Under the pieces are notes generated by a model. It did not search any database and had not been told where the DNA came from. It saw only the letters and a list, made by a program, of their open reading frames with translations. The translations under genes and the position numbers were made by a program. Positions 1 through 34,274 of a stretch of 34,274 nt of DNA are shown here, one piece after another. Origin of the DNA: a virus; the IMG/VR virus record IMGVR_UViG_3300030419_002996, positions 1 through 34,274 of that record. One strand, written 5' to 3'. Within the stretch, counting starts at the first letter, position 1; every line of letters starts with the position of its first letter.

Positions 1-2
1 GT

Positions 3-1244
3 GGTAATTCTGGATCCTATCTATATAATTGTCCAGGTGGTGCAGGAACAAGAGTTGCTGTAGCGGTTGGAGATTACTATGTAGTAGCAACCGCGGGTGG
101 AGACTTCTACTGTAGTACTTCTTATACATTAACAGTTGGTGATGGTATAGTAGGTGTTAGTGCTGCAAGTGCTGATGCTTCCGTAGTTGGTGACTGGTCT
201 ATTATAGATTATGGTGCTGAATCGGTAACAAGTATTACAAATGCGTTTGGAACGTTTGTTACAGGTACAGCTAATTCAACAGCTAATGGTGCTGTTAATT
301 TAGGAACAATAGATTTATCAGCAACTGGTACTAAAAACTCAACTACATTCTTACGTGGTGATAATACCTTTAATACAGCAGTTACATCGTTAACATTAGG
401 ATCTGATTCTGGTAGTACAAGTGCTATAACTACAAGTGGTACATTCACAATTGAAGGTGGAACTAATGTAACAACATCAGGTACAGGTACAACTATAACA
501 ATTAACTCTACTGATCAATATGAAGGTACAGTTACTTCAGTTGGTATCACAGATGGTTACTTAATAGATACTTCAGGTACTAACCCAGTAACAACTTCAG
601 GAACAATAACCGTCGATGTTGATTTATCTGAATTAACAGACATGACAGAAACTATTACAACTTCTGATGAATTTGTAGTACTTGATGTTTCTGAAACTGG
701 TAAAGATGAAGGTAAAAGAAAATTAATATCAGAAGTAATATCTGATTTAGATATAAAAACTGGTAGTGGATTTGTTACATCTATAACAGCTACAAGTCCT
801 GTAACAGCCTCAGCTTCAACTGGAGCAGTTACAGTAGCTATTAATGATGCGACAGGAACTACACCAGGTAAAGCAGCTGTACAAGCAGGTGCTGGAATAA
901 GTGTATCAGATTCTTCTGGTGTATATACAGTAGCATTAGCTTCTGGATCAATTGGTTCATTTAATGGAAACCTTGACAGTGGAACAAGTGGTATTGATAG
1001 AGCAGAAGCTGGTGGATATACAACATTTGATTGTACAACTACTACTCTGATAGGAGCTGGTGCTGCAGGAACAGACTGTATGGTTGAAGTATATCAAGTT
1101 GCAGATAATGATCCAAGCCCAGATACTCCAGCAGGAAGTACAGTTTATCCAGTTGTATATAGAGATGCTGACGAAGTATTTATCAAATTCAAAGGAAGTG
1201 TTGCAAATGGTAAATATGGAGTAATGCTAAGAGATATTGGATAA
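3..1244 (+). CDS. Tail-fibre-like protein, 5' end missing
   Basis: The reading frame is open from the third base of the window to a TAA at 1242-1244, so this is the last 413 residues of a larger protein. The ATG at 642 is internal, because the frame upstream of it has no stop and the same composition. The protein is rich in Gly, Ser and Thr. It carries motifs typical of phage fibre shafts: DLSATGTKNSTTFLRGDNTF (near 309-368), VTSVGIT and NPVTTSGTIT (about 531-612). These motifs recur in the next gene. The C-terminal part (from about residue 360) looks like a compact beta domain ending KYGVMLRDIG. Its role is probably host adhesion or a side fibre on the virion. The family is inferred from composition and repeats, and the missing N-terminus, which would show how it attaches, lies outside the window. 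Confidence 0.8.
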   Translation, partial: GNSGSYLYNCPGGAGTRVAVAVGDYYVVATAGGDFYCSTSYTLTVGDGIVGVSAASADASVVGDWSIIDYGAESVTSITNAFGTFVTGTANSTANGAVNLGTIDLSATGTKNSTTFLRGDNTFNTAVTSLTLGSDSGSTSAITTSGTFTIEGGTNVTTSGTGTTITINSTDQYEGTVTSVGITDGYLIDTSGTNPVTTSGTITVDVDLSELTDMTETITTSDEFVVLDVSETGKDEGKRKLISEVISDLDIKTGSGFVTSITATSPVTASASTGAVTVAINDATGTTPGKAAVQAGAGISVSDSSGVYTVALASGSIGSFNGNLDSGTSGIDRAEAGGYTTFDCTTTTLIGAGAAGTDCMVEVYQVADNDPSPDTPAGSTVYPVVYRDADEVFIKFKGSVANGKYGVMLRDIG

Positions 1245-1272
1245 CAATAATTAAATAAAATAAAAACGAGGT

Positions 1273-4200
1273 ATGCCTATAAATTTTTTAAATGACTCGC
1301 AAGTTCTAGGTAGTTTATCTATATCTGAAGATGGTAGTAATGCTACAGTACTTTCTGAAAGTGCTAGTGGTGATTTTACTATTGATGCTGTAGATGATAT
1401 TAGATTAGATGCAGGTGGTGGTGATATTGCTTTAAGGGATGATGATGTAGAATTTGGAAGAATAACAAATAATAGTGGGTCAGGAATTATATTTAAATCA
1501 TCAGCAACTAATAGTGGTATCTATATACAACCAAACGGAACAGGTAATGTATATTGTGAAACAGATACTCTTATTGTATCGGCAGATGAATCTGAACCAG
1601 CTAAGTTTTTATTAAGAGCTGACCAAGGAGATGATGATGGTGATGATTGGTATATGATTAATCAAACTGATAATGATTTAGAATTTACTAATACTATTTC
1701 AGGTTCTCAAGTTACACATTTCTCAATTACACCAAATGCTACAGTCGCAGATTCTTATGCAACTTTTGCAGGAAATATAAAGATGACTGCAGAAGGTCAT
1801 TTTGGAGCGGCTGATAATCTTTACATTGGGGGTGCAACACCTGGAACTGACCATACATATATAGGAGACAGCGGTAGAAATGTTACAATATATAATGGAG
1901 CTACATTCACCGTAGCAAGTGGGGCTACAAGTTTAGGAAGTACTTTATCTATATCCACTATTGCCGAAGTAGGTTCTGATACAGACAAATTCTTAATGTC
2001 GGATTCAGGTACAGTTAAGTATGTAACAGGTGCAAATCTTAGAAGTTACATAGGTGCAGGGACAGGAAGTGGTAATGTTTCTAATACAGGAACACCAGCT
2101 AACAACCAAGTTGCTATTTGGACGGATGCAACTACTATTGAAGGGGATAGTGACTTAACATTTGATGGAAGTGACTTAACTGTAGGAGGAGACGTAATAG
2201 TAAATGGTTCTCATTTAGTTTTAGCAAATGGCACAACATATGCAGCAGCTACAGATTATTTATATATTGGAGGTAGTGGATTAGATAATGCTGATGGCGC
2301 TATATATATAGGTAACAAAGGAGATGATAGTGGATATGGTTGGAGATTTCTTTATAAAGGAAGTCTTTCTGGTAATAATAATAAATTAATTATTCAATCT
2401 GAAAACTCTAGTTCTGCTGTAGATGCCTTAACCTTTACACAAGATGGTGCATCAACTTTTGCAAGTGCAGTAACATTGTCTACTATAGCTGAAGTTGGTA
2501 GTGATACAGATAAATTCCTAATGTCTGATAGTGGTGTAGTTAAATACGTAACAGGAGCCAATTTAAGATCTTATATTGGAGCAGGGACAGGAAGCGGGAG
2601 TGTAACTTCTGTGGCAGTTTCTGCAGGAACGGGTATATCAATTTCAGGATCACCTATCACAAGTAGCGGTACTATAACAGTTACTAACACAGCGCCAGCA
2701 ACTATAGACGGGAGCGGTACAGGTAACAAAGTTACTAAATGGTCAGATTCAGATACTCTTACAGATTCTAGTATTACTGATGATGGTACTGATGTAAATT
2801 TTATATCACCAATAATTATAACAGATTCTTTAGCTGATTATTCAACTCCATTTATCACATTATGGAATGATACAAATGGTGGAGGTGCAGGATTTGAATT
2901 TAGTGATCAAGCAACATCACGCGCTCAAAAAGGATATTTAACATTCTATCACTCAGATGGATCATCACAAGGCGGTGGAGCTTCTCTACATGCAACAAGT
3001 ACTGAAACTGATTTTGTTATGGTTGTTGGAGGTCCTTCGACTAATGGTAGATTTTCAGTATACAGTGGAGCTAGTAATGCAGAACCTGACTATGGGTTTT
3101 ATGATGACCAAGATACAGGAATGTTACGACCAAGTGCTAATGCTCTTAGATTTGTAACAGGTGGTACAGCAGTTTTAGATTTAGATAGTTCACAAAATGC
3201 AAGTTTGGCAGGAACAATGACCATTGGTAGCATAACTGAAGTTGGTAGTGATACTGACAAATTTCTTATATCAGATTCAGGTGTAGTTAAATATGTTACT
3301 GGAGCTAATCTAAGATCTTATATAGGAGCTGGTACAGGAAGTGGTACAGTAACAAGCGTAGAATTAACTGGAGGAGAAGGAGTAGATGTATCAGTTACAT
3401 CAGGAGCTAATCCTATTACTAGTAGTGGGAATTTAACACTTACTTTAGATTTAGATGAATTAACTACTAGTACTAATTCTGCTTTTGCAGATTTCTTTCC
3501 TATTGTAAATTCATCAGGTGCTCAATATAAAATTGCTCCAAGTGATATTGATTTATCTACTATGAATAATGATAGTGGTTGGACAACAAATAGTGGTACA
3601 GTAACAAGTGTAGGAATTACCGCTGGTACAGGAATAAGTGTATCTGGTTCTCCAGTTACAGGATCAGGAAGTATAACTGTTACAAATACAGCGCCCGCTA
3701 CAATAGATGGTAGTGGTGCTGCAAATCAAGTTGCATATTGGTCAGATAGTGATACATTAACTGGTAGTAATGATTTAACTTATAATGGTACTACTTTAGC
3801 ATTAGCAGGAGATAATGAAGTTTTACAAATAGGAACTGGCGGAACAGGAACAACTAGTTTATTTGCTTGGACTGGATCTACTTTTTATATTCAACAAGAT
3901 AGTGCTTCAGGTGCTATTCAAGTAGAAACAGATAATTTTCTTGTTAAAAATCATGGCGCTGGAGAAACATATATCGAAGCAACAGATGGTGGTTCAGTAG
4001 ATTTATATCACAATAATGTTAAGACATTTGAAACAACTGCTACTGGCGCTACAGTTACAGGAGATATAAGTATTACAGGAGGTGATATTACTACAAACGG
4101 AGTACAAACATTTAGTAATAGCAGTAGCTCAGACGCTTTATTAATAGGTGATACAACTGGTGGTGATACAATATCTACTATTGATTTATGGGTGATGGGC

Positions 4201-4698
4201 TCTAGTCAAGCACAAGTAGAAGATGGCGCTGTTATAATACAAAATAGTGCTACTCTTCAATTAAACTCTGGAAGTGATATAGCTTTAAATGGAGATGCTA
4301 ATATAAGATTAGATGCTTCAATTGCAGCTAATCAATCTTCAGGTATAGTATTGCCTTTAGGTTCTACAAGTGTAACTGTAAATAAAGTTTATTATTGGAA
4401 ATCAAGTGGTGCATGGGAATTAACTGATGCAGATACAGAATCAAAAACAAATGGTTTGCTTGCTTATGCAAATTCTTCTGGAACAGCTAGCAGTAATCGT
4501 ATGGTATTAAAAGGAATAGTATTTGATAGTGGTCATGGATTTACAGTAGGCGCTCCATTATATATTTCTACTACTGCTGGTGATCTTACTACTACTGCTC
4601 CAAGCGGAACTGCAGATTGTGTAAGAGTAGTTGGATATGCAATAACTTCAGATGAAATTTATTTCTGTCCAGATAATACATGGGTTAAAGTATCATAA
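1273..4698 (+). CDS. Large repeat-rich tail fibre / receptor-binding protein
   Basis: This 1141-residue protein is Gly/Ser/Thr/Asp-rich and has no predicted membrane segment. Its middle holds three copies of a 36-residue unit beginning EVGSDTDKFL and ending IGAGTGSG (1966-2073, 2491-2598, 3238-3345). It also holds two copies of a longer unit with GTGIS, SGSP and VTNTAPATIDGSG (2599-2763, 3595-3762). The last ~130 residues form a distinct domain with motifs such as GAPLYISTTAGDLTTTAPSG and VRVVGYAI, ending DNTWVKVS. From memory, such endings cap many marine phage fibres. The protein probably forms a trimeric beta-rich fibre that recognises the host surface. It follows the partial fibre gene after 28 bases and shares the VTSVGIT-type motifs with it, which suggests duplication or domain exchange. 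The ATG at 1273 follows a stop by a short AT-rich spacer ending GAGGT. Confidence 0.85.
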   Translation: MPINFLNDSQVLGSLSISEDGSNATVLSESASGDFTIDAVDDIRLDAGGGDIALRDDDVEFGRITNNSGSGIIFKSSATNSGIYIQPNGTGNVYCETDTLIVSADESEPAKFLLRADQGDDDGDDWYMINQTDNDLEFTNTISGSQVTHFSITPNATVADSYATFAGNIKMTAEGHFGAADNLYIGGATPGTDHTYIGDSGRNVTIYNGATFTVASGATSLGSTLSISTIAEVGSDTDKFLMSDSGTVKYVTGANLRSYIGAGTGSGNVSNTGTPANNQVAIWTDATTIEGDSDLTFDGSDLTVGGDVIVNGSHLVLANGTTYAAATDYLYIGGSGLDNADGAIYIGNKGDDSGYGWRFLYKGSLSGNNNKLIIQSENSSSAVDALTFTQDGASTFASAVTLSTIAEVGSDTDKFLMSDSGVVKYVTGANLRSYIGAGTGSGSVTSVAVSAGTGISISGSPITSSGTITVTNTAPATIDGSGTGNKVTKWSDSDTLTDSSITDDGTDVNFISPIIITDSLADYSTPFITLWNDTNGGGAGFEFSDQATSRAQKGYLTFYHSDGSSQGGGASLHATSTETDFVMVVGGPSTNGRFSVYSGASNAEPDYGFYDDQDTGMLRPSANALRFVTGGTAVLDLDSSQNASLAGTMTIGSITEVGSDTDKFLISDSGVVKYVTGANLRSYIGAGTGSGTVTSVELTGGEGVDVSVTSGANPITSSGNLTLTLDLDELTTSTNSAFADFFPIVNSSGAQYKIAPSDIDLSTMNNDSGWTTNSGTVTSVGITAGTGISVSGSPVTGSGSITVTNTAPATIDGSGAANQVAYWSDSDTLTGSNDLTYNGTTLALAGDNEVLQIGTGGTGTTSLFAWTGSTFYIQQDSASGAIQVETDNFLVKNHGAGETYIEATDGGSVDLYHNNVKTFETTATGATVTGDISITGGDITTNGVQTFSNSSSSDALLIGDTTGGDTISTIDLWVMGSSQAQVEDGAVIIQNSATLQLNSGSDIALNGDANIRLDASIAANQSSGIVLPLGSTSVTVNKVYYWKSSGAWELTDADTESKTNGLLAYANSSGTASSNRMVLKGIVFDSGHGFTVGAPLYISTTAGDLTTTAPSGTADCVRVVGYAITSDEIYFCPDNTWVKVS
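1966..2073 (+). repeat. Fibre repeat unit, copy 1 of 3
   Basis: This encodes the 36-residue unit running from EVGSDTDKFL to IGAGTGSG. Copies 2 and 3 lie at 2491-2598 and 3238-3345. The protein sequences are almost identical. Confidence 0.9.
2491..2598 (+). repeat. Fibre repeat unit, copy 2 of 3
   Basis: This is the same 36-residue unit as at 1966-2073 but with many synonymous codon changes, for example the Ser codon TCT in copy 1 against AGT here. It is followed directly by the longer GTGIS/SGSP unit. Confidence 0.9.
3238..3345 (+). repeat. Fibre repeat unit, copy 3 of 3
   Basis: This is the third copy of the 36-residue unit, with Ile in place of Met after KFL. It is followed by a variant linker (GTVTSVELTGGEG) that resembles the linker near 531-612 in the upstream fibre gene. 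Confidence 0.9.
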
Positions 4699-4701
4699 AT
4701 T

Positions 4702-5403
4702 ATGGCAACAAAAACAGTAGATAAATGGGGAATGGTAGGATACAGTGGTACTACTTCTTTTGCTAATACTAGAGGTGCATCCACAGGTAATACTTTATCA
4801 AATAATAATAGTACTGTTAATCAAAGATATATATACAGCTATTTTTTCTCAGGTGGTAAAGGTAGTGAATGGACACTTAATAGAGGATTTTTTGCTTTTG
4901 ATATGACAACTTATCAAACTGGTTATACAATATCAGATTTAAAATTTTATTATAAACCTACAACCTCAGGTACTGGAACATGTAAAGTAGCTATAGTTAA
5001 ATCAACAGCTCAAGGTGATGCCGATGCTAATTTAACAACAGCAGATTATGATAGTTTTGATGATAGTGTAACTTATGGTGCTACTGATGGCTCGTTGGTA
5101 TGGCAAGATAGTACAACTTTAAGTTATTTTGATTTAAATTCAACAGCAATAAGCGCTATAACTAGTACTGGTTATCTTAAATTATGTATATTAGAGTGGA
5201 CAAATGATTATAGTGATAACGCTCCTTTTGCTGCTACTAATGTTTCTGGTTATGGAAATGGTAGTATAGGAAATAGATTTTATTTAGATTTTACTGCTAC
5301 ACCCACAGGTTATGGAAATGATGTAATAGGTGTATCATCTTCTAATATTGACGAAGTAATTAGTGTGGCAAGTACTAGTATAAGTGAAATTATAGGAACA
5401 TAG
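4702..5403 (+). CDS. Fibre-associated beta-rich protein
   Basis: This 233-residue protein starts 3 bases after the fibre gene's stop, so the two are surely co-transcribed. Residues ~60-200 alternate hydrophobic strands with Gly/Ser/Asp turns (RGFFAFDMT, LKFYYKPT, LKLCILEW, RFYLDFTA). That looks like a single beta-sandwich of the carbohydrate-binding kind. The C-terminal ~30 residues contain a regular VIGVSS-NIDEVISVAS-SISEIIG pattern, which resembles short repeats at the ends of other phage tail proteins. The likely role is a distal fibre or carbohydrate-binding component. No catalytic motif is visible. The stop is TAG followed at once by an in-frame TAA. Confidence 0.75.
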   Translation: MATKTVDKWGMVGYSGTTSFANTRGASTGNTLSNNNSTVNQRYIYSYFFSGGKGSEWTLNRGFFAFDMTTYQTGYTISDLKFYYKPTTSGTGTCKVAIVKSTAQGDADANLTTADYDSFDDSVTYGATDGSLVWQDSTTLSYFDLNSTAISAITSTGYLKLCILEWTNDYSDNAPFAATNVSGYGNGSIGNRFYLDFTATPTGYGNDVIGVSSSNIDEVISVASTSISEIIGT

Positions 5404-5413
5404 TAAAAAATAT

Positions 5414-5428
5414 TAAAAACAAGTAATA
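5414..5428 (+). repeat. 15-base intergenic repeat, copy 1
   Basis: TAAAAACAAGTAATA occurs here and again, identically, at 29059-29073. Both copies lie a few bases after a TAG-TAA stop pair. Confidence 0.6.
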
Positions 5429-5443
5429 ATAAAAGATAAGGAT

Positions 5444-5477
5444 TAATAGGTATTTTTTTGGTTTACCTTACCTATTA
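5444..5477 (+). terminator. Candidate stem-loop after fibre operon
   Basis: The arms TAATAGGTA and TACCTATTA are perfectly complementary around a 16-base loop. The stem is AT-rich and no clear T-run follows directly, so termination would be weak. It could equally be part of a switch with the GGTTTAC/GTAAACC pair. Confidence 0.35.
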
Positions 5478-5526
5478 TATCTCAAGAACAATTAATAGTA
5501 AACCATAATTTTTTAAATTTATAACA

Positions 5527-5994
5527 ATGGCAGATAAATTTTTACAAATCAAAATGGATGGCGGTGATGTTTTACCACTTAAGATTGATGATGTGGTAAC
5601 TATCGCAGCAACGTCAGCTGCTGATGTATGTACCGTTACACTTACGTATAGTAATGGTGGTACTGCAGTTTTAACTTCAGTAACAGCAGGAGCGTCAGTA
5701 TATGTACCGCAAAGCGCTTCTAACCTTGTAGAGCTTAAAAGAACTCTATGGAACATCATTACAAATTCAGTATCTCAACCTTGGAACCAACCAATTTATG
5801 GTGGATCAGGATACGCATGGGATAACTGGAGCGTAGAGCCTGCGTCATCACAAGCTAGTTCTTACTATGCTCAAGATGCAAATCCAGCAGGATCTTCAAC
5901 TTTTGCAGCTAAGCAAGGAGGGATCTTACCGGGTAGAAACAATGCAGGAGCAGACGGAGATTGTACAGCTCTAATTTGGAGTACTATTACATAG
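5527..5994 (+). CDS. Probable abundant small virion protein
   Basis: This 155-residue protein is not recognised. The N-terminal ~75 residues (ADKFLQIKMDGGDVLPLKIDDVV onward) read as a small beta barrel with alternating Val/Thr/Leu. The C-terminal half is rich in Trp, Tyr, Ser and Ala and ends CTALIWSTIT. Codon use is visibly richer in G and C at third positions than in the adjacent fibre genes and resembles the major capsid gene, which suggests high expression. It has its own 123-base leader with inverted repeats. Likely roles are a head decoration or tail-tip protein. This rests on codon use and context, not on homology. The gene ends TAG-TAA. Confidence 0.65.
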   Translation: MADKFLQIKMDGGDVLPLKIDDVVTIAATSAADVCTVTLTYSNGGTAVLTSVTAGASVYVPQSASNLVELKRTLWNIITNSVSQPWNQPIYGGSGYAWDNWSVEPASSQASSYYAQDANPAGSSTFAAKQGGILPGRNNAGADGDCTALIWSTIT

Positions 5995-6030
5995 TAATAC
6001 AATTTTTATTAACCTTTAAAACCAAAACCA

Positions 6031-6321
6031 ATGACGTTTTATTATCAGACTAAAACGTGGAATAGTCAACCACAAATCACCGAAGAAACTATTAACTTAT
6101 GGAAACATCTTGCAGATAAATCAAACTGGAGGATAGTTCAATTAGCTAACGGTTTCTATCAAACCGAGTACCAAAGTCCTGAAAAGGAAGATACTTGGAT
6201 CGACGTAACCCGAAGAGAAACTATTGAAGGCGCAGAAACTGCTATTGATGGATCAGTAGCGCATTACGCTAAGAAAGTAGATTTCTTAAAAGGACCAAAA
6301 GTCGTGAAAACCTTTAAATAA
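6031..6321 (+). CDS. Small hypothetical protein upstream of groEL
   Basis: This 96-residue protein is not recognised. It reads as a mixed alpha/beta domain (FYYQTKTWNSQPQITEETIN, then NWRIVQLANGFYQTEYQSP) with a Lys-rich end. It has no membrane segment or signal peptide. A segment of about 25 residues beginning WRIVQL resembles a strand-turn-strand that could bind a partner. Codon use is similar to the preceding 155-residue gene, and the gene sits 19 bases before groEL, so the three are probably co-expressed. Confidence 0.65.
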   Translation: MTFYYQTKTWNSQPQITEETINLWKHLADKSNWRIVQLANGFYQTEYQSPEKEDTWIDVTRRETIEGAETAIDGSVAHYAKKVDFLKGPKVVKTFK

Positions 6322-6340
6322 AATTAAATCAATTTGAATT

Positions 6341-7891
6341 ATGTCCAATAAACTTGTGAAACATCTTAACTTCGGTCAAGATGCAAAAGATCAAATATTT
6401 GAAGGGATAAATAAACTCACTAAAGCTGTTAGCTCCACACTCGGAGCTAGCGGCAAGTGTGTTATCCTAGAAGATGATCAAGGAAAACCCATTATCACCA
6501 AAGATGGTGTAACTGTTGCTAATTCAATAGTATTATTTGATGCTGTTGAAAATATGGGCGCAACATTAATAAAAGAAGCTGCAAGAAAAACTGTAGAAGA
6601 AGCCGGTGATGGTACTACTACAGCTACAGTATTAGCTCAAGCTATATTGCAAGAAGCAGATAAAAAAGAAATTAATACTAGACAATTAAAAGAGGGTATT
6701 AATTCAGGTGTAAAAAAAGTTATAGATTATTTAGAATCCATTAAAATTGAAGTCACTGGCGATATGATTGATCAAGTTGCCACTATTTCTGCAAATAATG
6801 ACCAAGAATTAGGTAAACTAATTGGAGGTGCATTTAAAAGTGTAGACAAAACAGGTGTCGTAATAATGGAAGAATCTAGAGATTTAACTTCATCCGTTAA
6901 AATTATTGATGGAATGCAATTTGATAGACCTTTAAAGAGTTTACATTTTGCTACAGATCAAAATAAAGGCGTTGCCGAATTAAATAATCCTCTTGTTCTA
7001 GTAGTTGAATCTAAAATAGAAAACATACGAAAAATACAGAATGTATTAGAGTATGCTATAAAAAATAAAAAAGCCTTATTTATAATTGCTGATGTAGAAC
7101 CTCAAGTTTTAGCAGCGCTAGCAATGAATAAAATGAAAGGCAATATTAAGGTATGTATTGTAGATGCTCCAGTATATGGATTTACTAAAAAAGAAAAGTT
7201 AAATGATTTAGCTTTAATGACTGGCGCTACTGTTATAAATGAAGATTTAGGAGATGATATGGATTTAATAGATCCAAATTATTTGGGAAAAGCTAAGAAA
7301 ATAATAAGTAATAAAGAAAACACTATAATACAAGTAGAGGAAACTCCAGAAGCAGTAAAGGATTTGATTGAAGAAATTCAAGCAAAACAAGCCGTAGAAA
7401 AAGTTCCTGCCTATAAAATAGCACATGAAAAAAGACTTGCGTTATTAGCTGCAAAAGTAGCCGTGGTTAAAGTAGGTGCTAGCTCTGAAATTGAATTAAA
7501 AGAAAAGAGTGATAGAGTCGAAGATGCTATTTGTGCTACAAAAGCCGCGATAAAAGAAGGTATAGTTCCAGGTGGTGGTATTGCATTGTTAAATGCCGCT
7601 GAGTATATAGAAGAAAACAATGAAGCTGAAAAGATTTTAGCTAGAGCAATAATTTCTCCTTATAAAATTATACTTGAAAATGCTGGATTAGAGCCAAAAT
7701 TACCTAAGAAACATGGTTTTGGTATCGACGTGGTTACGGGAAATATGGTAAATATGATCGATAATGGTATAATTGATCCATTATTGGTAACAAAAAGCGC
7801 ATTATTAAATGCGGCTTCTGTAGCAAGTACTATTTTATCAACTGATTGTATAATAAATAATATTAGATTACATGAGGGCGATAGGAAATAA
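6341..7891 (+). CDS. groEL: Phage-encoded GroEL chaperonin
   Basis: This 516-residue group I chaperonin folds proteins inside a ring capped by GroES. ATP-site signatures are intact: ITKDG with Asp55 (E. coli Asp52), GDGTTTATVLAQA with Asp90 (E. coli Asp87), RVEDA with Asp395 (E. coli Asp398), and PGGG near 410-413. The N-terminal TLGASGK replaces the usual TLGPKGR. The apical domain keeps GMQFDR (191-196) but then diverges (PLKSLHFATD), so the E. coli substrate-contact residues Tyr199 and Tyr203 become Leu and His. The protein is about 30 residues shorter than E. coli GroEL and lacks the Gly-Gly-Met tail, ending RLHEGDRK. It overlaps groES by 20 bases. It sits in the virion-protein region, which suggests it folds phage proteins. 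All domains are complete, so this is not a pseudogene. Confidence 0.97.
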   Translation: MSNKLVKHLNFGQDAKDQIFEGINKLTKAVSSTLGASGKCVILEDDQGKPIITKDGVTVANSIVLFDAVENMGATLIKEAARKTVEEAGDGTTTATVLAQAILQEADKKEINTRQLKEGINSGVKKVIDYLESIKIEVTGDMIDQVATISANNDQELGKLIGGAFKSVDKTGVVIMEESRDLTSSVKIIDGMQFDRPLKSLHFATDQNKGVAELNNPLVLVVESKIENIRKIQNVLEYAIKNKKALFIIADVEPQVLAALAMNKMKGNIKVCIVDAPVYGFTKKEKLNDLALMTGATVINEDLGDDMDLIDPNYLGKAKKIISNKENTIIQVEETPEAVKDLIEEIQAKQAVEKVPAYKIAHEKRLALLAAKVAVVKVGASSEIELKEKSDRVEDAICATKAAIKEGIVPGGGIALLNAAEYIEENNEAEKILARAIISPYKIILENAGLEPKLPKKHGFGIDVVTGNMVNMIDNGIIDPLLVTKSALLNAASVASTILSTDCIINNIRLHEGDRK

Positions 7892-8132
7892 CTTAATAAT
7901 TAAAAAAATAGAAGAATCTAATCAAAAAACTAAAGGTGGATTAATTCTAACAGAAAAACAACGTGAAGATGTTAGATTTCAACAAGCAAAAGTTTTAGAA
8001 GTAGGTGATTCAGTGGTAGCGGTTAAAAAAAATGATTTAATTTATTTTGATAAATCCGCAGCACATAAGATTGAAATTGAAAAAGAACCATATCATGTCA
8101 TCAGACAAGAAAATGTGGTCGTTGTTTTATGA
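7872..8132 (+). CDS. groES: Phage-encoded GroES co-chaperonin
   Basis: This 86-residue protein is slightly shorter than bacterial GroES (about 97). The mobile loop is recognisable as TKGGLILTEKQ, with the GroEL-binding tripeptide Leu-Ile-Leu (24-26) in place of E. coli Ile-Val-Leu. The barrel signature VLEVGD follows, then a shortened roof region, and the end HVIRQENVVVVL matches the family's final strand. It starts inside the last 20 bases of groEL, and its TGA stop overlaps the next ATG (ATGA). The chaperonin pair and the following gene are therefore probably translationally coupled. It would close the phage GroEL ring, and whether it also works with host GroEL cannot be told from sequence. 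Confidence 0.94.
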   Translation: MRAIGNNLIIKKIEESNQKTKGGLILTEKQREDVRFQQAKVLEVGDSVVAVKKNDLIYFDKSAAHKIEIEKEPYHVIRQENVVVVL

Positions 8133-8575
8133 AAAAGCTAGAAGCAAGTGATCTTAAAGATCTAAATTTGTTAAAACATTACCGTATAATACGCAAATGG
8201 GCTTGTAAAAACAACGACTTAACTGATGCGGAATTAGAATTATTAATCTATTTAGATTGTATAGACTTATTTACAAAAAAAGATTTTGAAATGGGTGTAT
8301 ACTCTTTTAGTTGGAATAACAGAAGATGGAGTAAACTAATTCAAGATGATTGGGTTCAAGTGTGGAGACGTAGAAACAGAACCACACAAAAATATAATAT
8401 ATATAAAGTCTCATTTAAAGGTAAACAACTTATAAGTAGAATGTACAGAATCATGTTAGGTCATGATGATATTCCTACAAGTGAGCGTAGAAACAAACTA
8501 ATAGCTGGAAATACATATACAGACAAAGTATTAACTCATGCTATTTATAATGTAAATAAAGATAAAAACCGTTAA
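8129..8575 (+). CDS. Winged-helix-like protein (MarR-type fold, putative)
   Basis: This 148-residue basic protein shows a helix-rich N-terminal half (YRIIRKWACKNNDLTDAELE) with a second segment (LDCIDLFTKKDFEMG) that fits the helix-turn-helix region of MarR-like winged helices. A basic hairpin-like stretch follows (WVQVWRRRNRTTQKYNIYKV), which would be the wing. The final part (GNTYTDKVLTHAIYNVNKDK) is helical. Similar proteins recur in marine Bacteroidota phages near structural genes, as I recall, without a proven role. It could regulate late transcription or be a structural adaptor that reuses the fold. It overlaps groES by 4 bases, so it is produced with the chaperonins. Confidence 0.7.
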   Translation: MKKLEASDLKDLNLLKHYRIIRKWACKNNDLTDAELELLIYLDCIDLFTKKDFEMGVYSFSWNNRRWSKLIQDDWVQVWRRRNRTTQKYNIYKVSFKGKQLISRMYRIMLGHDDIPTSERRNKLIAGNTYTDKVLTHAIYNVNKDKNR

Positions 8576-8577
8576 AC

Positions 8578-8943
8578 ATGTTCTCATTATTAGGAAAAAC
8601 CTTAGGTAAAAAAGGTGGTAGAAAATTCGCAAAGAGATTAGGTATCACAAAATTACAACAAACAGTTGATGCTACTCAAGAAGAAGTTAAAGGTATAGCC
8701 GCTGCTGTTGCTCAATTAGGTTCAGGTGGAATTGAAGAAGAAATAGATTCTACTCCAGAAGCAGATTATGCTGGACCAGATATTGATCCAACAGGGATAG
8801 CTGCACCAACTTTTACTCCTGGAAGTAAAGAAGCAGCGATGGGAATGTTTGGTAAACCGGTAGAAGGATCTTTTGATAGAGAAATGTCAACTAACGCTGC
8901 TGCAGGAAATGTAGTACCAGAAGATATAAACGAACTAATATAA
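8578..8943 (+). CDS. Small hypothetical protein, acidic C-terminus
   Basis: This 121-residue protein is not recognised. The first 30 residues are strongly basic and Gly-rich (GKTLGKKGGRKFAKRLGITK). Then comes a short helix with Gln/Ala, then an acidic, Pro/Gly-rich disordered tail (EEEIDSTPEADYAGPDIDP). The charge split suggests a nucleic-acid or scaffold contact at the N-terminus. It has no membrane segment and does not carry the SRKSSPLN tag of its downstream neighbours, although FDREMSTNAAAG near the end is somewhat similar in composition. It starts 2 bases after the previous stop. Confidence 0.65.
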   Translation: MFSLLGKTLGKKGGRKFAKRLGITKLQQTVDATQEEVKGIAAAVAQLGSGGIEEEIDSTPEADYAGPDIDPTGIAAPTFTPGSKEAAMGMFGKPVEGSFDREMSTNAAAGNVVPEDINELI

Positions 8944-8950
8944 AACAATT

Positions 8951-9184
8951 ATGAAAAATCACAAATCACCACTTAAAATGATAGAAGACAAGGCTCACAC
9001 GCATGCTTCTAAAAATAATTCTGTAGGAATAGTTGGAGAATCTCAAATATGGGACGGTCCACTAGATCAAGATGGAAGACCTCATGGTAAAGGTTGGAGC
9101 GCTGGTATCCACGGAATGAAATTAAAATTAGGGGCAGTTCCATATTCTGGAAGTTTGCCTATAACACAAAAAGCAAAAGGATAA
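8951..9184 (+). CDS. Small hypothetical protein, N-terminal KSPL motif
   Basis: This 77-residue protein begins MKNHKSPLKMIEDKAHTH and carries the shortest form (KSPL) of the tag shared by the next genes. The middle has SQIWDGPLDQDGRPHGKGW, a Gly/Asp turn-rich segment a little like a MORN repeat, and the end is basic. It contains no Cys. The function is unknown. Its place at the head of the tagged block argues that it belongs to the same set. Confidence 0.6.
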   Translation: MKNHKSPLKMIEDKAHTHASKNNSVGIVGESQIWDGPLDQDGRPHGKGWSAGIHGMKLKLGAVPYSGSLPITQKAKG

Positions 9185-9188
9185 TAAA

Positions 9189-9629
9189 ATGACATATATA
9201 CAAGGAAAAAATCCACTATCAAGAAAAAATTCTCCTTTAAACGCAAACAATCCGTTTAAAAGAGTGTCTCCACTTAATGAAGTTGCTTTAGATCCTGCAG
9301 ATGATGCACCAATTTCTCCACAAAATGCGGAGTTATTAGCTCAAATGGATACTACTGAAGGAGGAACTATGCCTCAAGATACTAGTATTGAACCAGGAGA
9401 TAAAGACTATGAAGCTATGTCTAGAAAATCTTCACCATTAAATGAACATGATGAAAATAAAATAGCTGAATTAACTAGCAAAATTGATGCAAGAGCAAAA
9501 GAACTAACAGGCGGTGATCCACAGTCTCGTGTAGATCCTTTTGAAGATGAGCAAATAAAACAATGGATTGCAGCAAGAACAGCAGAGAAAGCAAAACATA
9601 AAGAAGAAAAACCAAAAGAAGAAGAATAA
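9189..9629 (+). CDS. Tagged small protein with three SPLN motifs
   Basis: This 146-residue hydrophilic protein, probably largely disordered and with a Lys/Glu-rich tail, has three copies of a short motif: SRKNSPLN (residues 11-18), RVSPLN (25-30) and SRKSSPLN (78-85). A weaker PISPQN lies at 41-46. The N-terminus MTYIQGKNPLSRK parallels the starts of the genes at 11115 and 11337. The region from 87 to 125 could form a helix (KIAELTSKIDARAKELTGG). No enzyme motif is seen. The spacing of motifs suggests several docking sites on one chain. The gene ends with a run of in-frame TAA codons. Confidence 0.7.
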   Translation: MTYIQGKNPLSRKNSPLNANNPFKRVSPLNEVALDPADDAPISPQNAELLAQMDTTEGGTMPQDTSIEPGDKDYEAMSRKSSPLNEHDENKIAELTSKIDARAKELTGGDPQSRVDPFEDEQIKQWIAARTAEKAKHKEEKPKEEE

Positions 9630-9647
9630 TAATAATAAATAAGTAAA

Positions 9648-10598
9648 ATGATAATAAATCCAAGCACGTTAACAAATGGATTAAGAGTTGTACCTAGCGA
9701 TAAAATAAATATTCCAGGTTCAACTTTAAGATTCTCTGGAACGGCAAATGTTAATACAACTAATAAATTGGTTGATACAACAAGACCGTTACAAATAAAT
9801 CCTACAAGAGGTAGTTTCGTACAATCTTTGGAAGCAGCGCCAAGTCAGGGTCAAGTTGCGGATCAAGGAGTACAGGTAGGTGATGTAGTATATAACACAA
9901 CTGACTGGACTGTAGGACTTGTTAAAGCAGTTGATAGTGCTACTACTTTAAGCATTATGGACGCTGATGGTGCGGATTTAGATTTATTTCCTGATGGAAA
10001 TGAAACTTATTCAATTTATCAAGCTAATGGTCTTTATGCCACTCCAATAGGAACTTATGGATTTAGATTAGTAGCTGGTGTAACTTTGTCTAATTTAAGT
10101 GCTAATACTTCAGCTGGTTTTAATAACGCAGTAGATCAAGCAATTGTTCCATCAGGAGGGACTTATATAGATGCAATGACACCAGGACGAGGAGCTACAT
10201 TTACAGCAACAACTGTTGGTGGTGAAGTAACGAATGTAAAAGTAGTTGCAGTAAGCACTTATAGTTTAACAGATTTAGCAGGTTTAACTATTGTATTTAA
10301 TACAGCAGCTATTGAAACAGCTTTCGGTGGTGGTGGTACAGGTGCTGTAACAGTTACAATTGGCAATGTAGCGTCAGGTGATGAAGCTGAAGATCTTCAA
10401 AGTAATTCAGTAGGTCAACCAAAAGCTTTCCAAATTTATAATGGAGATACTTCTGTTATTGATGTAGCAGTTATTACCGCAGGTGGTGATGATATATTAA
10501 TAAAAGACTTAGCAATAGGAACATTATCTCCTTTAGCAGTAACTAGAGTAAAATCTACAGGCACAACTGCTAGTAAAATAATATACGCATATTCATAA
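9648..10598 (+). CDS. Probable head decoration / virion surface protein with inserted module
   Basis: This is a 316-residue beta-rich protein. Residues ~65-120 hold a module with VGDVVYNTT and VKAVDSATTLSI. Residues 180-243 hold a Gly/Thr-rich inserted module (GRGATFTATTVGGE to GGGGTGAVTVTIGN). The C-terminal ~60 residues (FQIYNGDTSVIDVAVITAGG, then a tract ending GTTASKIIYAYS) match what I recall of small phage decoration proteins, whose ends read GTTA-x-x-I. It lacks the SPLN tag and is the only clearly structural gene inside the tagged block. A role on the capsid surface is inferred from the C-terminal resemblance. Confidence 0.65.
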   Translation: MIINPSTLTNGLRVVPSDKINIPGSTLRFSGTANVNTTNKLVDTTRPLQINPTRGSFVQSLEAAPSQGQVADQGVQVGDVVYNTTDWTVGLVKAVDSATTLSIMDADGADLDLFPDGNETYSIYQANGLYATPIGTYGFRLVAGVTLSNLSANTSAGFNNAVDQAIVPSGGTYIDAMTPGRGATFTATTVGGEVTNVKVVAVSTYSLTDLAGLTIVFNTAAIETAFGGGGTGAVTVTIGNVASGDEAEDLQSNSVGQPKAFQIYNGDTSVIDVAVITAGGDDILIKDLAIGTLSPLAVTRVKSTGTTASKIIYAYS

Positions 10599-10621
10599 AT
10601 TAATAATTAAAATAAAAAGAA

Positions 10622-11104
10622 ATGGCACATCCAATTCACAAACACATGCATACTCACATTACAAAACAAAATGTGAAAGCTGCAATTAGAGACGATAAGG
10701 CTCATATGGATTATCTTAAAAGAGATATTAAAGATGATCAAAAATTTCATGCAAAAGATAAAGACGCAAGACAATTACATGATGAGCAACACATTACTAA
10801 TCTAGCAAGAGATGTTAGAGATGATGAAAGAAAAGAGCATATATCAAGAAAATCTTCTCCCGCTAATGTAAAAATAAAAGAAGAAGACGTTATTCAAAGA
10901 GATGCTACAGAAGGTACTCAAGGAGGTTATGGTTCAGCTACAGAAGATAAAGAAGCTGTAAAAGCTTTTGATAAATCTTTAAGTAGAAAATCTTCTCCAT
11001 TTCATGCAGAAGAAGAAGTAAAAAAAGATACAGACAAAGAAGATAAGGAAAAAGCTGCTCAAGCCAAAGCTAAAGCAGATGCTTTAGAATTTTTAAAATC
11101 ATAA
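10622..11104 (+). CDS. Tagged His-rich helical protein
   Basis: This 160-residue protein starts MAHPIHKHMHTHITKQ, with five His among the first twelve residues, a possible metal or nucleic-acid contact. Residues 15-75 are highly charged and predicted helical (RDDKAHMDYLKRDIKDDQ, then RQLHDEQHITNLARDVRDD). Two tag copies follow: SRKSSPAN (75-82) and SRKSSPFH (121-128). The tail is Lys/Glu/Ala-rich. The Ser codons of the tags differ (TCA against AGT), so the motif is kept at protein level. The function is unknown, and the protein is probably a small virion-associated or assembly protein. Confidence 0.68.
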   Translation: MAHPIHKHMHTHITKQNVKAAIRDDKAHMDYLKRDIKDDQKFHAKDKDARQLHDEQHITNLARDVRDDERKEHISRKSSPANVKIKEEDVIQRDATEGTQGGYGSATEDKEAVKAFDKSLSRKSSPFHAEEEVKKDTDKEDKEKAAQAKAKADALEFLKS

Positions 11105-11114
11105 ATACATAATC

Positions 11115-11333
11115 ATGGCTTATACACAAAACAATCCTTTAACTCGTCAATCATCTCCATTATTAGCAAGCGGAAAAGGCTGTGCTAAATCAGAAGGTGG
11201 AAAAGGTTGTGTAGTACAACGAGGAGGAGAATGGGTTATTTTAAATAACAAAAAAGGCGGAGTATGGAGAGATGGTTTCTCTTCTAAAGAAGAAGCAGAT
11301 AAAGTACTAGCTGCATATCACGCTAATAGTTAA
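11115..11333 (+). CDS. Tagged small Cys/Gly protein
   Basis: This 72-residue protein begins MAYTQNNPLTRQSSPLLASG, with the tag at residues 10-17. A compact domain follows with GKGCAKSEGGKGCVV, GGEWVILNNKKGGVWRDGF and a final helix SSKEEADKVLAAYHA. From memory, this small domain occurs in many phages of marine Bacteroidota without a known function. The two Cys residues might bind metal or form a disulphide. The tag is joined to a folded domain here, which fits the tag being an addressing signal. Confidence 0.7.
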   Translation: MAYTQNNPLTRQSSPLLASGKGCAKSEGGKGCVVQRGGEWVILNNKKGGVWRDGFSSKEEADKVLAAYHANS

Positions 11334-11336
11334 ATC

Positions 11337-11780
11337 ATGCCTTATACACAGAGGTGGGGCATATCCCGTAGTGCTTTTCAATCTCCGTTAAATGATAATG
11401 GAAGAAGAACTATAATGGAAGAACCACTTGAAACAGAAGAACCAAGTTGGGCTGTACCAAAAGTAGATATTAGTGAAGCAGGTGATAAAGATATTATAGA
11501 ACAAAATAATGAAATATCTAATGCACAGAACGCAGGGTTTCTTTCTAATATACCAATGCCTGTATGGAAAGAAGGGACTAAACGTGCTATAAAAAGAGGT
11601 TTTGGAGCTCTAGCAGGAACAGCAGCTGGGGTTTTGGGAATGTTTTTAACTCCTCAAACAGCTCATGCTAGACCACCCGGAAGAATGATAGATGGAGAAT
11701 ATGTAAGAGACGATGATTTTAATCATCCAGCAAATCAAGAGAGATATAAAAACCTAGATTTATCTCCACCTAAAGATTAA
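11337..11780 (+). CDS. Tagged small protein with hydrophobic segment
   Basis: This 147-residue protein begins MPYTQRWGISRSAFQSPLND, a lengthened variant of the tag (10-19). Residues ~85-108 carry a basic stretch and then a hydrophobic Ala/Gly segment (FGALAGTAAGVLGMFLT) that could be one membrane-spanning or membrane-inserting helix. PQTAHARPPG follows. The rest is acidic and probably disordered. Because the hydrophobic part comes after the tag and is preceded by KRAIKRG, an inner-membrane or ejection role is possible. It was not recognised. Confidence 0.65.
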   Translation: MPYTQRWGISRSAFQSPLNDNGRRTIMEEPLETEEPSWAVPKVDISEAGDKDIIEQNNEISNAQNAGFLSNIPMPVWKEGTKRAIKRGFGALAGTAAGVLGMFLTPQTAHARPPGRMIDGEYVRDDDFNHPANQERYKNLDLSPPKD

Positions 11781-11786
11781 AATAAT

Positions 11787-12107
11787 ATGGCATTTAAATT
11801 AGAACCACCATTTAAAAAAACCTCTCCAGTTTACGAAAGAGAATTAGAACCAGGTTGCTTAGGAAAAGGTAACAAAAATGGTACTATATTAATAGATCCT
11901 GATCAATCTGAAGAAGCCAAGAAGAGTGTTATAGAACATGAAGAAATTCATATAGATCAAATTAGAAGAGGTGATTTATGGTATGATGATAAAAATGTAT
12001 ATTGGAAAGGAAAAAAGTACCCTAGAAGTAAAATGAAAGAAGGTAATCCAAATTTACCATGGGAAAAAGAAGCTTATAGTAAAACGGATTCTTTCGAAAA
12101 ATTATAA
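11787..12107 (+). CDS. Tagged HExxH metalloprotein (putative zinc peptidase)
   Basis: This 106-residue protein has a zincin-like active-site motif H51-E-E-I-H55, followed by IDQIRRGD. Acidic residues downstream in LPWEKEAY (E93, E95) could provide the third metal ligand. The chain is far shorter than usual zinc peptidases, so it may be a minimal protease, an inactive metal-binding remnant, or a chaperone-like protein. The N-terminus MAFKLEPPFKKTSPVYE carries a divergent form of the tag. A segment DKNVYWKGKKYPRSKM between the motif parts recurs, as I recall, in related phage proteins. Whether it cuts tagged neighbours or head proteins is unknown. Confidence 0.7.
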   Translation: MAFKLEPPFKKTSPVYERELEPGCLGKGNKNGTILIDPDQSEEAKKSVIEHEEIHIDQIRRGDLWYDDKNVYWKGKKYPRSKMKEGNPNLPWEKEAYSKTDSFEKL

Positions 12108-12111
12108 TAAA

Positions 12112-12255
12112 ATGGAATCAAAAGGCTTAGGTGATACAGTAGAAAAATTTACACAAGCTACAGGAATAAAAAAGCTAGCAGATAGTATACCAGGTGGATG
12201 TGGATGTGAATCAAGAAAAGAGAAATTAAACAGATTATTTCCTTATAATAAATAA
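12112..12255 (+). CDS. 47-residue Cys-rich miniprotein
   Basis: This short gene begins 4 bases after the previous stop and ends 1 base before the holin start. It encodes MESKGLGDTVEKFTQATGIK, then KLADSIPGGCGCESRKEKLN and RLFPYNK. The arrangement of an N-terminal helix, a CGC pair, and a basic helix ending FPY is one I recall from many Bacteroidota phages next to holin or structural genes. That supports a real gene despite its size. Two Cys residues spaced by one Gly could bind metal with a partner. The function is unknown. Confidence 0.72.
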   Translation: MESKGLGDTVEKFTQATGIKKLADSIPGGCGCESRKEKLNRLFPYNK

Positions 12256-12256
12256 T

Positions 12257-12712
12257 ATGGCAAAAAAGAAATTTAAAGATACAACCGTTGGGCAGCTACT
12301 TTTTGGAGCTGCATCTGTTATTAACCCAACTTTAGGTAATGTCTTGCAAGGTGTTACTTCACCTCAAGAAGCAATAGCAGAAATAACAAAATCAGATGCT
12401 CCTGCAGATGATAAAATTAAACTTCAGCAATTAATATATGACCAGCAGAATAAAGAATTAGAAGCTATCACATCAAGATGGGAAGCTGATTCTATGTCTG
12501 ATTCTTGGATGTCTAAAAATGTACGCCCGCTAGTACTAGTGTGGTGTATAGTTATATTTTCATTAGCTGGAATTTTAGATAGTATAGAAACACTACCTTT
12601 TCATATAAATGAATTATGGAATGATACTTTCGAAAAGATAATGATGTCAGTCGTCTTAGCCTATTTCGGTGGACGAACGACAGAAAAGGCGAGTAGCATA
12701 TTTAAAAAGTAA
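12257..12712 (+). CDS. Holin (three-TM type, gene-transfer-agent-like)
   Basis: This 151-residue protein should form holes in the inner membrane for lysis. Residues 11-32 are hydrophobic with turns (VGQLLFGAASVINPTLGNVL). The middle is helical and charged. RWEADSMSDSWMSKNVRPL (74-92) leads into a clear membrane segment (92-109). A second, shorter membrane segment (126-138) ends YFGGRTTEKASS. The RWxAD-SxSWxSKNxRP and YFGGR signatures match the 3TM holin family (PF11351-type) as I recall it. No endolysin is visible nearby, so that gene must lie elsewhere in the genome. Confidence 0.82.
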   Translation: MAKKKFKDTTVGQLLFGAASVINPTLGNVLQGVTSPQEAIAEITKSDAPADDKIKLQQLIYDQQNKELEAITSRWEADSMSDSWMSKNVRPLVLVWCIVIFSLAGILDSIETLPFHINELWNDTFEKIMMSVVLAYFGGRTTEKASSIFKK

Positions 12713-12772
12713 AATCACATATTAATAAGTGATAAATATATAGAGTAATAATAATAATTAAAATTTAATCAA

Positions 12773-13036
12773 ATGACAAAAAAGAAAGAAGAAGTTAAAA
12801 AAATAACTCAAGAAGAATTAGACACAGTAAAAAATCAACAAAATAATATTCAAAAAATATTATTAGATCTTGGTGCTTTAGAAGCTAAAAAATTTGAAGT
12901 AAGTAGAACTTATGAAGATTTTGCAGCAAAATTAGAAGGAACTAAAAAAGAACTTGAAGAAAAATATGGTCAAGTTAATATTGATTTAACTGATGGTAGT
13001 TATACAGAAATAGAGAAAACAGAAACTGAAAAGTAA
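12773..13036 (+). CDS. Small coiled-coil protein
   Basis: This 87-residue, charged, mostly helical protein has a long coiled-coil stretch (QEELDTVKNQQNNIQKILLD, then KLEGTKKELEEKYG). A short beta-like end follows (VNIDLTDGSYTEIEKTE). The end motif, KYG-x-VNIDLxDGSYTEI, is one I recall as common in phages of this group, always near the structural module. It has no signal or membrane segment. It may be an assembly or spanin-like helper, although nothing in the sequence proves this. It follows a 60-base AT-rich spacer after the holin. Confidence 0.7.
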   Translation: MTKKKEEVKKITQEELDTVKNQQNNIQKILLDLGALEAKKFEVSRTYEDFAAKLEGTKKELEEKYGQVNIDLTDGSYTEIEKTETEK

Positions 13037-13037
13037 A

Positions 13038-13265
13038 ATGGACTCTATTATAAGAAAAATAAGTATAGGCTCGGACTATAAAAATGAAGCTATGCACTAT
13101 TCTATAGGTCAACAGGTTTATGGAGGACATGTAATTCATAGTATTAGTCTTGATGAAGCAGATAAATCTTATAATATTTATATTAAAAAAGATGATGAGG
13201 TTATGCCTTGGAAAAAATTTAATTCCAATATGGCTATATCTGTAGAATATGATTTAGAATATTAA
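13038..13265 (+). CDS. Small conserved-type phage protein
   Basis: This 75-residue protein begins MDSIIRKISIGSDYKNEAMH. The rest reads as a beta-rich small domain (YSIGQQVYGGHVIHSISLDE, then SYNIYIKKDDEVMPWKKF and a final VEYDLEY). Its start is one base after the previous stop, and it overlaps the next gene by one base (TAATG). The regular strand pattern and the tight coupling suggest a real gene. I recall similar proteins next to the terminase in related phages. The function is unknown. Confidence 0.68.
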   Translation: MDSIIRKISIGSDYKNEAMHYSIGQQVYGGHVIHSISLDEADKSYNIYIKKDDEVMPWKKFNSNMAISVEYDLEY

Positions 13266-13870
13266 TGAAAAGCATATATAATTTTATTATAACTCCTAAA
13301 AAAGGTAGATATAATAATGAAATAGAAATAGGTGATAAAACACTTATTATTAATGCTAATATAGAAGATCACAAAATGGTAAGTAGACACGCGGTTGTTG
13401 TATCTACTCCATTAGCTTATTGTACTGATATAAAAGTAGGTGATGAAATTATAATACATCACAATATATTTAGAAGATGGTATGATATAAAAGGTAATGA
13501 AAGAAATAGTGGTCAATATTTTAAAGAAGATTTATATTTTTGTAAACCTGATCAAATTTATTTACGTAAAGATGATGATAAATGGTTACCTTTTATGAAT
13601 AGATGCTTTGTAATGCCTATTAAAGATACAGATACTTTAACATTAGACATGGAAAAGAAATGTGTTGGTATATTAAAAATAGGTAATAAAGAGTTAGAAG
13701 CACTTGATATTAACCCAGGGGATTTAGTTGGTTATAGACCAGGTAGAGAATGGGAGTTTGTAATTGATGGCAAACGAATTTATTGTATGAAATCAAATGA
13801 TATTGTTATAAAATATGAGTACAAAGGAAACGAAGAAGAATATAATCCAGGCTGGGCAAGTAGCAGTTAA
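13265..13870 (+). CDS. Putative tandem GroES-like domain protein
   Basis: This 201-residue protein reads as two similar beta-barrel halves. Half one has VVVSTPLAYC, then DIKVGDEIII (55-64), HHNIFRRWYDI and DLYFCKPDQIYLRK. Half two has RCFVMPIKD, then DINPGDLVGY (148-157) and GKRIYCMKSNDIVIKYEY (169-186). The pattern of x-V-x-V-G-D followed by a late strand ending in S/P-D-x-I resembles the GroES barrel (VKVGD, then MSESDILAI in E. coli). The GGIVL-like mobile loop is not visible, so it is unlikely to cap GroEL in the standard way. The fold assignment is inference. The function is unknown. Confidence 0.6.
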   Translation: MKSIYNFIITPKKGRYNNEIEIGDKTLIINANIEDHKMVSRHAVVVSTPLAYCTDIKVGDEIIIHHNIFRRWYDIKGNERNSGQYFKEDLYFCKPDQIYLRKDDDKWLPFMNRCFVMPIKDTDTLTLDMEKKCVGILKIGNKELEALDINPGDLVGYRPGREWEFVIDGKRIYCMKSNDIVIKYEYKGNEEEYNPGWASSS

Positions 13871-14093
13871 AGAATTAATTAAAGTTGCTAAAGAACCAAT
13901 CATAGATTATGGTCCAGATATTTCCGCAGATAGATTAAAAAATGCTGCAGCTACTAAAAAATTAGCTATATTTGATGCTTTTGAAATTTTAAATAGAATT
14001 GAAGAAGAAAAGAATATGTTAGAAGATAAACCTAAAGAAGAAGTTAAAAAAGAAAAAACTTTTAAAGGGTTTGCAGAAGGGAGGTCTAAATAA
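13815..14093 (+). CDS. Candidate small terminase or terL partner
   Basis: This 92-residue helical, charged protein lies directly before terL. Its first 56 bases overlap the preceding gene in another frame, and no later start would leave a useful protein. Residues 20-62 (KVAKEPIIDYGPDISADRLK, then KLAIFDAFEILNRIEEEKNM) form the conserved-looking core. The Lys/Glu-rich end is probably disordered. A small terminase binds the DNA start site for packaging and hands it to TerL, and position and size fit this, but no helix-turn-helix is obvious. It ends in TAATG, shared with the terL start. Confidence 0.6.
   Translation: MSTKETKKNIIQAGQVAVKELIKVAKEPIIDYGPDISADRLKNAAATKKLAIFDAFEILNRIEEEKNMLEDKPKEEVKKEKTFKGFAEGRSK
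14079..14084 (+). promoter_or_regulatory. Strong Shine-Dalgarno before terL
   Basis: GGGAGG lies 8 bases before the terL ATG at 14093. It is the best match to an anti-Shine-Dalgarno target in the window, where most starts have AT-only leaders. It is inside the last codons of the upstream gene. Confidence 0.7.
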
Positions 14094-16303
14094 TGTACGA
14101 ACAAACTTTATATAAAATATTACCTAATTATATTAAACCTAAAGTTCTTAAAAGAAATAATAGATATAAAAAATGGGAATATGGATATAACAAAGAACAT
14201 GATTTTATAGTTATATCTAAAACAGGTCAAATAGGTGAAGTATATGAAATACAAAATCTTAAAATAGCTTTACCAAAAGAAAATAATGTTTATAAGTTTA
14301 AAGAAGATAAATGGACTAAAACTGAATATCCTAAACCATTAACTAGAATTAAAACAGTTTTTGACTGGAAAGAATATCCAGAAGATTTTAAAGAAAAATG
14401 GTTTGACTATATTGATGAAGAGTTTAAGAAACGTGAAGAAGGATTTTGGTTTTATAATAAAGGAATTCCTACTTATCTTACAGGTACGCATTATATGTAT
14501 TTACAATGGAGCAAGATTGATGTAGGACCACCAGATTTTAGAGAAGCTAATAGATTATTCTTTATATTCTGGGAAGCATGTAAAGCTGATATAAGGTGTT
14601 ATGGAATGTGCTATTTAAAAAATAGACGTTCTGGATTTTCTTTTATGGCTTCAGGAGAAATTGTAAACCTAGCTAGTATATCAAGTGATTCACGTTATGG
14701 AATATTATCTAAAACTGGTCCAGATGCTAAAAAGATGTTTACTGATAAGGTTGTTCCTATTTCAGTTAATTATCCATTCTTTTTTAAACCGATTCAAGAT
14801 GGTATGGATCGACCTAAAACAGAATTAGCATATAGAGTACCAGCTTCTAAATTTACTAGAAGAAAGATAGAATTAGGAACAGAAAGTTCAGAATTACAAG
14901 GATTAGATACTACTATTGATTGGAAAAATACTGGTGATAATAGTTATGATGGTGAAAAATTAAAACTATTAGTACATGATGAAAGTGGTAAATGGGAAAA
15001 ACCTAACAATATTTTAAATAACTGGAGGGTAACAAAAACAACATTAAGATTAGGTAGCAGAATTATAGGAAAATGCATGATGGGTTCTACTTCTAATGCT
15101 TTAGATAAAGGAGGTAGAAACTTTAAAAAATTATATGATGATTCAGATGTTACAAAAAGAAACCGCAATGGACAGACTAGCTCGGGATTATATTCTTTGT
15201 TCATACCTATGGAATGGAATTACGAAGGATACATTGATTCTTATGGGATGCCTGTCTTCGATACCCCAACCACTGAAGTCACAGGTCCACAAGGAGGATT
15301 TATCGACCTCGGAGTTGTGGAATATTGGCAAAATGAAGTCGAAGGCTTAAAATCTGATCAAGACGCTTTAAATGAGTTTTATAGACAATTTCCAAGAACT
15401 ACAAAACATGCATTTAGAGATGAATCTAAATCTTCTTTATTTAATCTAACTAAAATTTATCAACAAATAGATTTTAACGAAGATGCTAATAATAAAGCGG
15501 CGGTAACTCAAGGGAATTTTATTTGGGAAAATGGTATAAAAGATACTAGAGTTATATTTGCTCCTAATAAACAAGGTAGATTTTTTATAACTTGGATACC
15601 AGATGATAATCTTCAAAATAGATATATAGAAAAGAATGGTATTAAATATCCTGGTAATGATCATATGGGCGCATTTGGATGTGATCCTTATGATATATCA
15701 GGTACAGTAGATAAAAGAGGTTCTAATGGTTCTTTACATGGGTTAACTAAATTTAGTATGGAAGATGCTCCAGCGGATCATTTCTTTTTAGAATATATAG
15801 CAAGACCACAAACAGCTGAAATATTTTTTGAAGATGTATTAATGGCGTGTGTATTTTATGGAATGCCAATATTAGCAGAAAATAATAAACCTAGATTACT
15901 TTATCATTTTAAAAGAAGAGGTTATAGAGGTTTTGCAATGAATCGACCAGATAAAGTTTGGAATAAACTTTCAGTAACAGAAAGAGAAATAGGTGGAATA
16001 CCTAATTCAAGTGAAGATATTAAACAAGCACATGCTGCTGCAATTGAATCTTATATAGAAAATGCAATTGGTTTTAATGGAGATGGATATGGAGATTTGT
16101 ATTTTCAAAGAACATTAGAAGATTGGGCATCTTTTGATATGAATAATAGAACAAGTCATGACGCCTCAATTAGTTCGGGGTTAGCTATAATGGCTTGTAA
16201 TAAAAACAGATATGCTCCAGTAAGTAGAAGAAAACGAGAACCAATTGATCTTGGAATAAAAAAATATGATAACAAGGGATTAGTTTCAAAAATAATTAAA
16301 TAA
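14093..16303 (+). CDS. terL: Terminase large subunit
   Basis: This 736-residue protein is the ATP-driven motor that packages DNA and cuts it. The ATPase domain shows a Walker A-like KNRRSGFSF (176-184), Walker B LLVHDESGKW (292-301, acidic pair D296-E297) and a coupling motif GSTSNALDKGG (331-341). The nuclease domain shows GCDPYD (Asp531), AENNK (Glu596) and SHDASISSGLA (Asp690), the acidic triad of the RNase H-like fold. Length and order fit the large terminases of crAss-like phages. Codons between about 15174 and 15350 are richer in C and G at third positions than the rest. The stop is directly followed by the portal ATG, so the two are translationally coupled. Confidence 0.97.
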   Translation: MYEQTLYKILPNYIKPKVLKRNNRYKKWEYGYNKEHDFIVISKTGQIGEVYEIQNLKIALPKENNVYKFKEDKWTKTEYPKPLTRIKTVFDWKEYPEDFKEKWFDYIDEEFKKREEGFWFYNKGIPTYLTGTHYMYLQWSKIDVGPPDFREANRLFFIFWEACKADIRCYGMCYLKNRRSGFSFMASGEIVNLASISSDSRYGILSKTGPDAKKMFTDKVVPISVNYPFFFKPIQDGMDRPKTELAYRVPASKFTRRKIELGTESSELQGLDTTIDWKNTGDNSYDGEKLKLLVHDESGKWEKPNNILNNWRVTKTTLRLGSRIIGKCMMGSTSNALDKGGRNFKKLYDDSDVTKRNRNGQTSSGLYSLFIPMEWNYEGYIDSYGMPVFDTPTTEVTGPQGGFIDLGVVEYWQNEVEGLKSDQDALNEFYRQFPRTTKHAFRDESKSSLFNLTKIYQQIDFNEDANNKAAVTQGNFIWENGIKDTRVIFAPNKQGRFFITWIPDDNLQNRYIEKNGIKYPGNDHMGAFGCDPYDISGTVDKRGSNGSLHGLTKFSMEDAPADHFFLEYIARPQTAEIFFEDVLMACVFYGMPILAENNKPRLLYHFKRRGYRGFAMNRPDKVWNKLSVTEREIGGIPNSSEDIKQAHAAAIESYIENAIGFNGDGYGDLYFQRTLEDWASFDMNNRTSHDASISSGLAIMACNKNRYAPVSRRKREPIDLGIKKYDNKGLVSKIIK

Positions 16304-18694
16304 ATGAATACATACGCAAATCCAAATAGTGCATTTCCTAGCCAGGTAGTGCCAGACGCTGAAAAATCTTCCATTGATTATGGAAGACAGGTCGCACAGG
16401 CTATTGAAGCAGAATGGTGGAGACAAGGAGGTAACGGTACTAGATTTGCTACTTCTTTTAATAGATTCCATACTTTAAGATTATACGCTAGAGGTGAACA
16501 ACCTGTTCAAAAATATAAAGATGAATTAGCTATTAATGGAGATATGTCTTATATGAATTTAGATTGGAAACCAGTTCCTGTGGTCTCTAAATTTGTAGAT
16601 ATAGTTGTAAATGGAATGGCTAATAAAGTGTATGAAATAAATGCTTATGCACAAGATCCTGTTTCATTAAAGAAAAGAACTGATTATGCTAACGCAATAT
16701 ATGAAGATATGTTAGCTAAACCTTATTTGGAAGAGTTAAAAGGAACTTTAGGTATTGATCAATATCAAAGTCCTGATCCGGCTAATTTACCTGAAAATAA
16801 AGAAGAATTAGATCTTCACATGCAATTAAGCTATAAACAAGCAGTAGAAATAGCAGAAGAAGAAGTTATAGATAATACTTTAGCAAGAAATAAATTTAAA
16901 AATACTAAGAAAAGATTTTATTATGATCTTGTTACTTTAGGAATTGGTTGTGTAAAAACACAATGGAATAAATCTAATGGAATCGTTATAGATTATGTAG
17001 ATCCAGCAAATTTAATATATTCATATACAGAAGATCCTAATTTTGATGATATATATTATGTAGGAGAGGTGAAACAATTAACTGTTCCAGAAATAGCTAA
17101 ACAATTTCCGCATTTAACTGAAGATCAATTAGAAAAAATACAACAAACTAGATCTTATAGTAATCAACAATTATACGGTTGGCAAACTTATGATCAAAAT
17201 ACTGTACAAGTTTTATTCTTTGAATATAAAACTTATAACACACAAGTATTTAAAATAAAACAAACTGAACACGGACTAGAAAAAGCATTAGAAAAACCTG
17301 ATACTTTTAATCCTCCTACTAATGATAACTTTGCTAGAGTAGAAAGAAAGATTGAAGTGCTATATAAAGGTTGTAAAGTTATTGGTAATAATGAATTAAT
17401 AGAGTGGAAATTAGCAGAAAACATGAGTAGACCTTTTGCTGATACTACTAAAGTAGAAATGAGTTATGCTATTGTAGCACCACGTATGTATAAAGGAAAA
17501 ATTAATTCTATTGTAAGTAAAATAACTGGCTTTGCTGATATGATTCAGCTAACTCATTTAAAGCTTCAACAAGTAATCTCAAGAATGGTGCCAGATGGAG
17601 TATTCTTAGATATGGACGGACTTGCAGAAGTAGATCTTGGTAATGGTACTAATTATAACCCAGCTGAAGCATTAAATATGTATTTTCAAACTGGTTCGAT
17701 AGTTGGTAGATCATTAACTCAAGAAGGAGATATGAATCCTGGCAAAGTACCTATTCAAGAACTAGCTACTTCTACTGGACAAGGAAAAATCCAAAGTTTA
17801 ATTAGTACATATCAATATTATTTACAAATGATAAGAGATGTGACCGGATTAAATGAAGCAAGAGATGGTACTGTTCCTGATAAAAATACTTTAGTTGGCT
17901 TACAGAAAATGGCAGCTAATCAATCTAACGTAGCTACTAGACATATATTAGATGCAGGATTATGGTTAGTATTAAGAACATGTGAAAACATTGCTTTAAA
18001 AGTAGCGGATTCTTTAAACTATCCTTTAACTTTAAATTCTCTTAAAAGCTCTATATCTACTTATAATACTGGAACATTAGCAGAAATACAAAATTTAAAT
18101 CTTCATGATTTTGGTATATATTTACAATTAGAACCAGAAGAAGAAGATAAACAAATGTTAGAACAAAACATTCAAATGTCTTTACAACAAGGTGGTATTG
18201 ATTTAGAAGATGCTATAGATATAAGACAAATAAAAAATTTAAAACTAGCAAATGACGTTTTAAAACAAAAACGTAAAAAGAAAATGCAAGCAGCTCAACA
18301 AGCTCAACAACAACAAGCTCAAGCTGAAGCCGCGGCAAATGCTGAAGCTTCACAAGCTGCAGCTATGGCAGAAGTACAAAAGAACGAAGCCATGACTCAA
18401 GCGAATATTCAATTTGAACAAGCTAAATCTCAAATGGAAATCCAAAGATTACAAACTCAAGCTCAATTAAAACAACAAGAAATGCAATATCAGCATGAGT
18501 TTGATATGGAATTAAAGAAATTAGAGGTGCAAGCTATGCAAGAGAAAGAAAATAGAATTGAAGATCGTAAAGATAAAAGAACAAAAATGGAAGGAACTCA
18601 ACAGAGTAAGATGATTGAACAACGTCAAACTCAAGGTTTTCCTACTAATTTTGAAAGAGAAACCCCAGGACAATTTCAACCTGAAGGGATTTAA
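16304..18694 (+). CDS. Portal protein
   Basis: This 796-residue protein forms the ring at the capsid vertex through which DNA is packaged and ejected. The fit is by size, position between terL and scaffold, and pattern. An alpha/beta core (residues ~30-450) includes VPVVSKFVDIVVNGMANKV and YDLVTLGIGCVKTQWN. An amphipathic middle with a DVTGLNEARDG-like segment (near 525) follows. The last ~150 residues are a long Gln/Ala-rich coiled coil (from about 650, QAAQQAQQQQAQAEAAA). That tail is longer than in classical portals and may extend into the head or bind scaffold. It starts one base after the terL stop. Confidence 0.92.
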   Translation: MNTYANPNSAFPSQVVPDAEKSSIDYGRQVAQAIEAEWWRQGGNGTRFATSFNRFHTLRLYARGEQPVQKYKDELAINGDMSYMNLDWKPVPVVSKFVDIVVNGMANKVYEINAYAQDPVSLKKRTDYANAIYEDMLAKPYLEELKGTLGIDQYQSPDPANLPENKEELDLHMQLSYKQAVEIAEEEVIDNTLARNKFKNTKKRFYYDLVTLGIGCVKTQWNKSNGIVIDYVDPANLIYSYTEDPNFDDIYYVGEVKQLTVPEIAKQFPHLTEDQLEKIQQTRSYSNQQLYGWQTYDQNTVQVLFFEYKTYNTQVFKIKQTEHGLEKALEKPDTFNPPTNDNFARVERKIEVLYKGCKVIGNNELIEWKLAENMSRPFADTTKVEMSYAIVAPRMYKGKINSIVSKITGFADMIQLTHLKLQQVISRMVPDGVFLDMDGLAEVDLGNGTNYNPAEALNMYFQTGSIVGRSLTQEGDMNPGKVPIQELATSTGQGKIQSLISTYQYYLQMIRDVTGLNEARDGTVPDKNTLVGLQKMAANQSNVATRHILDAGLWLVLRTCENIALKVADSLNYPLTLNSLKSSISTYNTGTLAEIQNLNLHDFGIYLQLEPEEEDKQMLEQNIQMSLQQGGIDLEDAIDIRQIKNLKLANDVLKQKRKKKMQAAQQAQQQQAQAEAAANAEASQAAAMAEVQKNEAMTQANIQFEQAKSQMEIQRLQTQAQLKQQEMQYQHEFDMELKKLEVQAMQEKENRIEDRKDKRTKMEGTQQSKMIEQRQTQGFPTNFERETPGQFQPEGI

Positions 18695-18715
18695 TTAATT
18701 TTATAATATTATATT

Positions 18716-19927
18716 ATGTCAGAAAAACAAACAACTAAACCTGAGGTGGCTGAAGAAGTCAAATCAGAAGGTGGGGATATGAAAATGAAATCCAAACCTA
18801 AAATGAAAAAGTTTAATACTACTAAAGATGAACCTGTTAAAGTGGATTTAACTAAAGATCCAAATATTAAAACAGAAGAACCTATAAAAGTAGATTTAAC
18901 TAAAAAAGAAACTAAAACAGAAGACGATGCCATTCAAATCGGAGAAACAAAGGAGGTATCTGTGGAAAAACCATCCGGAGATAGCGCAGAGATGGGAGAA
19001 CCTTTACAAGAGTCCAACACGACTACTGAAGGGATTCATCCAATCCAAGAAATAACCAATGAAACTGATAATCTAGTAGTAGATGATGTTTCTACTCCTA
19101 ATATAACTTTACCAGAAAATGTAGAAAAGTTGGTTAACTTTATGGAGGAAACTGGTGGTACTGTAGAAGATTATGTAAGATTGAATGCAGATTATTCTAG
19201 TGTAAATGAAGAAGTTTTATTAAAAGAATATTATAGTAAAACTAAACCTCATTTAAATGAAGAAGAAATAAAATTCGTAATGGAAGAAAAATTCGATTAC
19301 GATGAAGAGATTGACGAAGAGCGAGACGTCAAAAGAAAAAAACTCGCTAAGAAAGAAGCGATTGCAGAAGCAAAGAACTTTTTGGAGGACATGAAAACTA
19401 AGTATTACGACGAAATCAAGTTGAGACCCGGCGTAACTCAAGAACAACAGAAAGCTATGGACTTCTTTAATCGCTATAATAATGAACAAGAAATAGCTAC
19501 GCAAAGGCATGAAAAATTCATTAACAACACTAAACAACTTTTTTCCAATGAATTCAAAGGTTTTGATTTCGAAGTTGGTGAAAAGAAATTTAGATACGGT
19601 GTTAAAGATCCCAGTGCTGTTGCAGAGAATCAATCTAATCTCAACAACTTCGTCGAGAAGTTCTTAGACAATGAAGGCAATGTTAAAGATACGAGAGGTT
19701 ATCATAAGGCTATGTATGCTGCACAGAATATAGATAAAATAGTAAATCATTTTTACGAGCAAGGTAAATCTGATGGGATTAAAACAGTTGTAGAAGGATC
19801 TAAAAACCCTACTACAGATACTCGTCAAACAGCGGGTGATATTAATCTTGGTGGATTTAAAGTTCGTGCTATAGATGGTGTAGATAGTTCTAAATTGAAA
19901 ATCAAACGAAGTAAATTTAACAATTAA
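18716..19927 (+). CDS. Probable capsid scaffolding protein
   Basis: This 403-residue, highly charged protein lies between portal and major capsid protein, the usual scaffold position. The first ~120 residues are Lys/Glu/Thr-rich and disordered and hold a short repeat, EPVKVDLTK (39-47) and EPIKVDLTK (55-63). Residues ~125-290 are helical and suit a coiled-coil core (EEEIKFVMEEKFDYDEEID). The last 30 residues (INLGGFKVRAIDGVDSSKLK) are basic, as in scaffolds that bind capsid protein. No protease motif was seen. Codons in 19290-19700 are richer in G and C than their surroundings. The leader ends ATTATATTATG, nearly the same as the leader at 21506. Confidence 0.72.
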   Translation: MSEKQTTKPEVAEEVKSEGGDMKMKSKPKMKKFNTTKDEPVKVDLTKDPNIKTEEPIKVDLTKKETKTEDDAIQIGETKEVSVEKPSGDSAEMGEPLQESNTTTEGIHPIQEITNETDNLVVDDVSTPNITLPENVEKLVNFMEETGGTVEDYVRLNADYSSVNEEVLLKEYYSKTKPHLNEEEIKFVMEEKFDYDEEIDEERDVKRKKLAKKEAIAEAKNFLEDMKTKYYDEIKLRPGVTQEQQKAMDFFNRYNNEQEIATQRHEKFINNTKQLFSNEFKGFDFEVGEKKFRYGVKDPSAVAENQSNLNNFVEKFLDNEGNVKDTRGYHKAMYAAQNIDKIVNHFYEQGKSDGIKTVVEGSKNPTTDTRQTAGDINLGGFKVRAIDGVDSSKLKIKRSKFNN

Positions 19928-19938
19928 AATTAACAATT

Positions 19939-21426
19939 ATGGGTGTATTAAGTCCTCAGTTTGGGAGTCTTATTCCATCACAAACTATGCAAGCTTTAGA
20001 AGGAAACTATCTAAACTTTGCTACAGGTGGTGCGAATGATTTCGCTCAACAATATCTACCAGAAATTTATGAAGCAGAGGTAGAGCGTTATGGAAACAGA
20101 ACGTTAGGTGGCTTCTTAAGAATGGTTGGCGCTGAAATGCCAATGATGTCTGACCAAGTTGTTTGGTCGGAGCAAAACAGATTACACATCGCTTATGATG
20201 GTGTAGGCTGTACTGCTGCAGGTTCGCAGTTAACAATTAACAACGGTACTAACGTACTAATGCCGAACATGACAGTTGTAATTATGGATCCAAACGATCC
20301 TTCTTTTACAGTAAAAGCTATTGTAGATAATTCAGGTGCATTTGATCCAGTTGGTATGGGTGCTGCTAATTTAGTAGACGTTATACCTTACACTAGAGCA
20401 AATGTAAACGCTGGCGCGGTTGCTAAAACAAATCTTAAAGTATTTGTATACGGTTCTGAATTTGGAAAAGGTTCTACTGGTCCTGTAACTACAGGTCAAA
20501 CTGGAGCTGGAGACCCTTGGTCTATCCAACCTTCTTTCTCTACATTTAGTAACAAACCAATTATAATTAGAGACAGATACGCTGTTAGTGGATCTGATGC
20601 TTCTCAAATTGGTTGGGTTGAAGTTGCTACAGAAGATGGTGCTAGTGGTTATCTTTGGTATTTAAAAGCTGAAGGTGAAACTAGAATGAGATTCGAAGAT
20701 TATTTAGAAATAGCAATGGTTGAAGGTGAATTAGCTAATGCGGTACAAGGTGCTGCGATTGTAGCTAATGTTCCTTCTTTTGCTGGTGCTGGCGGTGGTG
20801 CTGGTACTATTGGTACTGAAGGTTTATTTGCTGCTATTAATAATGGTGGTAACGTACTTTCTGGTTATGCTGGAGGGTTACAAGACTTTGACCAAGTTCT
20901 AGAAAATCTAGATACTCAAGGAGCTATTGAAGAGAATATGCTTTTCTTAGACAGAAAAACTGAGTTATTATTTGATAACATGTTAGCACAACAAAACTCT
21001 TACGGAGCTGGAGGTACATCTTATGGTGTATTTGAAAACTCTGAAGATATGGCGCTTAACTTAGGTTTCTCTGGTTTTAGAAGAGGTTCATATGACTTCT
21101 ATAAGACTTCTTGGAAATACTTAAACGACGCTTCTACAAGAGGTGGTTCTTCTAACTTTGTTAACGGTGACAACATCGATGGTGTATTAGTACCAGCTGG
21201 TACTTCTTCAGTATACGATCAGTTACTAGGAACAAACATTAGACGACCATTCTTGCATGTAAGATATAGAGCTTCTCAAGCAGATGATAGAAGAATGAAA
21301 TCATGGTTAACAGGTTCTGTTGGCGGTGCTGCTACTTCTAACTTAGATGCTATGGAGGTAAATTTCTTATCAGAAAGATGTCTTTGTACTCAAGCTAGAA
21401 ATAATTTCGTATTATTTACAGCTTAA
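19939..21426 (+). CDS. Major capsid protein
   Basis: This 495-residue protein is the main shell subunit. It starts MGVLSPQFGSLIPSQTMQ, with a segment near 25-75 (FAQQYLPEIYEAEVERYGN) that suits the long N-arm or E-loop region of an HK97-type fold. The rest is Gly/Ala/Thr-rich beta structure. Size, its place after portal and scaffold, and the high number of G/C-ending codons (high expression) support the call. The N-terminus shows no obvious protease-cleaved delta domain. The stop is followed by a structured element. Resemblance to crAss-like capsid proteins is from memory. Confidence 0.92.
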   Translation: MGVLSPQFGSLIPSQTMQALEGNYLNFATGGANDFAQQYLPEIYEAEVERYGNRTLGGFLRMVGAEMPMMSDQVVWSEQNRLHIAYDGVGCTAAGSQLTINNGTNVLMPNMTVVIMDPNDPSFTVKAIVDNSGAFDPVGMGAANLVDVIPYTRANVNAGAVAKTNLKVFVYGSEFGKGSTGPVTTGQTGAGDPWSIQPSFSTFSNKPIIIRDRYAVSGSDASQIGWVEVATEDGASGYLWYLKAEGETRMRFEDYLEIAMVEGELANAVQGAAIVANVPSFAGAGGGAGTIGTEGLFAAINNGGNVLSGYAGGLQDFDQVLENLDTQGAIEENMLFLDRKTELLFDNMLAQQNSYGAGGTSYGVFENSEDMALNLGFSGFRRGSYDFYKTSWKYLNDASTRGGSSNFVNGDNIDGVLVPAGTSSVYDQLLGTNIRRPFLHVRYRASQADDRRMKSWLTGSVGGAATSNLDAMEVNFLSERCLCTQARNNFVLFTA

Positions 21427-21433
21427 TTTTTAT

Positions 21434-21482
21434 AAGGTTGGGGCGTCAAAAAGCATTAGCTCAACGGGCGCCCATATACCTT
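21434..21482 (+). terminator. Structured post-capsid element (possible attenuator)
   Basis: The 79-base gap after the capsid gene is locally GC-rich. AAGG (21434-21437) can pair with CCTT (21479-21482), and GGGCG (21441-21445) with CGCCC (21469-21473). GTTG (21437-21440) with CAAC (21462-21465) offers a crossing, pseudoknot-like alternative. There is no clear T-run, so it may stall or stabilise the capsid message instead of ending it. Confidence 0.4.
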
Positions 21483-21505
21483 TAACTATTTAATTATATT
21501 ATATT

Positions 21506-22324
21506 ATGGAAAAAGAAAAAGAAGTTGTAGTGGCAAAAACTAAGAAAGTTGCTCCACCACAACCTAAAAAAGAATCACATCCAGAAGATGGATGGGAAAT
21601 AAAAGATAGAAATTACTATTTAAGCGGAAATAAAGAACCTCTAACTTTTACATTAAAATCAAGACATACAGAGAAATATCCTTTACTATGGTTTGATCCA
21701 GTAAAAAAAGAGCAAAGAGCCTTAAGATATGCGACTAATCAAAGTTCACCATTTGTAGATGAACAAAAAGGAGAAGTTACATTAAGACATATTATGTTTC
21801 ATGATGGTACTTTACATGTTCCAAAAGAACACCAAGCTTTACAAAAACTATTATCATTATATCACCCAGATTTAAACGGAAGATATAAAGAGGTTAAGAA
21901 AGTAGAAGAAGCTAAAAATGAATTATTAGATCTTGAAATAGAAATTGAAGCTTTAAATGTAGCTAGGACTATGGATATAGAAATAGCTGAAGCTGTATTA
22001 AGAACAGAAGTTGGTTCTGAAATAAATCAATTAAGTTCTAAAGAAGTTAAAAGAGATTTAATTAGATTTGCTAAAAAGAATCCTAGATTATTCTTAGACT
22101 TAGCAAGAGATGAAAATGTTCAATTAAGAAACTTTGGAATTAAAGCAATTGAAGCAGGGTTAATAAATTTATCCAGTGATCAAAGAACTTTTACGTTAGG
22201 TAAAAATAAACGTAAATTATTTAATGTTCCATTTGATGAAAACCCACATTCAGCACTTGCTGCTTGGTTTAAAACAGATGAAGGTGTAGAAATATACAGA
22301 TCAATAGATAAAAAACTATCTTAA
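21506..22324 (+). CDS. Head-associated protein after capsid gene
   Basis: This 272-residue protein is not assigned to a family with certainty. Residues 1-30 are Lys/Pro-rich and disordered. Residues ~30-115 form a beta-rich part (WEIKDRNYYLSGNKEPLTFT). Residues ~125-215 are helical (VEEAKNELLDLEIEIEALN, then RFAKKNPRLFLDLARDENVQ). Genes between capsid and ring proteins in crAss-like phages usually encode head fibre or head-completion proteins. The C-terminal half, with its DARxENVQLRNFGIK-like run, would be an assembly surface. A strong terminator follows, so this closes the head operon. Confidence 0.7.
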   Translation: MEKEKEVVVAKTKKVAPPQPKKESHPEDGWEIKDRNYYLSGNKEPLTFTLKSRHTEKYPLLWFDPVKKEQRALRYATNQSSPFVDEQKGEVTLRHIMFHDGTLHVPKEHQALQKLLSLYHPDLNGRYKEVKKVEEAKNELLDLEIEIEALNVARTMDIEIAEAVLRTEVGSEINQLSSKEVKRDLIRFAKKNPRLFLDLARDENVQLRNFGIKAIEAGLINLSSDQRTFTLGKNKRKLFNVPFDENPHSALAAWFKTDEGVEIYRSIDKKLS

Positions 22325-22334
22325 CACAAATACT

Positions 22335-22362
22335 AATAAGGGCGGCAAACGCCGCCTTTATT
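22335..22362 (+). terminator. Intrinsic terminator between head and tail genes
   Basis: A 12-bp stem, including one G-T pair, is formed by AATAAGGGCGGC and GCCGCCTTTATT around an AAAC loop. The upper six pairs are all G-C, and the downstream arm and flank are T/A-rich. It is the best terminator in the window. It divides the head genes from the tail genes. Confidence 0.88.
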
Positions 22363-22379
22363 ATAAATAATATACTAGA

Positions 22380-23105
22380 ATGGCAATAAACGTAGATACT
22401 GTATACAAAACTGTTTTGTTAATACTTAACCAACAACAACGAGGATATATGACGCCTGACGAATTTAATAAAGTCGCAACACAGGTTCAACTAAATATAT
22501 TCGAAAGATACTTAGACGATCTAAATCAACAGTATCGTGTCCCGCAAAATGACACAGAATATGCCGATAGAATTAAAAATACTGAAGAAAATTTACAAAA
22601 TTTTCAAAAATATATAAATAATGCATCTGCCGCGGGTGCTATAACAGGAACTAATCCTTTTACTATAGATACAGCTGTAGTAACAGATTTGTATAGATTA
22701 GGTTCTGTAATTTATAAAGGCGAACAACTAACTCAATACGCACAAAGAAACGAGATAACACAACTATTACTTTCCCCGTTAACTCAACCAACAACTAATT
22801 TTCCTATATATTTATATGAAGAGGGTAAACTATATATCTATCCAACAACTATTGTTGCTCCAGATGATATAAATATATCTTATTTAAGAAAACCAGTAGA
22901 TCCAGTATGGGCTTACGGTGTAGGAACTTTAGGACAATATGAATATCAAGCATTAAATTCTACAAATTTTGAATTAAATGTATCAGAGCAAACAAATGTA
23001 ATATCAAGAGTGTTAGCATACGCAGGAATCATTATAAATGATCCTTCTATTATACAAATTGCGGCTGGAGAAGTACAAAAAGAAGAACAAAACTCAAAAA
23101 CATAA
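22380..23105 (+). CDS. Tail ring / connector protein 1
   Basis: This 241-residue protein starts MAINVDTVYKTVLLILNQQQ, with RGYMTPDEFNKVA next. This is a start I recall for crAss-like and marine podovirus ring proteins near the portal. Residues 60-130 are helical and charged. Later parts (VTDLYRLGSVIYKGEQLTQY, then FPIYLYEEGKLYIYPTTI) form a beta domain. It would sit below the portal and continue the DNA channel. It begins 17 bases after the terminator, so its promoter is either in that short gap or transcription reads through. Confidence 0.78.
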   Translation: MAINVDTVYKTVLLILNQQQRGYMTPDEFNKVATQVQLNIFERYLDDLNQQYRVPQNDTEYADRIKNTEENLQNFQKYINNASAAGAITGTNPFTIDTAVVTDLYRLGSVIYKGEQLTQYAQRNEITQLLLSPLTQPTTNFPIYLYEEGKLYIYPTTIVAPDDINISYLRKPVDPVWAYGVGTLGQYEYQALNSTNFELNVSEQTNVISRVLAYAGIIINDPSIIQIAAGEVQKEEQNSKT

Positions 23106-23108
23106 GAT

Positions 23109-24338
23109 ATGCCTAGACCAGATGGAGGATTAATCCGAGAAACTAACTTACAATATTACGCCGGCGCGCAGATTATATATACGGATGCAGCATTAAATGT
23201 TTCTAAAGCATATACTTTTACATTTAACACAATACTTTCTATGGGAAGTAGTACGAGTTGGTCTTTAACTGATCCTGATTTTACATTAAATAATTTTAGA
23301 ATATATACTAGTCCTACAGGAATTGGTAATTGGACTGAATATTTAACTGCTTATACTTTAACATTTGCTAAAGATGGTTCTAAAACTAATAGTATTATAA
23401 CTTTAGGTTTAGCACAAGCTGTAGGAACGTATGTTAAAGTACAATTAAAAGAAAATGCAGTAGAAGATAATTACGGAGGTTATGAATATATAAAATTAAA
23501 CGATGTAGTTAATAATTTTATTGTAGGATATGTTGGACAAGATAAATTAATACCTAGAGTAAATAGAACTGATGTAATATTTCATGCTAAAAGAGGTTTA
23601 CAAGAATTTAGTTATGATACACTAAAAAGTATTAAATCTCAAGAATTAACAGTACCTGATAACCTTGCATTAGTAATTCCTCAAGACTATGTTAATTATG
23701 TAAAATTATCTTGGGTTGATGGAAATGGAGTTAAACATACTATATATCCTACTCAATTAACTAGTAGTCCATGGGAAGCACCACTACAAGATAAAAAAGG
23801 TGAAATAATACAAGATAATTTTGGAGATAATGTAGATGGTACATCTTTAACTAATCAAAGATGGGAAAAATTTAATACTAGTAATATAACTGGAGTATAT
23901 CCATTAAACTCAAATAACCCTACAATTTATATGTATGATTGGTGGGGAGAAGGATATGGAATTGGACAATATTGGGGTCAAAGATATGGAGGTGATCCAG
24001 TTAATATGCAAATGAATGGGTGGTTTAATATAGATGATAGAAGAGGAACATTTAATTTTTCTAGTGATTTAAAAGGTAAATTAATATTACTAGAATATAT
24101 ATCTGATGGTTTATCATATGACTTAGATACTAAAGTTCCTAAACTAGCTGAAGAAGCTATGTATCAACATTTATTATATAGTATAATGTCTACTAGAAGA
24201 GATACTGTCCAAATAGCTCAACAATATAAAAGACAAAGATATGCTGCGTTAAGAAATGCAAAAATAAGATTATCTAATATTAAATTAGATGAGATAGTAC
24301 AAGTGATGCGTAACAAGTCTAAATGGATAAAACATTAA
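23109..24338 (+). CDS. Tail ring / tail-tube-like connector 2
   Basis: This is a 409-residue protein. An N-terminal motif, PDGGLIRETNLQYYAGAQ, leads into a ~110-residue beta sandwich (KAYTFTFNTILSMGSSTSW, ending VGTYVKVQLKENA). That domain resembles the N-terminal fibre-attachment domain of T7-like tails. The core follows: YEYIKLNDVVNNFIVGYVG, then VIFHAKRGLQEFSYDTLKSI and LVIPQDYVNYVKLSWVDG. The core recalls the P22 gp4-like tail accessory family of crAss-like phages. The inserted beta domain may hold a fibre. It starts 3 bases after the previous stop. Confidence 0.78.
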   Translation: MPRPDGGLIRETNLQYYAGAQIIYTDAALNVSKAYTFTFNTILSMGSSTSWSLTDPDFTLNNFRIYTSPTGIGNWTEYLTAYTLTFAKDGSKTNSIITLGLAQAVGTYVKVQLKENAVEDNYGGYEYIKLNDVVNNFIVGYVGQDKLIPRVNRTDVIFHAKRGLQEFSYDTLKSIKSQELTVPDNLALVIPQDYVNYVKLSWVDGNGVKHTIYPTQLTSSPWEAPLQDKKGEIIQDNFGDNVDGTSLTNQRWEKFNTSNITGVYPLNSNNPTIYMYDWWGEGYGIGQYWGQRYGGDPVNMQMNGWFNIDDRRGTFNFSSDLKGKLILLEYISDGLSYDLDTKVPKLAEEAMYQHLLYSIMSTRRDTVQIAQQYKRQRYAALRNAKIRLSNIKLDEIVQVMRNKSKWIKH

Positions 24339-24341
24339 AGA

Positions 24342-27300
24342 ATGCCAGAAATAAAAAATAATTTTCTCAAAGGGAAAATGAACCAAGATCTTGACTCTCG
24401 TATTTTACCTCAAGGTGAATATAGAGAAGCAATAAACTTATTGATAAGTAGATCTGAAGGTGCTACTGTGGGTGAGTTTGAAAATATTTTAGGTAATAAT
24501 AATGTAGGTACAGTAGCTAATAGTGCTACAGAAAAAGTAATAGGACATTATATAGATGAAACTAATAGTAGAGTATATATTTTTGTTACTGATTTTGATG
24601 ATTCAGATCCATTTTCTAGAGCTCCTCGTTCTGGAACAGGTAGTAATCATAAAATCATGGAATTTGATTTAAATAATCCGGGTTCTCCAAACACTTTAGT
24701 AACTGGATATTTTTTAAATTTTAATCAATCTTTTCCTATATATGGAACTAATCTATTAGAAGAGCTTTTATTTTGGACAGATAATTATAATCAACCAAGA
24801 AGAATAAATATAACTACTGCTAGAAATAATGCTTCTGCATATACTAAAGAAATGCAAATTTCTGTAGCAAAATATTATCCTTTTGATCCTCTTATTCCTT
24901 TAGAAAGACAAACAGGAACAACAACTGCTGGTTGTACATCTACATTAATAGTATTAAGTTCAGGTAATACTAATATTAAAGTAGGAGATATTGTAACTGA
25001 TAATGATAAAACAGATTTTAGTGGGTTAGTAATAGGGAATAGTACACCACCCGTTAAAGTTACTCAAATAGTAGATCAAGCTGCTACTACATTTAAAGTT
25101 TCTCCAGCTATATCTAGTGGTGCTCCTGCAAGTGGAGTTAAATTAGATTTTAGTAGAACTAGCATGAAAAATCAACATGCAGTAAACTTATCTAATCACT
25201 CTCAACAAACAATTGATAATGTAGTAACCCCAGGTACCGGTGGTTCAACTAGCGATAGAACAGGTACACCAACAGTTATTAGAATAAATAATACAGGTAG
25301 TGGTGGAACTGGTGCTGTATTAGGTGGAGTTCCAAGGGTAGGAGATATAATTACAAATGTTACCAGTCCTAACAATATACCTAATCCAACTAATCCCGCA
25401 GCGAATTGTGATTTTAATGTACGTGTAGCCAGTATTACTATAGATAATGTAAGCTCAACAGATCCAGGAAGATGGAGTATTACTTGTGATGTAGACGCTA
25501 CTTTTAATGGTGGTTTAACAGGTTTTTCTACTTCTGATGTAATACAAATAGCTCCTAATCCAGATTATAACTCTAGTTTTTCTGGAGATTCTAAATTTTT
25601 AGAAGATAGATTTGTTAGATTTAGTTATAGATTTAAATTTAATGACAATGAATATTCTTTAATGGCTCCATTTAGTCAAATAATGTTTATACCAAAACAA
25701 TATGGACAATTTGGTTTAGGTCAAATAGATACTAAACTTGATGGTATAAATAATTATTATCAAGACGAAGTAGATGCTTATAATAGTACTGTGTTAGATT
25801 GGTTTGAAAACGATATAGATACTATTGGATTAAAAATTCCTTTACCAGATACATTAGCTAATTTATCTAGTATTTATAATATTCAAAAAATTGATGTTTT
25901 ATATAAAGAATCCGATGCTCAAGCAATAAAAGTATTAGATACTATAACAGTAAATGATATAGTCGCGGCTGATACTGAAACTATTAGTTGGAATGATGAT
26001 CAACATGGTTTAATTGATCAATTATATTATGATTATAACTATGAATCTAATAAACCTTATAAAACTTTACCAGCTAATCAAACAATTAGAGTATATGATA
26101 AAGTACCTATAAAAGCTTTAGGACAAGAAATTATAAGTAATAGAATAGTATATGGAAATTATACTGAGCGAATGACTCCACCTTCTTCAATTAATTATGA
26201 AGCATCATATCAAGATAGAGATGTTCAATGGGCAGATTATGCTACCGAATATCCTTATCATACTGTTAAGCAGAATAGAACTTATCAAGTAGGATTTGTA
26301 TTAGCAGATAAATACGGAAGACAATCTGATGTGATTTTATCTACCAATGATGGAAAAGATGGAACTAAAGGATCAAGCGTGTATGTTCCTTATAGAAGCA
26401 GTAATGACGCTACTACTTCTCCAGTTATAGATTGGTGGGGTACGGGTTTAACACTTAGGCTTTATGAAGCAATGGGAGAAGCTATAAATAATACTGCTGG
26501 TCAACCAGGTATTTACAAAGAAGATGGTCATGTAGCTAGTGTCATTGCTATAACTGATGACGATGCTGATTATGTTGCTAATACAACTTATGCTACTGGT
26601 GGTGGGAGTGGATCTGGTTGTACAGTAAGAGTAACTAGTGTTGGTGCTGGTGGAGAAGTACAAAGCATAGCAATTATATCAAGTGGTTCTGGATATACAC
26701 AGGGTAATGAATTAAGTATACTTGGTGGAGGTGGTTCTGCTACATTCACTGTTAATATTGGAGAAGCAAATCCTTTAGGATGGTACTCTTATAAAGTAGT
26801 TGTTAAACAACAAGAACAAGAATATTATAATTGTTTTTTCCCTGGCTTTGTTAATGGATTACCTATTAATGATCAATTATGGAATAAAACCCCTAGAAAT
26901 GCTGCTGATGCTATAAACCCGGGAGCTTCTGATATAGAAACATATAGAGATAAAATATTTTTTGCTTCTTTATTAACTGAAAATATAAATAAAGTTCCTA
27001 GAGCTTTAGTTGAAATAGGTCCAACAGATACAGAATATAATAGTGATGAACAATTATATATTAGAGTAAATAATCCTAACGCTACTTCAACTTTAGAAGT
27101 TAGGAATTTACAATATTATCCAGGTCAATTAGTACAAGATGTTTTAAACATAGCTACAGTTAGAGATACTGAATTACAATCAATTCCTTTTGTACCTTTT
27201 AGTATTGGTCCTGATCCCAGTGCCATTGGCACCGAGCCAATTCAATTAGGAACTAATCTTGGGTATGTATATTATCAAAGTTATCCCGCGGGTGATCAAG

Positions 27301-29048
27301 GAGATTATGGATCTACTCTACAATGGTTACCAAATGGAAGTGCTACAACTACTCCAGTACCGGTAACAACTCCTACTGGATCTATACCATGGGGAGATGT
27401 AGCTGATAAAGCACCATTTTTTCAAGCTGATGAAGATCCTTTTATTATAAAAGCAAATCAAGTTGGAAATTATGATAATCCTATTGGAGCTATAATTTGT
27501 GGAGCTCCACTTATTAGTGTTGCACATGACAGTAATTATGCAAGTGGAGTGAGAACTATGCAACCTACTTTGTCAGTAGCAGAAACAAAACCTGTTTTTT
27601 CAAGATTAGATATATTTTGGGAAAGTACTCAATCAGGTAAATTAGAAGAATTAAATGCAGCTATAAACAGTAATGATAATGCAGCAGTTGGATTAAATGC
27701 TACAACAGGAACTTTTGCTGAAAGCACTAATGTTAGTACTAATATTGGTCCAGCATTTAAATTTATAGATGGATCTGGAGCTCTTATGAGTAATATAGTT
27801 GGAGCACCTACTATAACAAATGTATATAGACAAAATGATATTGCTAAAACAAATATCAGTCCAGCTCCGTTTACAGTAGCTACTATAATTGCTAATACTG
27901 AATATCAAATACAAACAGGTGCAACAGCTGCGGATAGTACGTTTTGGTATGGAGTTAGTTCTAATAATACTCCTTCAAGTGATGTTTATATATTTGATTT
28001 ACAAGTAGAATCAACTGGAAGTCCTACAAATGATATAAGAAATATACCTGCTGCATTAACTTTGACACTTACAAATGTAGTTCCATGTATTAAACATACC
28101 AGTATAAGTGGTACTGCGATTAGTACTGGATGTGGTGGAAGTGGAACATATGATCTTACAGCTGCCGGTGTAGGTCCAACAGTAGAAGCTACCAATATAG
28201 TTCAACTTTATGGAACTAATGGGTCAGTACGTTCTACAGATAGTGATTATACTCAAGACTTAGTATGGAGTATAAGTAACATAATACCTGGAAAACTTGG
28301 GTCATTAAGTGATTTTAGTATTGATAGCACTGGTTTAATAACAAGTAATACAGTAATGACAGCATTTGGAAATTATGGATTAACAGTTACGTTGACAGAT
28401 GTAAACGATACAGGATCTAATAAGTTAGTAGCAAGTGCTAATATTGTGTGGGTAGCAGGTGCTGAATATGCTCCTAAAATAATTGGTACAGGTAATACTT
28501 TAGCTGGTTCTCCAGGAGTAATGCCTTATGATAAAAAAGGTGAATGGAGATTTACAAATGATACTTATTCCTTAGCTTCAGCAACAGCTATTGGTTATCC
28601 TTCAGGTTGGAGTGTTGCTACATGGGTTTATAATTCTCAAGTAGAATATAATACAGATTATGGTACGAGCTGTAGATCAGATTTATTCCAAGGAGCTATA
28701 ACTATTAAACCTATATTTAAAAATACTTCTACTGCTCCAGGAGATTCAAGTGTATTTTATACTATTCAATATAGAGCTAACTCTGGTGTATCTTGGACAA
28801 ATATAGATACCGCAGCAGGAAGTACAGATACTTGGGCTGCAACAGATCCTTATAAACAATTTACCCGTGCTACTACAGGTGCAGGTCAAGAAGATGCAAC
28901 ATATAAGTTTGATCAAATAGGTGAATATAGAGTTGTAACAACTTTACCAAGTGGTTCAGGAGCGTCTGTAATGACATTTACTGTAGACTTTCAAGATGGA
29001 AATCAAGCTGGTGCACCACCATTTATTTCAGGACCTTGTACTCCTTAG
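24342..29048 (+). CDS. Tail-stabilisation (muzzle-like) protein, N-terminal chain
   Basis: This 1568-residue protein begins MPEIKNNFLKGKMNQDLDSR with ILPQGEYREA next, the start I recall for the very large tail-stabilisation proteins of crAss-like phages. Residues ~40-170 look like propeller blades (KVIGHYIDETNSRVYIFVTD). Inserted modules are seen at about 196-270 (NIKVGDIVTDND) and 753-808 (GSGCTVRVTSVG, then SGSGYTQGNELSILGGGG). An Ig-like or cadherin-like domain follows at about 1300-1375. The C-terminus ends SGPCTP with TAG-TAA. It would form the nozzle below the ring proteins. The rest of the family signature is in the next gene, which argues that this is one part of a two-chain unit. Confidence 0.85.
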   Translation: MPEIKNNFLKGKMNQDLDSRILPQGEYREAINLLISRSEGATVGEFENILGNNNVGTVANSATEKVIGHYIDETNSRVYIFVTDFDDSDPFSRAPRSGTGSNHKIMEFDLNNPGSPNTLVTGYFLNFNQSFPIYGTNLLEELLFWTDNYNQPRRINITTARNNASAYTKEMQISVAKYYPFDPLIPLERQTGTTTAGCTSTLIVLSSGNTNIKVGDIVTDNDKTDFSGLVIGNSTPPVKVTQIVDQAATTFKVSPAISSGAPASGVKLDFSRTSMKNQHAVNLSNHSQQTIDNVVTPGTGGSTSDRTGTPTVIRINNTGSGGTGAVLGGVPRVGDIITNVTSPNNIPNPTNPAANCDFNVRVASITIDNVSSTDPGRWSITCDVDATFNGGLTGFSTSDVIQIAPNPDYNSSFSGDSKFLEDRFVRFSYRFKFNDNEYSLMAPFSQIMFIPKQYGQFGLGQIDTKLDGINNYYQDEVDAYNSTVLDWFENDIDTIGLKIPLPDTLANLSSIYNIQKIDVLYKESDAQAIKVLDTITVNDIVAADTETISWNDDQHGLIDQLYYDYNYESNKPYKTLPANQTIRVYDKVPIKALGQEIISNRIVYGNYTERMTPPSSINYEASYQDRDVQWADYATEYPYHTVKQNRTYQVGFVLADKYGRQSDVILSTNDGKDGTKGSSVYVPYRSSNDATTSPVIDWWGTGLTLRLYEAMGEAINNTAGQPGIYKEDGHVASVIAITDDDADYVANTTYATGGGSGSGCTVRVTSVGAGGEVQSIAIISSGSGYTQGNELSILGGGGSATFTVNIGEANPLGWYSYKVVVKQQEQEYYNCFFPGFVNGLPINDQLWNKTPRNAADAINPGASDIETYRDKIFFASLLTENINKVPRALVEIGPTDTEYNSDEQLYIRVNNPNATSTLEVRNLQYYPGQLVQDVLNIATVRDTELQSIPFVPFSIGPDPSAIGTEPIQLGTNLGYVYYQSYPAGDQGDYGSTLQWLPNGSATTTPVPVTTPTGSIPWGDVADKAPFFQADEDPFIIKANQVGNYDNPIGAIICGAPLISVAHDSNYASGVRTMQPTLSVAETKPVFSRLDIFWESTQSGKLEELNAAINSNDNAAVGLNATTGTFAESTNVSTNIGPAFKFIDGSGALMSNIVGAPTITNVYRQNDIAKTNISPAPFTVATIIANTEYQIQTGATAADSTFWYGVSSNNTPSSDVYIFDLQVESTGSPTNDIRNIPAALTLTLTNVVPCIKHTSISGTAISTGCGGSGTYDLTAAGVGPTVEATNIVQLYGTNGSVRSTDSDYTQDLVWSISNIIPGKLGSLSDFSIDSTGLITSNTVMTAFGNYGLTVTLTDVNDTGSNKLVASANIVWVAGAEYAPKIIGTGNTLAGSPGVMPYDKKGEWRFTNDTYSLASATAIGYPSGWSVATWVYNSQVEYNTDYGTSCRSDLFQGAITIKPIFKNTSTAPGDSSVFYTIQYRANSGVSWTNIDTAAGSTDTWAATDPYKQFTRATTGAGQEDATYKFDQIGEYRVVTTLPSGSGASVMTFTVDFQDGNQAGAPPFISGPCTP

Positions 29049-29058
29049 TAATTAATGA

Positions 29059-29073
29059 TAAAAACAAGTAATA
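29059..29073 (+). repeat. 15-base intergenic repeat, copy 2
   Basis: This is identical to 5414-5428 and lies 8 bases before the ATG of the second tail-stabilisation gene. In such an AT-rich sequence chance cannot be excluded, but both copies are intergenic. Confidence 0.6.
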
Positions 29074-29081
29074 TATAAGAT

Positions 29082-30551
29082 ATGGCTTTAACAATAGACG
29101 TTAACTATTTTAATTCCTTTTATTTAAAAAGAGTTTATGCAAGTGATGGAACTGGAGCTAACGATCAAATGCCTTATACTGCTAATCAAGGTACAAGAGC
29201 TAGTAGCTGGTCTACACCTATTGTTAAAAATGAAACTTATGACTGGTACATAGAAGAATCTAGAATAAGAGCTGGGTATAATAATACTACAGTGGATTTT
29301 GGAGTTAAAGCTTTTATAGTAGAAGATAACGATTCACAGGTAGTAAGAGGAAATTCATTAATATATTCAGGTGTATTTAATTCTAAAACAGGAATTAATA
29401 ACACTAATGAATTTAATGTAGGTGAAGAAATAACTAGAACTGTAGATCCAGTAGGAGGTACAATACAAAAACTTTTTGCTGAAGATACTAATCTTACAGT
29501 GTTTCAAGAGCGAAAATGTAATGTAGCATTAATAGATAAAGATGCAGTTTATACAGCAGAGGGAGTAGGTATTACTAGCACAGGAGCTAAGGTTATAGGA
29601 CAAATTACTCCTGTTCCAGGTAATTGGGGTATAGGAACTAATCCCGAATCCTTTGCTACTTATGGTTATAATAAATATTTTGTAGACAGAGATAGAAATG
29701 CAGTATTAAAACTTGCAGGAACTCAAATACAAGAAATATCTAATCTTGGTATGATGGATTTCTTTAGAGATCAATTATCATTAGTAGGTAGTAGTGGAGC
29801 TTTATTAGGTTCTTATGATGTATACAATCAAAATTATGTACTTTCTATTCAATCTGGTGGAAGATTTAATGATACCGCATATAAAACCTTAACGTTTGAT
29901 GAAAGAAATCAAGGGTGGACAAGTTTCTTTACTTATAAACCAGATGATATGTTTAGTTGTAAAGGTCAATTTTATAGCTTTAAAGGAGTTACTGCGTTAA
30001 GTAAATCTTATTTATATCAACATTATGTTAATGAAGAAAGAAATACTTTTTATGGCACTCAAAGCAAATCTTCTATACAGTTTGTATTTAATCCAGCACC
30101 AAACCAAATTAAAACTTTTAAAACTATAAACTATGAAGGTAGTAATGGTTGGGAAGTAACTAGTTTAATTTCAGACAGTACTGGTCAAGACGCTAGTGTT
30201 ACTCCTCCAGGAAATTGGTTAAGTAATTACGATCAAATAACTGGTAATGTAAGAAAAGCAGATGGCAGTGCGGGAGCAGCGGATTATGCAAGAATATATA
30301 GTTATGATGAGGGAGCTTATACTGAAAATAATATTCAATATAGAGCAGGGTTTGATAGAAAACAAAATAAATATTGGGCTGTAATTCCTAATAATACTCA
30401 AAATCCTATAGCAGGTGAAGTTATATGGGGTAATCAAACAATGGGTATTAAGGGATATTTTGCTACAGTCACTATGAAAACAGATGACACTACTAATAAC
30501 GGAGGATTAAAATCTTTATTTGCAGTTAGTAGTGAATTTATATCGAAATAA
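29082..30551 (+). CDS. Tail-stabilisation protein, C-terminal chain
   Basis: This 489-residue protein carries blade-like motifs that in relatives, as I recall, belong to the C-terminal part of the single long muzzle protein. They are IQKLFAEDTNLTVFQERKC (128-146), FATYGYNKYFVDRDRNAVLK (191-210), DVYNQNYVLSI (246-256), and near 265-290 YKTLTFDERNQGWTSFF. It also contains INYEGSNGWEV. It starts 33 bases after the previous stop. A nearby 15-base repeat and the lack of any sequence duplication suggest a clean gene split, not a decayed frameshift. It should assemble with the 1568-residue chain. Confidence 0.82.
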   Translation: MALTIDVNYFNSFYLKRVYASDGTGANDQMPYTANQGTRASSWSTPIVKNETYDWYIEESRIRAGYNNTTVDFGVKAFIVEDNDSQVVRGNSLIYSGVFNSKTGINNTNEFNVGEEITRTVDPVGGTIQKLFAEDTNLTVFQERKCNVALIDKDAVYTAEGVGITSTGAKVIGQITPVPGNWGIGTNPESFATYGYNKYFVDRDRNAVLKLAGTQIQEISNLGMMDFFRDQLSLVGSSGALLGSYDVYNQNYVLSIQSGGRFNDTAYKTLTFDERNQGWTSFFTYKPDDMFSCKGQFYSFKGVTALSKSYLYQHYVNEERNTFYGTQSKSSIQFVFNPAPNQIKTFKTINYEGSNGWEVTSLISDSTGQDASVTPPGNWLSNYDQITGNVRKADGSAGAADYARIYSYDEGAYTENNIQYRAGFDRKQNKYWAVIPNNTQNPIAGEVIWGNQTMGIKGYFATVTMKTDDTTNNGGLKSLFAVSSEFISK

Positions 30552-30562
30552 AATCTAATTAA

Positions 30563-31063
30563 ATGAAAAAATCACATGAGGTAGACTTAAAAAAAGATCT
30601 TGGTCTATCTAAAAAGAATTTTCGAACCCAAATAATGGCGTTAGAAAATAAAATAAAAAATGTAGATCATAAAGATGTTATTATAGGAGATTCAGATGTA
30701 TGTCCTTTAAAACATTCTTTTTCAGATGGTATATATGTTAGAGAAATAACTATACCAGCTGGTATGTTAATAATAGGAAAGATACATAAACATGATCATC
30801 CAAATTTTCTATTAAAAGGAGAGGTAGTTGTAGTTACAGAAGAAGGAGGTGTAGAAGAATTAAAAGCTCCATGTTCTATGATTTCAAAACCAGGAACTAA
30901 AAGAGCTTTGTATGCAAAAACTGAATTAGTGTGGACCACTGTTCATTTAAACCCTACAAATACACAGGATTTAGAAGAATTAGAAGAAGAAATAATAGCT
31001 CCTACATATGAAGCATACGAAAAATTTTTAGAAACTTATAATACAAAACAATTAAACGAATAA
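30563..31063 (+). CDS. Cupin-fold protein
   Basis: This 166-residue protein has a charged N-terminus (1-45) and then a cupin barrel (about 58-130). The first metal-site part is HKHDH (H75, H77, H79), preceded by TIPAGMLIIG and followed by FLLKGEVVVVTEEGG. The later ligand is H128 in WTTVHLNPT, and GTKRALYA lies where the second cupin motif's His usually is, with Arg instead. It ends in an acidic helix (LEELEEEIIAPTYEAYEKFL). Phage cupins of this kind sit among tail and internal virion genes and have no proven substrate. Metal binding is likely, and the reaction is unknown. Confidence 0.82.
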   Translation: MKKSHEVDLKKDLGLSKKNFRTQIMALENKIKNVDHKDVIIGDSDVCPLKHSFSDGIYVREITIPAGMLIIGKIHKHDHPNFLLKGEVVVVTEEGGVEELKAPCSMISKPGTKRALYAKTELVWTTVHLNPTNTQDLEELEEEIIAPTYEAYEKFLETYNTKQLNE

Positions 31064-31067
31064 TACT

Positions 31068-31778
31068 ATGGCATGGGTAGCAACAGGTGCTGCAGTTGTA
31101 GGTGGTGTTTCCAAATTTCTTGGAGGTAGAAAAGCCGCACGAGCAGCCGCACGTAGAAAAAGAAAATTAAAAAAGAGATTAGATCATTTAGAAAGAAATA
31201 GACAAGAAATTATTAATCCATACGCGGGTGCTACCAACCTGTCTGGTATGGCTACTGATTTATCTTCTCAAATGAGTAATCCTTATAAAAACTTAGGAGT
31301 AGCTACACAAGCTGCTGAAATGCAAGCAGAACAAACAGATATTGCTTTAGCTAACACTCTTGATACCATCCGTGCTACAGGATCTGGTGCTGGAGGTGCT
31401 ACTGCATTAGCACAAGCAGCTTTAGCAGCTAAGAAAGGAATTACAGCTAGTATTGAATCTCAAGAAGCTGCTAATCAAAAACAAAGAGCAGCAGGAGAAG
31501 CACAGCTTCAAAACCAAATCATGTCAGAAAAGAAGAGATTACAACAAATTCAAATGTCAGAAGGTCAAAGAATGCAAAACCTTGATGCTGCTGGTAAACA
31601 ATTTGTATTTAGTCAAAGAGAGACTAGAGAAGTTTCTAAAATTAATAGAGTTGCTGGTCAATTAGATAATGCTAGACAAGAACAAGCTCAAGCCAATGCA
31701 GATGCTATGTCAGCTGTAACAGGAACTATTGGAGCAGTTGGTCAAATAGGTGCTAGTGGAGCATTTAAAAGTAATTAA
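31068..31778 (+). CDS. Internal virion protein (T7 gp14-like type)
   Basis: This 236-residue protein has a Gly/Ala-rich hydrophobic start (MAWVATGAAVVGGVSKFLGG) and a similar end (SAVTGTIGAVGQIGASGAFK). Between them is a basic stretch (RKAARAAARRKRKLKKRL) and a long Gln/Ala/Glu helix. That is the plan of small internal core proteins that are ejected first and make a pore in the outer membrane, as T7 gp14 does. It follows the cupin by 4 bases and precedes two further likely internal proteins. The assignment is by architecture and position, not by strict homology. Confidence 0.7.
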   Translation: MAWVATGAAVVGGVSKFLGGRKAARAAARRKRKLKKRLDHLERNRQEIINPYAGATNLSGMATDLSSQMSNPYKNLGVATQAAEMQAEQTDIALANTLDTIRATGSGAGGATALAQAALAAKKGITASIESQEAANQKQRAAGEAQLQNQIMSEKKRLQQIQMSEGQRMQNLDAAGKQFVFSQRETREVSKINRVAGQLDNARQEQAQANADAMSAVTGTIGAVGQIGASGAFKSN

Positions 31779-31799
31779 AATTTAAATACATATAGAGTA

Positions 31800-33398
31800 A
31801 TGAGTTACGAAAATCCAAGATATACATACGTAAGCCAAGATCAAGGTTTCCAGCAAATGCAACAAAGTCTAGCTAAAGCTGCTATTGGTTCTCATCAAGA
31901 GAAAGAAAAGCAAAAAGCATTAGAAAAAGCTCAAGGTAAAGCAGATAGATTAAATGAAGTTGCATGGAATGATAAATTATTAGCAGCTAATCCTGATGGT
32001 AGTGATTACCATCAAGGGGTTTTAGATAGAACATATGCGGGTAGTGGTAAAAGATTTGCTGAACTTAAAAGAATGATTAATGATGGAGAGGGATGTGAAG
32101 ATGAAAGTTGTAGTAAAGAAATAGCTGAACTTGATAGATTAAATAAAGCTCCAGGAGAAACAATAAAATTATTGGGTAATTTTCAATCTGGTATAGATGT
32201 ATTAAAAGAAGGAAATATAGATGTAAATCAACCTAATTACGTTAAGATGGATCTAGCCTCAAAAATTGTAAATGGAGAAATAGGGTATACTGAACCAGAT
32301 TATAGTATGGAAGTAGTATTAAATGATGATGGTAGTCAACAATTAATATTTAAAGGCGAAGGATTAGGAGAAAATGGTGAATGGAGTATCAATAGTGGGA
32401 ATTTAGGTGATGGAAAAATAGATAGTTTAATAACTGGACCTGTAAATACTAATGAAGAATGGGACGAAATAGACGAAACAACACCTATATTTGATAGAGA
32501 TACGATTGATCAAAATGGAGATTTCACTTCAATATCTCCAGATTATTTAAGTAATATAGTTGAATATAATCTTGATGAAACTCAAGAAGCAGCATTTTTA
32601 GAAGCACAAAAAACAAACCCTGAATTAACAAAAGAAGATTGGGCCGCAGATCAAGATCCACCAATAGAATCTCAAGCAGTAGTGGATGGAAATGGTCAAC
32701 CTTTAAGAAAAATAAAGTGGATTACTAAAAACCAAGCTGTTGGAGATGGTGTAGGAAGTTATAAGATACAAGTACCTGTTTATGAATATGATGAAAATGC
32801 AATACGAGCTAGTATTAAACCAAATATTGATGCTACAGTTAAAACTAATTTTGGTATAAACACAGACGGTAGTGTAGATGAACAAGGAGCAAATGAAGCT
32901 TTTCAACAATGGAATCAACCAAAAGATGGAATGTTCCGTCATTTACCTGAAGAATTAAAAGCAGAGATAAAAAACGGAGATCACCCTTATTTTAGTGAAG
33001 ATGGTAAATTAAATTGGGATTCTATTAACGTGGAGAAATGTAAACCTGGAGAATCATGTAGTGCTTATAACACAGATGGCACATATAAACCAGAATTATT
33101 AGAAATATTTACTGATGTTTATACAGATCATTACATGGAAAATAGAATAAAAGGATTTATTAAAGGAAATAAACAAACTGAAGTACCAGCTGATGAACTA
33201 GCAAAATATAATAGTGAAATGTTAGGATTTCCTGCTACTCAAATAAGTAATGGAGTAAGAGTAATGAAAGGAACTCTTAGAACTACATCAGATCTATTAG
33301 CTGGTACCACAGAAACTTATACAGATGCTGAGATAGATGCACTGATTAATCCAAAAGATGACGATCCTAAGACTAAAACGGACGCAAAATATTCATAA
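31800..33398 (+). CDS. Probable internal virion / ejected protein
   Basis: This 532-residue acidic protein is not recognised by family. Its start (MSYENPRYTYVSQDQGFQQM) is followed by a Gln/Lys helix. Several Cys pairs lie in charged surroundings (GCEDESCSKEIAEL near 97-110, CKPGESCSAY near 410-420). The rest is a mix of acidic loops and short strands. No membrane segment or enzyme motif was seen. Position after the gp14-like gene and before another large soluble protein fits the ejected-protein cluster of podoviruses. Its leader, ACATATAGAGTAATG, is similar to AAATATATAGAGTAATAA near 12740. Confidence 0.65.
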   Translation: MSYENPRYTYVSQDQGFQQMQQSLAKAAIGSHQEKEKQKALEKAQGKADRLNEVAWNDKLLAANPDGSDYHQGVLDRTYAGSGKRFAELKRMINDGEGCEDESCSKEIAELDRLNKAPGETIKLLGNFQSGIDVLKEGNIDVNQPNYVKMDLASKIVNGEIGYTEPDYSMEVVLNDDGSQQLIFKGEGLGENGEWSINSGNLGDGKIDSLITGPVNTNEEWDEIDETTPIFDRDTIDQNGDFTSISPDYLSNIVEYNLDETQEAAFLEAQKTNPELTKEDWAADQDPPIESQAVVDGNGQPLRKIKWITKNQAVGDGVGSYKIQVPVYEYDENAIRASIKPNIDATVKTNFGINTDGSVDEQGANEAFQQWNQPKDGMFRHLPEELKAEIKNGDHPYFSEDGKLNWDSINVEKCKPGESCSAYNTDGTYKPELLEIFTDVYTDHYMENRIKGFIKGNKQTEVPADELAKYNSEMLGFPATQISNGVRVMKGTLRTTSDLLAGTTETYTDAEIDALINPKDDDPKTKTDAKYS

Positions 33399-33400
33399 AT

Positions 33401-34274
33401 ATGCCAGAATTATTAATGCAAGTTGGAGAAGACGTATGGTCTATAAATCCAACTAAAAAAGATATATTTTTACAGGATTATCCTGAGGCAGTTGAAGTAC
33501 AAAAACCTCAACAATCACAACCCGAAGTAGATATTACTAGTGCTGAAGGTATGATGGATCTTACTTATTATACACCTGATGGTAAAGCACATCGTATAAC
33601 AGGGGATCAAAAAAATCGTTTTCTACAAGCTTTTCCTGATGCTATGACTCTGGAAGAAGTACAAGAGAAACAAGCAGAATATAAAAAAGCACTAGCTGAA
33701 CAACAAAGAAGAGAGAAAGAAAGAAATGATCTTATAGCTGCAGCTAATAAAGAAGTAGAAGATATAGTAAATTGGGATGATTTTGAATGGAATCAAGAAA
33801 TCAATGGATTAACTTGGGATAAAGATAAAGGTGCATATTACGATAAAGAAGGTAATAAAATTGATGTTAGCGCAAGCATGGACGGTTTACCACCTGGAAT
33901 TCAACCAGGGAGTGATGAAGCTGCAAGGTATAAAAATAGATTAAATCATGCAACACAGCTTGCTGTAGATGAAGCTGATAGAATAGAAAATAGTTTAGGC
34001 GAATTATTACAACCAGAAGCAGTTGATAAAGGTGGTTGGGATTGGTCTAAAAATACTTGGGGAGATTCTACTTGGTATAATCCTTTTGGATGGGGTACAG
34101 GTGATAAATTAGAAAATACAAATTTTGATCCTGATACTGGTGTATTAACTACAAAAGGTAAAGAAATTTTAGCAGCTCAAATGGGAGTAGATCCAGAAAC
34201 AGGTGAACCTTATACAATAGATTCAATACCTGTAGAAAAGATAGAAGAAATTCAAAATGATTTTGCTACTTTAA
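33401..34274 (+). CDS. Large virion protein, 3' end missing
   Basis: The gene starts 2 bases after the previous stop and stays open through the last base, giving at least 291 residues. It begins MPELLMQVGEDVWSINPTKK. A short motif appears twice: DIFLQDYPEAVEVQ (21-34) and NRFLQAFPDAMTLEE (72-86). A helical stretch (QEKQAEYKKALAEQQRREKE) and a Trp-rich segment (GGWDWSKNTWGDSTWYNPFG) follow. In crAss-like phages, very large internal or cargo proteins, some linked to a virion RNA polymerase, stand here, but no polymerase motif is visible in the part present. The C-terminal part lies outside the window. Confidence 0.75.
   Translation, partial: MPELLMQVGEDVWSINPTKKDIFLQDYPEAVEVQKPQQSQPEVDITSAEGMMDLTYYTPDGKAHRITGDQKNRFLQAFPDAMTLEEVQEKQAEYKKALAEQQRREKERNDLIAAANKEVEDIVNWDDFEWNQEINGLTWDKDKGAYYDKEGNKIDVSASMDGLPPGIQPGSDEAARYKNRLNHATQLAVDEADRIENSLGELLQPEAVDKGGWDWSKNTWGDSTWYNPFGWGTGDKLENTNFDPDTGVLTTKGKEILAAQMGVDPETGEPYTIDSIPVEKIEEIQNDFATL

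Follow-up and report, generated by a model that had tools for sequence, protein, structure and literature searches.

A short peptide tag with the consensus S-P-[L/F/A/M]-[N/K], usually preceded by a basic residue 1–4 positions upstream, is carried by unlike small proteins encoded in the late gene cluster between GroES and terminase of a clade of uncultured marine podovirus-like phages. The tag is a modular, protein-level motif, specific for S and P and, apart from a second array in two relatives, limited to particular genes of this cluster. We read it as an address by which a variable set of small late-region proteins would reach one shared destination, with the virion as the likeliest; to this reading we give slightly less than an even chance. 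The window analysed here is a stretch of 34,274 nucleotides (IMG/VR record IMGVR_UViG_3300030419_002996), and its relatives are 87 related IMG/VR loci, whose syntenic cluster yields 816 distinct proteins. The phenomenon is bigger than the six genes of the original prediction, as at least 40 family groups carry the tag in the related loci. A literature search for the motif returned nothing relevant and no description of such a label, and the tag is likely undescribed.

All nine copies that had been listed in the six window genes were recovered, and all features given below as coordinate ranges lie on the plus strand. The gene at 8951..9184 encodes a 77-aa protein (MKNHKSPLKMIEDK...) of a family present in 69 of 69 tagged clusters, with its single KSPL motif in the copy KSPLK (8963..8977). 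The mostly charged 146-aa protein at 9189..9629, with the header MTYIQGKNPLSRKNSPLN, has three copies, SRKNSPLN (9219..9242), RVSPLN (9261..9278) and SRKSSPLN (9420..9443). The His-rich 160-aa protein at 10622..11104 has two internal copies, SRKSSPAN (10844..10867) and SRKSSPFH (10982..11005). One copy each is found in the 72-aa protein at 11115..11333 (TRQSSPLL, 11142..11165), in the 147-aa protein with a hydrophobic segment at 11337..11780 (SRSAFQSPLN, 11364..11393) and, as the variant KKTSPVY (11814..11834), in the 106-aa zinc-peptidase-like companion at 11787..12107. Four motifs lie, as predicted, within the first 20 residues behind an M-x-[YF]-x-[QL] start; the tag of the 8951 protein is also within the first 20 residues and is without this start. 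The HExxH site (11787), the hydrophobic segment (11337) and the His-rich start (10622) are likewise present. The fibre-like protein at 9648..10598 (phrog_12296), which lies within the cluster, is without the tag and occurs also in tag-less relatives, serves as an internal negative control.

The enrichment of the motif is strong and local. In the six window genes, SP followed by a hydrophobic residue occurs 9 times against a shuffle mean of 0.84 (maximum 6 in 2000 shuffles), and with R, K or Q just upstream 9 times against 0.36 (shuffle maximum 3). The same rate is not found in unrelated genes, as the other 28 genes of the window hold 11 copies against 8.9 expected by shuffling, which is background. 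Among the 816 distinct cluster proteins, SP[LAFM] is present in 450 copies against 72 expected, compared to 77 against 55 outside the cluster in the same loci. Moreover, in the relatives SP[LF]N is about 45-fold enriched (93 against 2.0 expected) and SP[AM]K reaches 67 against 3.5. Both S and P are required: SA[LF]N (4 against 3.7) and SA[LF][NK] are not enriched, TP[LF][NK] shows no enrichment (1 against 3.1), and the looser form SM[LIF][NK] shows little or none. The holin, endolysin and fibre genes interspersed in the cluster are without the tag. Regional composition was rejected as a cause, since shuffling preserves composition and the interspersed holin, fibre and coiled-coil families stay at background.

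The tag is also portable. A header of the form M-x-Y/F-x-Q...NPLSRKxSPLN often precedes differing domains, including the GKGCAK, GKFT and CTGDKFG domains. When proteins were picked by the upstream header alone, SP stood at the aligned place in 45 of 50, and these 50 proteins were only 18% identical outside the header. The flanks and the remainder of the carriers diverge to 12–22% identity, with S and P specifically kept; for instance, relatives of the 11337 protein keep the header and have a divergent remainder. Tags occupy the flexible N-terminus or are repeated within disordered stretches: 198 of the 450 copies fall within the first 20 residues and 252 beyond residue 20, and one protein in the relatives may hold up to 8–10 copies. 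In the model of the 11115 protein, the disordered tag (residues 1–21, pLDDT about 41) precedes a small beta-beta-beta-alpha domain (GKGCAK...AYHANS; pLDDT 73–84), for which Foldseek returned no significant match. Close relatives differ in their tag count, with anything from 0 to 16 tags, and in two relatives a second tagged array lies beyond the tail genes. The putative internal ejection protein (31068) and the scaffold are without the tag; the scaffold C-terminus was tried as a tag and rejected, as it has a conserved ...KLKIK..KFN and no SP.

Codon usage at the motif equals background, SPLN is encoded by 29 distinct 12-mers, and synonymous sites are saturated when copies from different genes of the same locus are compared. 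Thus, the motif is kept at the protein level, as had been claimed, and recent DNA duplication is excluded. These data bear on the view that the common header has little function and mainly reflects ancestry, through recent duplication or end-shuffling of genes in a recombination hot spot. Paralogous headers do stand side by side in one genome (L154; 2861, 3382 and 5141) and gene content is highly variable, but the motif also occurs internally and in repeats, S and P are kept amid 12–22% identity elsewhere, and the substitutes SA and TP are not enriched. Codon saturation and motif specificity therefore largely refute this explanation, which we regard as very improbable. Even less credence is due to an SPKK-like minor-groove DNA-binding motif helping small proteins to coat DNA. 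A slight excess of positive charge is seen in many carriers (+0.046 against +0.004 per residue), and the SPAK and SPMK repeats are reminiscent of histone-H1-like tails; however, the residue after P is L, F, A or M instead of K or R, SPLN, SPAE and SPVY are without a basic pair, and SPK is not enriched (34 against 35 expected), on which ground the candidate was rejected. A docking tag for a non-virion hub in the infected cell, such as the phage chaperonin, the lysis complex or a host protein, is unlikely, though less so. Many effectors would then act at one place, and multi-copy motifs would suit multivalent docking in a cluster that adjoins the holin and endolysin genes and, just upstream, GroEL/GroES. 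Against it, the tag-less Manatee and elemo relatives also have GroEL and GroES, and the holin and endolysin themselves are untagged.

The main rival to the address is processing of the tag, because the HExxH companion tracks the tag: of 69 distinct tagged clusters, 67 encode it (the remaining two have 0–1 tags), and it was not found in the tag-less Manatee, elemo, Cellulophaga and Gundel phages, of which the records are partial. The putative zinc peptidase 11787 would recognise SP-hydrophobic sites and cut the tagged proteins during maturation, so as to release N-terminal propeptides or split chains with several copies. Its own N-terminus, MAFKLxPP..[ST]P[VI]Y, is a tag variant, and the [ST]P[VI]Y would be an autoprocessing site. 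The HExxH (HEEIH at 11937..11951) is kept in 68 of 68 family members, and in the family (A1) E93 is invariant and E95 near-invariant, which fits a downstream glutamate ligand. The protein resembles minigluzincins and IrrE-Wss1 zinc peptidases (4jiu, 4qhg, 3dte; Z 5–6) in its HExxH helix and downstream conserved glutamate, and among those window proteins that were scanned, Pfam recognised no further protease. However, the fold scores are weak (model pLDDT 77; Foldseek E ≥ 0.12; VIA Z 5–6), and the HExxH profile found no match among PDB sequences. Moreover, the co-distribution is confounded by ancestry, since the 8951 and 12773 families track the tag equally well, and the 11787 protein may itself be cargo. 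With one N-terminal tag, a small folded carrier would be shortened by just some 15 residues, and cleavage would leave 8-mers of repeats such as SPAKMGHESPAKMGHESPAEMH. Overall, we hold processing to be improbable, to about the same degree as hub docking.

The strongest support for a virion address comes from the GKFT domain, which is a module of Crassvirales virion cargo protein 1 and is common to one tagged family of the relatives, the window itself having no GKFT protein. The domain of these tagged 66–72-aa proteins matches cr127_1 gp46 (2e-12), cr108_1 gp56 (4.5e-8) and jaberico gene 49 (1e-7), and a broader profile finds PhicrAss001 gp45 (9e-6) at residues 378–424, directly before the portal-bound domain. 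Both cr108_1 gp56 and PhicrAss001 gp45 belong to Pfam crAss_CARG1, and MS and cryo-EM place the latter in virions (PMC10172136). In cr10_1, a separate gene of 75 aa, placed between portal/peptidase and scaffold/MCP, encodes the GKFT domain by itself. Unlike the crass proteins, which carry the domain without a tag, the marine GKFT proteins stand alone with an SPF tag; they have no Pfam match and lack the CARG1 portal-binding domain (PF25725), found only in the crass proteins. The domain also occurs in large proteins of unknown role, and a domain in common with a cargo protein does not prove cargo loading by the tag. Of the original proposal, the address-like character thus stands at the protein level (modular, S and P required, codons saturated), and capsid incorporation is supported indirectly through this small domain.

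As an address, the tag would bind one common phage partner during assembly, and tagged proteins would thereby be brought into or onto the virion as cargo, which may be delivered with the DNA or may help the head to mature. Candidate partners are the portal, the capsid, the scaffold, the HExxH protein and the untagged 87-aa protein at 12773..13036, which is probably a coiled coil, judging from its sequence; all tagged clusters encode it, and no copy was found in tag-less relatives. A more far-reaching version, which we consider doubtful, is a portable sorting code of marine phages, in which a dedicated phage-encoded receptor would read SP-hydrophobic-N/K and the HExxH companion would perhaps trim it; cargo could be swapped freely, and the tag alone would reveal delivered cargo.

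Like the tagged set, T4 internal proteins combine variable gene content with a conserved capsid-targeting sequence (PMC9026906). The T4 sequence (IPI–III, Alt) is likewise a short N-terminal peptide on unlike, variable small proteins of one phage, but its sequence differs, the marine tag is also internal and multi-copy, and no prohead protease was recognised in the scanned window proteins. By analogy, the tag would work like the T4 sequence; it is not a member of that class. Encapsulin cargo-loading peptides are short linear peptides, usually C-terminal, that load unlike proteins into a shell. The tag resembles them as a short linear peptide on unlike proteins with putative loading into a shell; however, its sequence is unrelated and it is N-terminal and internal, in a tailed phage, with 0 of the 9 window copies within 30 residues of the C-terminus.

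Marine phage genomes are full of small proteins with unknown function, among which packaged, injected and structural ones are indistinguishable. A tag that groups dozens of small-protein families offers a sequence handle on a common fate. If the tagged proteins are virion cargo, it would represent a second capsid-address system, independently evolved, beside that of T4. Searches of metaviromes could then use it to pick out anti-defence or takeover proteins that are delivered, and foreign proteins could be loaded into Bacteroidota phages through it.

The terminase and portal of the tagged clade are related to those of Cellulophaga phi38:1 and Flavobacterium elemo phages. The cultured relatives phi38:1, phi13:2, elemo, Gundel and Manatee have no tag array, so annotated virion proteomes are not usable for the tag. 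Tenacibaculum phage pT24, with a distant HExxH relative, has no tag array in the region read, and a divergent SPLKQ carrier used as a query against viral contigs found no relatives. Among 80 carriers, family scans matched nothing but domains of unknown function, apart from one endolysin-family match that was not traced to a member. With L135/G009, the overlap is limited to a small domain. Directly upstream of the 8951 gene, the cluster protein at 8578..8943, missed in the original prediction, has lost the tag in the window; its orthologues start with M(S)KSPLNF, the one in L136 reading MSKESPLNFL.

A short motif, S-P-[L/F/A/M]-[N/K], usually with a basic residue one to four positions upstream, is carried, partly in variant forms, by the window genes starting at 8951, 9189, 10622, 11115, 11337 and 11787. 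All nine copies named in the original prediction are encoded exactly as quoted. In these carriers (708 residues), SP plus a hydrophobic residue occurs 9 times versus 0.84 by shuffling (maximum 6 in 2000 shuffles); if a basic residue or Gln must immediately precede it, the count is 9 versus 0.36. The prediction depended on a lower rate in unrelated genes, and the remaining 28 predicted genes (10,008 residues) indeed stay near shuffle level (11 versus 8.9). The motif is therefore no general property of the genome.

Relatives were fetched by kinship to the portal, a conserved 148-aa protein, three tagged proteins or the HExxH companion, the zinc-peptidase-like product of gene 11787. In 816 distinct proteins from the syntenic late-region cluster (GroES to terminase) of 87 related loci, SP[LAFM] occurs 450 times versus 72 expected, compared with 77 versus 55 in the non-cluster proteins. 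When families were built on tag-masked sequences, 43 of 108 had the motif in at least half of their members (shuffling expectation, about 11 family-equivalents of carriers), and 47 of 69 distinct complete clusters hold at least three carriers. Cluster proteins are rich in SP[LF]N (93 versus 2.0 expected), SP[LF]K (44 versus 3.0) and SP[AM]K (67 versus 3.5), while none of SA[LF]N, SA[LF]K, TP[LF][NK], SPG, SPE, SPK and SPT exceeds chance there. K, R, M or H is in excess before the motif, and N, K or H occupies position +3. SPL and SPF favour the N-terminus; SPA is mainly internal and sometimes repeated, e.g. SPAKMGHESPAKMGHESPAEMH. A tag-poor sub-clade carries KTKSMINAVG, KDKSMINMAG and IKSMINMKG (L058 2298 and 4227; L056 5356), and this KSMIN may be a drifted KSPLN. 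One tagged protein (L222 3404-4039, minus strand) ends in a small domain, CKAAAKKKFKVWPSAYASGWGVRCTK, matching PHROGs of far larger proteins of unknown function.

The motif is maintained at the protein level and is not a recent DNA copy, as originally proposed. Its S, P, L, A, N and K codons follow the background usage of the same genes, the serine uses both TCN and AGY codons, and SPLN has 29 different DNA spellings. Copies taken from separate genes of a single locus show codon identities close to expectation (S, 0.34 versus 0.30; P, 0.47 versus 0.47; L/A, 0.52 versus 0.48), so the synonymous sites are saturated. Furthermore, among 50 proteins picked by the N-terminal header M-x-[YF]-x-Q..NP[LIF]SR alone, ignoring SP, 45 have SP at the aligned place, with the remainder of these proteins just 18% identical. 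This one header type stands ahead of long charged chains as well as GKGCAK, GKFT and CTGDKFG-type domains. Shared ancestry alone is hardly a probable account of the tag. In the same cluster, the families of the holin, the fibre-like protein 9648, 12112 and 12773 lack the tag.

The folded part (...IKPENKGKFTAWAKKNGF...ANYAKNF) of one tagged 66-72 aa family, the GKFT domain, matches a domain of Crassvirales proteins. A profile from tagged marine proteins only found cr127_1 gp46 (2e-12), cr108_1 gp56 (4.5e-8) and jaberico gene 49 (1e-7); widened by these matches, it reached PhicrAss001 gp45 (L326 5988-8516) at 9e-6. The Pfam family crAss_CARG1 (cargo protein 1) is present in cr108_1 gp56 and PhicrAss001 gp45. 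The common module spans residues 378-424 of gp45, immediately ahead of segment 425-552, which is portal-bound in a cryo-EM structure; gp45 was seen in virions by mass spectrometry and its ejection has been proposed (PMC10172136). In cr10_1, the domain has a 75-aa gene of its own, gp63 (L324 7941-8168), which lies between the portal/peptidase and scaffold/major head genes and is annotated 'transcriptional regulator'. The Crassvirales proteins, unlike the tagged marine family, lack the SP tag. Further large phage proteins whose role is unknown contain the domain too, and the window itself encodes no GKFT protein. This kinship is indirect evidence for virion cargo, and the sole independent line.

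The tag is a short motif that is portable, kept at the protein level and carried by a variable late-region gene set, whose products would share a common destination. The virion is tentatively considered the most likely one. T4 internal proteins with capsid-targeting sequences likewise combine variable cargo with a constant N-terminal address (PMC9026906), but the tag here is not limited to a single N-terminal site. Because of this, and as its packaging or cleavage is putative, it is not classed as a T4-type capsid-targeting sequence. The tag is probably novel, as the literature searched, with incomplete coverage, gave no match to the motif or a described tag of its kind.

Recognition and cutting of the tag by the HExxH protein is a rather unlikely alternative to virion targeting. 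HExxH is present in 68 of 68 members of the 11787 family, WExEAY is near-invariant, and the N-terminal sequence, MAFKLxPP...[ST]P[VI]Y, is a variant of the tag. The predicted model (pLDDT 77) weakly resembles small zinc peptidases (IrrE, Z 6.3; abylysin, 5.2; Wss1, 4.8). Of 69 distinct tagged clusters, 67 contain the companion and all 69 contain 8951 and 12773; none of the three was found in the partial records of tag-less cultured relatives. Terminase, scaffold, capsid protein, GroEL/GroES and 12112 are each common to at least one tag-less relative. Given this distribution, the receptor would be a clade-specific gene (12773 or HExxH) or a site gained on a common structural protein. The 87-aa, probably coiled-coil product of 12773-13036 is a candidate. 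Docking of the carriers to a hub outside the virion is comparably doubtful, and DNA binding by the tag is very improbable.

The window belongs to a 36.6-kb uncultured virus record. Judged by sequence kinship, it appears to represent a podovirus-like phage of Bacteroidota: the terminase (14093), the portal (16304) and the presumed major capsid protein (19939, a virion structural protein) have relatives in Cellulophaga phi38:1 and phi13:2 and Flavobacterium elemo phages, and the terminase is additionally related to Tenacibaculum Gundel phages. The tagged block lies downstream of GroEL/GroES and the 148-aa protein, and upstream of the holin, small conserved genes and the terminase; near-complete relatives G001 and G007 have further tagged genes past the tail module. 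The GroEL/GroES genes (6341-7891 / 7872-8132) overlap by 20 bases and those at 13265-13870 / 13815-14093 by about 56, both pairs being kept in several relatives. The putative scaffold (18716-19927) has a C-terminus, ...SSKLKIKxxKFN, strongly conserved across relatives. In G004, the record of L192, the portal gene (4862-7224) shows several stops and frame changes, the record being degraded or poorly sequenced. MAGs of Woesearchaeota, Euryarchaeota, Aliivibrio, Sphingobacteriales and Alphaproteobacteria include contigs of the same phage group (L237-L241), a probable case of binning contamination.
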